Part shown: positions 1-64,000 of the stretch, piece after piece
Numbering within the stretch: the first letter of the stretch is position 1
How the letters are laid out: each line of letters starts with the position of its first letter
Source of the DNA: Subdoligranulum variabile
Lineage (GTDB): Bacteria; Bacillota; Clostridia; Oscillospirales; Ruminococcaceae
Assembly (NCBI RefSeq): GCF_025152575.1
Contig: NZ_CP102293.1
Span: 1,178,001-1,242,000 of the forward strand
Direction of reading: 5' to 3'
DNA length: 64,000 nucleotides
Notes under the pieces: generated by a model
What the model saw: only the letters and a program-made list of their open reading frames with translations
Database searches by the model: none
Told to the model about the DNA's origin: nothing
Position numbers and translations under genes: made by a program

Positions 1-695
1 TGAATGTTCCTCCTTGATTCGCTGTACCGGGCAAAAGCATATGGATTTTTCCCAATTTTTTGCCCCAGTTCTTTCAGCTCTCCTGTATCCTTCTCCGCCA
101 GTGCCACAATATTTTCAAATGATATCTTACATGTACCGGATAGAATATGCGGAACCAGTTCCGGTGCGCTTTGGGCTATCGTATCCAATGCAGTGCTATA
201 TTTTGCATATTTTTGTACGGTTGCACCAGACACATGATGCTCCTTTCCGATCCGGGCTGCAGTCCGACAGCCGCTTTCCTCATCAATTGGCCTTCCCCTC
301 ACCGGAACAGCGTTAGGATTTGCCCGATACTGATTATAACCATTCCCATTTTTTTGTGCCTTCTTTTCCGCTTCATATTGCCTTCCGATCAGGTATTTCC
401 TTGTTTCCTCTGTAATGTTGCGGCGCCCAAGCTGATTGGAGCAAATCCATGCAATTACTGCATCCCGGTTGGGGAACTCCCTTTCATAAACACCATAAGG
501 GATATGCAATTTGTTGCAAATTTCGTAACGGTTGTGCCCATCCACAATGGTATCATTCCAGACAACAATATCCTCCCGACACCCTTCCCGTACCAGATTC
601 AGCTCAAGCTGCCGGTACTCTTCTCTGCGAAGGGGGCGAATCAGATTTTTAAACTCCGGGTCGATTCTCAACTGCCTAAATTTCTTTTCTGACAT
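1..695 (-). CDS. ParB-like domain protein, C-terminus beyond the window edge
   Basis: The frame stays open to the window edge, so 231 N-terminal codons are visible and the end is missing. Residues from about 15 to 95 resemble a ParB/Spo0J-type N-terminal domain, including the turn DGHNRYE. A helical part follows with CRTAARIG and VSGATVQKYAKY, which looks like a helix-turn-helix. The ATG at 693-695 lies five bases after GAAGGAG and the gene overlaps its upstream neighbour by 20 bases, so it is translationally linked to the recombinase operon. I infer a DNA-binding role in maintenance or regulation of the element. Nuclease activity cannot be judged from what is visible. Confidence 0.75.
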   Translation of the reverse strand, partial: MSEKKFRQLRIDPEFKNLIRPLRREEYRQLELNLVREGCREDIVVWNDTIVDGHNRYEICNKLHIPYGVYEREFPNRDAVIAWICSNQLGRRNITEETRKYLIGRQYEAEKKAQKNGNGYNQYRANPNAVPVRGRPIDEESGCRTAARIGKEHHVSGATVQKYAKYSTALDTIAQSAPELVPHILSGTCKISFENIVALAEKDTGELKELGQKIGKNPYAFARYSESRRNI

Positions 696-1098
696 ACTTA
701 CTCCTTCGCTCCAGTTGCTTTATTGTTTGCAAGGAGAAATAGGCAACCCGGTTCACCTGATCAATTTCTCCTTCCAGTTGGTAGTTGAATCTCGGGTCAA
801 AACCTCCGACCATCTCAGAAAAATTATTCATTAGGATCGCGCTGTAAAATTCCACTGATTGTTGCGTTGTGTCCAACATCCGGACTCTGTTTGCAGTACC
901 ACCCGAAATAGGTTTGTCTGAACCAAGAACAGCTATATAAAGTTCCTCCGGATTCACCAAAAATTGAATATACGCAGGATTTTTCAACAGACGGATTGTC
1001 TGACGGTGAATACGAATTCGATTTCGGAATGGATCAAGCGTCAACGAAGCATGCACGGTTTTATCGTTTTTCACCTTTTGTCCCTTTGGATCAACCAT
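676..1098 (-). CDS. Small accessory protein with the recombinase C-terminal domain
   Basis: This 140-residue protein has no function I recognise. It consists almost entirely of a domain also found in the two genes upstream. The first signature is FLVNPEELYIAV (about residues 46-57), matching LLVNPAEMRFAV in the large recombinase and VLVNQESKILAI in the 259-residue protein. The second is a later GGFDPRFNYQLEG block, matching GWSQDLKYRIAG and GWNLDYRYKLLG. The ATG at 1096-1098 was preferred over an earlier in-frame ATG because AGGGAGGT precedes it by seven bases. The gene overlaps the genes on both sides. A role as partner or modulator of the recombinase is inference from homology and operon position. 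Confidence 0.75.
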   Translation of the reverse strand: MVDPKGQKVKNDKTVHASLTLDPFRNRIRIHRQTIRLLKNPAYIQFLVNPEELYIAVLGSDKPISGGTANRVRMLDTTQQSVEFYSAILMNNFSEMVGGFDPRFNYQLEGEIDQVNRVAYFSLQTIKQLERRSKYVRKEI

Positions 1099-1870
1099 GT
1101 TCTTGACCTCCCTTGAAAGCAGAATCATCTACCTTAGAATCTTTCTGGGCAGTATGGTCGCGGAGTCCATATACGGCATAGCCCTCAAAAATATCCACTT
1201 GCATAGACTTCTGGTGTTCCCGAAAGGGAAGGCCAAACTGTGTTTTCCATCCTTCCGGGAACACAGGTGTTCTGGAAGATTTTGGCTTTTCACCGTTTTT
1301 CAATACTCGCTGGTAAACCTCGGTGGCGGTAAGATCGAATGCAATCAGCCACTCATCTTTCGCATGGATCACGCGTCCCAGAAGTTTATACCGGTAATCC
1401 AAGTTCCATCCCATCAGTGAAAACACTTTGGCGAAAAAGATTTTGCAGGTTATCTGTTTAGGCTTACGCCGGCCGGTTCCATTGGTACACCATACACAGG
1501 CATCACGGTCTTCTGCGCGGCAAGGACGAATCGCCAGAATTTTGCTTTCCTGATTGACCAGTACCTGCACATGATCGACTTGCGGAAATCGATTCAGACA
1601 AGCCGCATTCACATAAAACTTGTAGTTATTGAAGGTCACGGAAGGTTCACTGATATGGGCAAAAAATTCTCGGCGTACTACCTGATATCCATCATAATTG
1701 AAGTCACCTGCAATTTCCAAAACATCATCCGTATTGTCTTTTTCGGACGCAACGGGCACACGCTCGTGCTCCAGAACAACAGATGCTTCGTCCTCCTGCT
1801 GTGTCCCTTCCAAAGAACGGAGCATCCCTGCGATTACCCCCTCTGTACTTTTACGGGGATCCTCATTCAT
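1091..1870 (-). CDS. Paralogue of the recombinase C-terminal half
   Basis: This 259-residue protein aligns by eye with the C-terminal third of the adjacent serine recombinase but lacks the catalytic and DNA-binding recombinase domains. Shared blocks are VLVNQESKILAI, GWNLDYRYKLLG and near the end FPEGWKTQFG followed by HQKSM, against VPEEWIGSFG and HQKSF in the recombinase. The first 60 residues are acidic and have no visible counterpart. The start ATG overlaps the recombinase stop codon in an ATGA junction, which indicates coupled translation. I infer that it arose by duplication of the recombinase tail and may join it in a complex. The biochemical role is unknown. Confidence 0.75.
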   Translation of the reverse strand: MNEDPRKSTEGVIAGMLRSLEGTQQEDEASVVLEHERVPVASEKDNTDDVLEIAGDFNYDGYQVVRREFFAHISEPSVTFNNYKFYVNAACLNRFPQVDHVQVLVNQESKILAIRPCRAEDRDACVWCTNGTGRRKPKQITCKIFFAKVFSLMGWNLDYRYKLLGRVIHAKDEWLIAFDLTATEVYQRVLKNGEKPKSSRTPVFPEGWKTQFGLPFREHQKSMQVDIFEGYAVYGLRDHTAQKDSKVDDSAFKGGQEHG

Positions 1871-3750
1871 TTAGATTCCTCCTTGCCATGTTGACTGAAT
1901 TCCTTGCGAATATAGTCCCTCAACACCTCAAAACCTGTTACGTGAAGTTTCTGCCCTGTTTCGTAAAGTTGGCCTTCCATTCGTATTTTCCAGTCCTCTT
2001 CACTCTGGTCACAGATTGCCGGGAAAGACTTCTGATGAAGGTAATACTGCTTTCCAAAAGAACCGATCCATTCCTCTGGAACGGCTCTTACCCTTTTACC
2101 AGAAATGGAAAGCGGTTGTACTGGATCTTGTGTTGCCTGTTCGCCTGCCTGGCCTGTGAGCAGATATGATTTTATAAATGCTTCCGCATCGTTGACATCA
2201 AAAATGTACGCCGATTCGCTTTCCGTTTGGTATAAAGCGCCCGCAATCCGATATTTTAAATCCTGGCTCCATCCGAACAATTCAAAAAGTGTTTCTGCAT
2301 AAGCAGCACCAGCAATTTCTCTGGGTTGATATTTCCCATTTACCAGTTTTGAAAAAACTACCGCATTGCGACTTCCTTTAGGGGCAGTACGCACGGCAAA
2401 ACGCATTTCCGCAGGATTGACCAACAACTCCACACAGTTATCTTTTCCAAAGGCCCGAACACAAGCAACACTAAACTTGACCTTCTTATCCTGAAACAGT
2501 ACATACGGTCGGAGATGATTATCAAAAAATTCACTCCGAGCAATTTCAAATCCTCGCATATCAAAATCTCCTGGGGACAGGGTAATACTCTTAGCCGGAT
2601 CTGTTTCCTCCCGCTGCTCTGCAGTAACCTGGATACTGATGGACGCTTGATAATAATCTGCAGGTTTGAACCCTGCCCATCGAGGATTTATGACCACAAA
2701 ACCTTTCAACAGGCCACTATCAATTACTCGAAGTTCAGGAAGAATCGAGCGATTTCCGTACTTGGAATTATTCAATAGATGCTGAACGGCAATAAAGTCA
2801 TCTCTCGAAATAATGCCCTCATGGTGATTTCGATATAAACTTTGAGGACGATCCCCTCTGTTTTTTCTGGCCTTGTGGTTTAGGTAATTAGGGGTGAAGG
2901 TTTTCCGCGTCAAAACATCCCCACAATGCCGCTCGTTACGAAGCACTTGTACAATGGAATTTGATGTCCATTTGATGTTTCCCAGATAAGTTTTGCGCCC
3001 CAGTTCAGTAAGTGCTGCCGCAATATCTGCGGTAGAATATCCATACAGGTACATATAGAAAATCAGTTTTACCGTAGGTGCTTCATCCGGATTGACTACC
3101 AGATTTCCTTCTGCATCGTGAGAATACCCAAGCAATTTGGGGGTAAGCGGTAACCCACCATCCAACCGCATCCGTAGGGAAGTTTCCATACTTCGGCTTC
3201 GGATATGCGATTCTTCCTGCGCCATGGTTGCCTGAAATGAGAGTGCCATTTGCGAATCATCCTTGAGGGAAAAAATACATTCACTCTCAAAAAACACCCC
3301 CACCGGGCTGGGCAACTCTGCAAGCATCCGTACCATACTGATGCAGTCGACCACATTACGGGCAAACCGCGACACGCTTTTGGTGATAATCATATCAATT
3401 TTCCCGCTGCGGCAATCGGAAATCATGCTATGGAACTCATCTCTGTGTGCCAGAGATGTTCCGCTGATTCCCTCGTCAGCATAGATTTTAACCAACGTCC
3501 AATTTGGATGATGTACGACGAAATCTTCGTAGTATTTCTTTTGAAGTTCGTAGGATGTTGTCTGCTGGACATTGTCTGTAGAAACCCGTGCGTATACAGC
3601 TACACGTTGTTCGACATCATTGTCGTAATAATCAATCGGCTTTTTGGCTGGAATAAATTCATAGTTTTCCGGATCAACCTTTGTATTAATTCGACGCCGC
3701 ACCTTGTCTTTCTTCTCTGCGAGTTTCTTTCTTGAATACTGGTCAATCAT
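1867..3750 (-). CDS. Large serine recombinase with an extra C-terminal domain
   Basis: Large serine recombinases integrate, excise or invert DNA by concerted cleavage through a serine nucleophile. The resolvase domain starts near residue 47 with VAVYARVSTD, whose serine is the nucleophile, and includes DEGISGTS and KSVSRFARN, where the conserved arginines are present. A recombinase DNA-binding domain follows (about residues 180-340; for example NERHCGDVLTRKTFT). The last 220 residues are unusual and recur in the two following genes. An obvious coiled-coil zinc ribbon tail is not seen. The ATG at 3748-3750 was chosen because CGGAGGGAG lies just upstream. It overlaps the previous gene by eight bases. 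The protein is 627 residues with this start. Confidence 0.88.
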   Translation of the reverse strand: MIDQYSRKKLAEKKDKVRRRINTKVDPENYEFIPAKKPIDYYDNDVEQRVAVYARVSTDNVQQTTSYELQKKYYEDFVVHHPNWTLVKIYADEGISGTSLAHRDEFHSMISDCRSGKIDMIITKSVSRFARNVVDCISMVRMLAELPSPVGVFFESECIFSLKDDSQMALSFQATMAQEESHIRSRSMETSLRMRLDGGLPLTPKLLGYSHDAEGNLVVNPDEAPTVKLIFYMYLYGYSTADIAAALTELGRKTYLGNIKWTSNSIVQVLRNERHCGDVLTRKTFTPNYLNHKARKNRGDRPQSLYRNHHEGIISRDDFIAVQHLLNNSKYGNRSILPELRVIDSGLLKGFVVINPRWAGFKPADYYQASISIQVTAEQREETDPAKSITLSPGDFDMRGFEIARSEFFDNHLRPYVLFQDKKVKFSVACVRAFGKDNCVELLVNPAEMRFAVRTAPKGSRNAVVFSKLVNGKYQPREIAGAAYAETLFELFGWSQDLKYRIAGALYQTESESAYIFDVNDAEAFIKSYLLTGQAGEQATQDPVQPLSISGKRVRAVPEEWIGSFGKQYYLHQKSFPAICDQSEEDWKIRMEGQLYETGQKLHVTGFEVLRDYIRKEFSQHGKEESK

Positions 3751-4348
3751 GCAGCATCTCCCTCCGGGTGTCATCTTCAGACAATATCTTCCAATCAGGA
3801 CCGGGCAAGAAATAAGGGTCGTGTAGATCCTCGCGATAATAGGAAGCCAATGTATAGATATCCTCTGAGACAAAATATATCCCCACCGGCTTGGGAAGCG
3901 CAGCCATCAGTCTCGCACAAAAAGACAATTCAGTAAGTTTTTTGGACACATTGCTCGCTTTCTGCGTGATAATCAAGTCCACCTTCTCATCGAAGCAATC
4001 TTGCAGAAGTCTGGCCCATTCTGAGGAGCTCTCCATATTGGGTGCGGTGCTTCCCTCATCAATATAGAAACCGATAAATTCCCAATTGGGACAGAGGGAT
4101 AAGGTGTCCAAAAATTGCTTTTTATGTGCAGAGAGATAATCTTCATATCGCGTCTGGTTAAAGTATCTGATGTATACTGCCACTCGATGATGATTTTCCG
4201 GATGTGGTCGTTCCCGTCGAATTTTCCTTAACCAGTTACGGTGCTCCGCCAAAAGAGCATTTTTTTCCAACTGTCCCTCTGACAACCAGTCAAAAGAAGG
4301 CATGACCATCTGCTCCATCCCTTGGTTTTGCATAGTCTGCTCTGGCAT
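3743..4348 (-). CDS. Serine-recombinase-like protein lacking the catalytic serine
   Basis: This 201-residue protein has a resolvase-type N-terminal fold but no DNA-binding recombinase domain. The strand that carries the nucleophile reads VAVYIRYFNQ, where active family members such as its neighbour read VAVYARVSTD, so the serine is replaced by phenylalanine. The arginine-bearing helix is also altered: TQKASNVSKKLTE stands against TKSVSRFARNVVD. The overall register (NWEFIGFYIDEGS, DLIITQ, LPKPVGIYF) stays clearly homologous. I infer a catalytically inactive partner or regulator that could form heterodimers with the next gene product. The start at 4346-4348 follows a G-rich Shine-Dalgarno, and it is the first gene of the operon. 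Confidence 0.8.
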   Translation of the reverse strand: MPEQTMQNQGMEQMVMPSFDWLSEGQLEKNALLAEHRNWLRKIRRERPHPENHHRVAVYIRYFNQTRYEDYLSAHKKQFLDTLSLCPNWEFIGFYIDEGSTAPNMESSSEWARLLQDCFDEKVDLIITQKASNVSKKLTELSFCARLMAALPKPVGIYFVSEDIYTLASYYREDLHDPYFLPGPDWKILSEDDTRREMLHD

Positions 4349-4410
4349 ATTGTGTCCCCCTATTATCGTGTCTTTCCCCCCATTATATAATCCATGCATC
4401 AATAACAAAA

Positions 4411-4444
4411 TCGACCAGAAGTCAAGAAATTGACTTCTGGTCGA
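4411..4444. promoter_or_regulatory. Perfect 14-bp inverted repeat in the recombinase operon promoter region
   Basis: Two perfect 14-base arms (TCGACCAGAAGTCA and its complement) are separated by six bases. On the minus strand they lie just upstream of a TATAAT-like -10 (about 4384-4389), which puts the repeat over the expected -35 region of the recombinase operon. An operator or a recombinase-binding site are both possible. A terminator is less likely because only a short T stretch follows. Confidence 0.6.
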
Positions 4445-4493
4445 TACACGATAAAAAAAGAAGCAACGAGAGTATCACCGTAACAAAATTTGG

Positions 4494-4664
4494 CTATTGT
4501 TTCCCCTTTCCAGATGTTTTATCATCCAAGCGCGTTTTATAATCATTGATTTTTTTCGGAACCACGTAGATGTATTCAATAACAAATCCAACGAATTCGG
4601 CCATTGCCTCTACATCATATTGATCTATTTCTAGGTCTTTATCATGAGCGGCTGTAGCAAACAC
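4494..4664 (-). CDS. Possible small ORF, 56 codons
   Basis: An open frame encodes a hydrophilic C-terminal half (EAMAEFVGFVIEY, then KKINDYKTRL) and ends in a lysine-rich tail. The only start is a GTG without a visible ribosome-binding site, and it lies beside the likely promoter of the divergent regulator gene. It may be a remnant of a longer gene. I do not recognise the product. Confidence 0.2.
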   Translation of the reverse strand: MFATAAHDKDLEIDQYDVEAMAEFVGFVIEYIYVVPKKINDYKTRLDDKTSGKGKQ

Positions 4665-4679
4665 TATAATAAGGCTACA
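4653..4679 (+). promoter_or_regulatory. Promoter -10 and operator-like repeat for the XRE gene
   Basis: A TATAAT at 4665-4670 lies 30 bases before the XRE start codon and is flanked by the inverted arms TGTAGC and GCTACA. This arrangement suits autorepression by the XRE protein. The -35 is poor. Confidence 0.45.
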
Positions 4680-4699
4680 AATTTTAGGGAGGCCTTATT

Positions 4700-5053
4700 A
4701 TGAGTCTTGACTACAAATCCATTGGAAAACGAATTCGCCTAATCCGTCATCGCAGGCAAATCTCTCAAGCTATGCTCTCCGAACTTATCGACAAAACACC
4801 ATCCTACATCAGCTACATAGAGAATGGTTTTAAAAGCATGAGTTTGGAAACATTTGTTCTTATCGCTAATGCCTTGAGAGTATCTCCTACTCAACTCCTG
4901 ATTGAGCAACTTACCTGCACAGAAATCTATGCAAGTAAGGAAATCACCTTATTGCTCTCTGATTGTAGTCCATATGAAACACTTGTACTATTGGATGTTC
5001 TGCAGGCCTTGAAGGTATCACTTCGTGAGCGACATGAACAAAGCGATGAATAA
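4700..5053 (+). CDS. XRE-family transcriptional regulator
   Basis: This is a 117-residue DNA-binding regulator. Residues 7-65 form a lambda-repressor-type helix-turn-helix domain (IGKRIRLIRHRRQISQ, then SELIDKTPSYISYIENG). The last 45 residues are helical and probably mediate dimerisation. The ATG follows GGGAGG by seven bases. The gene is transcribed away from the recombinase operon, so it most likely controls that operon and itself. The short inverted repeat around its own -10 and the 14-bp repeat before the operon are candidate binding sites. Confidence 0.85.
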   Translation: MSLDYKSIGKRIRLIRHRRQISQAMLSELIDKTPSYISYIENGFKSMSLETFVLIANALRVSPTQLLIEQLTCTEIYASKEITLLLSDCSPYETLVLLDVLQALKVSLRERHEQSDE

Positions 5054-5071
5054 GAAAGCAATTACAAAAAG

Positions 5072-5101
5072 TTGACAACACTTTATTAACTATGATACAC
5101 T
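5072..5101 (+). promoter_or_regulatory. Promoter for the small toxin-like gene
   Basis: A perfect -35 TTGACA (5072-5077) is followed after 18 bases by TACACT (5096-5101) with an extended TG. It lies about 60 bases before the start of the 36-codon gene and after the end of the XRE gene. Confidence 0.6.
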
Positions 5102-5160
5102 GTTCGCCGTCACTGTTTGCACTGCCAATTGATTCATCTCAGGCAGGAGGTGATGGTGTA

Positions 5161-5271
5161 TTGGAATTGAGTGAATTGCTTTTGCTTCTTTCCCTCATTG
5201 GCGGCACAATATATGCTTCCATTTCTCTGACCATTCAAGTGCTAGAATACAGGAAAAAGAAAAAGGACTGA
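5161..5271 (+). CDS. Small hydrophobic peptide, type I toxin-like or holin-like
   Basis: The gene encodes 36 residues: a short acidic start, one membrane-spanning stretch (SELLLLLSLIGGTIYASI and onward to IQVL) and a basic tail ending EYRKKKKD. This is the layout of small Firmicute holin-like or TxpA/Fst-type toxins. The TTG start follows AGGAGGTGAT by six to ten bases, an exceptionally strong ribosome-binding site. It has its own promoter and a hairpin overlapping the stop codon. I did not find a clear antisense RNA promoter, so assignment as a toxin is inference from peptide architecture and its place in a mobile element. Confidence 0.55.
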   Translation: MELSELLLLLSLIGGTIYASISLTIQVLEYRKKKKD

Positions 5272-5289
5272 CGCAGGTTACGTCAGTCC
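5265..5289 (+). terminator. Hairpin at the end of the toxin-like gene
   Basis: Perfect nine-base arms (GGACTGACG and CGTCAGTCC) surround a seven-base loop and overlap the stop codon. Only a weak T-rich stretch follows. Confidence 0.55.
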
Positions 5290-5363
5290 ATCTTCTCTGT
5301 GGTAAACAGTGACCACTCAACAAAGCAGCCAGTAGGGGTGTTCTGCACTCTACTGGCTGCTTC

Positions 5364-5439
5364 TGGTGCACCATCGGGGACTCGAACCCAGGACCCACTG
5401 ATTAAGAGTCAGTTGCTCTACCAGCTGAGCTAATGGTGC
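5364..5439 (-). tRNA. tRNA-Lys (anticodon CTT)
   Basis: The minus strand folds as a standard cloverleaf: acceptor GCACCAT pairs with ATGGTGC, the D arm reads AGCTCAGCTGGTAGAGC, the anticodon loop contains CTT, and the T arm contains GGTTCGAGTCC. The CCA end is encoded. It is the last gene of the rRNA operon, after 5S. Confidence 0.95.
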
Positions 5440-5497
5440 ATATAAAGCAAACTCCGGACCGGGCCCAAGGCTCGGCCCGGAGGCTGCTTTGTAGAGA

Positions 5498-5614
<117 letters not shown>

Positions 5615-5651
5615 CATGCATATGACCTTGTCATCTGCTTCTCTTTTGTTG

Positions 5652-5684
5652 AGGATGTACCCTCAAAACTGAATATCGAACCGC
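5652..5684 (-). other. 23S rRNA processing stalk, 3' arm
   Basis: The transcript here contains ATATTCAGTTTTGAGGGTAC, which pairs with the segment just before 23S (8670-8702). Such stalks bring both ends of pre-23S together for RNase III. Confidence 0.75.
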
Positions 5685-5709
5685 TTTGCAAACAGAGTAT
5701 CTGATCAAG

Positions 5710-8543
<2,834 letters not shown>

Positions 8544-8669
8544 GTTGTTTATCTCTCGATAAACATATCTCTTTTCAGATTCTCCATTTGCCAACGAGAT
8601 TTTACCGCTTGGTGAAATTATAGATTTTATTAAAAAATCAGGAATTTTACTAGCTTAAAATCTCATTTC

Positions 8670-8702
8670 GCAGTTCTATATTCAGTTTTCAAGGTACTTC
8701 CT
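8670..8702 (-). other. 23S rRNA processing stalk, 5' arm
   Basis: The transcript contains GTACCTTGAAAACTGAATAT, complementary to the segment after 23S (5652-5684). The rest of the 16S-23S spacer outside the tRNAs shows no other feature. Confidence 0.75.
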
Positions 8703-8742
8703 TGCATAAGGATTTGGGTTACCCAGCACACTGGATAACCAG

Positions 8743-8819
8743 TGGTGGGCTGAAATGGACTCGAACCATCGACCTCTCGGTTATCAGCCGAGTGCTCTAA
8801 CCAGCTGAGCTATCAGCCC
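8743..8819 (-). tRNA. tRNA-Ile (anticodon GAT)
   Basis: A complete cloverleaf with encoded CCA: acceptor GGGCTGA, D arm AGCTCAGCTGGTTAGAGC, anticodon loop with GAT between GGCTGATAACC flanks, and T arm GGTTCGAGTCC. It is the second spacer tRNA, next to 23S. Confidence 0.95.
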
Positions 8820-8822
8820 AAA

Positions 8823-8898
8823 TGGTGGAGATAAAGGGATTCGAACCCTTGACCCCCTGCTTGCAAAGCAGGTGCTCTCCCAACTGAGCTATACCCCC
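8823..8898 (-). tRNA. tRNA-Ala (anticodon TGC)
   Basis: A complete cloverleaf with encoded CCA. The anticodon TGC sits in CTTTGCAAG and the T arm contains GGTTCGAATCC. The acceptor stem has two G-U pairs. It precedes tRNA-Ile in the transcript by three bases, the reverse of the common Ile-Ala order. Confidence 0.95.
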
Positions 8899-8957
8899 GC
8901 GCCTTTACAGCGTTTCGGGTTTCGCTGTCCCTTATGCTTTGAGGTTCGCTTTGCAGC

Positions 8958-8992
8958 GGCCCTCAAAATTGAACAATACTGAAACTTGTTTC
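8958..8992 (-). other. 16S rRNA processing stalk, 3' arm
   Basis: The transcript contains AAGTTTCAGTATTGTTCAAT, complementary to the leader segment at 10698-10732 with one or two mismatches. This is the expected RNase III stalk around 16S. Confidence 0.75.
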
Positions 8993-9039
8993 CCTGTCCA
9001 TTCACTCAAAGACCAGCTTTGACTGAATGTCTGACTCCC

Positions 9040-10568
<1,529 letters not shown>

Positions 10569-10767
10569 AAAATGGTATTAAATCACTTTATAAGTGTTTA
10601 ATCTTGTAAATCACTCAGACACAATCGCTTGCGTCCTGTTTGAATTACTTGTAATTTGGAATTGATTTACGTGGGTTTGGAAACCCACGATAAGGTTCCA
10701 CAAGTTTCAGTTTTGTTCAATTTTCAAGGTCCTGCTCGCTGTTCGCATCTCGCGTGACAGCCTATTT

Positions 10768-10796
10768 ATTATATCTCGCGAAGTTCCGTTTGTCAA
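10768..10796 (-). promoter_or_regulatory. rRNA operon promoter, proximal
   Basis: The minus strand shows a consensus -35 TTGACA (10791-10796), a 17-base spacer and a consensus -10 TATAAT (10768-10773). A-tracts upstream fit an UP element. It lies about 200 bases before 16S. Confidence 0.9.
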
Positions 10797-10920
10797 GAAC
10801 TTTTTTGAGATTTTTTTGAAGTTTTTTCAGGAACCGAAGCTTCCGAAAAGCCCTCAAAGGCTGTTGTTATGCGGTTTTTCAGCGGCTGTCGCGTTCGCTC
10901 TCGCGCCGGACAGCCTGACT

Positions 10921-10949
10921 ATAATACCACCCAGAACCCACTTTGTCAA
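10921..10949 (-). promoter_or_regulatory. rRNA operon promoter, distal
   Basis: The minus strand shows TTGACA (10944-10949), a 17-base spacer and TATTAT (10921-10926), again with A-tracts upstream. Together with the proximal promoter it forms a tandem pair, as is common for rRNA operons. Confidence 0.8.
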
Positions 10950-11071
10950 CACCTTTTTTCAGTTTTTTTGACAAATTTCGGAGGGCATTTTTGGTTAAAC
11001 CGCATATCGTGGTTTTATGGGATCCGCACCACAAGAACTGGATCGCCGGGCTGTGGGGGAGCTTTTTGGCT

Positions 11072-11101
11072 ATTATATAAGGTATAGGCGTCATTGTACA
11101 A
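11072..11101 (-). promoter_or_regulatory. Possible third rRNA operon promoter
   Basis: The minus strand shows TTGTAC, 18 bases, then TATAAT. It would be the most distant promoter of the rRNA operon. The -35 is weaker than in the other two. Confidence 0.35.
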
Positions 11102-11110
11102 AGGTTTTAC

Positions 11111-11139
11111 TTGCGGTTTGGCTCCAGAGGGCTTATACT
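11111..11139 (+). promoter_or_regulatory. corA promoter
   Basis: TTGCGG (11111-11116), a 17-base spacer and TATACT (11134-11139) lie about 35 bases before the corA start. Confidence 0.55.
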
Positions 11140-11174
11140 GGTAGGGCAGTATAAAAGTACAGGTGGATACGCCC

Positions 11175-12116
11175 ATGATGAAGATTTACCGCACAAGAGA
11201 CAAACTGCTGACGCGGGCAGACAATATGGAGGAGGGCAGCTGGGTCTGCCTGACGGCCCCCAGTGAGGCCGAGGTGCGCCAGGTGGCCGCCACACTGGAC
11301 ATCGAACCGGACGACCTGTTCGCCGCCACCGACCCGGAAGAGTCGGCCCGTATCAGTCTGGAGGACGGGTACACCGTCATCATCGTGGACATTCCCTATC
11401 AGGTCCCCGGCTCCGGGGAGGGCATCTACTCCACCATTCCTATGGGCATTCTGCTGACCCAGGAACTGGTGGTCACCGTCTGTTCGGTGGAGACGCCGGT
11501 CATCGGGGATTTCACCTCCTGCCGGGTGAAGGGATTTTCCACCCGGAAAAAGATGCGGTTCGTCTATCAGCTGCTCTACCGTGCCGCCACCATGTACCAG
11601 CAGGAGCTGCGGCTCATCGACCGCCGGCGGCAGGCCCTGGAGAAAAACCTGTCCGGTGATCTGCGGGACAGCGACCTGGTGGAACTGCACGGGTTGGAAT
11701 CCACCCTGGTCTACTTTGCCACCAGTCTGCGGGCCAACGCCACCGTCCTGGACCGGCTGACCCGGTACAAGCGGCTGGAACAGTATCCCGACGACCGGGA
11801 ACTGCTGGACGACGTCATCGTGGAGATCCGTCAGGCCATTGAGATGACCAGCATCTACCGGGACGATATCAAAGGTACCCGGGAACTGTTCAGCTCCATT
11901 CTGGACAACCGCCTGAACAACGCCATGAAATACCTGACCAGCATCACCCTGCTCATGGCCGTGCCCACGGTGGTCAGCGGCCTGTACGGCATGAACGTCT
12001 CCTCAGAGGGCATGCCCTTTGCCAGCAGTGCCGCCGGTTTCGGCATCGTGCTGGGGCTGACCCTGGTGATCTGTGTGGTCACCGCCTGGTTCCTGCACAA
12101 AAAACATATGTTGTAA
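11175..12116 (+). CDS. corA: CorA-family magnesium/cobalt transporter
   Basis: CorA proteins are pentameric inner-membrane channels for Mg2+. The 313-residue product has the usual layout: an N-terminal cytoplasmic alpha/beta domain, a long helical stalk (about residues 145-250), and two C-terminal membrane helices. The first ends in the diagnostic YGMN motif (VVSGLYGMNV) and the second is IVLGLTLVICVVTAWFL, followed by a short basic tail HKKHML. The ATG at 11175 is preferred over an upstream GTG because AGGTGG precedes it by eight bases. The gene is monocistronic, between its own promoter and a strong terminator. Confidence 0.93.
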   Translation: MMKIYRTRDKLLTRADNMEEGSWVCLTAPSEAEVRQVAATLDIEPDDLFAATDPEESARISLEDGYTVIIVDIPYQVPGSGEGIYSTIPMGILLTQELVVTVCSVETPVIGDFTSCRVKGFSTRKKMRFVYQLLYRAATMYQQELRLIDRRRQALEKNLSGDLRDSDLVELHGLESTLVYFATSLRANATVLDRLTRYKRLEQYPDDRELLDDVIVEIRQAIEMTSIYRDDIKGTRELFSSILDNRLNNAMKYLTSITLLMAVPTVVSGLYGMNVSSEGMPFASSAAGFGIVLGLTLVICVVTAWFLHKKHML

Positions 12117-12121
12117 CGCCG

Positions 12122-12160
12122 AACCCCTGCCCGGAAAAATCCGGGCGGGGGTTTTCTTTT
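12122..12160 (+). terminator. Intrinsic terminator after corA
   Basis: The arms ACCCCTGCCCGGA and TCCGGGCGGGGGT form a stable hairpin directly followed by TTTTCTTTT. Confidence 0.85.
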
Positions 12161-12253
12161 GGGGGGTGCTGTGGTACAATATACAGATATATGGAGTTTT
12201 CTCCGTATGGGAAAGCATAGAGGCAACCTGAACAAGGGAAAGGATAAACGACC

Positions 12254-14101
12254 ATGTGTGGTTTTGTTGGTTTTACCGGGCTGCGCGAAGCGCGTGAGGC
12301 GATCCTGCATAAGATGGCAGACCGCATCATCCACCGCGGCCCCGATATGGAAGGGTATCACCTGAGCGGTGACACCCCCGCCACCGCCGTGGCACTGGGT
12401 TTCCGCCGGCTGAGCATCATCGACCTGGCGGCGGGCCGCCAGCCCATGTACAACGAGGACGGCACCGTCGTCTGCGTCTTCAACGGCGAGATCTACAACT
12501 TCATGGACCTGCGCGCCGAGCTGCAGGCCAAGGGTCACATCTTCAAGACCCACTGCGACACCGAAGTCATCCTCCACGGCTACGAGGAGTACGGCAACAA
12601 GCTGGCCGCCATGCTGCGGGGCATGTTCGCCTTCGTGGTCTACGACACCAAGACCAACGTCATGTACGGTGCCCGGGACATCTTCGGCGTCAAGCCCTTC
12701 TACTACACCCAGACCGACGCGGGCGAGCTGCTCTTCGGTTCGGAGATCAAGAGCCTGCTGGAGCATCCCGGGTTCCGCCGGGAGGTCAACGCCGAGGCAC
12801 TGCGCCCCTACCTGACTTTCCAGTACAGCGCCATGAACGAGACCTTCTTCAAGGGCACCTACAAGCTGCCGCCCGCCCACTGGTTTGAGTACAAGGACGG
12901 CAAGATGCATATGGAGCGCTACTGGGATGTGGATTTCCGCCACAAGACCGGCATGAGCTTCGAGGACTGTGCCGCCGAGATCGACGCCCGGGTGCGGGAG
13001 TCGGTGGCTGCCCACCGCATCAGCGACGTGAAGGTAGGTTCCTTCCTGTCGGGCGGCGTGGATTCCAGCTATATCACCGCCTGCCTGATGCCGGACGACA
13101 CCTTCTCGGTGGGCTTTGAGACCCCCGACGGCGGCCACAAGTTCGACGAGACCACCGAGGCCGCCGAGCTGTCCGCCAAGCTGGGCATCCACAACTACCG
13201 GGAGATGCTCACCAAGGAGCAGTGCCTGGACGCCTTTGCGGACATCCAGTACCACATGGACGAACCCCAGTCCAACCCGTCGTCGGTACCGCTCTACTTC
13301 CTGTGCGAGCTGGCCCGCCGCCATGTGACGGTGGTGCTCTCCGGCGAGGGCGCCGACGAGATCTACGCCGGCTACGAGTGGTACGCCGACACCCCGCTGA
13401 TGCAGAAATACAAGCATCTGCCCCTGGGGCTGCGTCATCTGGCCAGCGATGTGAGCCAGCAGCTGCCCTACTTCAAGGGGCATGACTTCATTATCAAGGG
13501 CAGCGGCCGTCCCGAGGACTGGTTCATCGGCCAGGCGCTGGTCTTTACCGAGAAGGAAGCCTACGACATCCTGAAGCCGAAATACCGGGTAGGCCCCACT
13601 GCCCGGGAGATCGCCGCGCCCATCTACGACCGGGTGAAGGACCTGCCGGAGCTGGAAAAGAAGCAGTATCTGGACCTGAACCTCTGGCTACCCGGCGACA
13701 TCCTGCTGAAAGCCGACAAGATGAGCATGGCCCATTCCCTGGAACTGCGGGTGCCCTACCTCGACCGGGAAGTGCTGCGGGAGGCTTCCAGCTATCCCGT
13801 GAACTACAAGATTGCCGGCGACACCAAGGCCGTGCTGCGGGCCGCCGCCAACAAGACGCTGCCCGACGCCTGGGCCAACCGCACCAAGAAGGGATTCCCG
13901 GTGCCCATCGCCAAGTGGCTGGAGGACCCGGCGTTCTCCGCCAAGGTACGCGCCCGGTTCGAGAGCGATGTAGCCGCCGAGTACTTCGACCAGGACAAGC
14001 TGGTGGCCATGCTGGCCGACCCGCGCCACGACCGCCGCAAGATCTGGACGGCCTACACCTTCCTGACCTGGCACGAACAGTTCTTTGAAAAGTGGGCGTG
14101 A
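12254..14101 (+). CDS. asnB: Asparagine synthetase (glutamine-hydrolysing)
   Basis: The enzyme converts aspartate, ATP and glutamine to asparagine. The 615-residue product begins MCGFVGF, so Cys2 is available as the nucleophile of the class II glutaminase domain (about residues 2-200; EDGTVVCVFNGEIYN and the GARDIFGVKPFY block are present). The synthetase domain follows with the ATP-pyrophosphatase loop SFLSGGVDSSY (about residue 260) and the SGEGADEIYAGY block. Length and motifs are normal for AsnB. The ATG follows AAAGGA. It stands between the corA terminator and a structured intergenic region, so it is probably its own unit. Confidence 0.95.
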   Translation: MCGFVGFTGLREAREAILHKMADRIIHRGPDMEGYHLSGDTPATAVALGFRRLSIIDLAAGRQPMYNEDGTVVCVFNGEIYNFMDLRAELQAKGHIFKTHCDTEVILHGYEEYGNKLAAMLRGMFAFVVYDTKTNVMYGARDIFGVKPFYYTQTDAGELLFGSEIKSLLEHPGFRREVNAEALRPYLTFQYSAMNETFFKGTYKLPPAHWFEYKDGKMHMERYWDVDFRHKTGMSFEDCAAEIDARVRESVAAHRISDVKVGSFLSGGVDSSYITACLMPDDTFSVGFETPDGGHKFDETTEAAELSAKLGIHNYREMLTKEQCLDAFADIQYHMDEPQSNPSSVPLYFLCELARRHVTVVLSGEGADEIYAGYEWYADTPLMQKYKHLPLGLRHLASDVSQQLPYFKGHDFIIKGSGRPEDWFIGQALVFTEKEAYDILKPKYRVGPTAREIAAPIYDRVKDLPELEKKQYLDLNLWLPGDILLKADKMSMAHSLELRVPYLDREVLREASSYPVNYKIAGDTKAVLRAAANKTLPDAWANRTKKGFPVPIAKWLEDPAFSAKVRARFESDVAAEYFDQDKLVAMLADPRHDRRKIWTAYTFLTWHEQFFEKWA

Positions 14102-14194
14102 TGCAAGCGCCGCGCGCTTCAAAGAGGGCAACAGCCCCGCACGGCGATGCCTGACGGGTCTGTTTCCCCCTTTGTATTCCCCTTCGACAAAATC

Positions 14195-14296
14195 GCCCCC
14201 AAAACCGCGCACTCGTCGCGAGCTCCTCGCACACAATTTTGGGGGCAATTTCCCTGTAGGTGTCACTGTTGTCGGCACATGTCCGCCAACAGTGAC
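14195..14296. promoter_or_regulatory. Two nested inverted repeats between asnB and the ATP-grasp gene
   Basis: The first pair has ten-base arms GCCCCCAAAA and TTTTGGGGGC (14195-14204, 14237-14246) and could end asnB transcription. The second has perfect arms GTCACTGTTG and CAACAGTGAC (14262-14271, 14287-14296), extended by three more pairs across a one-base internal loop. It lies 30 bases before the next start codon and could be an operator or a leader hairpin. The rest of the 224-base gap shows nothing else. Confidence 0.5.
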
Positions 14297-14325
14297 TATA
14301 TAACCAAGGAGATGCAATTTTTGCT

Positions 14326-15552
14326 ATGAACACCGATCTGATCCCTGTATTCCTGGGTGCCGACCTGAACTGCTACAACTTTGCCCGGGCCTTCCATGAG
14401 GCCTACGGCGTGGAGAGCTACGCCTTCGGCCGGTATGCCATGGCCCCCACCAAGTATTCCAAGATCATCCACTTCACCATCGTGCCGGACATCGACAACG
14501 AACCCACCATGCTGAAAGTGCTCCACGATTTTGCCAAAGAGCACGCCGGCAAGAAGCTCTATCTGTTCGGCTGCACCGACGACTACGCGGCCATGATCAT
14601 CCGCCGCAAGGCCGAACTGCCGGAGTATATTGCCCCCGGCCCTGCCGCCGACCTCTACGGTCTGATCCAGAAGAAGGCGGAGTTCTACGAAGTCTGCGAC
14701 AAGTTCGGCATTCCCTATCCCACCACGAAAGTCCTCACCGCCCCGGCAGACCCTGCCGAGCTCACCGAGGACAAGCTGGGCTTTGCCTACCCGATTATTG
14801 TGAAGCCCTCTTCCAGTGTAGCGTATTGGAAATTTCCCTTTGACGGCATGAAGAAGGTCTACACGGCGGCCACCCCTGACGAGGCCGCGGCCATCGTCAG
14901 ACAGATTTATGCTTCGGGTTACCCCGACAAGATGATCCTGCAGAAGATGGTGCCGGGCGGCGACGACCACATGCGGGTGCTCACCGCCTTCTCCGACGAG
15001 AACGGCAAGGTCCGGGCCATGTGCCTGGGCCACACCATGGTGGAGGAGCACACCCCCCACGGGCTGGGCAACCACGCGGCCATCGTCACCGAGGACACCA
15101 CCGCCCTGCCCCTGGTGGAGAACATCCGCCAGATGCTGGAAGCCTGCCACTACACGGGATTTTCCAACTTCGACATCAAGTGGTCGGGGGAGCCGGGGGA
15201 TTTCCGGGTCTTTGAGATCAATCTGCGCCAGGGCCGCAGCAACTACTATGTGACGGCCAGCGGCATGAACATTGCGAAACTCGTGGTGGAGAAATGGAAC
15301 GACGGCGGCACCGACTGCATGCTCAACCGCAACGAGGTATTCTGGCACCATGTACCGGCCCAGGTGGCCTTTACCTACACCGAGGACAAACAGCTGGTGG
15401 CCAAAGCCCGGGCGCTGAAAGCCCAGGGCAAGGAAGCCTGCTCGCTGCTCTACAAGCCCGACCTGTGGATGAATCCTGTCCGCTACGCCTGCGTGCTGGA
15501 GCAGCTGCGCCGCCAGTTCAAGAAGTTCAAAACCTACTACCCGAAAGGCTGA
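14326..15552 (+). CDS. ATP-grasp ligase, likely D-aspartate ligase for peptidoglycan cross-bridge
   Basis: This 408-residue ATP-grasp enzyme resembles the D-aspartate ligase of enterococci and lactococci, which adds D-aspartate to the side chain of peptidoglycan lysine. The N-terminus IPVFLGADLNCYNFARAFHE matches the family opening. The ATP-grasp core includes YPIIVKPSSS, ILQKMVPGGDDH and the metal-binding FEINLRQGRSN. The start is separated from AAGGAG by 14 bases, and a five-codon mini-frame overlaps it, so initiation may be modulated. It is eight bases upstream of murE, and the pairing of both genes supports a cell-wall role. Substrate identity is inferred. Confidence 0.75.
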   Translation: MNTDLIPVFLGADLNCYNFARAFHEAYGVESYAFGRYAMAPTKYSKIIHFTIVPDIDNEPTMLKVLHDFAKEHAGKKLYLFGCTDDYAAMIIRRKAELPEYIAPGPAADLYGLIQKKAEFYEVCDKFGIPYPTTKVLTAPADPAELTEDKLGFAYPIIVKPSSSVAYWKFPFDGMKKVYTAATPDEAAAIVRQIYASGYPDKMILQKMVPGGDDHMRVLTAFSDENGKVRAMCLGHTMVEEHTPHGLGNHAAIVTEDTTALPLVENIRQMLEACHYTGFSNFDIKWSGEPGDFRVFEINLRQGRSNYYVTASGMNIAKLVVEKWNDGGTDCMLNRNEVFWHHVPAQVAFTYTEDKQLVAKARALKAQGKEACSLLYKPDLWMNPVRYACVLEQLRRQFKKFKTYYPKG

Positions 15553-15559
15553 CCCCGCC

Positions 15560-17020
15560 ATGAAACTGAACGAACTCGTTCGCCACATTGATCACACCGG
15601 CGCCTCGGACGCCGAGATCACCGCCATCACCTACGACTCCCGCAAGGCGGGACCGGGGGCGCTGTTTGTCTGCCTGGTGGGCGCTTGGATGGACGGCCAC
15701 ACCTTCGCCCGCAGCGCCTACGATCAGGGCTGCCGGGCGTTCCTCGTAGAGCATACGCTGGACCTGCCCGCCGACGTCGCCCAGATCGTGACACAGGATA
15801 CCCGGGCAGCGCTGGCCGTCATCGGGGCCGATTTCTACGGCAATCCCGCCGAACAGCTGCACATCATCGGCATCACCGGCACCAAGGGCAAGACCACCAC
15901 GGCGCTGCTGACTTCCGCCATCCTCACCGAGGCGGGACTGTCCTGTGCCTACATCGGTTCCAACGGCGTGAACATCGCCGGGACCCACGAAGCCACCGCC
16001 AACACCACCCCGGAAAGCCTGGAACTGCACCGGCTGTTCCGCAAGATGCTGGACGCCAATGTGCACCACGTGGTGCTGGAGGTGAGCAGCCAGGCGCTGC
16101 GCCACCACCGGGTGGACGGCATCCCCTTTGAGGTGGTGGCCTTCACCAATCTGTCGGAAGACCACATCGGCCCCGGCGAGCACCCCGATTTCGAGGACTA
16201 CAAGGCCGCCAAGCGCCGCCTTTTCGCCGAGTACAACGCCCGAGTCATGGTCTACAACGCCGACGATGCCGTCAGCGATTACATGCGGGCGGGCTTTGCC
16301 GGGCAGCAGGTCAGCTTCGGCATCGGCCACGACGCCGACTACCGGGCGGTGGACCTGGCCCAGTACCGCAGCGAGACCGCCCTGGGCATCGACTTCACCT
16401 GCGAGCACGGCGGCGAAGCCACCCCTGTGCGGGTGATGTCCCCCGGCGCCTTCAGCGCGTCGGACGCTCTGTGCGCCATCGCCCTCTGCGGGGCCTTCGG
16501 CGTGACCCCCGACCAGGCCGCCAAAACCCTGGCCCACACCCCGGTGGAGGGCCGCTTTGAGGTGGTGGAGGGTCTGCCCGGCCGCACCTTCATTGTGGAC
16601 TACTCCCACAACGGGCTGGCCCTGACCAGCGCCCTGAAAACTCTGCGGGCCTACCAGCCCCGCCGTCTGATCTGCGTCTTCGGATCGGTGGGCGGCCGCA
16701 CCCAGGTGCGCCGCCGGGAACTGGCCGAGGCCGCCAGCGCCTGGGCGGATTACAGCATCCTCACCAGCGACAACCCTGACTTTGAGGATCCCATGAACAT
16801 TTTGCGGGACATCGATGCCTGCATGGCCCCCGATGCCCTGTACGCCCTGATCCCCGACCGGGCCGAGGCCATCCGCCAGGCGGTGGCCATGGCAGAGCCT
16901 GGGGACATCGTCCTCTTTGCGGGCAAAGGCCACGAGGATTACCAGCTCATCCAGGGCAAAAAGGTGCCCTTTGTGGAGCGGGACCTCATCCGGGAAGCCT
17001 GCCGTGCCCTGCAGGCGTAA
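15560..17020 (+). CDS. murE: MurE, UDP-MurNAc-tripeptide ligase
   Basis: MurE adds the third amino acid to the UDP-MurNAc dipeptide. The 486-residue protein shows the Mur ligase N-terminal domain, the ATP loop GITGTKGKTTT (about residue 110), the TTPES and EVSSQALRHHR blocks, and the C-terminal domain with KGHEDYQ. The residue pattern that reads DNPR in meso-diaminopimelate enzymes reads SDNPDFEDP here, so the diaminopimelate-binding arginine is missing and lysine is more likely. It follows the D-aspartate ligase-like gene by eight bases and the two are probably co-transcribed. Confidence 0.92.
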   Translation: MKLNELVRHIDHTGASDAEITAITYDSRKAGPGALFVCLVGAWMDGHTFARSAYDQGCRAFLVEHTLDLPADVAQIVTQDTRAALAVIGADFYGNPAEQLHIIGITGTKGKTTTALLTSAILTEAGLSCAYIGSNGVNIAGTHEATANTTPESLELHRLFRKMLDANVHHVVLEVSSQALRHHRVDGIPFEVVAFTNLSEDHIGPGEHPDFEDYKAAKRRLFAEYNARVMVYNADDAVSDYMRAGFAGQQVSFGIGHDADYRAVDLAQYRSETALGIDFTCEHGGEATPVRVMSPGAFSASDALCAIALCGAFGVTPDQAAKTLAHTPVEGRFEVVEGLPGRTFIVDYSHNGLALTSALKTLRAYQPRRLICVFGSVGGRTQVRRRELAEAASAWADYSILTSDNPDFEDPMNILRDIDACMAPDALYALIPDRAEAIRQAVAMAEPGDIVLFAGKGHEDYQLIQGKKVPFVERDLIREACRALQA

Positions 17021-17033
17021 CCACACATACAAA

Positions 17034-17068
17034 AATCCCCCTGCCGGGAAATTCCCGGCAGGGGGATT
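17034..17068. terminator. Bidirectional terminator between murE and htrA
   Basis: A perfect hairpin built on AATCCCCCTGCCGGGAA. On the minus strand it runs into five T residues, so it serves htrA best and probably also stops murE transcripts. The genes converge here. Confidence 0.8.
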
Positions 17069-17080
17069 GCTGTTTACGGG

Positions 17081-18532
17081 TTACTGGGTGCTGCTGCCCA
17101 GGGTGACGGCCAGGGTCAGGACCTTGCCGTCCCGCTCCACCTGCAGGTTGACGGTGTCACCCACATTCTTGTCGGCCAGGTAGCTCTTCACGTTGTTGGA
17201 GGAGCTGACCGCCGTATCGTCCACGGCGATGATGCGGTCGCCTGCCTTGACGCCGGCGGCTTCGGCACCGCTGCCCGCGGTGACTTCCACCACATAGACG
17301 CCGGTGCTGCTGACACCCAGCTGCTGGGCAGTGTTGGCGTCCTGTACGTCATAGATCTTGACGCCCAGGGCCGGACGGGCCACCGAACCGTTCTCGATGA
17401 GCTGGTTGGCGATGTCCATAGCGGAGTTGATGGGGATGGCGAAGCCGATACCCTCGGCCTCGGAGTAGCTGCTCTTGGCGTTGACCACGCCGATGAGTTC
17501 GCCGTTGCCGTTGAAGAGGCCGCCGCCCGAGTTGCCCGGGCTGATGGACGCATCGGTCTGGAGCAGGGTCATGTCATTGTCTTCCACGGTGACTTCCCGG
17601 TTCAGGGCGCTGATGATACCGTCCGTCACGCTGTTGGAGAGGGTGCCCAGGGGGTTGCCCACGGCCACCACCGTCTCACCCACGGCCAGGGCGTCGCTGT
17701 TGCCGATGACCGCCGGGGTCAGGCCGGTGGCGTCGATCTTGATGACCGCGATGTCGGAGGTGGAGTCGGAGCCCACGATGGTAGCGTCATAGCTGTCGCC
17801 GGTGCTCAGTTCCACCTTGACACTGGTGGCGCCGCTGACCACATGGGCGCAGGTCAGAATGTAGCCATCCTGGCTGATGATGACGCCGGAACCGGCGCCG
17901 CTCTGCACATAGTAGCCGCCGAACCAGGTCTGGGAGCCGCTCATCTGCTCGGTGGTGATGGCCACCACGCTGGGCGAGACCACCGATGCGATCTGCTGGA
18001 CGCTCATGGTGGTGCCGTCGGTGCTGTTGGCGTTGGTGGCGTCGGAGGTATCACGCTGGACCTGCTGGACAACCACCTGGTTGCCGGTCAGGCCGGTGCG
18101 GTTGGCCACAATGGCGCCGCCGAAGCCGCTGCCGAAGCCCAGCACCACGACGCCCACGCCGGCCAGGACACGCAGCAGCACCGGATGGTGCTTTTTCTGC
18201 TTCTTGGGGGGCTGCTGGGGGGCGCTGGCGTAGCTGTAGCCGTTGTACCCGCCGTTGCTGCCGCCGCTGAAGCTGCTGGTGTAGCCGTTCGAACCGGTGG
18301 AACCGGTGGCGCCGGTGTAGCCGCTGTTCTGCTGCGGAGCGGAGTTGGGGGTGGAGTAATCGGTCTGGGCGGTGTTGGCGGTGTTCATGCCGCTGCTGCC
18401 CACATTGGGATAGCTGCTCTGGGCAGCCTGGGTGTTTTCGGTGTGGTTCTGGTCTGCCGGGGGGGTGCCCTGGGGGGTACCCTCGCCCGTTGTATGATTA
18501 TAAAGGCCGGAGTAATCAAACTCGTTGCTCAT
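17081..18532 (-). CDS. htrA: HtrA/DegP-type membrane-anchored serine protease
   Basis: The protein degrades or checks misfolded exported proteins at the cell surface. The 483 residues comprise a long Gly/Ser/Asn/Gln-rich cytoplasmic N-terminus (about 1-125), one membrane helix (LLRVLAGVGVVVLGFGSGFG), a trypsin-like domain with the triad His in TCAHVV, Asp in SDIAVIKID and Ser in GNSGGGLF, and one C-terminal PDZ domain (GSGAEAAGVKAGDRI, VERDGK). The start follows AGGAAGGA by about six bases. The low-complexity N-terminus is common in Gram-positive HtrA. Upstream a TATACT -10 (about 18589-18594) is visible. Confidence 0.92.
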   Translation of the reverse strand: MSNEFDYSGLYNHTTGEGTPQGTPPADQNHTENTQAAQSSYPNVGSSGMNTANTAQTDYSTPNSAPQQNSGYTGATGSTGSNGYTSSFSGGSNGGYNGYSYASAPQQPPKKQKKHHPVLLRVLAGVGVVVLGFGSGFGGAIVANRTGLTGNQVVVQQVQRDTSDATNANSTDGTTMSVQQIASVVSPSVVAITTEQMSGSQTWFGGYYVQSGAGSGVIISQDGYILTCAHVVSGATSVKVELSTGDSYDATIVGSDSTSDIAVIKIDATGLTPAVIGNSDALAVGETVVAVGNPLGTLSNSVTDGIISALNREVTVEDNDMTLLQTDASISPGNSGGGLFNGNGELIGVVNAKSSYSEAEGIGFAIPINSAMDIANQLIENGSVARPALGVKIYDVQDANTAQQLGVSSTGVYVVEVTAGSGAEAAGVKAGDRIIAVDDTAVSSSNNVKSYLADKNVGDTVNLQVERDGKVLTLAVTLGSSTQ

Positions 18533-18707
18533 ACGGGTCCTTCCTTTCGCTTTCTTCTGAGAGGGGGTCTTTTCGCCTTCTCTGCTAAAGAGTATACCCG
18601 CGAATTGTGAAATAGGTTTCGCGTGTGCGTGAAAAGAATGTGAAAAGCCGGGCGTTTTTGGCCCGTTCAGCCCTCTTTTTCACACATTTTATCATTTTTG
18701 GCAGCAC

Positions 18708-18736
18708 TTGACAATGCCTGCCGGGGCTTGTATCCT
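18708..18736 (+). promoter_or_regulatory. Promoter for the methyltransferase-helicase pair
   Basis: Consensus TTGACA (18708-18713), a 17-base spacer and TATCCT (18731-18736) lie 24 bases before the start codon. Confidence 0.65.
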
Positions 18737-18759
18737 GTTCAAAGAGAGAGGTGTGCCCT

Positions 18760-19608
18760 ATGCAGATTCGCCGCGAAGGTCCGGTATATACGCTGTACAA
18801 AGAGAAAACACCCATCGGCACGGCGCGGCTGGAACAGGGCGCCGTCCGGGTGGAGATCGACCCGGCCTGGCGCCGCCGGGGCTACGGCAGTTACCTGTTA
18901 AAAGAGCTGCTGCGGCACAACGGCGGCCTGGACCCCAAGGCGGAGACCCGGTTCACCGCCCCCCTGCCTGCCGACGACGCCGCCCGGGCACTGGCGGAAA
19001 AGTTTGATTTCCGCCCCGACGGCACCCGGCTGGTCCGCCGGCGGGTGCCCGACCTGTCGGCGGTGGGACTCTGCCATGAATTCCTCACTGCCCACCTGGC
19101 GCCGGGGGGATTCTGCATCGACGCCACCTGCGGCAACGGCCATGATACCGAATTTCTCTGCCGTCTGGCGGGGCCGCAGGGCAGGGTCCTGGCCCTGGAC
19201 ATCCAGCCCAGGGCCGTGGAGGCCACCAACGCCCGGCTGGCGGCGGCCGGGCTGGACGGCATCGGCCGGGCCGTACAGGCCGACCATGCCCGGCTGGGGG
19301 AGCTGGCCGCGCCCGGCAGCGCCGACTGTGTGCTCTTCAACTTCGGGTGGCTGCCGGGGGCGGACCACGAGGTGCACTCCACGGCGGCGGGCAGCATCCC
19401 GGCGCTGCAGGCGGCGCTGAAGCTGCTCAAGCCCCGGGGCATCCTGGCCGCCGTGCTCTACAGCGGGCAGGTCATCGGGGACAGCGAAAAGCAGGCCGCC
19501 CTGGCCTTTTTCCGTTCCCTGCCGCTGACCCAGTACACCGTGCTGGTCTGCGACTTTGCCAACTGGGCCGACACCGCGCCGCTGCCCTGTTTCATCCTGA
19601 AACGCTGA
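18760..19608 (+). CDS. GNAT-like domain fused to a YtqB/MnmM-type RNA methyltransferase
   Basis: The 282-residue protein has two parts. Residues 1-85 resemble a shortened GNAT acetyltransferase core, with PAWRRRGYGSYLLKELL matching the acetyl-CoA loop pattern RGxG. Residues 100-282 are a class I SAM-dependent methyltransferase of the rRNA methylase-like family that includes YtqB/MnmM, which methylates the tRNA wobble uridine. Motif I is IDATCGNGHDTEFLC, then VLALDIQP, then NFGWLPGADH, a signature of that family. The ATG at 18760 was chosen over a GTG three codons earlier because AGAGAGG precedes it by eight bases. Ligand binding by the first domain is uncertain. Confidence 0.8.
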   Translation: MQIRREGPVYTLYKEKTPIGTARLEQGAVRVEIDPAWRRRGYGSYLLKELLRHNGGLDPKAETRFTAPLPADDAARALAEKFDFRPDGTRLVRRRVPDLSAVGLCHEFLTAHLAPGGFCIDATCGNGHDTEFLCRLAGPQGRVLALDIQPRAVEATNARLAAAGLDGIGRAVQADHARLGELAAPGSADCVLFNFGWLPGADHEVHSTAAGSIPALQAALKLLKPRGILAAVLYSGQVIGDSEKQAALAFFRSLPLTQYTVLVCDFANWADTAPLPCFILKR

Positions 19609-19625
19609 AAGGAGGTCCCCGCCCC

Positions 19626-21767
19626 GTGGAGGAGCAGCAGTTTTTCCAAGAGCATATGGCGTCCTTCAACGACCAGCAGCGGGCGGCGGTGACCGCCGTG
19701 GACGGTCCGGTGCTGCTGCTGGCGGTGCCGGGCAGCGGCAAGACCACCGTGCTGGTGACCCGGCTGGGCTACATGGTGCAGTGCCGGGGCATCCCGCCGG
19801 AGTCCATCCTGACCATGACCTACACGGTGGCCGCCACCCGGGAGATGCGCACCCGGTTTGCGGCCCGGTTCGGGGCGGAGCTGGCGGAGCGGCTGCCCTT
19901 CCGCACCATCAACGGGGTGTCGGCGGTGATCTTGCAGTATTACAGCCGCCGCTACCACCGGCAGCAGCCCCAGCTCATGACCAACGAGGGGGAACTGACC
20001 CGTCTGCTCACCCAGCTCTACCAGCAGGTGGCGGAGGACTACCCCACCGACAGCACCCTCAAGGAGCTGCGCACCGCCATCACCTACATCAAGAACATGG
20101 CCCTGGACGAGGAGGGCATCGCGGCCCTGGAGACCGACCTGCCCGATCTGCCCGCCCTCTACCACCGCTACCAGGCGGAGCTGAAGCGCCGGGGCTGGAT
20201 GGACTACGACGACCAGATGGTCTTTGCCTTGCAGATCCTCAAAGCTGTGCCGGCGGTGCTGGGGTATTTTCAGGACCGGTACCGCTATCTCTGTGTGGAC
20301 GAATCCCAGGACACTTCCAAGATCCAGCACGAGATCATCGCCCTGCTGGCGGGGCGCTCCCGCAATCTCTTTATGGTGGGGGACGAGGACCAGAGCATCT
20401 ACGGTTTCCGGGCGGCCTATCCCCAGGCGCTGATGGAGTTTGAGAAGGTGTGGCCGGGCGCCCGGGTGCTGCTGATGGAGCACAACTACCGCTCAGGGAC
20501 TGAGATCGTGGATGCCGCCAACCACTTTGTGGCGCGCAACCGGTACCGCCGTCCCAAGGTCATGCGGGCCACCTGCGGCGACCAGGGTCCGCTGGAGATC
20601 GTAAAGATCACAAAACGGGAGGAACAGTTCACCTGGCTGTTTGAGCGGGTGCGCCGGGGGGAGAAACTGGCGGTGCTCTTCCGCAACAACGAGAGCGCCC
20701 TGCCCCTCATTGACCTCTGCGAGCGGCACAGCCTGGCCTACCGGTTCCCCCGCAGCGACCTGACCTTTTTTACCGACAAGATCGTGCTGGACGTGGCGGA
20801 TCTGCTGCAGCTGGCCCGGCATCCCGCCGACAGCACGCTGTTCATGAAACTCTACTACAAATTCGGGCTGCCCATCGCCCGGCGGCAGGCGGTCTATGCC
20901 TGCGGGGCCAGCGGCCGCAGCGGACGGCCCATCCTGGACGAACTGCGGCGCTGTCCCGATCTGAGCCGCCGGGTGCGGGAGGGGCTGGAGGATGTGGTGG
21001 CCGCCATGCACCGGCTGCCGGGCCTCACCGCCGCCGAAGCCATCGCCGCCCTGCGGGATGAGGCAGGCTACGGCGCCTACCTGGAGCAGAAACGGATGGA
21101 CAGCGGCAAACTGTCCATACTGGGATTGCTGGCAGAGCAGGAGCCCACCCCCGACCGGCTGCTGGCCCGGCTGGGAGAACTGCGAGAGCTGCTGGCTGAC
21201 CGGCAGGACCCCGCCGAAGCGATGCTGACCCTCTCCACCATCCATTCCAGCAAGGGTCTGGAGTATGACAGCGTGGTACTGCTGGATGTGTTTGACGGCA
21301 TCCTGCCTGCCCAGCTGGAGATCTGCTGCCGCACCCAGGAGGACACCCGCCGCTACGAGGAGGACCGGCGGCTCTACTATGTGGGGATGACCCGGGCCAG
21401 GCGGCGGCTGGTACTCTTTGACTGCCCGGCGCTGCCCTCGGTGTTCACCCAGGAGGTGCTCTTCAACCTGCCGGAAGCCCGGGCCGAGCGGGAGCGTCTG
21501 GCCGCCCAGGCCGCCCGCCTGCAGACCAAGGCCCCGGCCCCTCTGCCCGCCGTCACCACCGCACCGGCGCCCAAGCTGCCGCCGGTGGATCTGGGGGCAC
21601 TGTCCCGGGTGGGGGCCGCCGTAAAACACGGGGTGTTCGGGCTGGGCACCGTCACCGAGGTGAACGGCCGTTTTCTGACCATCCGCTTCATGGACGGCCG
21701 GGAGCGCCGCCTGGACGGTCCCACGGTGGCCGAGCATCACCTGCTGGAACCGGTACAGGAGCCATAA
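19626..21767 (+). CDS. UvrD/PcrA-like superfamily 1 DNA helicase
   Basis: An ATP-dependent 3'-5' DNA helicase of the UvrD family. The product is about 713 residues. Motif I is VPGSGKTTVLVTRL, followed by motif Ia (TMTYTVAATREM), motif II VDESQDTSKIQ, motif III VGDEDQSIYGFR, motif IV EHNYRSG, motif V IHSSKGLEYDSV and motif VI YVGMTRARRRL. The C-terminal 60 residues (AVKHGVFGLGTVTEV) form a Tudor-like segment as in PcrA. The GTG start follows AAAGGAGGT by nine bases and lies 17 bases after the methyltransferase gene, so the two form an operon. It is slightly shorter than canonical UvrD. Confidence 0.9.
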   Translation: MEEQQFFQEHMASFNDQQRAAVTAVDGPVLLLAVPGSGKTTVLVTRLGYMVQCRGIPPESILTMTYTVAATREMRTRFAARFGAELAERLPFRTINGVSAVILQYYSRRYHRQQPQLMTNEGELTRLLTQLYQQVAEDYPTDSTLKELRTAITYIKNMALDEEGIAALETDLPDLPALYHRYQAELKRRGWMDYDDQMVFALQILKAVPAVLGYFQDRYRYLCVDESQDTSKIQHEIIALLAGRSRNLFMVGDEDQSIYGFRAAYPQALMEFEKVWPGARVLLMEHNYRSGTEIVDAANHFVARNRYRRPKVMRATCGDQGPLEIVKITKREEQFTWLFERVRRGEKLAVLFRNNESALPLIDLCERHSLAYRFPRSDLTFFTDKIVLDVADLLQLARHPADSTLFMKLYYKFGLPIARRQAVYACGASGRSGRPILDELRRCPDLSRRVREGLEDVVAAMHRLPGLTAAEAIAALRDEAGYGAYLEQKRMDSGKLSILGLLAEQEPTPDRLLARLGELRELLADRQDPAEAMLTLSTIHSSKGLEYDSVVLLDVFDGILPAQLEICCRTQEDTRRYEEDRRLYYVGMTRARRRLVLFDCPALPSVFTQEVLFNLPEARAERERLAAQAARLQTKAPAPLPAVTTAPAPKLPPVDLGALSRVGAAVKHGVFGLGTVTEVNGRFLTIRFMDGRERRLDGPTVAEHHLLEPVQEP

Positions 21768-21803
21768 AAACCCCTTCCGCTGCCGGCGCAGCGGAAGGGG
21801 TTT
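21768..21803. terminator. Bidirectional terminator after the helicase gene
   Basis: Perfect arms AACCCCTTCCGCTG and CAGCGGAAGGGGTT around a six-base loop, followed by TTTGGTTTTT on the plus strand and preceded by A residues that serve the opposite gene. Confidence 0.85.
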
Positions 21804-21809
21804 GGTTTT

Positions 21810-23330
21810 TCAGCGGAAAGAAATCAGGATCTTGTTTCCCGACCGGTAGCAATCATAGAGGGAATTTTGCAGCAGCCGGTTTTCGTCGGTGCAGGCCGCC
21901 TTGTCGGCATCGGTGAGATCCACGATCTTCAATCCATGCTGCAGGTAGTGGTAGACCCAGGCACCGCCGATCCAGTTGCTGTTGTTGAAATACGGCAGAA
22001 TCAGCTCCCCGAAAAGCGGATACATATTGGTGAACTGCTGCATTTGGCGCGGGCTCGGCGGGTCCCCCATAAAGCTCAGCTGATCGTACGTCTCTGCGCT
22101 GTTGATGGTCTCACAGTCATGGGCGATCTGGGTCACCAGATAGACCTCATAGTCCTTCTGACATTTCAGCGCATTGCCATAGGCGTAACCATAGCAGAAC
22201 TGGCAGAACAGACAGGCCCCCAGCAGTACCCCGGCCACCGCCCGGCGGTGGGGCAGCGCCCGCAGCCACAGCAGACCGATGAACAGCATCGCCCCGCCGG
22301 CGGCAAGAAGGAGCCGCGGCGCAAAAGGTACGCTCTGCAGCGCGGTCAGCGGCAGATAACTGGCCAACAGGACGGCAAACGGTGCCGCCAGCAGCAGAAG
22401 ACATCCCAACAGTTTCCGGACAGGGGCCGCCTTGCTTTGCCGCCAGAATCTCCACAGCGCTGCGGCGACCGCCCCGGCCACTGCCAGCAGCAGGGCGGTG
22501 CGGTAGGCCACCGGAAACTGGAGCAGCCGCGTTTCTATATAGCGAGCGCCTTCCAAAAGATGCGATACCATGGTGCGGAGAGCGCCGATGCCGCCAACCG
22601 TCTGGGAGGCATTCTGCTGCCATCCTTCCTGATTCATCAGCCGGGGCGCGATGCCTTTCAGGTAAACCAGAGCCCCTGCTCCAATCCCGCCCAGGCGCCA
22701 GACTTCCGGCCAAAGGCAGGGCAAACGTCCACGCAGCGGTTCCCCGCTGCCCAGCCAGTCCACAAGCCAGAACACACCCCAAACGCCCGCCAGCACCAGA
22801 AACATCCCGGCACCGGGCTGGTACAGACTCATCACAAGTACCGCACACACCGCCCCGGCCACCGCCAGCCGGGGGCCGCCAAGGGTTGCCGGCAGAGCGT
22901 AGAGCACAAAACAAATCGCCACCGCCAGCAGCATGGTCAGGCAGTCAAATTTATAGGAAAGATTGGCCAGAGCAAAAGGATTTGTCAGCACGAACCCCAA
23001 CGACACCGTGGCAAGAGCGCTGCCGCGCAGAGCCGGGAACGCCTGCCGGGCATAGAGCGTCATGGCATAGGCCAGCACCGCCACCCCAAGCAGCAGAGGC
23101 AGCGGGGACACATCGATCACCGTGCTACCGCCGCCCGCCAACAGTTCCATGATCCACTCGGTAAGGGGACGGCCGTCCCCGACCCAACCGCCGGCGCCAT
23201 ACACTGCCCGGGCCAGATCATCCTGATAATACCGGTCTGCCAGGAGAATGGGCAGCACATAGATCAGGCCGCCCCCTGCCAGCAGCGCAAAGCGCCGCCG
23301 CTCCGGGGCCTCCAGTTTCCACCATTGCAT
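21810..23330 (-). CDS. Polytopic membrane protein, GtrII-like glucosyltransferase family
   Basis: The 506-residue product has about eleven hydrophobic helices and a soluble C-terminus of about 110 residues with Tyr/Asn-rich segments (NNSNWIGGAWVYHYL). The early motif DRYYQDDLARAV, with an acidic pair between the first two helices, and GDGRPLTEWIM are typical of the GtrII/GtrV-like glucosyltransferases that modify surface glycans with polyprenyl-phosphate sugars. The ATG at 23328-23330 follows GAGGAGG by six bases; an in-frame ATG 41 codons earlier has no such site. No glycan genes are adjacent, so the substrate is unknown. Confidence 0.7.
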   Translation of the reverse strand: MQWWKLEAPERRRFALLAGGGLIYVLPILLADRYYQDDLARAVYGAGGWVGDGRPLTEWIMELLAGGGSTVIDVSPLPLLLGVAVLAYAMTLYARQAFPALRGSALATVSLGFVLTNPFALANLSYKFDCLTMLLAVAICFVLYALPATLGGPRLAVAGAVCAVLVMSLYQPGAGMFLVLAGVWGVFWLVDWLGSGEPLRGRLPCLWPEVWRLGGIGAGALVYLKGIAPRLMNQEGWQQNASQTVGGIGALRTMVSHLLEGARYIETRLLQFPVAYRTALLLAVAGAVAAALWRFWRQSKAAPVRKLLGCLLLLAAPFAVLLASYLPLTALQSVPFAPRLLLAAGGAMLFIGLLWLRALPHRRAVAGVLLGACLFCQFCYGYAYGNALKCQKDYEVYLVTQIAHDCETINSAETYDQLSFMGDPPSPRQMQQFTNMYPLFGELILPYFNNSNWIGGAWVYHYLQHGLKIVDLTDADKAACTDENRLLQNSLYDCYRSGNKILISFR

Positions 23331-23435
23331 GGAGTTCCTCCTCTGTGCAGGGCCGTATTCCACTGTTCCGGCCTGCCGTTTTCTGTTTTTCAGTATACCA
23401 CGTCTCTCCCCTCCGGCGCAACGGCGCAGCACCAC

Positions 23436-23470
23436 AAAACCCCCGCCCTGCATGGCAGGACGGGGGTTTT
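23436..23470 (-). terminator. Terminator after pckA
   Basis: The hairpin built on AAAACCCCCGCCCTGC ends in TTTT on both strands and lies just downstream of the pckA stop on the minus strand. Confidence 0.85.
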
Positions 23471-23505
23471 CAGGTTATGGATTCGTCAGGCGTCAGCCGC
23501 AGCGA

Positions 23506-25110
<1,605 letters not shown>

Positions 25111-25221
25111 GTTACATATACCTCTTTCTCTATACATTTGGCCGGGACGATCCGGCGGCCGGCAGGGCCGCCGACCGTTTGGAATGGGGAACAGCCGGCC
25201 CTTGTCCCCCATGTTACCTTT

Positions 25222-25249
25222 ATTATACATGATTCGCCGTCAAAAGCAA
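25222..25249 (-). promoter_or_regulatory. pckA promoter
   Basis: On the minus strand TTGCTT (25244-25249), a 16-base spacer and a consensus TATAAT (25222-25227) lie about 110 bases before the start codon. Confidence 0.65.
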
Positions 25250-25334
25250 GGTAAAAAACCTTTAAAAAATTGTGACTTTTCCACTTTTTGCCGGGTTTTT
25301 CCGGGGGTGTTTCCGCCCCGCGGACAAAGGAAAT

Positions 25335-25359
25335 CCCGTCCCCCGAAGCGGGGGACGGG
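25335..25359 (-). terminator. Terminator after the C39-like gene
   Basis: A hairpin with arms CCCGTCCCCCG and CGGGGGACGGG and a short loop, followed on the minus strand by ATTTCCTTT. Confidence 0.7.
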
Positions 25360-25366
25360 CAGCAGG

Positions 25367-26680
25367 TCACACCGTCAGATCGCCCACGAGCATACTGCCC
25401 GCCGTGTCGATGGCGTAGACCGTATATTTCCGGTTTTCTCCCTGGGGGTCCAGCCGCAGACCGCCCTCGTCCGGCGCCACGAAGTGGAAGGTCCGGTGGG
25501 CGGTGGTGGCATGGGGCTTGTCGTCGGGAGTGCTCCAGGCCAGCACCCCGCCGTTTTCGCAGAAATCGTCCCCCAGCAGATGGAGCTCGCCGTTGCTGTA
25601 CAGCCGGTAGACCCCGGGGGCCGCCGGCCCCGCCGGGCGCACCCAGACACTGCCCCGGGCCGGGCCGGTGCGGGCATCCTCGGTGGGACGGGCCCGCATG
25701 AGCAGCGCCACATTGTCCCAGGCCACCAGGAAATCGTCCAGGGGCATCTCGGTCTCGGCGTCAAAGTCGGCCTCCCCGGCCCAGGGGTCGCAGAGCAGCA
25801 CCTGGGAGGCGCCGCCCGCCATCCGGAAGCCCCGCACCGCCACAAAGCGGCGCTCGGGGTAGCCCTGGGCGATCTGGGCGGGGGTGGATTCCAGCGCCAC
25901 CACCGAGCCGTATCCCTGGCGCACTTCCTCCCGCAGGGTGCCCAGGCCGCACCAGTTCACCCAGGTGGGGAAGCCCCAGCAGCCCGCAGCCGCCGCGGCA
26001 AAGCCCAGGTTGCGGGGGTCCTGGGCGTCGGGGGTCCGCCAGTCCCGCAGGACCTGGGCGAACTCCTCCGGCAGCAGATCGGCGCCCCAGCGGTTGGTCA
26101 GGCTGGCCAGGCTGATGGCCAGGTCCATCCAGGGATGCAGCGCCTTCGCCCGACGGCCCATCACATAGGGCATCAGGTGCAGGGTGCGGTTCACCGGGCG
26201 GCCCCGGGCGGGAATGACTCCCACCGCCCGCACACTGGCCCCCAGCAGATGCACCGCTGGAGTGACCTTCTCCTGCTTGGTGTACAGATAGATCCGCAGC
26301 TGGGCTTGGGTGGCCCGCTTGCTGTCCAGCCGCAGCAGGTCGGAGCCCATCCGCAGCGGGCCGCGCTCCTGCTCCGGGGTGCCTTCCCGCCGGAGGTAGG
26401 GGCTCCATTTGCCGAACCCCACCCAGGCGGACCAGTTGCCGTCCACCAGCACCCGGGCCTGGGCCTCCACGGCGGTGCCGGGGGGCGAGGTGGCGTTCCA
26501 GCTCACCCAGAGGGCATCAAACAGCGGCAGGGGGATGGCGGCACTGGTGTAGCAGCCGTAGGGCACATAGCTGCCCTGGACCAGGTCCAGCACGATGCTG
26601 CCCCCCGCCACCGTCACGTTGTCCAGCTCGCCGCGCATGAACGCTTCGGTATCGCGCAGCAGCAGGGTGTTTTTCTCCAT
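25367..26680 (-). CDS. Degenerate C39-like peptidase family protein
   Basis: The 437-residue product has a beta-rich N-terminal part (about 1-150) and a C39-like domain (about 170-320), the layout of a Firmicute family of C39-like proteins. Landmarks are LHLMPYVMGRR, then LLPEEFAQVL, FVAVRGF and VLLCDPWAG. At the position where active relatives carry Cys in a CSPTSLAM-like helix this protein reads MDLAISLAS, and the His before VVxRGF is replaced (PERRFVAVRGF), so proteolysis is unlikely. No signal peptide is apparent. The start follows GAGAGGA. I infer a pseudoenzyme that may still bind peptides or glycans. Confidence 0.65.
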   Translation of the reverse strand: MEKNTLLLRDTEAFMRGELDNVTVAGGSIVLDLVQGSYVPYGCYTSAAIPLPLFDALWVSWNATSPPGTAVEAQARVLVDGNWSAWVGFGKWSPYLRREGTPEQERGPLRMGSDLLRLDSKRATQAQLRIYLYTKQEKVTPAVHLLGASVRAVGVIPARGRPVNRTLHLMPYVMGRRAKALHPWMDLAISLASLTNRWGADLLPEEFAQVLRDWRTPDAQDPRNLGFAAAAAGCWGFPTWVNWCGLGTLREEVRQGYGSVVALESTPAQIAQGYPERRFVAVRGFRMAGGASQVLLCDPWAGEADFDAETEMPLDDFLVAWDNVALLMRARPTEDARTGPARGSVWVRPAGPAAPGVYRLYSNGELHLLGDDFCENGGVLAWSTPDDKPHATTAHRTFHFVAPDEGGLRLDPQGENRKYTVYAIDTAGSMLVGDLTV

Positions 26681-26847
26681 ACAGGCACCGTCCTCTCCCC
26701 TTCCCGCGCGCCGCGGCGCGGGATCTTTCTTCCATCATACCGATTTTATTCCCGCTTTGCAAGGCTGTGTTAAAAATAGTTTACAAATCCCGGCGCGATT
26801 TGTGGTAGAATAAGGAGAATGTGAAATATAAAGGAGTTGGCTTTCCT

Positions 26848-27576
26848 ATGGCATGGGTCACCAAGAGCAGCGACGAACAGTACGCCCCCGAACCCGCCCC
26901 CCGCGAATACACCAAACAGGAGAAGGCCGCCAACTGGTGGCACTACCACAAGATCCTTGTGCTGGTGGTGGTCATTCTGCTGGGTCTGCTGGCCTGGATC
27001 ATCCATGATATGTTTTTCCGGGTGCAGCCGGACTTCCAGATCGGCTACGTGGGCCCCCGCAACCTGTCCGAAGCCACGGCGGAAGCGCTGGAGCAGGCGC
27101 TGATCCCCTACGTGAGCGACCGCAACGGCGACGGCCAGGTGATCGTACAGCTGGACCAGTACCTGGTGGATTTTGCCCCCGACAGCGCCGATCCCTACAG
27201 CCAGCTGGCGGGCACCACCCAGCTGACGGCGGCTCTGGCGGAAGGCAGCGAGGTCTATCTGTTCCTGCTGGAGGATCCCGCCGGGTTTGAGAGCCAGACC
27301 CAGGCCTTGCAGTACACCGACGGCACTCTGCCCGGGGAGGATGACCTGGACAACTGGCAGCAGATGGTCTACCGCTGGCAGGACTGCCCGCTGCTGGCGG
27401 GGCTGGACCTGGGGGAGGTTGCCACCGGGGAGAACAGCGTTTCCGGCCAGTCGCTGCTGGACGGGCTGTACATCGGCTGCCGGGGCAACTGGTACGACGA
27501 GGTGCCGGAGGCCTACACCGTGAACAGCGGCCTGTGGGCCACCCTGACCGCCGGGGCGGTCCCGGTGGAGGGCTGA
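26848..27576 (+). CDS. Single-pass membrane protein of unknown function
   Basis: The 242-residue protein has a basic, proline-rich N-terminus of about 32 residues, one membrane helix (ILVLVVVILLGLLAWII), and an extracytoplasmic domain of about 180 residues. The outer domain starts RVQPDFQIGYVG and is acidic. The arrangement fits a small family of Firmicute membrane-anchored proteins that I cannot name further. The ATG at 26848 was chosen because AAGGAG precedes it; an upstream GTG is possible. It is followed after three bases by a 56-codon gene, so the two are co-translated. Confidence 0.7.
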   Translation: MAWVTKSSDEQYAPEPAPREYTKQEKAANWWHYHKILVLVVVILLGLLAWIIHDMFFRVQPDFQIGYVGPRNLSEATAEALEQALIPYVSDRNGDGQVIVQLDQYLVDFAPDSADPYSQLAGTTQLTAALAEGSEVYLFLLEDPAGFESQTQALQYTDGTLPGEDDLDNWQQMVYRWQDCPLLAGLDLGEVATGENSVSGQSLLDGLYIGCRGNWYDEVPEAYTVNSGLWATLTAGAVPVEG

Positions 27577-27579
27577 GCC

Positions 27580-27750
27580 ATGCGCGCAGGCCCCAAACTC
27601 CGGGCATATCTGCGGCGGCTGCGGAAAAAGCCGGTGCCGCCGCCCTCCAGAACGCCGCTGCCCGACAATCCCTACCACCGCTGTTTCACGGCCAACCGCA
27701 GTTTTGAGGAGCTGGCCCGGGGACGGAAAAATCCCACGCCCCGGGACTGA
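27580..27750 (+). CDS. Small basic protein of 56 residues
   Basis: The ATG begins three bases after the stop of the membrane-protein gene, with GGTGGAGG eight to ten bases upstream. The product is rich in Arg, Lys and Pro (YLRRLRKKPVPPPS) and then reads NPYHRCFTANRSFEELARG. Its position between the upstream stop and a terminator supports a real gene. It has no function I recognise, but probably acts with its upstream neighbour. Confidence 0.5.
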   Translation: MRAGPKLRAYLRRLRKKPVPPPSRTPLPDNPYHRCFTANRSFEELARGRKNPTPRD

Positions 27751-27761
27751 ACCGGCCTTGC

Positions 27762-27802
27762 GCCGTCCGCCCTGTTTCGGCAGGTTTGGCGGGCGGCTTT
27801 TT
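27762..27802 (+). terminator. Terminator after the small basic protein gene
   Basis: The arms GCCGTCCGCC and GGCGGGCGGC (one G-T pair) are followed by TTTTTG. Confidence 0.8.
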
Positions 27803-27809
27803 GTACAAT

Positions 27810-27846
27810 AGGTCCCGTATTCATTCTTTACTTACAGAAGGGACCT
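27810..27846 (+). promoter_or_regulatory. Inverted repeat before the 217-residue protein gene
   Basis: The seven-base arms AGGTCCC and GGGACCT surround 23 bases. The second arm overlaps the ribosome-binding region, four bases before ATG, so a hairpin here could limit initiation. It could also be an operator. Confidence 0.4.
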
Positions 27847-27850
27847 TTGT

Positions 27851-28504
27851 ATGCTGCAAACTTTGGAACGAACCACCACCTTTGACGCCCGGATGCTGCT
27901 GCCCGCCGACCGGGAGGCGCTGCTGACCCTCTGCGGGGAGGGCGGCCTGCCCCAGCTGCCCCGGGATGCCCTGAACACCGCCCTGGCCAGCGGGCGGATC
28001 CTGGGGGACTTTGCGGGGAGCGATACGCTGCAGGCCGCGGCGGCCTTGCTGCCCCTCTACGACGACGAGACCCTGCCCGCCAGTCTGCGGGCCGCCGGCT
28101 ACGGTGCCGACGGCCAGGGTGCCGTGCTCACCGAACCGCTGACGGCGGAGCACTATACCCAGCTGCGGCAGTTCCTGCGCACGGCGCTGCGGCTGGCCAC
28201 CGCCCGCTACGCCAGCTACCACGTCTGGGCCGTGCAGCCCCTGGACGCCGACGCGCTGCCCCGGTGCGAGGACCTGTGTGCCCAGTACCTTTCGGCGGGG
28301 CTGACCCTGCGGGCCGTGCGGCCTATGGCCGGGGCCAACATGATGGTCTTTTCGGCCCGGGGGCTGCCCCACTGGCGGGAGCCCTACCGGCACCTGCACC
28401 TCAATGACCCCGCCCTGCCCCGGATGCTGGAGCGGGGCTATGCCGTGGGGGATTTCGGCTGGGGACCGGGCGGCATGGAACTGGTGCTGCGGTCCTCCTC
28501 CTGA
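27851..28504 (+). CDS. Unknown protein, distantly GNAT-like
   Basis: The 217-residue product is rich in Leu and Ala and has no membrane segment. Alternating strands and helices, with YHVWAVQPLDADALPRCE followed by AQYLSAGLTL, recall the second half of a GNAT acetyltransferase, but the acetyl-CoA loop is not evident. It stands alone between two terminators. I would not assign a function. The coding potential is good: codon bias matches neighbours and the frame is bounded by a plausible ribosome-binding site and a stop just before a terminator. Confidence 0.6.
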   Translation: MLQTLERTTTFDARMLLPADREALLTLCGEGGLPQLPRDALNTALASGRILGDFAGSDTLQAAAALLPLYDDETLPASLRAAGYGADGQGAVLTEPLTAEHYTQLRQFLRTALRLATARYASYHVWAVQPLDADALPRCEDLCAQYLSAGLTLRAVRPMAGANMMVFSARGLPHWREPYRHLHLNDPALPRMLERGYAVGDFGWGPGGMELVLRSSS

Positions 28505-28510
28505 CAAACG

Positions 28511-28549
28511 AAACACCGGGCGTGCCCTTGCGGGCACGCCCGGTGTTTT
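28511..28549. terminator. Bidirectional terminator before the LysR gene
   Basis: The arms AACACCGGGCGTGCCC and GGGCACGCCCGGTGTT form a near-perfect hairpin with T residues on both sides. It serves two convergent genes. Confidence 0.88.
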
Positions 28550-29435
28550 ATGCTTTCTGCAGCGGGAAGGCCGCCAGGAATTCCTTCACATAGTCGTCCT
28601 TGCCCTGCTTGCGGCAGGCCACCCCGAAGGTCAGCGTGCCGCCCCCCGGCTCGAAGGGACGGCGGACCAGTGTGTCGGGCAGTTCCTGGGTGTAGAACTC
28701 CGGGAAGAGGGCCACGCCGTAGCCGCACTCCGCCAGCAGGATGCCCGAACGGTCGCTCTCGCAGTGGATGTCCATATGGTTGAGGCCATGGTCGATGATC
28801 CAGTCCCGCAGGCGGCCGCCGCCCTCAAAGGGCACCATCTTGGGATGGAGCGTCAGGATCCGCTGGTCCTGCAGGTCGGCATAGTGCAGTTCCCCCTTCT
28901 GCGCCAGGGGCGAATCCGCCGGCAGCACGGCGTAGAGCAGCGCTTCGGCCACCGGGTGGAACTCACAGCCCGGCAGCTTGCGGATCATGTTGCGGGTGCA
29001 GAGCATGACATCCAGCTGCTCGGCCTCGAACATATTTTTCAGACTGAAATAGTCCTGCAGGTGCACGATGGGGTTGAACCCAGGATACCGCTGCCCCAGC
29101 GCCCGCAGGGGCGGCTTGAGGTACTGCAGCTCGGTGCTGCTGGTGCACCCGATATGGAACAGCCGCACCGCCGTATGGGCGGCGTCGTGGAGCTTTTTCT
29201 GGGCGATCTCGATCTTGGCCAGGATCTCCTTGGCGTCGTTGTAAAAGCCCCGGCCCGCCTCGGTCAGCCGCACCATCTTGGAGTTGCGGATGAGCAGCGC
29301 CGTGCCCAGCTCCGCCTCCAGCGTCTGGATGTGATGGGTCACCGTGGGCGGCGACAGGAACAGTTCCTCCGCCGCCTTGGTGAAGTTGAGCCGGTCTGCC
29401 ACACAGACAAAGCACAGCAGCTGCTGGGTATTCAT
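28548..29435 (-). CDS. LysR-family transcriptional regulator
   Basis: A 295-residue LysR regulator. The winged helix-turn-helix is at residues 1-60 (LNFTKAAEELFLSPPTVTHH then LEAELGTALL) and the effector-binding domain follows (about 90-290). The ATG at 29433-29435 follows GGGAGGG; an in-frame ATG 21 codons upstream lies over the promoter. The gene is divergent from a two-gene ABC exporter, and LysR regulators often control the divergent unit, so export of the effector is a reasonable inference. The effector is unknown. Confidence 0.9.
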   Translation of the reverse strand: MNTQQLLCFVCVADRLNFTKAAEELFLSPPTVTHHIQTLEAELGTALLIRNSKMVRLTEAGRGFYNDAKEILAKIEIAQKKLHDAAHTAVRLFHIGCTSSTELQYLKPPLRALGQRYPGFNPIVHLQDYFSLKNMFEAEQLDVMLCTRNMIRKLPGCEFHPVAEALLYAVLPADSPLAQKGELHYADLQDQRILTLHPKMVPFEGGGRLRDWIIDHGLNHMDIHCESDRSGILLAECGYGVALFPEFYTQELPDTLVRRPFEPGGGTLTFGVACRKQGKDDYVKEFLAAFPLQKA

Positions 29436-29469
29436 AGCCGTTTTCCCTCCCGCGGGTAATGTCGGGATC

Positions 29470-29498
29470 AGTATACGCCACCTTTCAATATTTTGCAA
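29470..29498 (-). promoter_or_regulatory. LysR gene promoter
   Basis: On the minus strand TTGCAA (29493-29498), a 17-base spacer and TATACT (29470-29475) precede the LysR start by 35 bases. Confidence 0.6.
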
Positions 29499-29560
29499 TA
29501 CATCATTCGATATTTGCTAACGTCGAACAAGGTTTTGAAATTCTCAATCGTCCGGGAAGA

Positions 29561-29569
29561 TGCTATAAT
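29561..29569 (+). promoter_or_regulatory. ABC exporter promoter (extended -10)
   Basis: TGCTATAAT is an extended -10 about 40 bases before the first exporter gene. No good -35 is seen, which suits activator control by the adjacent LysR protein. Confidence 0.5.
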
Positions 29570-29609
29570 CCTGTAACGTAGAGAATGTTTCCTTGAAGGA
29601 GTGAAGAAA

Positions 29610-31349
29610 GTGAAGACTGTACTGCAGCAACTCAAGCAATACAAACGGGCGGCGTGGACCTGCATCGGGTTCACGGCGCTGGAGGTTGTGATGGAGATCC
29701 TGCTCCCCTTCGTCACGGCCCGTATCATCGATGACGGTCTGGAGGCCGCCAATCTGGGGGTAGTCTACCGCTACGGCGCCCTGATGATCGCCATGGCTCT
29801 GGTGAGCCTGGCCTGCGGCGCCCTGGCCGGCAAGGCGGCGGCTTCGGCCTCCTCGGGTCTGGCCGCCAACCTGCGGGAGAGCATCTACGCCAAGATCCAG
29901 ACCTTCTCCTTTTCCAACATCGACAAATTCAGCGTGCCGGGCCTGGTCACCCGTATGACCACCGACATCACCAACGTCCAGAACGCCTTCATGATGGTCA
30001 TCCGCGTGGCGGTGCGCAGCCCCCTGACCCTGGTGTTCAGCTACGCCATGTGCCTGTACATCAGCCCCCGGCTCAGCGCCATGTTCCTCATCGCGGTGGT
30101 CTTCCTGGTGCTGGTCATCGGCAGCATCATGGTGGTGACGCTGCGCATCTTCAACGAGGTCTTCCAGAAATACGACGACCTGAACGCCAGCGTCCAGGAG
30201 AACATCTCCGCCATCCGGGTGGTCAAGGCCTTCGTCCGGGAATCCTATGAGAACGACAAATTCAGCAAGGCTTCCCGCAACCTCTACCGCCTCTTCGTCA
30301 AGGCCGAGAGCCTGCTGGCCTTCAACAACCCGGCCATGATGGTGGCGGTCTACTTCTGCATCATCTCGGTGTCCTGGCTGGGTGCCCAGTACATCGTGGG
30401 CGGCAGCATGACCACCGGCGACCTGACCAGCCTGTTCAGCTACATCATGGCCCTGCTCATGAGCCTGATGATGCTCTCCATGGTGGTGGTCATGATCAGC
30501 ATGTCCCTGGCCAGCATCCACCGTATCAGCGAGGTCCTCAACGAGACCCCCGACCTGGCCGATCCCGCCGATCCCGTCACCGACGTGCCGGACGGCCGCA
30601 TCGACTTTGACCATGTGAACTTCTCCTACAAGCACGGCAGCGGCAAGAACGCCCTCACCGACATCGATCTGCACATCCGTTCCGGCGAGACCATCGGCGT
30701 CATCGGCGGCACCGGCTCGGGCAAGTCCAGCCTGGTCAACCTGATCTGCCGCCTCTACGACGTGGACAGCGGCACCGTGAAGGTGGGCGGCGTGGACGTG
30801 CGCCGCTACGACATGGAGGTGCTGCGCAACCAGGTGTCGGTGGTGCTGCAGAAGAACACCCTCTTCTCCGGCTCCATTCTGGACAATCTGCGCTGGGGCA
30901 ACCCCGACGCCACCGACGAGGAGTGCATCGCCGCCTGCAAGGCGGCCTGTGCCGATGAGTTCATCGACCGCATGCCGGACGGCTACCACACCCGCATCGA
31001 GCGGGGCGGCGCCAATGTGTCGGGCGGCCAGAAGCAGCGCCTCTGCATCGCCCGGGCCCTGCTGAAGAAGCCCAAGGTGCTGATTCTGGACGACTCCACC
31101 TCCGCCGTGGACACCGCCACCGACGCCAAGATCCGGGCGGCCTTTGAAAAGACCATTCCCGGCACCACCAAGATCATCATCGCCCAGCGCATTTCCAGCG
31201 TGCAGAATGCCGACCGCATCCTGGTGCTGGACGGCGGGCGCATCGACGCCTTCGATACCCACGAAAACCTGCTGAAGACCAACGCCATCTACCAGGAGAT
31301 CTACGAGTCCCAGGTCAAGGGCGGCGGCGACTTCGACCAGCCCGCCTGA
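29610..31349 (+). CDS. ABC exporter half-transporter, subunit with degenerate ATP site
   Basis: One half of a heterodimeric type IV (MDR-like) ABC exporter, 579 residues. Six membrane helices fill residues 1-310 and the nucleotide-binding domain follows, with Walker A GGTGSGKSS, signature VSGGQKQR and Walker B LILDDSTSAVD. The catalytic glutamate after Walker B is Asp, the hallmark of the degenerate site subunit in BmrC or TM287-like pairs. The GTG at 29610 was chosen because AAGGAG is eight bases away. It is 14 bases from the second subunit gene. Drugs, lipids or peptides are possible substrates. Confidence 0.9.
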   Translation: MKTVLQQLKQYKRAAWTCIGFTALEVVMEILLPFVTARIIDDGLEAANLGVVYRYGALMIAMALVSLACGALAGKAAASASSGLAANLRESIYAKIQTFSFSNIDKFSVPGLVTRMTTDITNVQNAFMMVIRVAVRSPLTLVFSYAMCLYISPRLSAMFLIAVVFLVLVIGSIMVVTLRIFNEVFQKYDDLNASVQENISAIRVVKAFVRESYENDKFSKASRNLYRLFVKAESLLAFNNPAMMVAVYFCIISVSWLGAQYIVGGSMTTGDLTSLFSYIMALLMSLMMLSMVVVMISMSLASIHRISEVLNETPDLADPADPVTDVPDGRIDFDHVNFSYKHGSGKNALTDIDLHIRSGETIGVIGGTGSGKSSLVNLICRLYDVDSGTVKVGGVDVRRYDMEVLRNQVSVVLQKNTLFSGSILDNLRWGNPDATDEECIAACKAACADEFIDRMPDGYHTRIERGGANVSGGQKQRLCIARALLKKPKVLILDDSTSAVDTATDAKIRAAFEKTIPGTTKIIIAQRISSVQNADRILVLDGGRIDAFDTHENLLKTNAIYQEIYESQVKGGGDFDQPA

Positions 31350-31363
31350 AAGGAGGAAGCCCC

Positions 31364-33253
31364 ATGAAACAACCGAATCAACCCCGCACGGCGCCCCTGA
31401 AGGTGCTGAACCGGGTGCTGCGCTATATGCTGCATTACTATGCCCTGCCCTTTGCGCTGGTCATCGTATGCATCCTCGTCACGGCGGTGGCCACCGTCAC
31501 CGGCGCCACCTTCCCCCAGACGCTGGTGGACGACTACATCCTGCCCATGCTGAACACCGGCTCCACCGATTTTTCCGGTCTGGCCGCCAGCCTTGTGCGG
31601 CTGGCCTGCATCCTGGCGGTGGGCGTGGTGACCGCCTTCGCCTACAACCGCATCATGGTCTCGGTGAGCCAGGGCACCATGCGCCGGCTGCGGGATGAGC
31701 TGTTTCACCGCATGGAATCCCTGCCCATCTCCTACTTCGACACCCACGCCCACGGCGACATCATGTCGGTGTACACCAACGACATCGACACCCTGCGCCA
31801 GTTGCTGAGCCAGAGCATCCCCCAGATCATCAACACCAGCGTAACGATGATCGCCACCCTCATCACGATGATCTTCCTCAACCCGGCGCTGACCGTCATC
31901 TCCATCCTGACGGCCTGCGTCATGGTCATCGTCACGGTGAACTTCTCCAAGCTGTCCGGCAAATACTATGTGCGCCAGCAGCGGGATCTGGGCATCGTGG
32001 ACGGCTTCATCGAGGAGATGCTGGACGGCCAGAAGGTGGTCAAGGTCTTCTGCCACGAGGACGCCGCCCTGCGGGATTTCCGCGCCGTCAACGACCAGCT
32101 GCGGGACAGCGCCGACAAAGCCAACCGCTACGCCAACCTGCTCATGCCCATCAACGCCAACATCGGCTGGATCAGCTATGTGCTGGTGGCCATCGTGGGC
32201 GCGGTGCTGGGCATCAACGGTCTGGCGGGGGTTACCCTGGGCACCGTCATCACCTTTGTGGGCCTGAACAAGAGCTTCACCAACCCCATCACCCAGATCT
32301 CCATGCAGGTCAACTTTGTGGTCACGGCAGCCGCCGGTGCCCAGCGTGTCTTTGACCTGATGGACCAGACCCCCGAGGCCGACGACGGCTATGTGGAGCT
32401 GGTCAACGCCCAGGAGGACGCCGACGGCAGCGTGCATCCGGTGGATCACCGCACCAACGTCTGGGCCTGGAAGCATCCCCACAAGGCCGAGGGCACCGTC
32501 ACCTACACCAAGCTGGAAGGCAGCGTGGTGCTGGACGACGTGGACTTCGGCTACACGCCGGACAAGATGGTGCTGCACAACATCAGCCTGTGGGCAAAGC
32601 CCGGCCAGAAGATCGCCTTCGTGGGTGCCACCGGTGCCGGCAAGACCACCATCACCAACCTGATCAACCGGTTCTACGACATCGACGACGGCAAGATCCG
32701 CTATGACGGCATCAACATCAACAAGATCAAGAAGGCCGATCTGCGGCGGAGCCTGGGCATCGTGCTGCAGGACACCCACCTGTTCACCGGCACCGTGATG
32801 GACAACATCCGGTACGGCAACCTGGAGGCCAGCGACGAGGAGTGCATGGCCGCGGCCAAGCTGGCCAACGCCGACAGCTTCATCCGCCGTCTGCCCGACG
32901 GCTACCAGACCATGCTCACCGGCGACGGCGCCAACCTGAGCCAGGGCCAGCGGCAGCTGCTGGCCATTGCCCGGGCGGCGGTGGCTGACCCGCCGGCGCT
33001 GATCCTGGATGAGGCCACCTCCTCCATCGATACCCGCACCGAGAAGCTGGTCCAGGACGGCATGGACGCCCTGATGACCGGCCGCACCACCTTCGTCATC
33101 GCCCACCGCCTTTCCACGGTACGCAACGCCGACTGCATCATGGTCATGGAGCAGGGCCGCATCATCGAGCGCGGCACCCACGATGAACTCATCGCCAAGC
33201 GCGGCAAGTATTACCAGCTCTACACCGGCAACTTTGCGGAGGAACCGGCGTAA
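31364..33253 (+). CDS. ABC exporter half-transporter, subunit with consensus ATP site
   Basis: The second half of the exporter, 629 residues, with six membrane helices (about 30-330) and an insert of about 45 residues before the nucleotide-binding domain (TPEADDGYVEL to VTYTKLEG). Walker A is GATGAGKTT, Walker B is LILDEATSSID with the catalytic Glu, and the signature is LSQGQRQLL. The altered signature (LSQGQ) pairs with the Asp of the partner in the degenerate site, the expected division of labour. The ATG follows AAAGGAGGAAG. The extra length lies mostly in the linker. Confidence 0.9.
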   Translation: MKQPNQPRTAPLKVLNRVLRYMLHYYALPFALVIVCILVTAVATVTGATFPQTLVDDYILPMLNTGSTDFSGLAASLVRLACILAVGVVTAFAYNRIMVSVSQGTMRRLRDELFHRMESLPISYFDTHAHGDIMSVYTNDIDTLRQLLSQSIPQIINTSVTMIATLITMIFLNPALTVISILTACVMVIVTVNFSKLSGKYYVRQQRDLGIVDGFIEEMLDGQKVVKVFCHEDAALRDFRAVNDQLRDSADKANRYANLLMPINANIGWISYVLVAIVGAVLGINGLAGVTLGTVITFVGLNKSFTNPITQISMQVNFVVTAAAGAQRVFDLMDQTPEADDGYVELVNAQEDADGSVHPVDHRTNVWAWKHPHKAEGTVTYTKLEGSVVLDDVDFGYTPDKMVLHNISLWAKPGQKIAFVGATGAGKTTITNLINRFYDIDDGKIRYDGININKIKKADLRRSLGIVLQDTHLFTGTVMDNIRYGNLEASDEECMAAAKLANADSFIRRLPDGYQTMLTGDGANLSQGQRQLLAIARAAVADPPALILDEATSSIDTRTEKLVQDGMDALMTGRTTFVIAHRLSTVRNADCIMVMEQGRIIERGTHDELIAKRGKYYQLYTGNFAEEPA

Positions 33254-33275
33254 CCCCTTTGCTCATACGAGAAAG

Positions 33276-33312
33276 CCCCCGGCCCCGGCGGAAATTCCGC
33301 CGGGGCCGGGGG
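33276..33312. terminator. Terminator after the ABC exporter operon
   Basis: A very GC-rich hairpin built on CCCCCGGCCCCGGCGGAA, ending GGTCTTT on the plus strand. The opposite gene also ends here. Confidence 0.8.
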
Positions 33313-33324
33313 TCTTTGTATGGG

Positions 33325-34320
33325 TCATTGGCCCGCACAGATGGCATCGATCTCTGCCAGCTCTTCGGGGGCAAAGGCGGTGTTTTCCACCGCCCGGATG
33401 TTATCGAGGATCTGTTCCGGCCGGGAGGCACCGATGAGCACGCTGGTGACCACCGGCTGGGCCAGCAGCCAGGCCAGGGCCATCTCGGCCAGGGTCTGGC
33501 CCCGGCGGGCGGCCACCTCGTTCAGCGCCCGGATCTTGGCGACCACCTCGGGGGTGATGTCCTTTTCTTTCAGGTAGCGGCCGTCGGTGCGGATGCGGCT
33601 GTCGGCGGGGATGCCGTGGAGATACCGGTCGGTGAGCCGTCCCTGGGCCAGGGGGCTGAAGGTGATGAGGCCGCGGCTGACCTTGCCCACGCTCTCCTTG
33701 AGGCCGTTTTCTTCGATCTTGCGGTCAAAGAGGGAGTACCGGTTCTGGCAGATGACGAAGGGGCAGTGCAGCTCGTCGAGGATAGCCGCCGCCCGTTCCA
33801 GGGTGGGGCCGTCGTAGTTGGAAAGCCCCACGTACAGCGCCTTGCCGCTGCGCACCGCCTGGGCCAGGGCTTCCATGGTTTCTTCCAACGGGGTGGCGGG
33901 GTCCATGCGGTGGTGGTAGAAGATATCCACATAGTCCAGGCCCATCCGCTGCAGGCTTTTGTCCAGCCCGGCCAGCAGGTGTTTGCGGCTGCCCCAGTCG
34001 CCGTAGGGCCCCTCCCACATCAGATACCCGGCCTTGGTGGAGATGATGAGCTCGTCCCGGTGGGGGCGGAAATCCTCCCGCAGGATGCGGCCGAAGTTGC
34101 GCTCGGCGGCGCCGGGGGCGGGGCCGTAGTTGTCGGCCAGGTCAAAGTGGGTGATGCCTTGGTCAAAGGCCGTGCGGCAGAGGGCACGCATATTCTCGTA
34201 GGGGGCGTTGTCCCCGAAATTGTGCCACAGCCCCAGGGAAACGGCGGGCAGCAGCAGCCCGCTGCGCCCGCAGCGGCGGTAGGGCATGGTGTCGTAACGG
34301 TGGGGGTCAGCCTGGTACAT
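33325..34320 (-). CDS. Aldo/keto reductase, YghZ-like
   Basis: A 331-residue NADPH-dependent aldo/keto reductase close to E. coli YghZ (L-glyceraldehyde 3-phosphate reductase) and related methylglyoxal reductases. The catalytic tetrad is visible: FDLADNYG with Asp and Tyr, STKAGY with Lys, and FYHHRMDP with His. The opening RYDTMPYRRCGRSGLLLPAVSLG and LWHNFGD are typical of this subfamily. The gene stands alone, followed by the ABC exporter terminator. A role in detoxifying aldehydes is plausible but inferred. Confidence 0.88.
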   Translation of the reverse strand: MYQADPHRYDTMPYRRCGRSGLLLPAVSLGLWHNFGDNAPYENMRALCRTAFDQGITHFDLADNYGPAPGAAERNFGRILREDFRPHRDELIISTKAGYLMWEGPYGDWGSRKHLLAGLDKSLQRMGLDYVDIFYHHRMDPATPLEETMEALAQAVRSGKALYVGLSNYDGPTLERAAAILDELHCPFVICQNRYSLFDRKIEENGLKESVGKVSRGLITFSPLAQGRLTDRYLHGIPADSRIRTDGRYLKEKDITPEVVAKIRALNEVAARRGQTLAEMALAWLLAQPVVTSVLIGASRPEQILDNIRAVENTAFAPEELAEIDAICAGQ

Positions 34321-34364
34321 AGGGAGGTTCCTCCTGTGTGATTTTTCCCCATTGTACCAGCCTT

Positions 34365-34484
34365 GTTCTTTTCTTGCAAGAAAAGAACCAAAAGAACTCT
34401 AACGAAAAATCCCTCGCAGGGTGATACCCCTGCGAGGGATTTTTGATTGGAATTTCTTCGGTTCCTTCTTTGCAAAGAAGGAAC
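34365..34484. repeat. Composite palindromic element between the reductase and argF
   Basis: Two perfect 24-base palindromes, 34365-34388 (core TTTTCTTGCAAGAAAA) and 34461-34484 (core CTTCTTTGCAAAGAAG), flank a central hairpin at 34405-34444. That hairpin (arms AAAAATCCCTCGCAGGG) ends in TTTTT on both strands and is the terminator of the arginine operon. The outer segments are also partly complementary, so all 120 bases can fold as one structure. It looks like a REP/MITE-type element or an elaborate terminator. Confidence 0.7.
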
Positions 34485-34492
34485 AAGACCCG

Positions 34493-35404
34493 TCACTTGC
34501 CGGCCAGCAGAATGGCCAGGACGGCTTTTTCCACATGAAGGCGGTTTTCCGCCTCATCAAAAATCTCGTTGGCGTGCTTTTCAAACACATCGGTGGCGAT
34601 CTCCTCGCCCCGGCGGGCGGGCAGCGGATGCTGCACCATGCAATCCGGCTTGGCCAGGGCCATCCGGTCGGCGTCCAGCGTGAATCCGGTGAAATCCCGG
34701 TAGCGGCGCTCGGTCTCCCGCTCCATGCCCATGCTCACCCACACGTCGGTGAAGAGCACATCGGCGTCCCGGGCGGCCTCGTCGGGGTCATGGACCAGCC
34801 GGAAGGCATCGCCGTAGGCTTTGGCCTGCATCAGCACATCGGCGGCGGGACGATACCCCTTGGGGCAGGCCATGGTGACCTGCATACCTACCGCCAGGCA
34901 GCCCACAATGAGGCTGTTGGCCATGTTGTAGCCGTCGCCGATGAAGCCCATGCGCAGCCCTTCCAGCTTTCCCTTGTACTCCCGCACCGTCATCAGGTCG
35001 GTGAGGACCTGCAGCGGATGGGCGTAGTCGGTCATGCCGGACACCACCGGCACGCCGCTGTACTGGGCCAGGGCGTCCAGGTCGGTCTGCTTGTAGGTGC
35101 GGCAGACGATGGCGTCATAATACCGCCCCAGCACCCGGGCGGTGTCCTGGACGGGCTCGCCCCGGGCGGTCTGCAGATCGTTGGCGCTCAGGTACGTGCC
35201 CAGGCCCCCCATCTGGTAGATGCCCACCTCCAGGCTGGTGCGGGTACGGGTGGAATGTTTGGCAAAGAGCAGCGCCACCGCCTTGCCCTGCAGGTCCTTG
35301 GGGTCAACGCCCTGCTTGTGCAGCCGCTTGTACTCGTCGGCCACATCCAGGATGTGCAGGATCTCGTCGCGGGACAGTCCGCCCAGTTTCAACAGATGTT
35401 TCAT
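34493..35404 (-). CDS. argF: Ornithine carbamoyltransferase
   Basis: Transfers the carbamoyl group to ornithine to give citrulline. The product has about 303 residues. The carbamoyl phosphate motif STRTRTS, the ornithine-side FTDVWVSMG and the C-terminal HPLPARRGEE are present. In most ornithine enzymes the last motif is HCLP; here Pro replaces the Cys. The ATG at 35402-35404 follows GGAG by eight bases and shares a base with the argD stop. It is the last gene of the arginine operon. The operon makes another carbamoyltransferase substrate unlikely. Confidence 0.92.
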   Translation of the reverse strand: MKHLLKLGGLSRDEILHILDVADEYKRLHKQGVDPKDLQGKAVALLFAKHSTRTRTSLEVGIYQMGGLGTYLSANDLQTARGEPVQDTARVLGRYYDAIVCRTYKQTDLDALAQYSGVPVVSGMTDYAHPLQVLTDLMTVREYKGKLEGLRMGFIGDGYNMANSLIVGCLAVGMQVTMACPKGYRPAADVLMQAKAYGDAFRLVHDPDEAARDADVLFTDVWVSMGMERETERRYRDFTGFTLDADRMALAKPDCMVQHPLPARRGEEIATDVFEKHANEIFDEAENRLHVEKAVLAILLAGK

Positions 35405-36582
35405 CACAGTTTCTCCAACACGGTACGCAGGATGGCGAGGGCTTTGTCCACATCCTCCTGCGTGAGGATCAGCGGCGGCAGCAGGCGCAGCCGGGTCTTG
35501 GCGGTGAGCACCAGCAGGCCCTGCTGCTCGCAGGCGGTGCGCACGGCGGCGGCGCTGATGCCCTCCTCGAAGGCAATGCCCACCATCAGGCCCAGGCCGC
35601 TCACCTCGGCGACGTGGGGCAGCTTTTTGAGTTCCGCCCGCAGATACTCCGCCAGCGCACGGTCCTTAGCCAGCAGGTCGTCGGTGAGCTGCTGCATAAC
35701 GGCCAGCGCGCCGGCACACACCACCGGGTTGCCGCCGAAGGTGGAGCCGTGGGAACCGGGTCCCATGTGCTCGGCCACCTTGCGGTTCATGACGACGGCG
35801 CCGATGGGAAGCCCTCCGCCCAGGCCCTTGGCCAGGGTGACGATGTCGGGGTGCAGAGCAAACTGCTCGCAGGCCAGGAAGGTGCCGGTGCGGCCCACGC
35901 CGGTCTGCACCTCGTCCACCAGCAGCAGGATGTCATGCTCCTTGCAGAAGGCGGCGACTTTCGCCACATAGTCCTTGTCGAGGGCCACCACGCCGCCCTC
36001 GCCCTGGACCAGTTCCAGCAGCACGGCGCAGGTTTCGTGATCCGCGGCGGCTTCCAGGGCGGCGAAGTCCCCCGCCGGGATGTAGCCGAACCGCTCCGGG
36101 AAAGGCCCGAAATCGTGGTGGAAGACATCCTGGCCGGTGGCGGTGAGGGTGGCCAGCGTCCGCCCGTGGAAGGAGTTGACCAGGGTCAGCACCTTGTTGC
36201 GGTCGGGGCCGTAGGTGTCCACGCTGTATTTGCGGGCGGCCTTGATGGCGCCCTCGTTGGCCTCGGCGCCGGAGTTGCCGAAAAATACCGCATCCAGCCC
36301 GGTGCGGCGGCAGAGTTCTTCCGCCAGAGCACCGCAGGGCTCGGTGTAATAGAGGTTGGAGGTGTGCTGCAGCTTGGCCGCCTGGGCCGTGACCGCCGCC
36401 ACCCAGGCCGGATGGCAGAAGCCCAGGGCGTTGACCCCGATGCCGGAGGTAAAGTCAAGATACGCCTTGCCCTCGGCGTCGGTGGCGACCATGCCCTGGC
36501 CGCCCACCAGTGCCACCGGGCTGCGGCCGTAGGTATGCAGGACGTAGGTATCGTCCCGCTTCATGATGGACTGGGAATTCAT
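35404..36582 (-). CDS. argD: Acetylornithine aminotransferase
   Basis: A PLP-dependent transaminase converting N-acetylglutamate semialdehyde to N-acetylornithine. At 392 residues, it shows the PLP phosphate site NSGAEANEGA, LVDEVQTG and the Schiff-base lysine in TLAKGLGGG. The ATG follows GGGAGG. It lies 15 bases after argB and its stop overlaps the argF start. Confidence 0.95.
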   Translation of the reverse strand: MNSQSIMKRDDTYVLHTYGRSPVALVGGQGMVATDAEGKAYLDFTSGIGVNALGFCHPAWVAAVTAQAAKLQHTSNLYYTEPCGALAEELCRRTGLDAVFFGNSGAEANEGAIKAARKYSVDTYGPDRNKVLTLVNSFHGRTLATLTATGQDVFHHDFGPFPERFGYIPAGDFAALEAAADHETCAVLLELVQGEGGVVALDKDYVAKVAAFCKEHDILLLVDEVQTGVGRTGTFLACEQFALHPDIVTLAKGLGGGLPIGAVVMNRKVAEHMGPGSHGSTFGGNPVVCAGALAVMQQLTDDLLAKDRALAEYLRAELKKLPHVAEVSGLGLMVGIAFEEGISAAAVRTACEQQGLLVLTAKTRLRLLPPLILTQEDVDKALAILRTVLEKL

Positions 36583-36597
36583 AGCCTGTACCTCCCT

Positions 36598-37452
36598 TTA
36601 GCGGTTGCCGCGGCGGTAGAACATGGTACCGGCGCCGCGGTCGGAGAACATCTCCAGCAGAATGGAATGGGGCACCCGGCCGTCGATGATGACCGCCTCG
36701 TGGACGCCCTTGTAGATGGCTTCCGCCATGCCCTCGATCTTGGGCAGCATGCCCCCGGCGATGACCCCCGCCTGCTTGTAACCCTCGATCTCCGAGACTT
36801 CCACCTCGGGGATGAGGGTGGACTCATCGTCCTTGTTGTAGAGCAGACCCACGATGTCGGTCATGCTGACCAGCTTTTCGGCGTGAAGGGCGATGGCGAT
36901 CTCCGCGGCGGCGGTGTCGGCATTGATGTTGTAGGGGATGCCGTTGCTGTCCATGCCCACCGTGGCGATGACCGGGATGAAGCTGTCCGCCAGCAGATGG
37001 TCGATCAGGGTGGTGTCCACCCGCTCGATCTCGCCCACGTAGCCAAGATCCATGTCCGCCTTGCGGGAGCAGGTGATCATATGCCCGTCCATGCCGCAGA
37101 GGCCCACGCCCCGGCCCTTGAGCAGCGCCACCAGGTCCTTGTTCACCTGGCCCGCCAGCACCTGCTGGACGATGCCCATGGTCTCCTTGTCGGTGTAGCG
37201 CAGGCCGCCCACGAATTTGGACTCCTTGCCCACCTTTTTGAGCATCTGGTTGATGGCCGGGCCGCCGCCGTGGACCAGCACCACCCGCACGCCCAGCAGC
37301 GTCAGGGTGACCAGGTCGTTCATGACGGCCAGCTTCAGTGCATCGTTGACCATGGCGTTGCCGCCGTACTTGATGACCAGCGTCTTGCCGTGGTATTTCT
37401 GGATATAGGGCGTTGCTTCGCTGAAAAGCAGCGCCATCTGTTCGTTTTTCAT
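36598..37452 (-). CDS. argB: Acetylglutamate kinase
   Basis: Phosphorylates N-acetylglutamate. The 284-residue amino-acid kinase fold shows VIKYGGNAM near the N-terminus, VHGGGPAINQ, and the acidic DIVGL and NADTAA loops. It lacks an obvious N-terminal extension of the arginine-sensitive hexameric type (the start at MKNEQMALLF has only a short helix), so feedback inhibition is uncertain. It follows argJ by 20 bases. Confidence 0.95.
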   Translation of the reverse strand: MKNEQMALLFSEATPYIQKYHGKTLVIKYGGNAMVNDALKLAVMNDLVTLTLLGVRVVLVHGGGPAINQMLKKVGKESKFVGGLRYTDKETMGIVQQVLAGQVNKDLVALLKGRGVGLCGMDGHMITCSRKADMDLGYVGEIERVDTTLIDHLLADSFIPVIATVGMDSNGIPYNINADTAAAEIAIALHAEKLVSMTDIVGLLYNKDDESTLIPEVEVSEIEGYKQAGVIAGGMLPKIEGMAEAIYKGVHEAVIIDGRVPHSILLEMFSDRGAGTMFYRRGNR

Positions 37453-37472
37453 CGCCGTGTTCCCCTCGCTTC

Positions 37473-38699
37473 TCAGGTGCGGTAGTCGCCGTTGATCTTG
37501 ACGTAGTCGTAGGTCAGATCGCAGCCCCAGGCCTTGGCCGTGGCATCGCCGCAGCCCAGATCCACCAGGATCTCGATCTCGTCCTCTTTCAGGACCTTGG
37601 CGGCCTCCTCCTCGCTGTAGGGGTGGTAGGCGGCGTTCTCGCAGACAAAGACCTCCCCGGCCCGGCTCTTGAGCCGCACGGCGGTCTTGGAGATATCGAA
37701 GTCCCCCGGGGTGTAGCCGATGGCGCAGAGCACCCGGCCCCAGTTGGCGTCGGCACCGAACATGGCGGCCTTGAACAGGGTGGAGTGGATGACGCTCTTG
37801 GACACCGCCCGGGCCGTTGCCAGGTCAGGCGCGCCGGTGACGGTGCATTCCAGCAGCTTGGTAGCACCCTCACCGTCGGCAGCCAGTTCCCGGCAGAGAT
37901 GCTCGGCCACCACGGTCAGCGCCGCCACGAAGGTGTCGTAGTCGGCGGTGCCTTCCGCCACTTCGGCACCGGACAGGCCGGAGGCCAGCAGCAGCACGGT
38001 GTCGTTGGTGGAGGTGTCGCCGTCCACCGAGATCTGGTTGAAGGTGGCCGGCACCACGGTGGAGAGCGCCTTCTGGAGGACGGCGGGTTCCACCTTGGCG
38101 TCGGTGGTCATGAAAAGCAGCATGGTGGCCATGTTGGGATGGATCATGCCGGAACCTTTGGCGATGGCGCCGATGCGGCAGGTCTTGCCGCCGATGGTGA
38201 ACTCCACGGCAAATTCCTTGGCGTGGGTGTCGGTGGTCATGATGGCGGTGGCGGCGTCATGGCTGCCCTCCGGGGTGGCGGCCAGCTTGGCGGCGGCCGC
38301 GGGGACGCCCTTCTCAAAAGGCGCCAGCTCCATGGCCTGGCCGATGACGCCGGTGGAGGCGGGCAGCACGTCGTTGGCGTCGATGCCCAGGGCCTGGGCC
38401 ACCAGGCCGCAGGTGTCCTGGGCCAGCTGGATGCCATTGGGGGCGCAGGTGTTGGCGTTGCCGCTGTTCACCACGATGGCCTGGGCGTAGCCGTCCTGCA
38501 GATGTTCCCGGTCCACCGTGATGGGGGCGCCGTACACCTTGTTGGTGGTGTAGCAGCCGGCGCCCGCGCAGCGCACCTCCGCCTTGATCAGCGCCAGATC
38601 CAGTTTGCTGTGGTTATGCCGGATGCCGCAGTGTACACCGGCGGCGGAAAAACCTTGGGCGGCACAGATGCCGCCCGCAACAGGCTGAAAAGTTTCCAT
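37473..38699 (-). CDS. argJ: Bifunctional ornithine acetyltransferase / N-acetylglutamate synthase
   Basis: Recycles the acetyl group between acetylornithine and glutamate, giving a cyclic arginine pathway. The 408-residue proenzyme contains the autocleavage site before Thr in GMIHPNMATML (about residue 190), the nucleophile of the mature beta chain. The ATG at 38697-38699 (METFQPVAGG) follows GAGAGG; an in-frame ATG 19 codons earlier is less likely. Because argJ can both start and recycle, no separate argA is required. Confidence 0.95.
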   Translation of the reverse strand: METFQPVAGGICAAQGFSAAGVHCGIRHNHSKLDLALIKAEVRCAGAGCYTTNKVYGAPITVDREHLQDGYAQAIVVNSGNANTCAPNGIQLAQDTCGLVAQALGIDANDVLPASTGVIGQAMELAPFEKGVPAAAAKLAATPEGSHDAATAIMTTDTHAKEFAVEFTIGGKTCRIGAIAKGSGMIHPNMATMLLFMTTDAKVEPAVLQKALSTVVPATFNQISVDGDTSTNDTVLLLASGLSGAEVAEGTADYDTFVAALTVVAEHLCRELAADGEGATKLLECTVTGAPDLATARAVSKSVIHSTLFKAAMFGADANWGRVLCAIGYTPGDFDISKTAVRLKSRAGEVFVCENAAYHPYSEEEAAKVLKEDEIEILVDLGCGDATAKAWGCDLTYDYVKINGDYRT

Positions 38700-38736
38700 G
38701 ATTGTTTTCCTCTCTCCCATTCCACGATCTATGAGT

Positions 38737-39678
38737 TTACAGGGCCAGACCCGCACATTCGTCCAGTCCCAGCATCAGGTTCATGCACTGCACCGCCGCA
38801 CCCGAGGAGCCTTTGCCCAGATTGTCAAACAGGCTGATGAGCTGCATCTGGGTGCCGTCGGGGTTGGCCAGGCAGAAAATTTCCAGCCGGTCGGAACCGG
38901 CCAGCTTGTTGGCCGCCAGGAAACCGCCGTCCGTCCCCTCGCACAAAGGGTGGACCGCGATCATCTTCGCCCCGGCGTAGTAGCTTGCCAGGGTCTCGGC
39001 CACCTGGTCGGCGGTCAGGCCCAGGGCTGCCAGGTCCAGGGGGATCATCGTCTCCATGCCCGCGTAGTAGTCCGCCACGATGGGCACAAAGTTGGGGGCG
39101 GTGTCCAGCCCGGTGATGGCCTTCATCTCGGGCAGGTGCTTGTGGTGGAGCGCCAGGCCGTAGGGCCGCGGGGCGTTGAGGGCCGCATCCTCCCGGGGGG
39201 CCTCATACTGGGCGATCATCTTTTTGCCGCCGCCGGAGTACCCCGTCAGGCTGTAGCAGCAAAGCTGCGCCGTTTTGGGGATGAGTCCCTTTTCCACCAG
39301 CGGGGCCACCGGGGCAATGAAGCCGGTGGCATGGCAGCCCGGCACCGCCACACGGGTGGCGGCGGGGAGCTTTTCCCGGGTAGTGCCCAGTTCCGGCAGG
39401 CCGTAGAGCCAGTCGGGGCTGGTGCGGTGGGCGGTGGAGGTGTCCAGCACCCGCACGTCGGGCCGCAGCAGCGGCACCACCTCCCGGGCGGCGTCGTCCG
39501 GCAGGCAGAGGAAGGAGAGGTCGCTCTCGTTGATCACCGCTGCCCGGGCATGAACGTCCTTGCGGTCGGCCTCGGAAATGGTCAGAATTGTAAATTCCGG
39601 GCGCGCCGCCAGCCGGTCGGCGATGCGCAGCCCCGTGGTGCCGGCGGAGCCGTCCACGAAAATCTTGTACTTTGCCAC
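38737..39678 (-). CDS. argC: N-acetyl-gamma-glutamyl-phosphate reductase (short type)
   Basis: Reduces N-acetylglutamyl phosphate with NADPH. The 313-residue product is the shorter class. It has the nucleotide loop DGSAGTTGLR (about residues 9-18) and the catalytic cysteine in VPGCHATGF. CYSLTGYSGGGKKM, typical of the family, is present. It sits 18 bases after argH and 37 bases before argJ. Confidence 0.94.
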   Translation of the reverse strand: MAKYKIFVDGSAGTTGLRIADRLAARPEFTILTISEADRKDVHARAAVINESDLSFLCLPDDAAREVVPLLRPDVRVLDTSTAHRTSPDWLYGLPELGTTREKLPAATRVAVPGCHATGFIAPVAPLVEKGLIPKTAQLCCYSLTGYSGGGKKMIAQYEAPREDAALNAPRPYGLALHHKHLPEMKAITGLDTAPNFVPIVADYYAGMETMIPLDLAALGLTADQVAETLASYYAGAKMIAVHPLCEGTDGGFLAANKLAGSDRLEIFCLANPDGTQMQLISLFDNLGKGSSGAAVQCMNLMLGLDECAGLAL

Positions 39679-39696
39679 AAAAACACCTGTTTCTGT

Positions 39697-41079
<1,383 letters not shown>

Positions 41080-41111
41080 AAGAACCCTCCTTAGGGTGGT
41101 AACAACAAAAT

Positions 41112-41142
41112 CCGCCGTGGGCATACAGCCCGCCCACGGCGG
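41112..41142 (-). terminator. Hairpin between argG and argH
   Basis: The arms CCGCCGTGGGC and GCCCACGGCGG are followed on the minus strand by ATTTTGTTGTT. It lies inside the arginine operon and probably acts as a partial terminator or attenuator that lowers expression of the downstream genes relative to argG. Confidence 0.6.
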
Positions 41143-41169
41143 TACGGAATGGTTGCGGTCCTGAGGAAA

Positions 41170-42408
41170 TTATTCCTCGGTGGGCCAGCTCTTGGCCAGC
41201 TTGGCGCGCTCGGCGATGGGCAGGCCAAACAGGTTGATGAAGCCGGTGGCGTCGGCCTGGTTGTAATCCTCATCCTCGCCGAAGGAAGCGGTCTGCTCGT
41301 CGTAGAGGGTGTAGGGGCTGGTGACGCCGGCGTTGATCATGTTGCCCTTGTAGAGCTTGAGGGTCACATCACCGGTGACGGTCTTCTGCAGATCGTCGGT
41401 GAAGGCGGAGATGGCCTCCCGCAGCGGGGTGAACCACTGGCCGTTGTAGACCAGCTCGCCCATCTTCTGGGCGATGATCTCCTTGAAGTGGAAGCTCTCC
41501 TTGTCCAGAGTGATGGTCTCCAGAACGTTGTGGGCCTTGTAGAGGATGGCACCGCCGGGAGTCTCATAGACGCCGCGGCTCTTCATGCCCACCAGCCGGT
41601 TCTCCACGATGTCCAGCAGGCCGATGCCATTCTCGCCGCCCAGCTTGTTCAGGTATTCCACCAGCTCCACGCTGCCCATCTCCTTGCCGTCCACGGCGGT
41701 GGGGATGCCCTTCTCGAAGTGGATCTTCACGTAGGTGGGGGTGTCGGGGGCCTGTTCGGGGCTGACGCCCAGCTCCAGGAAGCCGGGCTTGTTGTACTGG
41801 GGCTCCAGAGAGGGCTTCTCCAGGTCCAGGCCCTCATGGCTCAGATGCCACAGGTTCTTGTCCTTGGAGTAGTTGGTCTCCCGGTTGATCTTCAGCGGAA
41901 TGTTGTGGGCCTCGGCGTAGTCGATCTCCTCGTCACGGCTCTTGATGTTCCACTCCCGCCAGGGGGCGATGATGGTCATGTCGGGGGCCATGGCCTTGAG
42001 GGTCAGCTCAAAACGGACCTGGTCGTTGCCCTTGCCGGTGCAGCCGTGGCAGATGGCGTCGGCGCCTTCCTTCTTGGCGATGTCCGCCAGGGCCTTGGCG
42101 ATGCAGGGACGGGCGTGAGAGGTGCCCAGCAGGTAATCCTCGTACTTGGCGTCCGCCTTCAGGCAGGGCCAGATGTAGTTCTCGATGTAGTCCTTCTTCA
42201 GGTCCAGCACGTAGAGCTTGGAGGCGCCGGTCTTGATGGCCTTCTCCTCCAGGCCGTCCAGCTCGGTGCCCTGGCCCACGTCACCGGAAACGGCGATGAC
42301 TTCGCAGTTGTTGTAGTTTTCCTTCAGCCAGGGGATGATGATGGAGGTGTCCAGGCCGCCGGAGTAGGCCAGTACGACTTTCTTGATGTCTTCTTTGTTC
42401 TTTTTCAT
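41170..42408 (-). CDS. argG: Argininosuccinate synthase
   Basis: Joins citrulline and aspartate with ATP. The 412-residue protein begins with the ATP-pyrophosphatase loop [13 protein letters not shown] and contains [15 protein letters not shown], both characteristic of ArgG. The ATG follows GGAGAGGG. It is the first gene of the operon argG-argH-argC-argJ-argB-argD-argF, which is complete for arginine from glutamate when carbamoyl phosphate is available. Confidence 0.96.
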
Positions 42409-42461
42409 GATCTTTCCCTCTCCTGTTGTGCCAGCGCCGGGGATCGGTTGCTTGCCGTCGC

Positions 42462-42475
42462 TGAATATTTATTCA
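42462..42475. promoter_or_regulatory. ArgR (ARG) box before argG
   Basis: TGAATATTTATTCA fits the ARG-box consensus TGAATnnnnATTCA exactly. It lies between the argG -10 and its start codon, so an ArgR repressor would block transcription when arginine is abundant. A related TGAATATTCA lies at 42605-42614 and may assist. Confidence 0.75.
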
Positions 42476-42488
42476 TTCATCGATGTAT

Positions 42489-42517
42489 ATTATACAACTT
42501 TTGCGGCAAAAGACAAG
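42489..42517 (-). promoter_or_regulatory. argG promoter
   Basis: On the minus strand TATAAT (42489-42494) has a weak -35 (TTGTCT, 16 bases, or CTTGTC, 17 bases) upstream. The ArgR box is immediately downstream. The rest of the 257-base gap shows no other feature. Confidence 0.65.
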
Positions 42518-42665
42518 TGGAAAACCGCACAAAGGAGTTTCCACATTCCGACTGTTTTTAGTCGTTCTGTACAGCGGAGCGGCTCTTCTATGCGGTTTTG
42601 TGCATGAATATTCATTTTTACTTGCAGAGTTCCCACGGGTCACCGCAGTTTTTCCGCTTTACTAT

Positions 42666-43565
42666 TTATACAACCGTGCAATCCTGCAGCACCAATTCGA
42701 TTTCCGCCTCATCCAATTGCAGCCGCACGGGGGCGGGTGGATCGGCGGGGGGATTCAGCTCATAGGCCCAGTAGCCCAGATCCAGCCAGCGGCCGAACTT
42801 GTAGCCGCTGTTCTTCTCCACCCCGTAGCGGGTGAAGCCCAGTGCCTTGTGGAAGGCATCGCTCTGGGGATTGGGCCGGGTGATGAGGGCAAAGGCGTTG
42901 TGATACCCCTGCCGGCGCAGCAGTTCCAGCAGCGCGGTGTAGAGCCTGCGGCCGGTGCCCTGGCCCAGCACGTCGGGGGCGCAGTAGACGGTGGTCTCCA
43001 CGTCCCAGGCGAAGGCCCGCCGGGTGTGCCAGGGATGGGCGCAGGCGTAGCCCGCCAGCCGCCCGTCGGCGGTATAGGCCACCAGGAAGGGGGCTTTCTC
43101 CAGCACTTCGGCGATGTTCTGCCGGTACTCCGCCTCGGTGGACAGCTCGTACTGGAAGGTCTGGGTGCCGTGGGTCACATACCAATTATAAAGAGCCACC
43201 ACATCCGCCGCATCGTCGGGGGTGGCCATCCGCACGGTGAGCCGGCTGCGGGCCGCCCAGTCGGCGGCCAGAGCCTCCTTGTCGGATTTGGACAGTTTTT
43301 TCAGGGCCGCTTCCCGCTTGAGGGCCGCGCTTTTGTCGGCACAGACTTCGGCGTAGGCCAGCCGCACAGCGGATTTTCCGTGGCTTTTGGTGTATCTGGC
43401 GCCGCCCGCCCCGGTGCGGTGGGCGCGGAGCCGCCGGGCCAGATCGTTGGTCCAGCCCGCATAGAGGCTGCCGTCGGCGCAGCGCAGCAGGTAGACCCAG
43501 GCCGGGGTGTGGGGCAGACGGTCGGCGGCCAGGCTGGCCGCCGGGCCAAACCCTTCGGCGCTCAT
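42666..43565 (-). CDS. GIY-YIG nuclease domain fused to a GNAT acetyltransferase
   Basis: The 299-residue protein joins two enzymes. Residues about 22-100 are a compact UPF0213/YhbQ-type GIY-YIG domain (WVYLLRCADGSLYAGWTN, then ARRLRAH). Residues about 108-270 are a phosphinothricin-acetyltransferase-like GNAT domain, with the acetyl-CoA loop VLGQGTGRRLY and the family ending NPQSDAFHKALGF. The two domains are normally separate proteins. It overlaps the MYG1-like gene upstream in an ATGA junction, so they are co-translated. Whether both sites are active is open. The key Arg after the nuclease core (ARRL) is kept. Confidence 0.85.
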   Translation of the reverse strand: MSAEGFGPAASLAADRLPHTPAWVYLLRCADGSLYAGWTNDLARRLRAHRTGAGGARYTKSHGKSAVRLAYAEVCADKSAALKREAALKKLSKSDKEALAADWAARSRLTVRMATPDDAADVVALYNWYVTHGTQTFQYELSTEAEYRQNIAEVLEKAPFLVAYTADGRLAGYACAHPWHTRRAFAWDVETTVYCAPDVLGQGTGRRLYTALLELLRRQGYHNAFALITRPNPQSDAFHKALGFTRYGVEKNSGYKFGRWLDLGYWAYELNPPADPPAPVRLQLDEAEIELVLQDCTVV

Positions 43566-44395
43566 TCGCTCACCGGGCGGCCGGCGGCCCGCAGGGTGCG
43601 GCGGCAGGCCTCGATGGCGGTGGCCTTGTCGTCGGCGGTGATCAGGAACCGGCTGGGATGGCAGAACCGCAGCCCCAGGCCGCTGATTTCCCGCAGCTGG
43701 GCTTCCGGCTTACCGGCCCAGGCCGGCGGGAAGGGCAGCTTGCTGCGCTTGGTGCGGTGGTCGTTGACGCACTGGGCGCTGTAGCCGCCCCGCTGGCTGG
43801 GATACACCACAAAGAGGGCGTCGGTCTTGTACAGGCCGTTTTTCCAGGGCATGTAGGCGGGCAGCACCACAATGCCGTCCCGCATGTTGGCGTAGGCCCG
43901 GCGCACCGTCTCGTCGGCGCGGTTCACGGCGTTGGCCGCAGCGATCTCGTTTTCCAGGATCTGCTTGGCCACCGGCACCGCCCGCCAGAAACATTCGTCG
44001 GGGTCGGCCTTCTGGTCCCACACCGGGTTGAAGCTGCCGATGGCGTCGGCCAGGGAGTTCTGCTCGCCGGTGTTGTCGTTCAGGTCCAGGGGCTGGATGA
44101 AGTTCTCATCCAGCAGCCGGGCCTGGTGCTCCCCCACCAGCTGGGCCCCCAGCACCCGCCACAAAAGGCCGAAGGCCGCGTAGGGTACGCCGTTGGGGCG
44201 GGTCTCCCGGGGTTCCGAGTGGTGGTCGAACATGCCGCCCCCCACATCGTAGACGATGCCCTCGAAGTCGTCGGGCACCGTGAAACCCCGGGTGATCCTG
44301 ATGTCGGGGCGCACGATCTGCAAAAGCGCCGTGGAAAACACATCGTCGGCATGGAACTTGCCGCCGTGGGTAAAGCCGTTTGCGGGTATCTTCAT
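43562..44395 (-). CDS. MYG1/UPF0160-family metal-dependent phosphohydrolase
   Basis: The 277-residue protein opens with THGGKFHADDVFSTALL and has VYDVGGGMFDHHS about 35 residues later, both signatures of the MYG1 family of DHH-like metal-dependent nucleases known from eukaryotic organelles and many bacteria. The histidines and aspartates that would bind metal are retained. The start follows CAGGAGACAA. A TGG-TATAAT extended -10 (44425-44430) lies just upstream. It is the first gene of a two-gene unit with the GIY-YIG/GNAT fusion, which hints at nucleic acid turnover. Its exact substrate here is unknown. Confidence 0.88.
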   Translation of the reverse strand: MKIPANGFTHGGKFHADDVFSTALLQIVRPDIRITRGFTVPDDFEGIVYDVGGGMFDHHSEPRETRPNGVPYAAFGLLWRVLGAQLVGEHQARLLDENFIQPLDLNDNTGEQNSLADAIGSFNPVWDQKADPDECFWRAVPVAKQILENEIAAANAVNRADETVRRAYANMRDGIVVLPAYMPWKNGLYKTDALFVVYPSQRGGYSAQCVNDHRTKRSKLPFPPAWAGKPEAQLREISGLGLRFCHPSRFLITADDKATAIEACRRTLRAAGRPVSE

Positions 44396-44472
44396 AACAG
44401 TTGTCTCCTGGTTTGTTTTTTGTCATTATACCACAACCGGCAAGCGGTTGCACGGCCCGTCCACAGAAAAAA

Positions 44473-44512
44473 AGAGCAGACTGCACCGTCGTCTCCCCGT
44501 GCAGTCCGCTCT
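44473..44512 (-). terminator. Terminator after the small cysteine-rich protein gene
   Basis: Arms AGAGCGGACTGCAC and GTGCAGTCTGCTCT with a twelve-base loop are followed on the minus strand by seven T residues. Confidence 0.9.
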
Positions 44513-44529
44513 CCGGCGGCCCTATGGAT

Positions 44530-44733
44530 TCAGTGGCCCATCTGGGGGCCTATGTACCCGCCCGCCTGCCAGTAACTGTACAGCACCTGACGGCAGACTT
44601 CGTTGGCGCGGCGCAGGTACTCCTTGCGGCGCTGCTGGTCCTCGTGCTGGCGCTGCTGCAAAACGCGCCAGGCGGCACAGGTCTTGTGGCAGCCTTCGCA
44701 GTAATGGGAACAGTGGGTCTGACAGGGCAGCAT
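44530..44733 (-). CDS. Small cysteine-rich protein
   Basis: The 67-residue product has five cysteines in CQTHCSHYCEGCHKTC at its N-terminus, spaced as in a metal-binding knuckle, followed by a basic helical stretch (RVLQQRQHEDQQRRKEYLRR). The ATG follows GGGAGG by eight bases and a strong terminator follows the gene, so it is almost certainly expressed. I do not recognise the family. Zinc or iron binding is inferred from cysteine spacing. Confidence 0.65.
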   Translation of the reverse strand: MLPCQTHCSHYCEGCHKTCAAWRVLQQRQHEDQQRRKEYLRRANEVCRQVLYSYWQAGGYIGPQMGH

Positions 44734-44900
44734 GGGCGGTTCCTCCCTTATCGTGGTTGTGAAGTTTCACGGAGAATGAGAAAATCGGTTTGAACGGCGG
44801 ACGGGGCCGAAAGGAATGTGCAAAAAGGCGGGAAAAGCCGTTTTTTAACCCAATAACGTAAAATTTAATGATGCGTGAACGGAAAAGTTCGCATAAAAAA

Positions 44901-44936
44901 TGCAAGTCCCTGAAAAGGGGCTTGCAAATTTTTTTT
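44901..44936. terminator. Bidirectional hairpin with T runs on both sides
   Basis: TGCAAGTCCCT and AGGGGCTTGCA (one mismatch) form the stem. T runs follow on both strands. It is the last host-like feature before the prophage. Confidence 0.7.
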
Positions 44937-44990
44937 GCCCATTTTAGGGCGCTTTTTGTGGACACCGGGGAGAGGGGCTATTGTTACTGA

Positions 44991-45206
44991 TGTACTGTTT
45001 GAAATACGTTCAAACAGTATTTAAAACCCCCGAAATCATCCTGCATAATTTACGAAACAGCGCGTTTTAACGGCTATTAAAACGGATTAAATAGACCAAG
45101 AAATGAAACGAAAAGAGATACACCATTCCCACCCTTATTTATGCGATTTAATGGAAACATTTTGTTTCTATTAAACACACCTGTTTCCTTTACGATATAT
45201 CGTAAA
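44991..45206. repeat. Candidate left end with transposase-binding repeats
   Basis: The stretch starts TGTACTGTTTGAAATACG, similar in form to the start of the phage Mu left end. The motif CTGTTT-four bases-TACG occurs at 44995-45008 and again at 45181-45194, and inverted AAACAG copies occur near 45012 and 45051. A perfect inverted repeat (TACTGTTTGAA, 44993-45019) and a palindrome TTTACGATATATCGTAAA (45189-45206) are also here. Mu-type ends start with TG and carry repeated transposase sites. Binding is not shown. Confidence 0.4.
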
Positions 45207-45318
45207 AAAGATTCTATGATGAAGCCATGCAAAAGCGGAAAGGTTTCCATTACTCATTCTCAAATACGCCTATAACTGAAAGTGTTATTTCCCAACAATA
45301 CCGATACAAAGCGCTCTT

Positions 45319-45660
45319 TTATTTGGTAAATGAATCGCGCAGGGTGTTTAACCGAGCCACTTCCTTTTCGATAAGTATATCAATGATTTCTCTTCCGGCC
45401 GGATCAAGCAGTCTATACCGCTCAATCATTGTGTATTCATCTTGTGAAATAGCTCGGGGCTTCGGAGAGTCGTCGAAATCTTCCAGTGTACAACTCAAAG
45501 CTCGCGCGATTGCTTTAACGGTTTCCAATTGTGGATCACGAGTAATTCCATTGATAATCTTGTTCAAAGTTCCTTTTGGAACGCCAGATCTATCCGACAG
45601 TTCATCAATCGTCATTCCTGCCTGTTTCCTTTTTTGCGATATGAGTGCTCCGATATCCAT
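45319..45660 (-). CDS. XRE-family repressor of the prophage
   Basis: A 113-residue regulator with an N-terminal helix-turn-helix domain (ISQKRKQAGMTIDELSDRSG and VPKGTLNKIING). The C-terminal part is helical. It lies leftmost and divergent to the early genes, the position of repressor c in Mu. It most likely keeps the early promoter off during lysogeny by binding the paired operators around 45722-45809. The start lies next to its promoter at 45686-45714. Confidence 0.85.
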   Translation of the reverse strand: MDIGALISQKRKQAGMTIDELSDRSGVPKGTLNKIINGITRDPQLETVKAIARALSCTLEDFDDSPKPRAISQDEYTMIERYRLLDPAGREIIDILIEKEVARLNTLRDSFTK

Positions 45661-45685
45661 TTACATTTCCCCCTTTATGGATTTT

Positions 45686-45714
45686 AGTATATCGTTTTCG
45701 CATAAGTGCGTCAA
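45686..45714 (-). promoter_or_regulatory. Repressor gene promoter
   Basis: On the minus strand TTGACG (45709-45714), a 17-base spacer and TATACT (45686-45691). Confidence 0.75.
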
Positions 45715-45721
45715 CAAAAAA

Positions 45722-45736
45722 TGCCGAATACGGAAC
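45722..45736. promoter_or_regulatory. Operator copy 1 of the lysis-lysogeny switch
   Basis: TGCCGAATACGGAAC is repeated in inverted form at 45795-45809 with one mismatch. It lies between the two divergent promoters, seven bases from the repressor promoter -35. Confidence 0.65.
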
Positions 45737-45755
45737 AAAAACACACATAAACGGG

Positions 45756-45784
45756 TTGACAAATTCCGTTTAAGGCATTATATT
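45756..45784 (+). promoter_or_regulatory. Early promoter of the prophage
   Basis: Consensus TTGACA (45756-45761), a 17-base spacer and TATATT (45779-45784). It drives the early operon and lies between the two operator copies. Confidence 0.8.
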
Positions 45785-45794
45785 GTAATAAAGA

Positions 45795-45809
45795 GTTCCG
45801 TATTCGGTA
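45795..45809. promoter_or_regulatory. Operator copy 2 of the lysis-lysogeny switch
   Basis: GTTCCGTATTCGGTA is the inverted copy of operator 1. It lies directly downstream of the early -10, where a bound protein would block the start of transcription. Confidence 0.65.
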
Positions 45810-45826
45810 TTTTTGGAGGTGCTGAG

Positions 45827-46033
45827 ATGTGTTATAGATTCTTGGAAGAAAAAATTAAGGAACGCGGAATTAAAAAGACTGCGATTTCCGTCGCGATAGG
45901 CGTAACGCCACGAGCTTTTAATAATAAGCTGTCAGGGAAAAGTCCCTTTACTTGGCCGGAAGTCCAAACAATTCAAAAGCGCTTCTTTCCGGATCTGGAC
46001 AAAGACAGGCTATTTCAACAAGAATCAGCCTAA
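45827..46033 (+). CDS. Small Ner/Cro-like early regulator
   Basis: The 68-residue product has one helix-turn-helix (KKTAISVAIGVTPRAFNNKL). As the first early gene, opposite the repressor, it occupies the place of ner in Mu, which turns down early transcription. The ATG at 45827 follows TTTGGAGGT; a longer open frame upstream is not used because this strong site starts here and the promoter lies just before it. Five bases after its stop codon the first hammerhead-like RNA begins. Confidence 0.75.
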   Translation: MCYRFLEEKIKERGIKKTAISVAIGVTPRAFNNKLSGKSPFTWPEVQTIQKRFFPDLDKDRLFQQESA

Positions 46034-46037
46034 TTAG

Positions 46038-46098
46038 TTGCCGAAACCGCCAGAGATGGCGGTCTGCCGGGGATGGCCGCCCGGTACTGATGAGGCAG
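46038..46098 (+). ncRNA. Hammerhead ribozyme, type II topology, copy 1
   Basis: All parts of the hammerhead core are present in type II order. Stem II strand TTGCC; GAAA (46043-46046); stem III CCGCC/GGCGG with six-base loop; cleavage triplet GTC (46062-46064); stem I TGCCGGG/CCCGGTA with an eight-base loop; CTGATGA (46087-46093); and stem II strand GGCAG. A15.1 and U16.1 pair as required. Predicted cleavage is between 46064 and 46065. The ribozyme lies between the early regulator stop and the next gene. Confidence 0.88.
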
Positions 46099-46119
46099 GC
46101 CAAGAAAGGAGAAATCTGG

Positions 46120-46362
46120 ATGCAAGTCTTGTATATCCTGGTAAAACGGGATTCCTGGAGCGGTGCAGGCTCCACCGTGGTCGAAAGCTATACCGACAAA
46201 GACATCGCCATACAGAAGCGGGATGAACTGAACCGAGCCGATGTTCGCAGACAAAAAGCCTGGTGCCGCCGCCATGGCCGCACCTGCCACCCTTGGGATA
46301 GATACCAGGTCACTAAGGAGACCCGGTACCAGGATGGCCGCATCCAGTGGGAACCGGCATGA
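46120..46362 (+). CDS. Early phage protein of unknown function
   Basis: An 80-residue product beginning MQVLYILVKRDSW, with a charged middle (KDIAIQKRDELNRADVRRQK) and a Trp- and His-rich end. The start follows AAAGGAG by nine bases. It is the first of three small genes between two hammerhead-like RNAs and overlaps the next gene in an ATGA junction. No family is recognised. Confidence 0.65.
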   Translation: MQVLYILVKRDSWSGAGSTVVESYTDKDIAIQKRDELNRADVRRQKAWCRRHGRTCHPWDRYQVTKETRYQDGRIQWEPA

Positions 46363-46736
46363 AGATAATCGACGCGATCCAGGAGGCCATGGGGCCGAGA
46401 TACACCACACTGGAGGACGCTCTGAACTGGTGGGCGTGGCCCGAGCATTGGCGGCGCGGCGCATGGGACAGTGATTTTGTGACAGGTATGAAGACTGTTA
46501 AAACGGCGTTTAATCGTCCATTCAAAAAGGAGGAAAAAGGGTTGGAAGATGCAATCTTGACGGCGCTGAAAGAAATGACCGGCGAAGAGCCCGGCACGAT
46601 CGAGAAGGCGCTGGAGCGGCATTACCGCCGGGAGCTGCTGGACATCTGGCTACGGTATGAGGGCTTGATCGGCTATACTGGTGAGATCCTGTATGTGATG
46701 GAGGCGCTTGGTTATGACATTGATACCGAAGAATGA
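46359..46736 (+). CDS. Early phage protein of unknown function
   Basis: A 125-residue product with a Trp-rich N-terminal segment (DALNWWAWPEHWRRG), a lysine-rich middle and a helical C-terminus (IEKALERHYRRELLDIWL). It overlaps the preceding gene by four bases and the following gene by 23. Not recognised. The location before the transposase suggests an early regulatory or anti-host role, but this is only position-based. Confidence 0.65.
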   Translation: MKIIDAIQEAMGPRYTTLEDALNWWAWPEHWRRGAWDSDFVTGMKTVKTAFNRPFKKEEKGLEDAILTALKEMTGEEPGTIEKALERHYRRELLDIWLRYEGLIGYTGEILYVMEALGYDIDTEE

Positions 46737-46965
46737 CCGGGTGCCGGTTCAGAAGCTGGGCGATCCACTGCTGGTTGGCGAGACTTACCCCAATGCTGGG
46801 AGCCAATACAAGGTGCTGAAGGTGGAAGGGTACTATGGGGATGCCTGGGTGCAGAACATCAAAAGCGGATGGACCTGCAAGGCACACCGCCCGGCCCTGT
46901 ACCTGATGCCGGATGGACAGATCGAACTGCAATGGGCTTACAGCACAGACGGACACTTTGAATAA
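46714..46965 (+). CDS. Early phage protein of unknown function
   Basis: An 83-residue product with alternating short strands (YKVLKVEGYYGDAWVQNI), perhaps a small beta-barrel. The ATG at 46714 follows GGAGG by nine bases, inside the end of the previous gene. The stop codon lies a few bases from the second hammerhead-like RNA. Not recognised. Confidence 0.65.
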   Translation: MTLIPKNDRVPVQKLGDPLLVGETYPNAGSQYKVLKVEGYYGDAWVQNIKSGWTCKAHRPALYLMPDGQIELQWAYSTDGHFE

Positions 46966-47028
46966 CAGCCGAAACGGCCCTGCGGGGCCGTCTGCTGAGG
47001 GTTGACCGCCCAGCACTGAGGATGGCAG
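46966..47028 (+). ncRNA. Hammerhead ribozyme, type II topology, copy 2
   Basis: The same architecture as copy 1 with different stems. GAAA (46971-46974); stem III CGGCCC/GGGCCG with a four-base loop; GTC (46990-46992); stem I TGCTG-A-GG/CCCAGCA with an eight-base loop like that of copy 1; CTGAGGA (47016-47022). Stem II (GCC/GGC) needs one extra base after the core, so it is weaker. Predicted cleavage is between 46992 and 46993. Base pairs change on both sides relative to copy 1, which is covariation. It ends at the transposase gene. Confidence 0.75.
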
Positions 47029-47048
47029 GTCGGAGTGAGGTGAGGATT

Positions 47049-49031
47049 TTGGAAGCGTTACTGAAGGCGACGGAAGTATCGGCGCTAACAGGAACCAGTG
47101 TGCAATATGTGCGGAGATTGGCAAAAGAAGGTCGGTATACTGACGTGCAGATACAAGTTAATTCCCATGGGAGAGCTTGTTATTTGATCCCGCTGTCGGC
47201 ACTGCCGGAGCAGGTGCAGAAAAAATACATGGATCAGCACCGCCCTGCCTCCGCTGCACCCCCCATGGGTAAGGGAAAGAAAGAAACGCCCGCCGCAGCA
47301 AGGCCGCTGGAAAGCTACAGCGCCGAGGAGCGGGCCGAGATCAGCTACTGGCTGGCCATGGTGGACCGCTGGCAGGAATACCGCCGCAAGGCGGGTGGCC
47401 GCAAGGCAGAATGCGATGAAAAGTTTGTGCTGCTGCGCCAGCTGGAGGAGCCGGAACGGCAGATCAGCGTAGAGACGCTGTACCGCAAGTGGGCGGCGAT
47501 CCGGGCCGGAGAATTAGATTCACTGGTAGACAAGCGCGGCAAGGCCCGCAAGGGCAAGACCGTGCTGCTGCCGGAAATCGAGCAGGAATTTTTGAGCCTG
47601 TTCTTGGATGAGGCGCAGTTGCCGATCCCCCGCTGTGTGGCGCTGACCGAGCAGTGGGCGCGGGAAAATATGCCCACGGCCCTGCCGCTGCCTAGCTATC
47701 ACACCTTTTACCGCAAAGCCAAGGCGGTACCCTATGCGGTGACGGTGCTGTGCCGGGAGGGCGAAAAAGCCTACTACGACAAGTGCAGCCCCTACATACG
47801 CCGCGAATACGAGAGTATTTCCGCCAACGACTTCTGGATCGGCGACACCCATACACTGGACGTGGAAAGCATGGGGCCGGATGGCCCCCTGCACCGCCTG
47901 TATCTGAGCGCCTGGCTGGATGCCCGCAGCGGTATTTTTACCGGCTGGTATGTGACCGCCAATCCCGGCAGTCAGGCCACGCTGAATGCGCTGCGCAAGG
48001 GCATTGCCGCCCGCGGCATCCCCCTAAACGTCTACGTGGACAATGGCCGTGAGTTCCTGACCTACGACATCGGCGGACGAGGTCACCGCGCCAAGAAGCG
48101 TCTGGCCGATGGCAGCGAACCTTTTGCCCCGCCGGGTGTGTTTGAGCGATTGGGCATCAAGATGACCAATGCCATTGTGCGCAATGCCCGCGCCAAGCTG
48201 GTGGAGCGGCGGTTCGAGGATTTCAAGAATTATGTAAGCCGGTTGTTCCCTACCTATACCGGCGGCAACGTGCTTGAAAAGCCAAACCGGCTGAAATATG
48301 TACTGAAGCAGGGCGACCATGTGCCCACGGACGCCGAAGTGATTGCGGCGGTGGACACGCTGATCGAAGGGTATCTGAACTGTGAGCCCTACGGTGGCAG
48401 TGTGGCCGAGGACAAAGGAAAAAGCCGCGTGGAGGTCTGGCGGGAAAGCCTGCCCAATGGCGCGGTACGACAACCGGCCAGTGAAAACGACCTGCAGCTG
48501 ATGCTGATGCGCACCAGCAAGCCGGTGCGAGTGACCCGCCGCGGCGTGACACTGAAGATCCACGGTCTGGAGTTGGATTTCTACACCCCGGAGCTGGCCA
48601 ACCTGCGCATGAAGGATAAGGTGTATCTGCGGTATGACCCGGAGGACCTGAGCAAAGTGCGGGTCTACGACCTGGAGGACCGTTTTCTCACGGAAGCCCC
48701 GCAGAGTAAGCTGACCGCCGGATATCTGGCTACACAGGAGCAGATCGCCGAGCTGATGGCCGCCAAACGTAAAGCCGAAAAGGCGGTGCGGGAGTACGGG
48801 CAGGCGCTGCGCCTGCCGGATGACCCGGAGCGGGCGCTCAATCTGGCCACCGCTCTGGCGCGCCACAATCTGGATGAACTGGAGCTGGCCCCCAAACCTA
48901 ACTGTATCGAACTGCGCCGCGCCGAACAGGAAGAACCTCTGCTGCGGGCGGTGGGCGATATTGATATTGGAGCAATGACCGAAAACCTGATCAGACAACG
49001 AGGAGGATTTGAAGATGGAGAAGACCTATGA
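47049..49031 (+). CDS. Mu-type transposase (MuA-like)
   Basis: A DDE transposase that cuts and joins the phage ends. The product has about 660 residues. An N-terminal winged-helix end-binding region (LLKATEVSALTGTSVQYVRR) is followed by the catalytic core: Asp in GDTHTLDVES, Asp in VYVDNGREF and Glu in AKLVERRFEDF. A C-terminal domain binds the MuB-like protein. I chose TTG at 47049 because GAGG lies eight bases upstream; an ATG at 47022 is in frame but sits inside the ribozyme core without a ribosome-binding site, so the true start is uncertain. The MuB-like gene begins within its end. Confidence 0.92.
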   Translation: MEALLKATEVSALTGTSVQYVRRLAKEGRYTDVQIQVNSHGRACYLIPLSALPEQVQKKYMDQHRPASAAPPMGKGKKETPAAARPLESYSAEERAEISYWLAMVDRWQEYRRKAGGRKAECDEKFVLLRQLEEPERQISVETLYRKWAAIRAGELDSLVDKRGKARKGKTVLLPEIEQEFLSLFLDEAQLPIPRCVALTEQWARENMPTALPLPSYHTFYRKAKAVPYAVTVLCREGEKAYYDKCSPYIRREYESISANDFWIGDTHTLDVESMGPDGPLHRLYLSAWLDARSGIFTGWYVTANPGSQATLNALRKGIAARGIPLNVYVDNGREFLTYDIGGRGHRAKKRLADGSEPFAPPGVFERLGIKMTNAIVRNARAKLVERRFEDFKNYVSRLFPTYTGGNVLEKPNRLKYVLKQGDHVPTDAEVIAAVDTLIEGYLNCEPYGGSVAEDKGKSRVEVWRESLPNGAVRQPASENDLQLMLMRTSKPVRVTRRGVTLKIHGLELDFYTPELANLRMKDKVYLRYDPEDLSKVRVYDLEDRFLTEAPQSKLTAGYLATQEQIAELMAAKRKAEKAVREYGQALRLPDDPERALNLATALARHNLDELELAPKPNCIELRRAEQEEPLLRAVGDIDIGAMTENLIRQRGGFEDGEDL

Positions 49032-49980
49032 CCTGACCCTGATCCAGCGGGTACAAGCCTACATGGAGCAGAACAGCATCAGCCAGAACCAGTTGGCGGG
49101 CAAAGTCAATATTTCCAGCGCAGCGCTGAGCAGTTACCTGAACCAGAAATACAAGGGCTCCGTAGAGGCGGTGGAGCGGCAACTGCGGGAGTTTTTCAAG
49201 ATCACCGAGGAGGCGGCAGCAGTCGCCGAGAGAACCGGCGACCTGCTCGTCCGAGAAGAGTACATTCCGACCTCCATCTCGGAGGACGTATACCAGAGCA
49301 TCCGCTTTGCCCAGCTGGAGCACTGCATGGTGGTGCTGCACGGTGATGCCGGTGTGGGCAAGAGCAAAGGCGCGCAAAAGTTCCTGCGGGATCACGCCGC
49401 CAGCGCCGTGGGGGTCAGCATCACCCCCAGCACCGGCAATCTGACCGGGGCCATCAAGCTGCTGGCCAGAGCCGTGCGCGTGCCGGAATGCCGCAATAAG
49501 ATGGACCAGGTCGTGGCCCTGCGCCAGCGACTGGACGGAACCAACATGGTGATCGTCATTGATGAAGCCCAGCACCTGAAGTACGCGGCGCTGGAGGAAA
49601 TCCGCGCCCTGACCGATGACAACCCCATGACCGGGGAGCATGGCGTGGGTGTTGTGCTCATCGGAAACAGCGAGGTGTACAGCCGCCTGCAGGGACGGCA
49701 GCAGGCACAGTTCGCCCAGTTGTTCAGCCGCATCCGTATGCAGCGGGAATATACCACCCGTAAGGTCAAGCGTGAAGATGTGGAGAAACTCTTCCCGGTA
49801 TTGGCGCAGCGCGGAGCCAAAAAGGAGCTGGACTTCTTGCTGAGCGTGTGCCGCAGCCCGTGGGGCATCCGCGGGGCCATGAACCTGTACACCAACGCGG
49901 CCAGTGCCGAGAGCGTGGATTACGAAAACCTGTACCGCATGGCGGCCCACATGGGCATCGGTATGCTGGCGCAGGTATGA
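49015..49980 (+). CDS. MuB-like AAA+ ATPase with helix-turn-helix
   Basis: MuB activates the transposase and captures target DNA. The 321-residue product has an N-terminal lambda-repressor-like helix-turn-helix (SISQNQLAGKVNISSAALSS), then an AAA+ core with Walker A GDAGVGKSKG and Walker B VIVIDEAQHL, and a basic C-terminus. The ATG follows AGGAGG by eight bases and overlaps the transposase gene by 17. Confidence 0.9.
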   Translation: MEKTYDLTLIQRVQAYMEQNSISQNQLAGKVNISSAALSSYLNQKYKGSVEAVERQLREFFKITEEAAAVAERTGDLLVREEYIPTSISEDVYQSIRFAQLEHCMVVLHGDAGVGKSKGAQKFLRDHAASAVGVSITPSTGNLTGAIKLLARAVRVPECRNKMDQVVALRQRLDGTNMVIVIDEAQHLKYAALEEIRALTDDNPMTGEHGVGVVLIGNSEVYSRLQGRQQAQFAQLFSRIRMQREYTTRKVKREDVEKLFPVLAQRGAKKELDFLLSVCRSPWGIRGAMNLYTNAASAESVDYENLYRMAAHMGIGMLAQV

Positions 49981-49993
49981 GGAGGATAGAGCC

Positions 49994-50380
49994 ATGAACA
50001 AGTGGAAGTTTGGTGTGGTGTTTGCGGCGGGAGTCGCAGCGGGCGCTTTTTGTATGATTGCCTTGCAGACCGGCTTTGGGAGAAGCGGCCGCCCTGGCGG
50101 TGAAATACTGGTGCTCCCGATGGTAGTGTTACTCCTGTGGGCCGGGTGGTGCCTGGGGCGGAGCCGGGATACCTTTCCGATGATGGGAGTGGCCGAGACG
50201 GACACCGATGCTGAGGAATACGTAAAAGAGAATCTGCCCGGATACTGGAGCGGGTATAGCGATGGATACGACGATGCGCTGGAAACGATGGAGTTTTCCA
50301 AGCCGGTGCGCAACAGGCCGGAGAAAAAGCGGCGGCGTAAAGATCGGAAAGCCGTGCCGGAACGGCGCAAGGGGGCGTAA
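49994..50380 (+). CDS. Small membrane protein of the early phage operon
   Basis: A 128-residue protein with two membrane helices (FGVVFAAGVAAGAFCMIAL and ILVLPMVVLLLWAGWCL), an acidic-aromatic stretch (YWSGYSDGYDDALE) and a very basic tail (EKKRRRKDRKAVPERRKG). The ATG follows GGAGG. The following 95 bases before the next gene contain GC-rich hairpins (for example GGGGGCGTAAGCCCCC). No function assigned. Confidence 0.6.
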   Translation: MNKWKFGVVFAAGVAAGAFCMIALQTGFGRSGRPGGEILVLPMVVLLLWAGWCLGRSRDTFPMMGVAETDTDAEEYVKENLPGYWSGYSDGYDDALETMEFSKPVRNRPEKKRRRKDRKAVPERRKGA

Positions 50381-50475
50381 GCCCCCTCTTGCCTTAATGC
50401 AGCCAGGGCGTAGCCCTGCCGGTCCCAAGCCCGGAATGATGCAGAGGGAGGTAACTGTACAAATGGAGGTACATT

Positions 50476-50697
50476 ATGGAAAACGAAAAACCGAACAATG
50501 CGGTGCAACACAAGGTTGCCCAGTTGGCGGCGCGCATGGCGGATCTGTTTATGCCCTGCGATGGCGGGGAGATGATCATGGGGTACGCTGCGATTCTGGT
50601 ACTGGAGAAGGCTATCCGGGAAGATATGCCGCCCTCAGCGGTGGGCCTGGCCCGTGACATAGCGAAGACCATCAAAGCCGAAATGGAGGATAAGTAA
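50476..50697 (+). CDS. Small early phage protein
   Basis: A 73-residue mostly helical product (QHKVAQLAARMADL, then VGLARDIAKTIKAEM). The ATG follows GGAGGT by five bases and the stop directly abuts the Gam gene. Unknown function, conserved position between the MuB-like and Gam genes. Confidence 0.6.
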   Translation: MENEKPNNAVQHKVAQLAARMADLFMPCDGGEMIMGYAAILVLEKAIREDMPPSAVGLARDIAKTIKAEMEDK

Positions 50698-51195
50698 ATG
50701 GCAAGAAGAAAAGTAACCGCTGCGCCGGTGCTTCCTGACTGGGCTGCAGTAGACGGGGCGCTTCGGGATATCCGCGAATGTGAACACGCCCTGACCGAAC
50801 TGGGGGTAGACCGTGACCGGCGCATCGATAGCGTGAAGGAAGAATACAGCAAAATGGCGCTGCCCCTGCAGAACCGTATCAAGAAACTGGAGGGCGATGT
50901 GAAAGCGTATGCGGATGCCCACCGGGCAGAACTCACCGGCAAGAGCCGGACGCTGAACTTCGGCACGGTCGGCTACCGCATCAGCAGCAGATTGATCCTG
51001 CCCGCCTCCAAGGCTGCCGAGGCCATCGCCGCGCTGAAGGCGCTGGGCCGCAAGGAATTTATCAAAACGACTGAAACACTGGACCGGGCGGCACTGAGCC
51101 GCCAGCCGGTGGAACTGCTGAACCAGATCGGCGCATACATCCAGCAGCGGGATGAATTCTACTACGATGTCAGCGGCGAGAACCCAGAATTGTAA
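50698..51195 (+). CDS. Gam-like host nuclease inhibitor
   Basis: Mu Gam binds DNA ends and protects them from exonucleases. The 165-residue product has the long coiled helical pattern of the family (ALRDIRECEHALTELGVDRD and LPLQNRIKKLEGDVKAYADA) and a C-terminal region KFGT-like GTVGYRISS. It starts directly after the preceding stop codon. Confidence 0.82.
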   Translation: MARRKVTAAPVLPDWAAVDGALRDIRECEHALTELGVDRDRRIDSVKEEYSKMALPLQNRIKKLEGDVKAYADAHRAELTGKSRTLNFGTVGYRISSRLILPASKAAEAIAALKALGRKEFIKTTETLDRAALSRQPVELLNQIGAYIQQRDEFYYDVSGENPEL

Positions 51196-51198
51196 GCC

Positions 51199-51405
51199 AT
51201 GAGCAAGCGAGACTGGAGACTGCTGCAGGCGTACCTGGCCACTGGGCTGACCCCGGAGGAAATCGAAAAACTGAAAGCTGAAAGGGCGGTGAAGGAAGAT
51301 GCCGAACATCAACAACTACCAAATACGGAAAATCTACGCCATCGGCGGGGCGCTGGGGATGCGGGGCGCGGACCGGCAGGACGCCCTGCACGATCTGGTC
51401 AATAG
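51199..51405 (+). CDS. Possible small ORF overlapping gemA
   Basis: A 68-codon frame starts four bases after the Gam stop (MSKRDWRLLQAYLATGLTPEE). The first 35 residues look helical and plausible, but the last third overlaps the GemA gene in another frame. It may be real and coupled to both neighbours. Confidence 0.4.
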   Translation: MSKRDWRLLQAYLATGLTPEEIEKLKAERAVKEDAEHQQLPNTENLRHRRGAGDAGRGPAGRPARSGQ

Positions 51406-51769
51406 TATGACCGGCAAGGCCAGCGTGAAGGAACTGACCTACGCTGAAGCCTGCCGGGTGATCGGAGAGTTGGAAGCCCGCCAGGGCACCCCGCCGCCCC
51501 GCAAAGGCGGCCGCCCCCTGCGCAAGACCGCACCGGGGCGGGTCAGCGAGGGACAGCAGCGGAAAATATGGGCGCTGATGTACCAACTGGCAGAAGCCAG
51601 CCCCAGCACGGCGCAGCTGGGGGATCGCCTGTGTGCAATCATCAAAAAGTCGTTGGGAGTGGAAGCTTTCCCCTCCGCGCCCTTTGCCTGGGTTGATTAT
51701 AAAGGCGCAAACAAAGTGATCGAAGCCCTGAAGGGGTATGTGTCAAACGCACAAAAACGCCGGGGGTGA
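51299..51769 (+). CDS. gemA: GemA/gp16-like phage regulatory protein
   Basis: The 156-residue product matches the GemA family of Mu-like phages (DUF1018), which modulates host gene expression in Mu. Two internal halves share a pattern: YQIRKIYAIGGALGM near the start and GQQRKIWALMYQLAEA in the middle, with basic linkers (RKGGRPLRKT). The gene is five bases before Mor. Confidence 0.8.
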   Translation: MPNINNYQIRKIYAIGGALGMRGADRQDALHDLVNSMTGKASVKELTYAEACRVIGELEARQGTPPPRKGGRPLRKTAPGRVSEGQQRKIWALMYQLAEASPSTAQLGDRLCAIIKKSLGVEAFPSAPFAWVDYKGANKVIEALKGYVSNAQKRRG

Positions 51770-51774
51770 TCAAA

Positions 51775-52089
51775 ATGAGCGAGTGGGAGATCCGCCGAGA
51801 AGATCTGACGGAGGCCCAGCGGGATGTGGCCGATCTAATCGGAATAGAGAACTACCGCAAGTTGGTGGACATCTATGCGGGCGAGCTCATCTACATCCCA
51901 AAGGCCGACAGCTTTGATCGCTTGGTAAGAAACCAGAAAATCGTGGACGAATTCGACGGGGGTAATACAGGAGAACTGGCACGGAAATACCACTTGACTC
52001 CCGTCACAATCCGGCGCATTGTGGATGAAAAGCGCAAAAGCCTGATGCTCGCCCCACTGGAGGGACAAATTAGTATGTTTGATCCCTAA
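51775..52089 (+). CDS. mor: Mor-family middle transcription activator
   Basis: Mor activates the middle promoter of Mu. The 104-residue product has an N-terminal dimerisation segment (LIGIENYRKLVDIYAGELIY) and a C-terminal helix-turn-helix (NTGELARKYHLTPVTIRRIV). It closes the early operon and is followed by a strong terminator. Confidence 0.85.
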   Translation: MSEWEIRREDLTEAQRDVADLIGIENYRKLVDIYAGELIYIPKADSFDRLVRNQKIVDEFDGGNTGELARKYHLTPVTIRRIVDEKRKSLMLAPLEGQISMFDP

Positions 52090-52126
52090 CATGAATTTAA
52101 TAAATGTTTATTATTCCCCATGAATC

Positions 52127-52177
52127 AAGAAGTGAGTATCATTGATTGCAGAAATCAATGATACTCACTTCTTTTTT
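52127..52177 (+). terminator. Terminator after mor
   Basis: A long, nearly perfect stem (AAGTGAGTATCATTGATT and its complement) is followed by TTCTTTTTT. It separates the early and late regions. No clear promoter for the next gene is evident in the short gap. Confidence 0.9.
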
Positions 52178-52187
52178 GGGGGAAAGC

Positions 52188-52583
52188 ATGGAAGGAATGC
52201 AGTTCGACGCAGGAACTTGGTGGTTGGTAGCCCTGCTACTGAGCGGGGTGACGGCCCTGCTGTTCTGGCTGCTGAAGCGCAGTTATGACCGTGTGGAGAG
52301 GAAGGCTGACGGCGCCGTTTCCAAGGTCGAGTTTGACAAGCAGCTGGATTCCTGTAAGGAGCAGATTCGGGCAATTCAGGAGACCTACACGACCCGCGCC
52401 ACCCATGATAAAGACATTGAAGAATGCCGTAGGAAAATCAACAAGATCAGCGAAGGCTACCTTACCAAGGAGGACTTCTACCGGGAACAGGCAAAGACCG
52501 AGCGGCGGCTCGAACTGCAAAACGAGAAGCTGGACCGGGTGCTTGAAATTTTGATGCAGATGCAGCGGAAGGAGAACGCATAA
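52188..52583 (+). CDS. DUF2730-like phage protein
   Basis: A 131-residue protein with one N-terminal membrane helix (LVALLLSGVTALLFWLL) and a coiled C-terminal part (RRLELQNEKLDRVLEIL). Small membrane plus coiled-coil proteins of this kind stand at the start of the late operon in Mu-like phages. Its stop overlaps the next start (TAATG). Confidence 0.6.
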   Translation: MEGMQFDAGTWWLVALLLSGVTALLFWLLKRSYDRVERKADGAVSKVEFDKQLDSCKEQIRAIQETYTTRATHDKDIEECRRKINKISEGYLTKEDFYREQAKTERRLELQNEKLDRVLEILMQMQRKENA

Positions 52584-52921
52584 TGGATCTGAAGGAAAGA
52601 CTGCTGGCCGAAATGAAACAGAATGATCTTGCCCGGGCCAACGGAAAAATCATGCGTGCGCTGAATGTGCTTGCGCCGAGCTACAACAGCCTGCGCGGTA
52701 TTCAGCGGGCACTGGTGGCAGATGATATCAGTGAGAACTTGTACACTGCCAGTCTCGACTTCCTGGCCTTGGAAGGCTACATCATGCTGCGTACGGTGAA
52801 AGACCACCTTCCGGTGGCGGATTTGGCCGACCATAGTTGGACCGAATTGGAAGGTAAGCTGGCCAGTAAGGGGACGCGCGTACTCGAGGGTAATATCCGC
52901 GATGAAATGGTCGAGGTGTGA
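52583..52921 (+). CDS. Phage protein, Mu gp26-like position
   Basis: A 112-residue product with a winged-helix-like pattern (RALNVLAPSYNSLRGIQRAL then LALEGYIMLRTVKDH). It precedes the DUF3486 gene, as does gp26 in Mu. DNA binding is likely but not shown. Confidence 0.55.
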   Translation: MDLKERLLAEMKQNDLARANGKIMRALNVLAPSYNSLRGIQRALVADDISENLYTASLDFLALEGYIMLRTVKDHLPVADLADHSWTELEGKLASKGTRVLEGNIRDEMVEV

Positions 52922-52923
52922 TT

Positions 52924-53496
52924 ATGGGCTGGCCTTTTGGCAAAAAAGCGGGCAACCGCAAGCACAGTAAAATCGACAGCCTGCCCCCAGAGATGAAAGC
53001 TACCGTTGAGGAGATGATCCTTGACGGCAGCGCTACTTATAGCGAGATCGTGGAGTACCTGCAGGAGCACGGCTACAGTCTGAGCGTTTCGAGCGTATGC
53101 AGATACGCCCAGGGGTACGTAGAGAATATGCAGACGCTGCAGATCGCCCAGCAGAACTTCCGCAGCATGATGGAAGAACTGGACCGCTACCCTGACCTGG
53201 ACACCACCGAAGCTCTGGTACGTATCGCCAGCCAGAACCTGATGAGCGCGCTGGCCAGCAAGAAGGACGAGGACTGGTCCAAGGTCGGTGTGGACAAGCT
53301 GATGAACCAGATCAGCGGTCTGACCCGTGCAGTCGCCTACAAGAAGCGTGTGGAGCTGCAGAACAAGACCGATCTGGAAGCCGGGGCCGACGATATCAAG
53401 ACGGCGCTGTGGACGGCCATGGCAAAGGAGCGGCCCGACCTGTACAGGCAGGTATCGGCCTACCTTGACCGAAAGACACAGGAGAGCGGCACATGA
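52924..53496 (+). CDS. DUF3486-family phage protein (Mu gp27-like)
   Basis: A 190-residue protein with the family opening HSKIDSLPPEMKATVEEM, followed by a helix-turn-helix-like segment ending SLSVSSVCRYAQGY. The rest is helical. In Mu-like phages this gene is next to the terminase genes and may be involved in DNA packaging. Confidence 0.8.
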   Translation: MGWPFGKKAGNRKHSKIDSLPPEMKATVEEMILDGSATYSEIVEYLQEHGYSLSVSSVCRYAQGYVENMQTLQIAQQNFRSMMEELDRYPDLDTTEALVRIASQNLMSALASKKDEDWSKVGVDKLMNQISGLTRAVAYKKRVELQNKTDLEAGADDIKTALWTAMAKERPDLYRQVSAYLDRKTQESGT

Positions 53497-54050
53497 GCAT
53501 GTACGTCTTACAGGTCATTACAGGGCGTGAGAAAGATATCTGCGGGCGGTTGCGCAAGGCGGGCATACCGGCTTACTGCCCGCGCGCGGTGCGCCAGATT
53601 CGGCGCGGCGGGCGCTGGCAGGAGCAAACCTACACCCTGTACCCGGCCTACATCTTTGTGCAGTGCGAGCGCGTTGTGGATGTATACTACGCTGTCCGGC
53701 GCGAGGATGGCGTGTTGTACTGGCTGGGCGCTACCCGTGGCACGCCGGAACCGCTGAGTGCGGACGAGGAAGCCAACATCCTGTGGCTGGCCGGAGACGG
53801 CCCCCAACCGGTGAGCAAGGCGGTATGCCGGGCGGATGGCAGTCTGGACTTTACCAGCGGCCCCCTGAAACGGCTGGCTGAACTGGAAGCATTGCGCAGT
53901 GTGTTCCGGCGGGAACGACGCGCCACAGCGGTGCTGCCCCTGCATGGGAAAGAACACAAGATCAACCTTAGCTTTGAGATTGAACAGGAAACCGGGAGTA
54001 GCAACGGGGCTGGTTCGCCCCCCGAAGCCAAAGCGGCGGACATACTTTGA
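53493..54050 (+). CDS. Phage-encoded NusG-like antitermination protein
   Basis: The 185-residue protein starts with a NusG N-terminal (NGN) domain, with MYVLQVITGREKDIC, RRGGRWQEQTYTLYP and AYIFVQCE (about residues 3-60), as in NusG/RfaH-type factors that travel with RNA polymerase. A separate helical segment and a strand-rich C-terminus (RRERRATAVLPLHGKEHKIN) follow, possibly a KOW-like domain. It overlaps DUF3486 by four bases and precedes the late genes and several hairpins. I infer an antiterminator for the late operon. Confidence 0.75.
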   Translation: MSMYVLQVITGREKDICGRLRKAGIPAYCPRAVRQIRRGGRWQEQTYTLYPAYIFVQCERVVDVYYAVRREDGVLYWLGATRGTPEPLSADEEANILWLAGDGPQPVSKAVCRADGSLDFTSGPLKRLAELEALRSVFRRERRATAVLPLHGKEHKINLSFEIEQETGSSNGAGSPPEAKAADIL

Positions 54051-54244
54051 TCACCGGGGAAAAAGACTAGTTTGGCCCCGGATGGCGAAGCGTGTCTGCC
54101 GAAAAAACAAAGACTCGGACACCATCCGCGCAAACTACCGTTTAACTCGCCACCAGGGGCGTTTAAAATTGTTCAAGGATGCGCAGGCGGAAAACTGCCC
54201 ATACGAAAACAGAATCAAAAGCAGGCCCGTTTCTGCGGGCGTTG

Positions 54245-54276
54245 GGGCGCTGGCAACAGCGCCCTTGAATTTTTGC
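54245..54276 (+). terminator. Terminator-like hairpin before the terminase genes
   Basis: The arms GGGCGCTG and CAGCGCCC with a four-base loop are followed by TTGAATTTTT. The 241-base gap between the NusG-like gene and the terminase gene also contains a second hairpin (CCCG-TTTCTG-CGGG, about 54227-54240) and no gene. Confidence 0.7.
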
Positions 54277-54291
54277 CGAAAGGAGTCCCGT

Positions 54292-54597
54292 ATGCGTACG
54301 AAAAATACCTCGATCCGGGAACTTGTGGCGGGCATCCGCAAGAGCCGGGAAAAAGAGAACTACAATCCCGCCGAGGATTTGAAGACCCTTCAAAACCAAT
54401 ATAAGCGCCTGGGCAAACGGGAGTTCTCCATCCTGCTGGATGCCATGGCCGAGAAGTACGCCGAGGGAGAGTGGTCCGCCATCCATGCGGCGCTGGTGGA
54501 ACGTGCCCGCTCCGGAGATGTGGATGCCATCAGGATGTACCGAGAAATGCAGACCAGTGGCGGAAGCGGCGAGGTGATGATCGTTGATGACCTCTAA
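54292..54597 (+). CDS. Terminase small subunit candidate
   Basis: A 101-residue protein directly before the large terminase subunit, which it overlaps. It is helical and basic (SIRELVAGIRKSREKENY) and lacks a clear helix-turn-helix. Position supports a small-terminase role in DNA recognition. The ATG follows AAAGGAG. Confidence 0.55.
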   Translation: MRTKNTSIRELVAGIRKSREKENYNPAEDLKTLQNQYKRLGKREFSILLDAMAEKYAEGEWSAIHAALVERARSGDVDAIRMYREMQTSGGSGEVMIVDDL

Positions 54598-55840
54598 AAA
54601 CGTGCAGACGGTGCGTCTGCGGGATGTGATCGGCCCTGCCTTTTATGAGACCCACCGGCAGATCAACCAAGGACTCATTGATGAAGCTGTGGAGAAAGGT
54701 GGTCGCGCCAGTCTGAAGAGCTCCTACGTCAGCGTGGAGGTGATCCTGCAGCTGATCCACCACCCAGATTGCCATGCCTTGGTTTGCCGCCAGGTAGCCG
54801 ACACGCTGCGTGACAGCGTGTATGCACAGATCCTGTGGGCCATCGACAAGCTGGGGCTGACCGCGAAATTCCGCTGCACCCAAAGTCCGCTGCAGTGCAC
54901 CTACCTGCCCACCGGGCAGCGCATTTTGTTCCGCGGCCTGGATGACACCCAGAAGATCAAGTCCATCAAGCTGCCCTTCGGTTACATCGGCGTGCTGTGG
55001 TTCGAGGAGGCCGACCAGATCAAGGGTGGTGAGGACGCGGTGCGCAACGTCCAGCAGTCCGCTCTGCGCGGCGGCGAGTTTGGCCTGACCTTCATCAGTT
55101 TCAACCCACCGTCCGCCGCCAGAAACTGGGCCAACAAGTACGCTCTGGTCCAGCGCCCCGGAAAGCGGGTACATCACAGCAGCTACCTGGAGGCCCCGCC
55201 TGAATGGCTGGGGCCGAAATTTTTGGCCCAGGCCGAATACATCAAAGAGACCAAGCCCACCAAGTACCGCCATGAGTACCTGGGCGAAGCGGTGGGAAAC
55301 GGCACCCAGGTGTTTGACAATATACGCCTGGAGGAGTTGAGCGCCAAGCGCATCCGCAGCTTTGGAGATGCGCTGAACGGCGTGGACTGGGGATGGTACC
55401 CGGACCCCTGGGCCTTCAACCGCTGCGCTTACGACGCTCATGCCCGAACGCTGTATATCTTTGATGAGCTGACCCGGCTGAAGACCAATAACCAGGATAC
55501 GGCCAAGCTGGTAATGCAGCGCATCGAGGGATGGGAGACTGTGACCGCCGACAGCGCCGAGCCCAAGAGCTGCGGTGACTACCGGGATGCGGGTATCCGC
55601 TGCCGGGAAGCCGTCAAAGGTCCCGGAAGTGTAACCGAGAGTATGAAGTGGCTTCAGGGATTGTCGGCTATCGTCATTGATCCGAGGCGGTGCCCCGACA
55701 CGGCCAAGGAGTTCAGCGAATACGAATACGAAACAAGCCGGGAGGGCGAGGTGCTGCCAGGGTATGTGGATGCAGACAACCACCACATTGATGCCGTGCG
55801 CTACGCTACCAACCGTTTGTGGACAAGGAGAGGAACCTGA
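54587..55840 (+). CDS. Terminase large subunit (PBSX type)
   Basis: The ATP-driven DNA packaging motor and nuclease. The product has 417 residues. The Walker A-like loop KGGRASLKSSYVS matches the altered form of PBSX terminases, Walker B is IGVLWFEEAD, and the nuclease part starts VDWGWYPDPWAF with the acidic residues of the RNase H fold. The ATG lies in the end of the small subunit gene. Confidence 0.92.
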   Translation: MTSKNVQTVRLRDVIGPAFYETHRQINQGLIDEAVEKGGRASLKSSYVSVEVILQLIHHPDCHALVCRQVADTLRDSVYAQILWAIDKLGLTAKFRCTQSPLQCTYLPTGQRILFRGLDDTQKIKSIKLPFGYIGVLWFEEADQIKGGEDAVRNVQQSALRGGEFGLTFISFNPPSAARNWANKYALVQRPGKRVHHSSYLEAPPEWLGPKFLAQAEYIKETKPTKYRHEYLGEAVGNGTQVFDNIRLEELSAKRIRSFGDALNGVDWGWYPDPWAFNRCAYDAHARTLYIFDELTRLKTNNQDTAKLVMQRIEGWETVTADSAEPKSCGDYRDAGIRCREAVKGPGSVTESMKWLQGLSAIVIDPRRCPDTAKEFSEYEYETSREGEVLPGYVDADNHHIDAVRYATNRLWTRRGT

Positions 55841-56049
55841 TGAACAAAGTAAAAAGGTGGATCGTGGAGCAGTTCTTGCCCGCCTACGCGCGGGAGACGC
55901 TGCTGGAAGAAAACGAGCGGCTGCGGAAAGAACTGGAAGACGCCCGGGCAGAGCTGCGGGAGATGCAGCACTATGCTGCCGGACTGGAATACACGGTTCG
56001 GCATCTGCCCGCGAATACGGTATATAACCACTATGAAAATAACGAGTGA
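55840..56049 (+). CDS. Small coiled-coil phage protein
   Basis: A 69-residue protein with a leucine/charged coiled coil (LEENERLRKELEDARAEL). Its start overlaps the terminase stop (TGATG) and its end overlaps the next small gene. No function is known. Confidence 0.6.
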   Translation: MNKVKRWIVEQFLPAYARETLLEENERLRKELEDARAELREMQHYAAGLEYTVRHLPANTVYNHYENNE

Positions 56050-56200
56050 ATTGCGCTGTGCCCACTGCCATTGGCGCGGGGCCGAGCCATATTGTCTGTG
56101 GCCGCGCTGCTGGCGGAACCTTCAGATAACGATGCCAAGGAAGGAGGAAGATACCCATGAGTGCACTGATTCGCGCGATGGCCAGCAGCGGATACCGTGA
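56033..56200 (+). CDS. Small zinc-finger-like protein, Com-like
   Basis: A 55-codon frame starting MKITSELRCAHCHWRG contains two cysteine pairs (CAHC and C-x5-C) around Trp-rich residues, resembling the metal-binding part of Mu Com, the translational activator of mom. It overlaps the coiled-coil gene by 17 bases and the portal gene by 44. RNA or DNA binding is inferred. Confidence 0.45.
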   Translation: MKITSELRCAHCHWRGAEPYCLWPRCWRNLQITMPRKEEDTHECTDSRDGQQRIP

Positions 56201-57560
56201 TCTGGAAGCTGCACTGGGAATACGGGAATGCACCAGCACGGCCATGCGTGAAGCTATTGCATCCTGGTTTGATGCCTGGTTTGAACGTGAGCCGGACGAC
56301 AAGTTGGGAATCGACCCCTGCCAACGGCTTCCCTATGCTATCGTGAACAAACTGTGCAAGGCAATCTTTGCAGAATATGACAGCGATCTGCAGAAGACAG
56401 ATACCCCCAAGCTACAGTGGATGGACGGTGTGCGCCGGGCCTATGATGCCCAGCGCAGCCTGGCTATGCAGTGGGGTATGGTAGGCGGTGAAGTCTGGAT
56501 CAAGCCGGTACCCACTACAAACGGCGGAATGCTCTGGCGGACCATGCGCCGGGATCATGTATTGGTACTGGGCCGAGGAACCGACGGAAGCGTGACTGAT
56601 ATGGCTACCTGTGAAAAAAGCGTGGTGGCCGAACGGCGCTATTTCACCTTAATGGAGCGTCGGACCGGGGTGAACGGATACCTGACCATCCAAAACCGAC
56701 TGTACGAATCCGACAGTCCTGCCAGGCTGGGAAAGCCTGTGCCACTGGATACGTTGCCCCAGTATGCGGGGCTGGCTCCTGCATACACATACGCCATGCC
56801 CATCGACGGCGTGGGGCTGGTCCATATCCGTATGCCTTCCGCCAACACAGTGGACGGCAGCCCCGACGGGGTGTCGGTGTACGAACCGGCTATGGGCCTG
56901 ATCTACAACATCAACCGCAACGAGTACCAGCTGGGGCGGGAATTCGAGCTGGGGCGGATGCGGATTGTGGCCAGCGCCGACCTGCTGGCCCCGACTGTGC
57001 CTGCCAAACCTGGGCGCAAACAGCTGAAAGACGATCTGTTCGTCGGTGTGGACGACAACTCAAGTAACGTGGGCATTACTGCCTTTTCCCCTGCGCTGCG
57101 GGACGAAAACTACGAGCGGAGACGCCAAGCCTACCTGAAAGCCATAGAGAACCTACTGGGGATCAAGCGTGGCATTTTGAGCGACGCCGAAGCCACCGAA
57201 AAAACGGCGACGGAGATTACATCCAGCGCCGGGGACTATAGCCTGTCCATCATCGACTTTCAACGCCTGTGGTATGACAGTCTGCAGGCCGCTCTGCGGC
57301 TGGCCGACCAGATTGGCCGCGCATATCACCTGTGCGATGATACCCCGTGGGACCCTGATACCTTGACTGTGACATGGGGCAACGGTGTGCTGTACGACGC
57401 CGACAAGGAGTGGACCGACCGCAAGGAGATGGTCCAGATGGGCCTGCTGAAGCCCGAAATGGCACTGGCCTGGAAGTTCGATCTGCCCTGCGAAACGGAG
57501 GCTGATCTGGCGGCCATCCGGCAGAAATATATGCCGGAGCTGGCCGATCTGGAAAGATAG
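56157..57560 (+). CDS. Phage portal protein
   Basis: A 467-residue protein of the SPP1 gp6-like portal group that forms the DNA gate in the head. It has an N-terminal segment with IDPCQRLPYAIVNKL, a central beta domain, and the C-terminal helix region QRLWYDSLQAALRLADQIG. The start follows AAGGAGGAAG. The downstream minor capsid gene supports the assignment. Confidence 0.85.
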   Translation: MSALIRAMASSGYRDLEAALGIRECTSTAMREAIASWFDAWFEREPDDKLGIDPCQRLPYAIVNKLCKAIFAEYDSDLQKTDTPKLQWMDGVRRAYDAQRSLAMQWGMVGGEVWIKPVPTTNGGMLWRTMRRDHVLVLGRGTDGSVTDMATCEKSVVAERRYFTLMERRTGVNGYLTIQNRLYESDSPARLGKPVPLDTLPQYAGLAPAYTYAMPIDGVGLVHIRMPSANTVDGSPDGVSVYEPAMGLIYNINRNEYQLGREFELGRMRIVASADLLAPTVPAKPGRKQLKDDLFVGVDDNSSNVGITAFSPALRDENYERRRQAYLKAIENLLGIKRGILSDAEATEKTATEITSSAGDYSLSIIDFQRLWYDSLQAALRLADQIGRAYHLCDDTPWDPDTLTVTWGNGVLYDADKEWTDRKEMVQMGLLKPEMALAWKFDLPCETEADLAAIRQKYMPELADLER

Positions 57561-57570
57561 GTGACGCCCG

Positions 57571-59268
57571 ATGACCCAGGAACAGCGGGACGGCCTGAAC
57601 GATGCGGCGCTGGCGCTGACAGAGCCGATCATTGAGGAATTGCTGAAAGATATCAGCCGGCGCATCAAAAAGGCCGGCGCCATCACCGATACCGCCGAGT
57701 ATGAAATCTACCGCGCCCAAGCGCTGGGAGAGAGTAAGACGGCCCTTACCGAAGCCATTGCCCACCAGCTGGAAATCAGCGAGGAAGTCATAGACACCCT
57801 GCTGGATTATGTGGTGGACAACTCGGCACGGTTTGAAGACAGCGAATACCTGAAGCAGCTGTCCGAAGGATACGCTGAGGTCATGAAGACCCGCACGGCT
57901 GAACAGCTGAAAAATCTGTGGGCGACGGCCCCCGACGGCAAAACGGTGCCCATTCAGGATGCTTACGCCAAGGCACTGGATTTTGCTTTCCGTCAGACAG
58001 CCACCGGCGCGCTGGACCTGAACACAGCCATCCGCCGCGCGGTGGGACCGCTGGCCAAGCGCGGCCTGCGCACCATTGAGCAAAAGAATGGGCGCAGCGT
58101 GGGCATTGAGTATGCCTGCCGCCGCTATCTGATGGACCAGATGGGGCAGCTGGACAACGCGATCCAGCAGCAGAACCATGACCGGTTGGGTTGCGACGGA
58201 TGGGAAATCAGTGCCCACGCCGCCTGCGCCCCCGACCATGAGCCCATCCAGGGACGGCAGTTCACGGACGAAGAATTTGAAGCACTGAACGCCAGCTTGC
58301 AGCGCCCCATCGGGCGTCTGAACTGCCGCCACGTGGCGGACCCGGTACTGATCGGCGTGGACACGCCGGTATACAGCGATGAGGAACTGACGCAGATGGT
58401 CGCCGATAACGAGAAGGGTGTCACCTACAACGGCAAGCATTACACGCTGTACGGGGCTGGTCAGGAGCAGGCAGCCATCGAAAATGCCATCCGCCAGATG
58501 CGGCGGCAGGTGCTGTGCGATGAAGAAAGCGGCAGTGATGATCTGCAGAAGCATCAGATCCGCCTGCGGGTGCTGCAGAGCGAGTACAGCAGGTTCTGCC
58601 GCGCCACCGGGCGGCGCACCCGCACCGAGCGGCTGTATACGGCGGGTTTTGGACGCAGCCAAGCCAGCAAGGCTGTGTGGGCGTACCGAAAAAAGTCCGA
58701 GATGTATGCAGACGAACTCATCAAAGTACATGAGGTAACACAAGAGAGTATAGACAACATCCCGACCATAAAGCTGGAAGGTATGACACCACAACAGGCC
58801 GAAAACTTGCGTGAAGCGCATAAAACGCTTCTCTCGGCTTTGAAAGGGAAATCAGCAGGTATGGAAGTGGGAGCCAGTTTTGCGCAGGATTGCATTGTGC
58901 GGCCAAACGATGTTATAATTGGAAAAACAGAAGGGTATGTTCGTTTGAGGACCCATACGGATTCCATCGGAACGATGCACACGCACCCGACCGGTACGCC
59001 TTTTTCCATCGACGATGTTTCGGCATTTCTTATGGATGAGAAACTGCAGTTGGCAACGGTGGTCGGAAATGATGGTTCCGTCTTTGTTCTGCGCAAAAAG
59101 CAAGATTATGACGCAGCATCGGTTATACATCTGTGGGGACAATTAGAGAAAGAAATGCCGGACTGGAAAAGTTCTGCAGAAAAGCTGCTGGCCATTCGGC
59201 GGCGCTTTTTAAAGGAAATGGGGGCGTATGGGTTTGAATATCAGGAATTCCGAGCACAGCGAAGATAG
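57571..59268 (+). CDS. Minor capsid protein 2 with a C-terminal JAMM/MPN-like metalloprotease domain
   Basis: The 565-residue protein has two parts. The N-terminal 330 residues match the phage minor capsid protein 2 family, with the Cys/His cluster CRHVADP and ACAPDHEPIQG. From about residue 370 the composition changes. About residues 425-515 contain a JAMM-like motif: GMEVG, then MHTHPTGTPFSIDD, which supplies the His-x-His-Pro and Ser-x-x-Asp of MPN+ peptidases. The start of this half coincides with a drop in GC. I infer a fused effector or processing enzyme. Enzyme activity is not shown. Confidence 0.75.
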   Translation: MTQEQRDGLNDAALALTEPIIEELLKDISRRIKKAGAITDTAEYEIYRAQALGESKTALTEAIAHQLEISEEVIDTLLDYVVDNSARFEDSEYLKQLSEGYAEVMKTRTAEQLKNLWATAPDGKTVPIQDAYAKALDFAFRQTATGALDLNTAIRRAVGPLAKRGLRTIEQKNGRSVGIEYACRRYLMDQMGQLDNAIQQQNHDRLGCDGWEISAHAACAPDHEPIQGRQFTDEEFEALNASLQRPIGRLNCRHVADPVLIGVDTPVYSDEELTQMVADNEKGVTYNGKHYTLYGAGQEQAAIENAIRQMRRQVLCDEESGSDDLQKHQIRLRVLQSEYSRFCRATGRRTRTERLYTAGFGRSQASKAVWAYRKKSEMYADELIKVHEVTQESIDNIPTIKLEGMTPQQAENLREAHKTLLSALKGKSAGMEVGASFAQDCIVRPNDVIIGKTEGYVRLRTHTDSIGTMHTHPTGTPFSIDDVSAFLMDEKLQLATVVGNDGSVFVLRKKQDYDAASVIHLWGQLEKEMPDWKSSAEKLLAIRRRFLKEMGAYGFEYQEFRAQRR

Positions 59269-59398
59269 CAATAACCAAGAATACTGTGCGTCCACGACCT
59301 TTGAACAGATGGTAGAGGCCGACGAAAAAGGAATCCAGCGATTGAAGGAAGTCTTTGGGAAAAAGACTTCTGAAACTGCGGAAACCGCGAAGCATTGA
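59228..59398 (+). CDS. Small protein next to the JAMM-type domain
   Basis: A 56-residue, acidic and polar product (SEHSEDSNNQEYC, then FEQMVEADEKGIQRLKEVFG). It begins inside the end of the minor capsid gene in another frame, after AAAGGA, and is closed by a terminator. As the only gene of the lower-GC cassette besides the JAMM-type domain, it could be a partner, inhibitor or immunity protein. This is inference from position. Confidence 0.5.
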   Translation: MGLNIRNSEHSEDSNNQEYCASTTFEQMVEADEKGIQRLKEVFGKKTSETAETAKH

Positions 59399-59419
59399 AT
59401 CATAATTTAAACGCTATTT

Positions 59420-59446
59420 GCACCCCATTTTAGGGGTGCTTTTTTC
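59420..59446 (+). terminator. Terminator after the cassette
   Basis: GCACCCC and GGGGTGC arms around a six-base loop are followed by TTTTTT. Confidence 0.85.
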
Positions 59447-59810
59447 GTGCTCAAAAAAACTAGGAGTATCAAGCAGATGGATGATTTTGCACACATTTCC
59501 GATTGGTACGCAGTGACAATGGATGCCCTTTCGGTTAGCCTCAGACAGGCCCTTTTTACCATGGGGCCGGGGCGGAATATTTCCACCCCTCGGCCACCCA
59601 TGCGGATCGGACAATGCCAGGCATCTCGGCACAGGCCCTATCCGCACCGCAACCGCCCTCGTGATAAACTGAAGAACCGCAACCAAGGCCCCGTAAGGGG
59701 CTTTTGTCATACCCTGGCACCGGGGGAAGAACCGGGGCGCAGCAGTACCGGGACTGGCCGGAAAAAAAGGAAAGCTGCCCGAAACAACCCCAAACCATAA
59801 GGAGGAGCTT
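59447..59810 (+). other. Non-coding stretch before the scaffold gene
   Basis: A 117-codon frame spans part of it but lacks a ribosome-binding site and reads as basic filler, so no gene is called. It contains a hairpin followed by TTTT at 59688-59705 (GCCCC-GTAA-GGGGC), and GC-rich repeats (CGGGGCGCAGCAGTACCGGG) that recur near 63432. AAGGAGGAG precedes the scaffold start. Confidence 0.6.
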
Positions 59811-60371
59811 ATGCTCGAATGGCTGAAGAACATCCTCGGCGACAGTTGGACCGAGGACATCGACAAGAAGATCAGCGCGGAGATCGGCAAGGGCTTTGTG
59901 GCCAAGGCCGATTTCAACGCCGTGAACGAGGCCAAGAAGGCCGCCGAGACCCAGCTGGCCGATGCCAACAAGACCATCGCCGGTTACAAAGAAATGGACA
60001 TCGACGCGATCCGGAAGTCTGCCGCCGACTGGCAGGCCAAAGCAGAACAGGCCCAGAAGGACGCCGACGCCCGCGTGGCCGCCGTGCAGTTTGACGCCAA
60101 ACTGGATGGTGCCATCACCAAAGCCAAAGGGCGCAACGGCAAGGCCATCAAGGCACTGCTGGATATGGACACCCTGCGCGGCAGTAAGAACCAGGATCAG
60201 GACATCGAAGCCGCCTTGGCTGCGCTGCAGAAAGACAGCGGTTATCTGTTCGAGAGTGCAGAGACCCCGCCGCCCTATGCGGCCGGAACCGGCACCGGAG
60301 CGGTGGGGACCGAGAAAAAGGGGGGCGTAGAAGCTGCCTTCGCAGCGCTCAACCCCAAACTGAAGTTCTGA
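59811..60371 (+). CDS. Phage scaffold protein (GP20-like)
   Basis: A 186-residue protein with a long coiled coil (AVNEAKKAAETQLADANKTI and AKAEQAQKDADARVAAV) and a flexible Gly/Pro-rich C-terminus (PPPYAAGTGTGAVG). It lies just before the coat gene, as scaffold proteins of the GP20 family do. It assists capsid assembly and is then released. Confidence 0.8.
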   Translation: MLEWLKNILGDSWTEDIDKKISAEIGKGFVAKADFNAVNEAKKAAETQLADANKTIAGYKEMDIDAIRKSAADWQAKAEQAQKDADARVAAVQFDAKLDGAITKAKGRNGKAIKALLDMDTLRGSKNQDQDIEAALAALQKDSGYLFESAETPPPYAAGTGTGAVGTEKKGGVEAAFAALNPKLKF

Positions 60372-60384
60372 GGAGGAAAAACTT

Positions 60385-61287
60385 ATGGCACATGCAAATC
60401 AGGAACGCTACGGCAAGATGGTGGATGCCAAGCTGCGCACCAATCTTGTGACCCGCGACAACTACATCTTCAACAACAAATATGAGGGCGACCCCAAGGC
60501 CGGAAAGGTCAAAATCCCGGTGCGTGACACCGAGGTCGAGGTCAAGGACTACGATAAGGCAAATGGTGTCGACCCCAAGGCCAGTACGACCACTTACCTG
60601 GATTTGGATATTGACCAGGATGAAGCCGTGAACGAGCTGATCGACGGTTTCGATGCCGAAAGTGTGCCCGACGGTATTGTGGCTGAGCGCCTGGACAGCG
60701 CGGCCTACTCCCTGGGCCTGTCCATGGACAAGAAATCCCTCAATGCACTGGAGGCCGCCGGTACTGGCGAAGGCAGCGTGGAGGAAGGCACACTGGCCAA
60801 TGTTTCCACCAGCAAGACTGCCTGTACCAGCAGCAATGCTTACAAGGAGGCGCTGGCAGCCAAACGTACCCTGTCCCGCAAAGGTGTCCCCAACGATGGC
60901 CAGCGTTGGATGATCGTCAGCCCTGAGTACCTGGAAGTGCTGATGCAGGACCCCAACTTCGTTAAGCAGGGCGACCTGTCGCAGGAGCTGGTACAGGAAG
61001 GCGTTGTGGGTAAGGTTGCCGGTTTTCTGGTCTTTGAGAGCGCCAACCTGGACTTTGAGTCCACCACCCGCGTGGCAGGAAAGAAGATCACCACCGAACT
61101 GATCGCCGGTCATCCCAACTGGTGCCATCGTGTGCAGGAGTGGCAGGTAGAGCCCCACCTGCAGGACCTGAATGGCTCCGGCAAGTTTATCGGTGCCTCT
61201 GCCGTGCAGGGCCGCAAGGTATACGGCATCAAGGTGTCTAAGCCGCAGACGCTGTACATCAAGCGCGTTGAAGTAGCCGCCGGCTGA
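60385..61287 (+). CDS. Major capsid (coat) protein
   Basis: A 300-residue protein. Coat-type features are the repeated beta pattern (VKIPVRDTEVEVKDYD), the insertion-rich middle with AAKRTLSRKGVPNDGQRWMIV, and the C-terminal ANLDFES-type strand region. It follows the scaffold gene, so coat is the best assignment. It is probably of the HK97/P22-like fold. Confidence 0.82.
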   Translation: MAHANQERYGKMVDAKLRTNLVTRDNYIFNNKYEGDPKAGKVKIPVRDTEVEVKDYDKANGVDPKASTTTYLDLDIDQDEAVNELIDGFDAESVPDGIVAERLDSAAYSLGLSMDKKSLNALEAAGTGEGSVEEGTLANVSTSKTACTSSNAYKEALAAKRTLSRKGVPNDGQRWMIVSPEYLEVLMQDPNFVKQGDLSQELVQEGVVGKVAGFLVFESANLDFESTTRVAGKKITTELIAGHPNWCHRVQEWQVEPHLQDLNGSGKFIGASAVQGRKVYGIKVSKPQTLYIKRVEVAAG

Positions 61288-61298
61288 GGAGGGCACCC

Positions 61299-61670
61299 AT
61301 GTATGCTGACTTTTCCTACTATCAGGGCACCTACCACGGGACGGTCCTGACCGAGGCACAGTGGCCCGCCGCAGCGCGGGAGGCTGACGCCTGGCTGGAT
61401 CGACTTACTCTCGACCGCCTGCGCCAAGGAGCGCCGGTGGATGATGCTGTGCGCATGGCTGCCTGTGCCATGGCTGAGGTGGCGGGGCGCTACCAGACCG
61501 CCGTTGCCGAGCGCACGCCGGGGCTTGCCAGCGCTACCAATGACGGATACAGCGAGAGCTACGCGGGAGCCGCGGCTGATCTGGTGGAGCAGGAGCAGGC
61601 GGAGTTGCAGGCCGCAGCGGATCTGTACCTGCCCCGGACGCACCCGCTGCGGTACAGGGGGTGCGGCTGA
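61299..61670 (+). CDS. Head-tail connector protein
   Basis: A 123-residue helical protein (TEAQWPAAAREADAWLDRLT and MAACAMAEVAGRYQTAV) typical of gp15-like adaptor proteins placed after the coat gene. AGGAGG precedes the ATG. Confidence 0.65.
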   Translation: MYADFSYYQGTYHGTVLTEAQWPAAAREADAWLDRLTLDRLRQGAPVDDAVRMAACAMAEVAGRYQTAVAERTPGLASATNDGYSESYAGAAADLVEQEQAELQAAADLYLPRTHPLRYRGCG

Positions 61671-61671
61671 T

Positions 61672-62028
61672 ATGCTGTGCTGCGACGAGACCGTGACGCT
61701 CTACCACCGCAGCTATGACCCGGCCAGCCGGGCCGACGTGTGGAACCGGACGGTATACACCACCGCCAGCTGGTACGGTGGGCAGGCGGCCAGCGTGAGC
61801 GACAACGGCCTTATGACCGCTGACGCCTACACGGTGCGCATTAACACCGCCGCCGCGATTCCCGCTGCCCCTGGTGATGTGCTGGTGCGCGGTGAGGTCG
61901 ATGACACTGTAACCGGGAGCACAGCCCTGACCGGCAAATATCAGGGACGCTGTTTTGTGGTGACCCATGTGCAGGACAACCGCCGAGGTGCGCGGCGGCT
62001 GTGGCACTGGCGAATTGAGGGCAAATAA
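61672..62028 (+). CDS. Minor capsid protein 1-like (head closure)
   Basis: A 118-residue, strand-rich protein with a Cys-rich start (MLCCDETVTLYHRSYD) and YTVRINTAAAIPAAPGDVLV in the middle. Its order (before the minor capsid 2/3 genes) fits the minor capsid 1 family. It begins one base after the connector stop. Confidence 0.6.
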   Translation: MLCCDETVTLYHRSYDPASRADVWNRTVYTTASWYGGQAASVSDNGLMTADAYTVRINTAAAIPAAPGDVLVRGEVDDTVTGSTALTGKYQGRCFVVTHVQDNRRGARRLWHWRIEGK

Positions 62029-62456
62029 TGGCTCAAACCAAAAGGATGCGGATCGAAACGCCGCGGGGAAAACTGGTACAGATCAAATTCAAGGGAGGAA
62101 AAATCTCCTGCCGCTTGACCTGGAGCCGGGATTTCGGCCCGAAACGCACCAGTCAGTTCCAGACGGTGCAGGAATATATCGACGCAGCGGTGCTGCGGTA
62201 TTGCCGCCCCTATGTCCCGATGCAGAGCGCTTTCCTGATGCGCAGCGGTGACTTGGGGACCGTGATCGGGTCCGGCGAGGTCAGCTACATCGCCCCTTAT
62301 GCCCACCGTCTGTACTATGGCATCAGTTTCCATTTCGACAAAAGCGCGCATCCCAATGCAGGGGCGCTGTGGTTCGAGCGCGCTATGATCGACCACAAAG
62401 CAGATATCCTGCGCGGAGCAGCCGCGCGGGCCGGAGGACAAGCCCATGGAGTATAA
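62028..62456 (+). CDS. Minor capsid protein 2-like (tail completion)
   Basis: A 142-residue protein. YCRPYVPMQSAFLMRSG and APYAHRLYYGISF are typical of the small minor capsid family that stands in this order. It shares TAATG with the preceding gene and overlaps the next by 11 bases. Confidence 0.65.
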   Translation: MAQTKRMRIETPRGKLVQIKFKGGKISCRLTWSRDFGPKRTSQFQTVQEYIDAAVLRYCRPYVPMQSAFLMRSGDLGTVIGSGEVSYIAPYAHRLYYGISFHFDKSAHPNAGALWFERAMIDHKADILRGAAARAGGQAHGV

Positions 62457-62886
62457 GAGCATCGCCGAGGCGCTGCACCAGTACCTGCTGTCCTGCCCCC
62501 TGCTGGGGGATCACCCTCTGGGCGTGGACTGGTTGCCGGATCACAGCGTGGCGTTTTCAATCGATACCACGCCCGCCAGCCAGATCATTCAGCGGTACTT
62601 CAGCGGCAGTACGATGCGGCAATATCAATTTGTTCTGCGCAGCATTTCGGACTATGGTTCGGATACGCTGCAGAACCTTGCAAACAGTGCCCTGTACGAA
62701 CAGCTGGCCGCCTGGTTTGAGGAACAGACCCGGCAGCGGAATTTTCCCGATTTGGGGCCGGGGCGCACCGTACAGAGCATCGAGGCACAGAGCACCGGCT
62801 ACCTGATGACTGCGGCCCCCGATGTAGGGCGGTACCAGATCCAGTGCCGATTGATCTACTACGAGAAAGGAACCAGAGGAAGATGA
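62446..62886 (+). CDS. Minor capsid protein 3-like (tail terminator)
   Basis: A 146-residue protein (LHQYLLSCPLLGDHPLGVDW; QYQFVLRSISDYGSDTLQNL) matching the minor capsid 3 family, which is related to tail terminators. Its stop overlaps the tail protein start. Confidence 0.65.
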   Translation: MEYKSIAEALHQYLLSCPLLGDHPLGVDWLPDHSVAFSIDTTPASQIIQRYFSGSTMRQYQFVLRSISDYGSDTLQNLANSALYEQLAAWFEEQTRQRNFPDLGPGRTVQSIEAQSTGYLMTAAPDVGRYQIQCRLIYYEKGTRGR

Positions 62887-63377
62887 AATTATCTGAACTG
62901 ATGAAGGGAGTAACGCCGAGCCCTGAATTTGAAGGCGTCGTCACTGCGGGCGACTATGTGCTGGCCGTGGACTTTTCCGGCTCGGCGTCCGGCCCCGCCG
63001 ATTACATCGTGGCCGATGGAGGCGTGACCAAACAGAGTGGTGCGCTGGAGGCCACCACCGCCGAGAGCACCTACCTGCGCAGCGGTACCACTGAGACCAA
63101 GACAGGCACCAAGCGTACCTTTACAGTGGCGGGTGACCGCATGGCGGCGGATGACTTTCAGGAGGCGCTTCTGGCCCACGCCATTAAGTATGGAACCGGC
63201 CAGTCTGTGATCAAAAAGTATGTGTACTTCTGCATGCTGACGGGCAAAGGTGAGCAGGGCTCCCTGAGCATCGCGGTGGAGGATGATCAGGGCGGCGAAG
63301 CCGGAGGCAATGCAACCTGGAGCGCGACCCTCACCGCCGTGGGCACGCCGACGGAATACACCTACAGCGCCAGCTGA
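62883..63377 (+). CDS. Major tail tube protein candidate
   Basis: A 164-residue beta-rich protein (YIVADGGVTKQSGALEA; ETKTGTKRTFTVAGDRMA) of the size and place of siphovirus tail tube proteins. The ATG at 62883 (MKLSELMKG) overlaps the preceding stop; the upstream in-frame ATG at 62844 lies within the previous gene and lacks support. Confidence 0.75.
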   Translation: MKLSELMKGVTPSPEFEGVVTAGDYVLAVDFSGSASGPADYIVADGGVTKQSGALEATTAESTYLRSGTTETKTGTKRTFTVAGDRMAADDFQEALLAHAIKYGTGQSVIKKYVYFCMLTGKGEQGSLSIAVEDDQGGEAGGNATWSATLTAVGTPTEYTYSAS

Positions 63378-63383
63378 TGGCGC

Positions 63384-63407
63384 AGCCCCTGTCTTGTGGC
63401 GGGGGCT
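63384..63407 (+). terminator. Hairpin after the tail tube gene
   Basis: AGCCCC and GGGGCT arms with a short U-rich tail (TTA). Weak as a terminator, and may be bypassed by the NusG-like protein. The remaining bases to the next gene contain a larger hairpin (TGCGGCC...GGCCGCA). Confidence 0.4.
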
Positions 63408-63475
63408 TTATGCGGCCAACAGAACAATGCCGGGGCAGTACCGGCGGGCCGCACACTCGCAAGGAGGATATTGTA

Positions 63476-63862
63476 ATGCTTACCGTGCTTGGAAAAGAAA
63501 TCGACTTCGATGTGACATCCCCCGCTGATATGCAGCGGTATCTGGACGCAGAAGCCGCGATGCAGAGAGCTGCGGCTTCACTGCCGCCCGACCCCAATCC
63601 CGCCGCCATGGCGACGATGGAGGGGCTGCGGGCATACCAGGACTACCTGGCCGCACAGTGCAAACTGCTGACCGATTTTATCGATACCGCCTTTGGCGAC
63701 GGGACCTGCAACGCACTGCTCGGCCCCAAAACCAGCCTGTCCACCCTGCTGGACGTAATGGAGGCCCTGCACGATGCCATCAGCAGCCAGGGCGTGCAGT
63801 ACGCCCAGCGGTTTGCCGCCTACAAGCCTAACCGCGCCACCCGGCGCAAGGCGGCGAAATGA
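63476..63862 (+). CDS. Tail assembly chaperone-like protein
   Basis: A 128-residue protein (MLTVLGKEIDFDVTSPADM, QYAQRFAAYKPNRATRRK) of a family found between the tail tube and Gp15 genes. The ATG follows AAGGAGG by about eight bases. It overlaps the next gene in ATGA. It is probably an analogue of the gpG chaperone. Confidence 0.65.
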   Translation: MLTVLGKEIDFDVTSPADMQRYLDAEAAMQRAAASLPPDPNPAAMATMEGLRAYQDYLAAQCKLLTDFIDTAFGDGTCNALLGPKTSLSTLLDVMEALHDAISSQGVQYAQRFAAYKPNRATRRKAAK

Positions 63863-64000
63863 GTTGCCTGTTGTTAGAGGATGGTCTGCCCGAGACCATT
63901 GACGGCGTGCCCATTTATGCCGATTACCGTAATATGATCCGTTTTGAGCAGATTCTTGACGATGACGCTTTGAGCCCAGCCGTAAAAACGGTGCTTGGCG
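63859..64000 (+). CDS. Gp15-family phage protein, cut by the window edge
   Basis: About 47 codons are visible: MSCLLLEDGLPETIDGV followed by YADYRNMIRFEQIL. The pattern matches the start of the phage Gp15 family, which stands before the tape measure gene. It overlaps the preceding gene by four bases. The end lies outside the window. Confidence 0.7.
   Translation, partial: MSCLLLEDGLPETIDGVPIYADYRNMIRFEQILDDDALSPAVKTVLG

Follow-up and report, generated by a model that had tools for sequence, protein, structure and literature searches.

Type II hammerhead ribozymes as candidate processing sites at the head of exchangeable gene cassettes in a Mu-like prophage

Many small self-cleaving ribozymes occur in bacterial prophages, and their role is treated as an open question in the available text of PMC10085705 and PMC6155905. 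The stretch of Subdoligranulum variabile DNA analysed here (64 kb, referred to as the window) contains the early end of a Mu-like prophage, in which two type II hammerhead ribozymes enclose three small genes ahead of the transposase. The locus raises the question of what ribozymes in this position do, both for the early transcript and for the evolution of the phage.

The window ribozymes join an already described group, the prophage type II hammerheads, since both Perreault 2011 (PMC3088659) and PMC10085705 describe such ribozymes in their available text. In the former, pseudoknotted type II hammerheads are reported to occur in multiple copies in prophages, where they flank genes or short blocks of genes. 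The present locus, whose two copies enclose three genes next to a Mu-type transposase, resembles these clusters in its type II fold, in the pseudoknot that joins loop I to the 3' tail, and in the presence of several copies flanking genes. The latter names Mu-like phage genes as the strongest ribozyme neighbours and calls the reason unknown. The novelty proposed in the original prediction is therefore not upheld; what is added here includes the comparison of cassette swaps between sister prophages.

The early region and its two ribozymes

The early region comprises the following features, in window coordinates.

45319..45660, minus strand: divergent HTH repressor-like gene (HTH_3, 1.4e-15; phage repressor PHROGs)
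45756..45784, plus strand: early promoter-like site, TTGACA-17-TATATT (11/12, by consensus match only)
45827..46033, plus strand: small Cro/repressor-like gene, 68 aa (phrog_4583, E 2e-4; its TAA ends 5 nt short of ribozyme 1)
46039..46104, plus strand: type II hammerhead ribozyme 1 (Rfam RF02276, 61.0 bits, E 3.5e-10; predicted cleavage at 46064/46065)
46120..46362, plus strand: cassette gene 1, 80 aa (without Pfam or PHROGs match; Shine-Dalgarno at 46106-46111)
46359..46736, plus strand: cassette gene 2, 125 aa (without Pfam or PHROGs match)
46714..46965, plus strand: cassette gene 3, 83 aa (without Pfam or PHROGs match; its TAA ends 1 nt short of ribozyme 2)
46967..47034, plus strand: type II hammerhead ribozyme 2 (RF02276, 48.6 bits, E 6.4e-7; predicted cleavage at 46992/46993; CTGAGGA core)
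47049..49031, plus strand: Mu-type transposase, MuA-like (Mu-transpos_C, 1.1e-12; phrog_310, 7e-111)
49009..49980, plus strand: AAA transposition protein, MuB-like (AAA_22, 8e-18; phrog_296, 4e-59)

As first predicted, three genes (46120..46965) lie between the hammerheads. The predicted cuts enclose an RNA of 928 nt and lie 55 nt (ribozyme 1) and 56 nt (ribozyme 2) before the start codons of gene 1 (ATG 46120) and of the transposase, which probably starts at TTG 47049, after the Shine-Dalgarno sequence GAGGTGAGG. The earlier suggestion that the second cut would begin the transposase message is supported. We identified 5 promoter-like sites in the region, against 2.8 expected in shuffles. Both ribozymes are plausibly crossed by one transcript, because the sole further promoter-like site on the plus strand of 45200-50000 scores lower (9/12) and no terminator-like site was found on that strand of the same interval. 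Elsewhere in the window, an rRNA operon (16S, tRNAs, 23S, 5S) occupies 5367-10571 on the minus strand.

In a covariance search with RF02276 (Hammerhead_II; gathering score 37 bits) the 3.24-Mb genome yielded four matches at E up to 1, and only the two window copies exceeded the cut-off, in agreement with the claim that both are type II hammerheads. A model of our own, which both copies helped to train, gave 78.0 bits to ribozyme 1 and 73.8 bits to ribozyme 2. The core, the stems and the GTC triplets ending at the two predicted cleavage sites read as originally described, with GAAA, NUH and CUGANGA elements, stems I and III closed and stem II open. Ribozyme 1 consists, in order, of the first strand of stem II (46039-46042, pairing with 46094-46097), GAAA (46043-46046), the stem III hairpin, GTC, the stem I hairpin and CTGATGA (46087-46093). 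A pseudoknot between loop I and the 3' tail, absent from the original description, can be read from the sequence in both copies: TGGCC (46074-46078) with GGCCA (46098-46102) in ribozyme 1, spanning 46074..46102 on the plus strand, and GACC (47004-47007) with GGTC (47028-47031) in ribozyme 2.

The compensatory stem changes claimed from the two copies were borne out in an alignment of 54 copies, compared with 500 shuffles. The proposed pairs were paired in 94.9% of cells, against 82.4% in shuffles, and the covariation score was 0.407 against 0.169, a value that none of the 500 shuffles reached; sliding the partner by 1 to 3 columns reduced pairing to 45% or less. The number of pairs changed on both sides is a weaker measure, being 13 against 10.6 in shuffles, with 25 of 500 shuffles reaching 13. 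The pseudoknot was paired in 93.7% of cells of the same alignment, with three of its five pairs changed on both sides, and its variants include UGGCC/GGCCA, GGUCU/AGACC, GCCC/GGGC and AGUCU/AGACU. Minimum free energy folding, which cannot model the pseudoknot, does not choose the hammerhead as the minimum: the nested hammerhead fold lies 4.3 kcal/mol (ribozyme 1) and 11.5 kcal/mol (ribozyme 2) above it, with a median of 7.05 kcal/mol over the 54 copies.

The CGAAA and CTGANGA core is intact in 120 of 132 copies, and CCGANGA replaces CTGANGA in 8 of the 132 (L066 8413, L076 6349, L090 3640 and five others). A chance match of the motif was rejected on the RF02276 scores and the covariation. Anatomy and covariation, both read from sequence, identify the two motifs as pseudoknotted type II hammerheads.

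Distribution and placement in related phages

We investigated the occurrence of hammerheads in 297 genomes of the host family, of which 27 had a match at E 1e-4 or better, 24 a match over the Rfam cut-off, and 24 a Mu-type transposase. At E 1e-4, hammerheads were found in 19 of the 24 transposase genomes against 8 of the 273 others, and over the Rfam cut-off in 17 and 7 of these, respectively. In viral contigs selected by their transposase, we identified 86 hammerhead copies in 48 of 79 loci, with all 86 model matches on the transposase strand; 25 of these 48 loci hold two or more copies. Among the 70 eligible loci, in which the transposase start and at least 100 nt of upstream sequence were present, a hammerhead lies within 700 nt upstream of the transposase in 46 and within 60 nt in 35, and the remaining 24 have none within 700 nt. 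Of the 35 copies within 60 nt, 24 sit 11-17 nt before the transposase start, as estimated from the alignment. These viral fractions describe this transposase branch and not Mu-like phages at large, because the transposase alignment used to find the loci derived from hammerhead-bearing phages and because at least 7 of the 79 loci hold copies that trained the search model (L120, L143, L144, L151, L191 and the near-duplicates L140 and L145). Loci of the genomic family were likewise partly selected for the presence of a hammerhead.

Other ribozyme classes were considered as substitutes for the hammerhead, and in the 12 of 31 hammerhead-free viral loci that were scanned, the only ones to pass were a twister-P5 in L171, some 1.4 kb ahead of the transposase, and a RAGATH-28 in L169, on the downstream side. 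A mixed ribozyme array is present in L092 (G207:C29), in which one hammerhead, two twister-sister and four RAGATH-5 motifs lie on the same strand within about 4 kb (714-4623). We additionally noted a type-P1 twister in L008 (1926-1989), a contig with a 91% identical transposase, where it lies downstream of both the transposase gene and the AAA gene.

The ribozymes are tightly packed between a stop codon and a Shine-Dalgarno sequence. In 72 of 120 copies (the 132 copies less 7 without the start pattern and 5 too close to a contig end), an open frame of 50 codons or more has its stop at -3 to +6 of the ribozyme start, against 527 of 13,200 random positions and 0-11 of about 120 when the copies were shifted by 15-30 nt as a control. 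In 43 of the 120 the stop codon overlaps the ribozyme, 29 of these stops being UAG within UAGCC; in the window, the stops abut the two ribozymes without overlap, at the gaps listed above. On the other side, 31 of the 44 copies of an earlier copy set are followed within 25 nt by a Shine-Dalgarno sequence and start codon (random, 515 of 4,400); when the distance is widened to 40 nt, 37 of the 44 are (random, 711 of 4,400). In contrast to the present analysis, the available text of Perreault 2011 (PMC3088659) mentions neither the stop-codon overlap nor a test of joints between sister prophages, 'stop codon' occurring 0 times in the main text, and a literature search covering mostly non-subscription papers found no report of such an overlap, nor one of recombination joints formed by ribozymes. 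A ribosome that terminates on the upstream gene would occupy part of the ribozyme, so that cleavage and the translation of that gene may hinder one another.

Exchange of genes at ribozyme junctions

Sister prophages differ in the cassettes that they carry. In the sister prophage L106 (contig IMGVR_UViG_3300018488_000375; the sequence of L144 is used under this name), a left block consisting of the repressor, the Cro-like gene and the ribozyme start is 97.2% identical to window 45319-46109, and a right block (1279-2204) is 94.8% identical to window 46040-46965, with an extra ribozyme and gene unit of 556 bp between the two. Both alignments terminate in, or at most 5 nt from, window ribozyme 1, because L106 has the extra unit there. 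Window ribozyme 1 is itself a mosaic, equal to sister ribozyme a at all six informative left-border sites, the last of which is the first base of stem II, and to sister ribozyme b in stem III (with one private base) and in the 3' tail; one site in the loop of stem I once more has the base of sister ribozyme a. Such a pattern suggests that an exchange took place inside the ribozyme, the simplest position being within 46039-46048. Beyond ribozyme 2, L106 has a different transposase (40% protein identity), and this switch begins at the gene 3 stop and not in the ribozyme, because in L106 45 nt without counterpart lie between that stop and its ribozyme.

The genes themselves differ unequally between the two prophages. 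The Cro/repressor-like gene (45827..46033) has 1 difference in 207 nt, and across the cassette genes (window 46120-46965 against L106 1359-2204) we found 1 nt in 243 in gene 1, a synonymous change, 26 in 378 in gene 2 (14 synonymous and 7 nonsynonymous codon changes) and 19 in 252 in gene 3 (15 synonymous and 4 nonsynonymous). From these counts, the gene 1 part was perhaps exchanged more recently than genes 2 and 3. Within the extra cassette of L106, a minus-strand frame at 1013-1210 (MTDAQKRAIL...), which has a good Shine-Dalgarno sequence and overlaps the 3' end of the plus-strand gene, is a probable gene.

Two further cases of presence and absence were identified. L005 has a unit between two ribozymes at a place where L073 has one ribozyme, and a ribozyme present with its gene in both L074 and L161 is missing from L169, together with most of that gene, to judge from the alignment ends.

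We extended the comparison to all junctions by masking the ribozymes and scoring whether homology extends across each junction, in 113 of 117 loci after removal of near-duplicates (four near-duplicate locus pairs). In these counts locus pairs are not independent, each being counted from both sides, and the control junctions come from mechanical and rough gene calls, some of them mis-started (for example a call at 46056, inside ribozyme 1). At 80% identity, homology switches at 27 of the 31 ribozyme junctions that have an informative partner. Of the other junctions, those lying up to 5 kb upstream of the transposase switch in 22 of 54 cases (Fisher p 3e-5 against the ribozyme junctions) and the remainder in 92 of 251. 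The corresponding counts for ribozyme and nearby junctions are 36/40 against 45/79 at 75% identity and 17/23 against 12/43 at 85%, and the excess is weaker at 90% (10/18 against 7/35, p 0.013). At transposase-leader junctions, in a very small sample, a switch was found at 7 of 9 with a ribozyme against 1 of 5 without.

To judge from the aligned sequences, the ribozyme tends to go with the unit downstream of it, because at 80% identity the partner retains it in 22 of 22 pairs that share the downstream side alone against 9 of 15 that share the upstream side alone; pairs sharing both sides retain it in 8 of 8. At 75% identity these counts are 33/34, 10/17 and 8/8, respectively.

The masked test supersedes two unmasked counts, because conserved ribozymes can stretch alignments: 28 of 180 alignment ends fell within 25 nt of a ribozyme, where 2.8% were expected, and a permutation test gave 16 of 43 ribozyme junctions hit, against a mean of 6.8, with 0 of 5,000 permutations as high. 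Seven loci were dropped as duplicates of known contigs (L111, L116, L120, L143, L144, L151 and L191), and the fetched loci L054, L087, L088, L089, L091 and L098 were excluded from the break-point tests.

Proposed processing and cassettes, with rival explanations

We consider it rather probable, with odds of about two in three, that the hammerheads are processing sites heading exchangeable gene cassettes in the early transcript of Mu-like prophages. Their placement, their travel with the downstream gene and their coincidence with homology switches are properties of the sequences themselves. In the cell, the hammerheads would cut the early transcript into mRNAs of gene size. With stems I and III each forming a closed hairpin, every cut would leave a hairpin at both ends that it creates: stem III near the 3' end of the upstream message, right behind the stop codon, and stem I at the 5' end of the downstream one, shortly before the Shine-Dalgarno sequence; these hairpins may protect the mRNA ends. 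Each ribozyme would act as a portable 5' leader of the gene or genes that follow it. In evolution, the ribozymes would be joints at which cassettes are inserted, lost or swapped, with a crossover inside the ribozyme in the one case in which it is mosaic, and mRNA ends free of their context would make such swaps tolerable.

In RiboJ-type insulators, a ribozyme cuts away the sequence context upstream, and what stays ahead of the ribosome-binding site is a structured 5' leader. The prophage hammerheads are predicted to be alike in both respects. Differing in this from RiboJ, only 4 of 132 copies have a hairpin with 6 or more perfect pairs ahead of the ribosome-binding site, close to the rate in random 45-mers (80 of 2,640), and the window copies are not among the four. 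The hairpin AAAAAGCCCGC...GCGGGC, between ribozyme and Shine-Dalgarno sequence, is perfect in L069, L072 (6698-6735), L140 and L154 and imperfect in L066 and L070, and since it is confined to this subset of loci a general RiboJ-like hairpin after the ribozyme was rejected.

It is less likely, although still worth serious weight, that the ribozymes serve plain mRNA processing or regulation of the transposase, their coincidence with recombination joints merely reflecting a variable early region. The preferred distance of the nearest copies from the estimated transposase start would suit this account, and mRNA processing has already been proposed in Perreault 2011 (PMC3088659), the available text of which reports that native tandem arrays cleaved in vitro and one in E. 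coli. However, nearby early junctions without a ribozyme switch less often than those with one, and one ribozyme is itself mosaic, which both speak against a merely variable region.

We regard as improbable the suggestion that the ribozymes are merely repeated DNA that promotes recombination, with cleavage a relic. Copies are more alike within loci (79.7% identity) than between them (68.0%; 0 of 500 label shuffles as high), yet only 20 of 72 copies have their closest relative within their own locus, near-duplicate loci being included in both counts, and the covariation of stems and pseudoknot, together with the intact core of most copies, argues for selection on the fold.

Hammerhead cleavage leaves 5'-OH and 2',3'-cyclic phosphate ends, which are suited to ligation. 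A retrozyme-like release of the 928-nt RNA, as originally proposed from the paired ribozymes, with the RNA circularised and maybe mobile, is very improbable and was rejected as the best reading, having no specific support beyond those ribozymes and the reverse transcriptases present elsewhere in the genome. As in the retrozymes described in the available text of PMC4918200, two hammerheads delimit a segment of roughly 600-1000 nt; there the ribozymes are held in LTRs of about 350 bp and the segment is non-coding, whereas here type II ribozymes lie in the operon of a DNA phage, the segment has one copy in all in the genome, a repeat finder reported no direct repeat of at least 20 bp in 45300-47700, and the segment holds three genes that are conserved in the sister prophage, with mostly synonymous codon changes in genes 2 and 3. 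The RtcB ligase was not found in the host by a search that gave a match in 9 of 14 control genomes. Neighbouring ribozymes in relatives are spaced 245 to 3,297 nt apart, so that no fixed RNA circle is conserved, and in comparable arrays spliced or circular products were sought and not detected (PMC3088659, available text).

Returning to processing sites that head exchangeable cassettes, a broader version holds that a ribozyme leader with its gene or genes forms a natural plug-in cassette in Mu-like phages, in which cassettes are gained, lost or replaced through recombination between ribozymes and obtain their own mRNA ends by cleavage wherever they land. We advance this only tentatively, at a little under even odds; if true, it would answer why any self-cleaving ribozyme class fits these sites. 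The available text of PMC10085705 describes the same association of Mu-like phage genes with ribozymes (there hammerhead and twister), and differs in that the exchange of a unit of ribozyme and downstream gene is seen here. If the ribozymes are joints of exchangeable cassettes, then one explanation would cover their association with Mu-like phages, their occurrence in clusters, the presence of unrelated genes from one copy to the next and the mixing of ribozyme classes, and the swap of whole cassettes at ribozymes may help to explain why ribozymes sit there.
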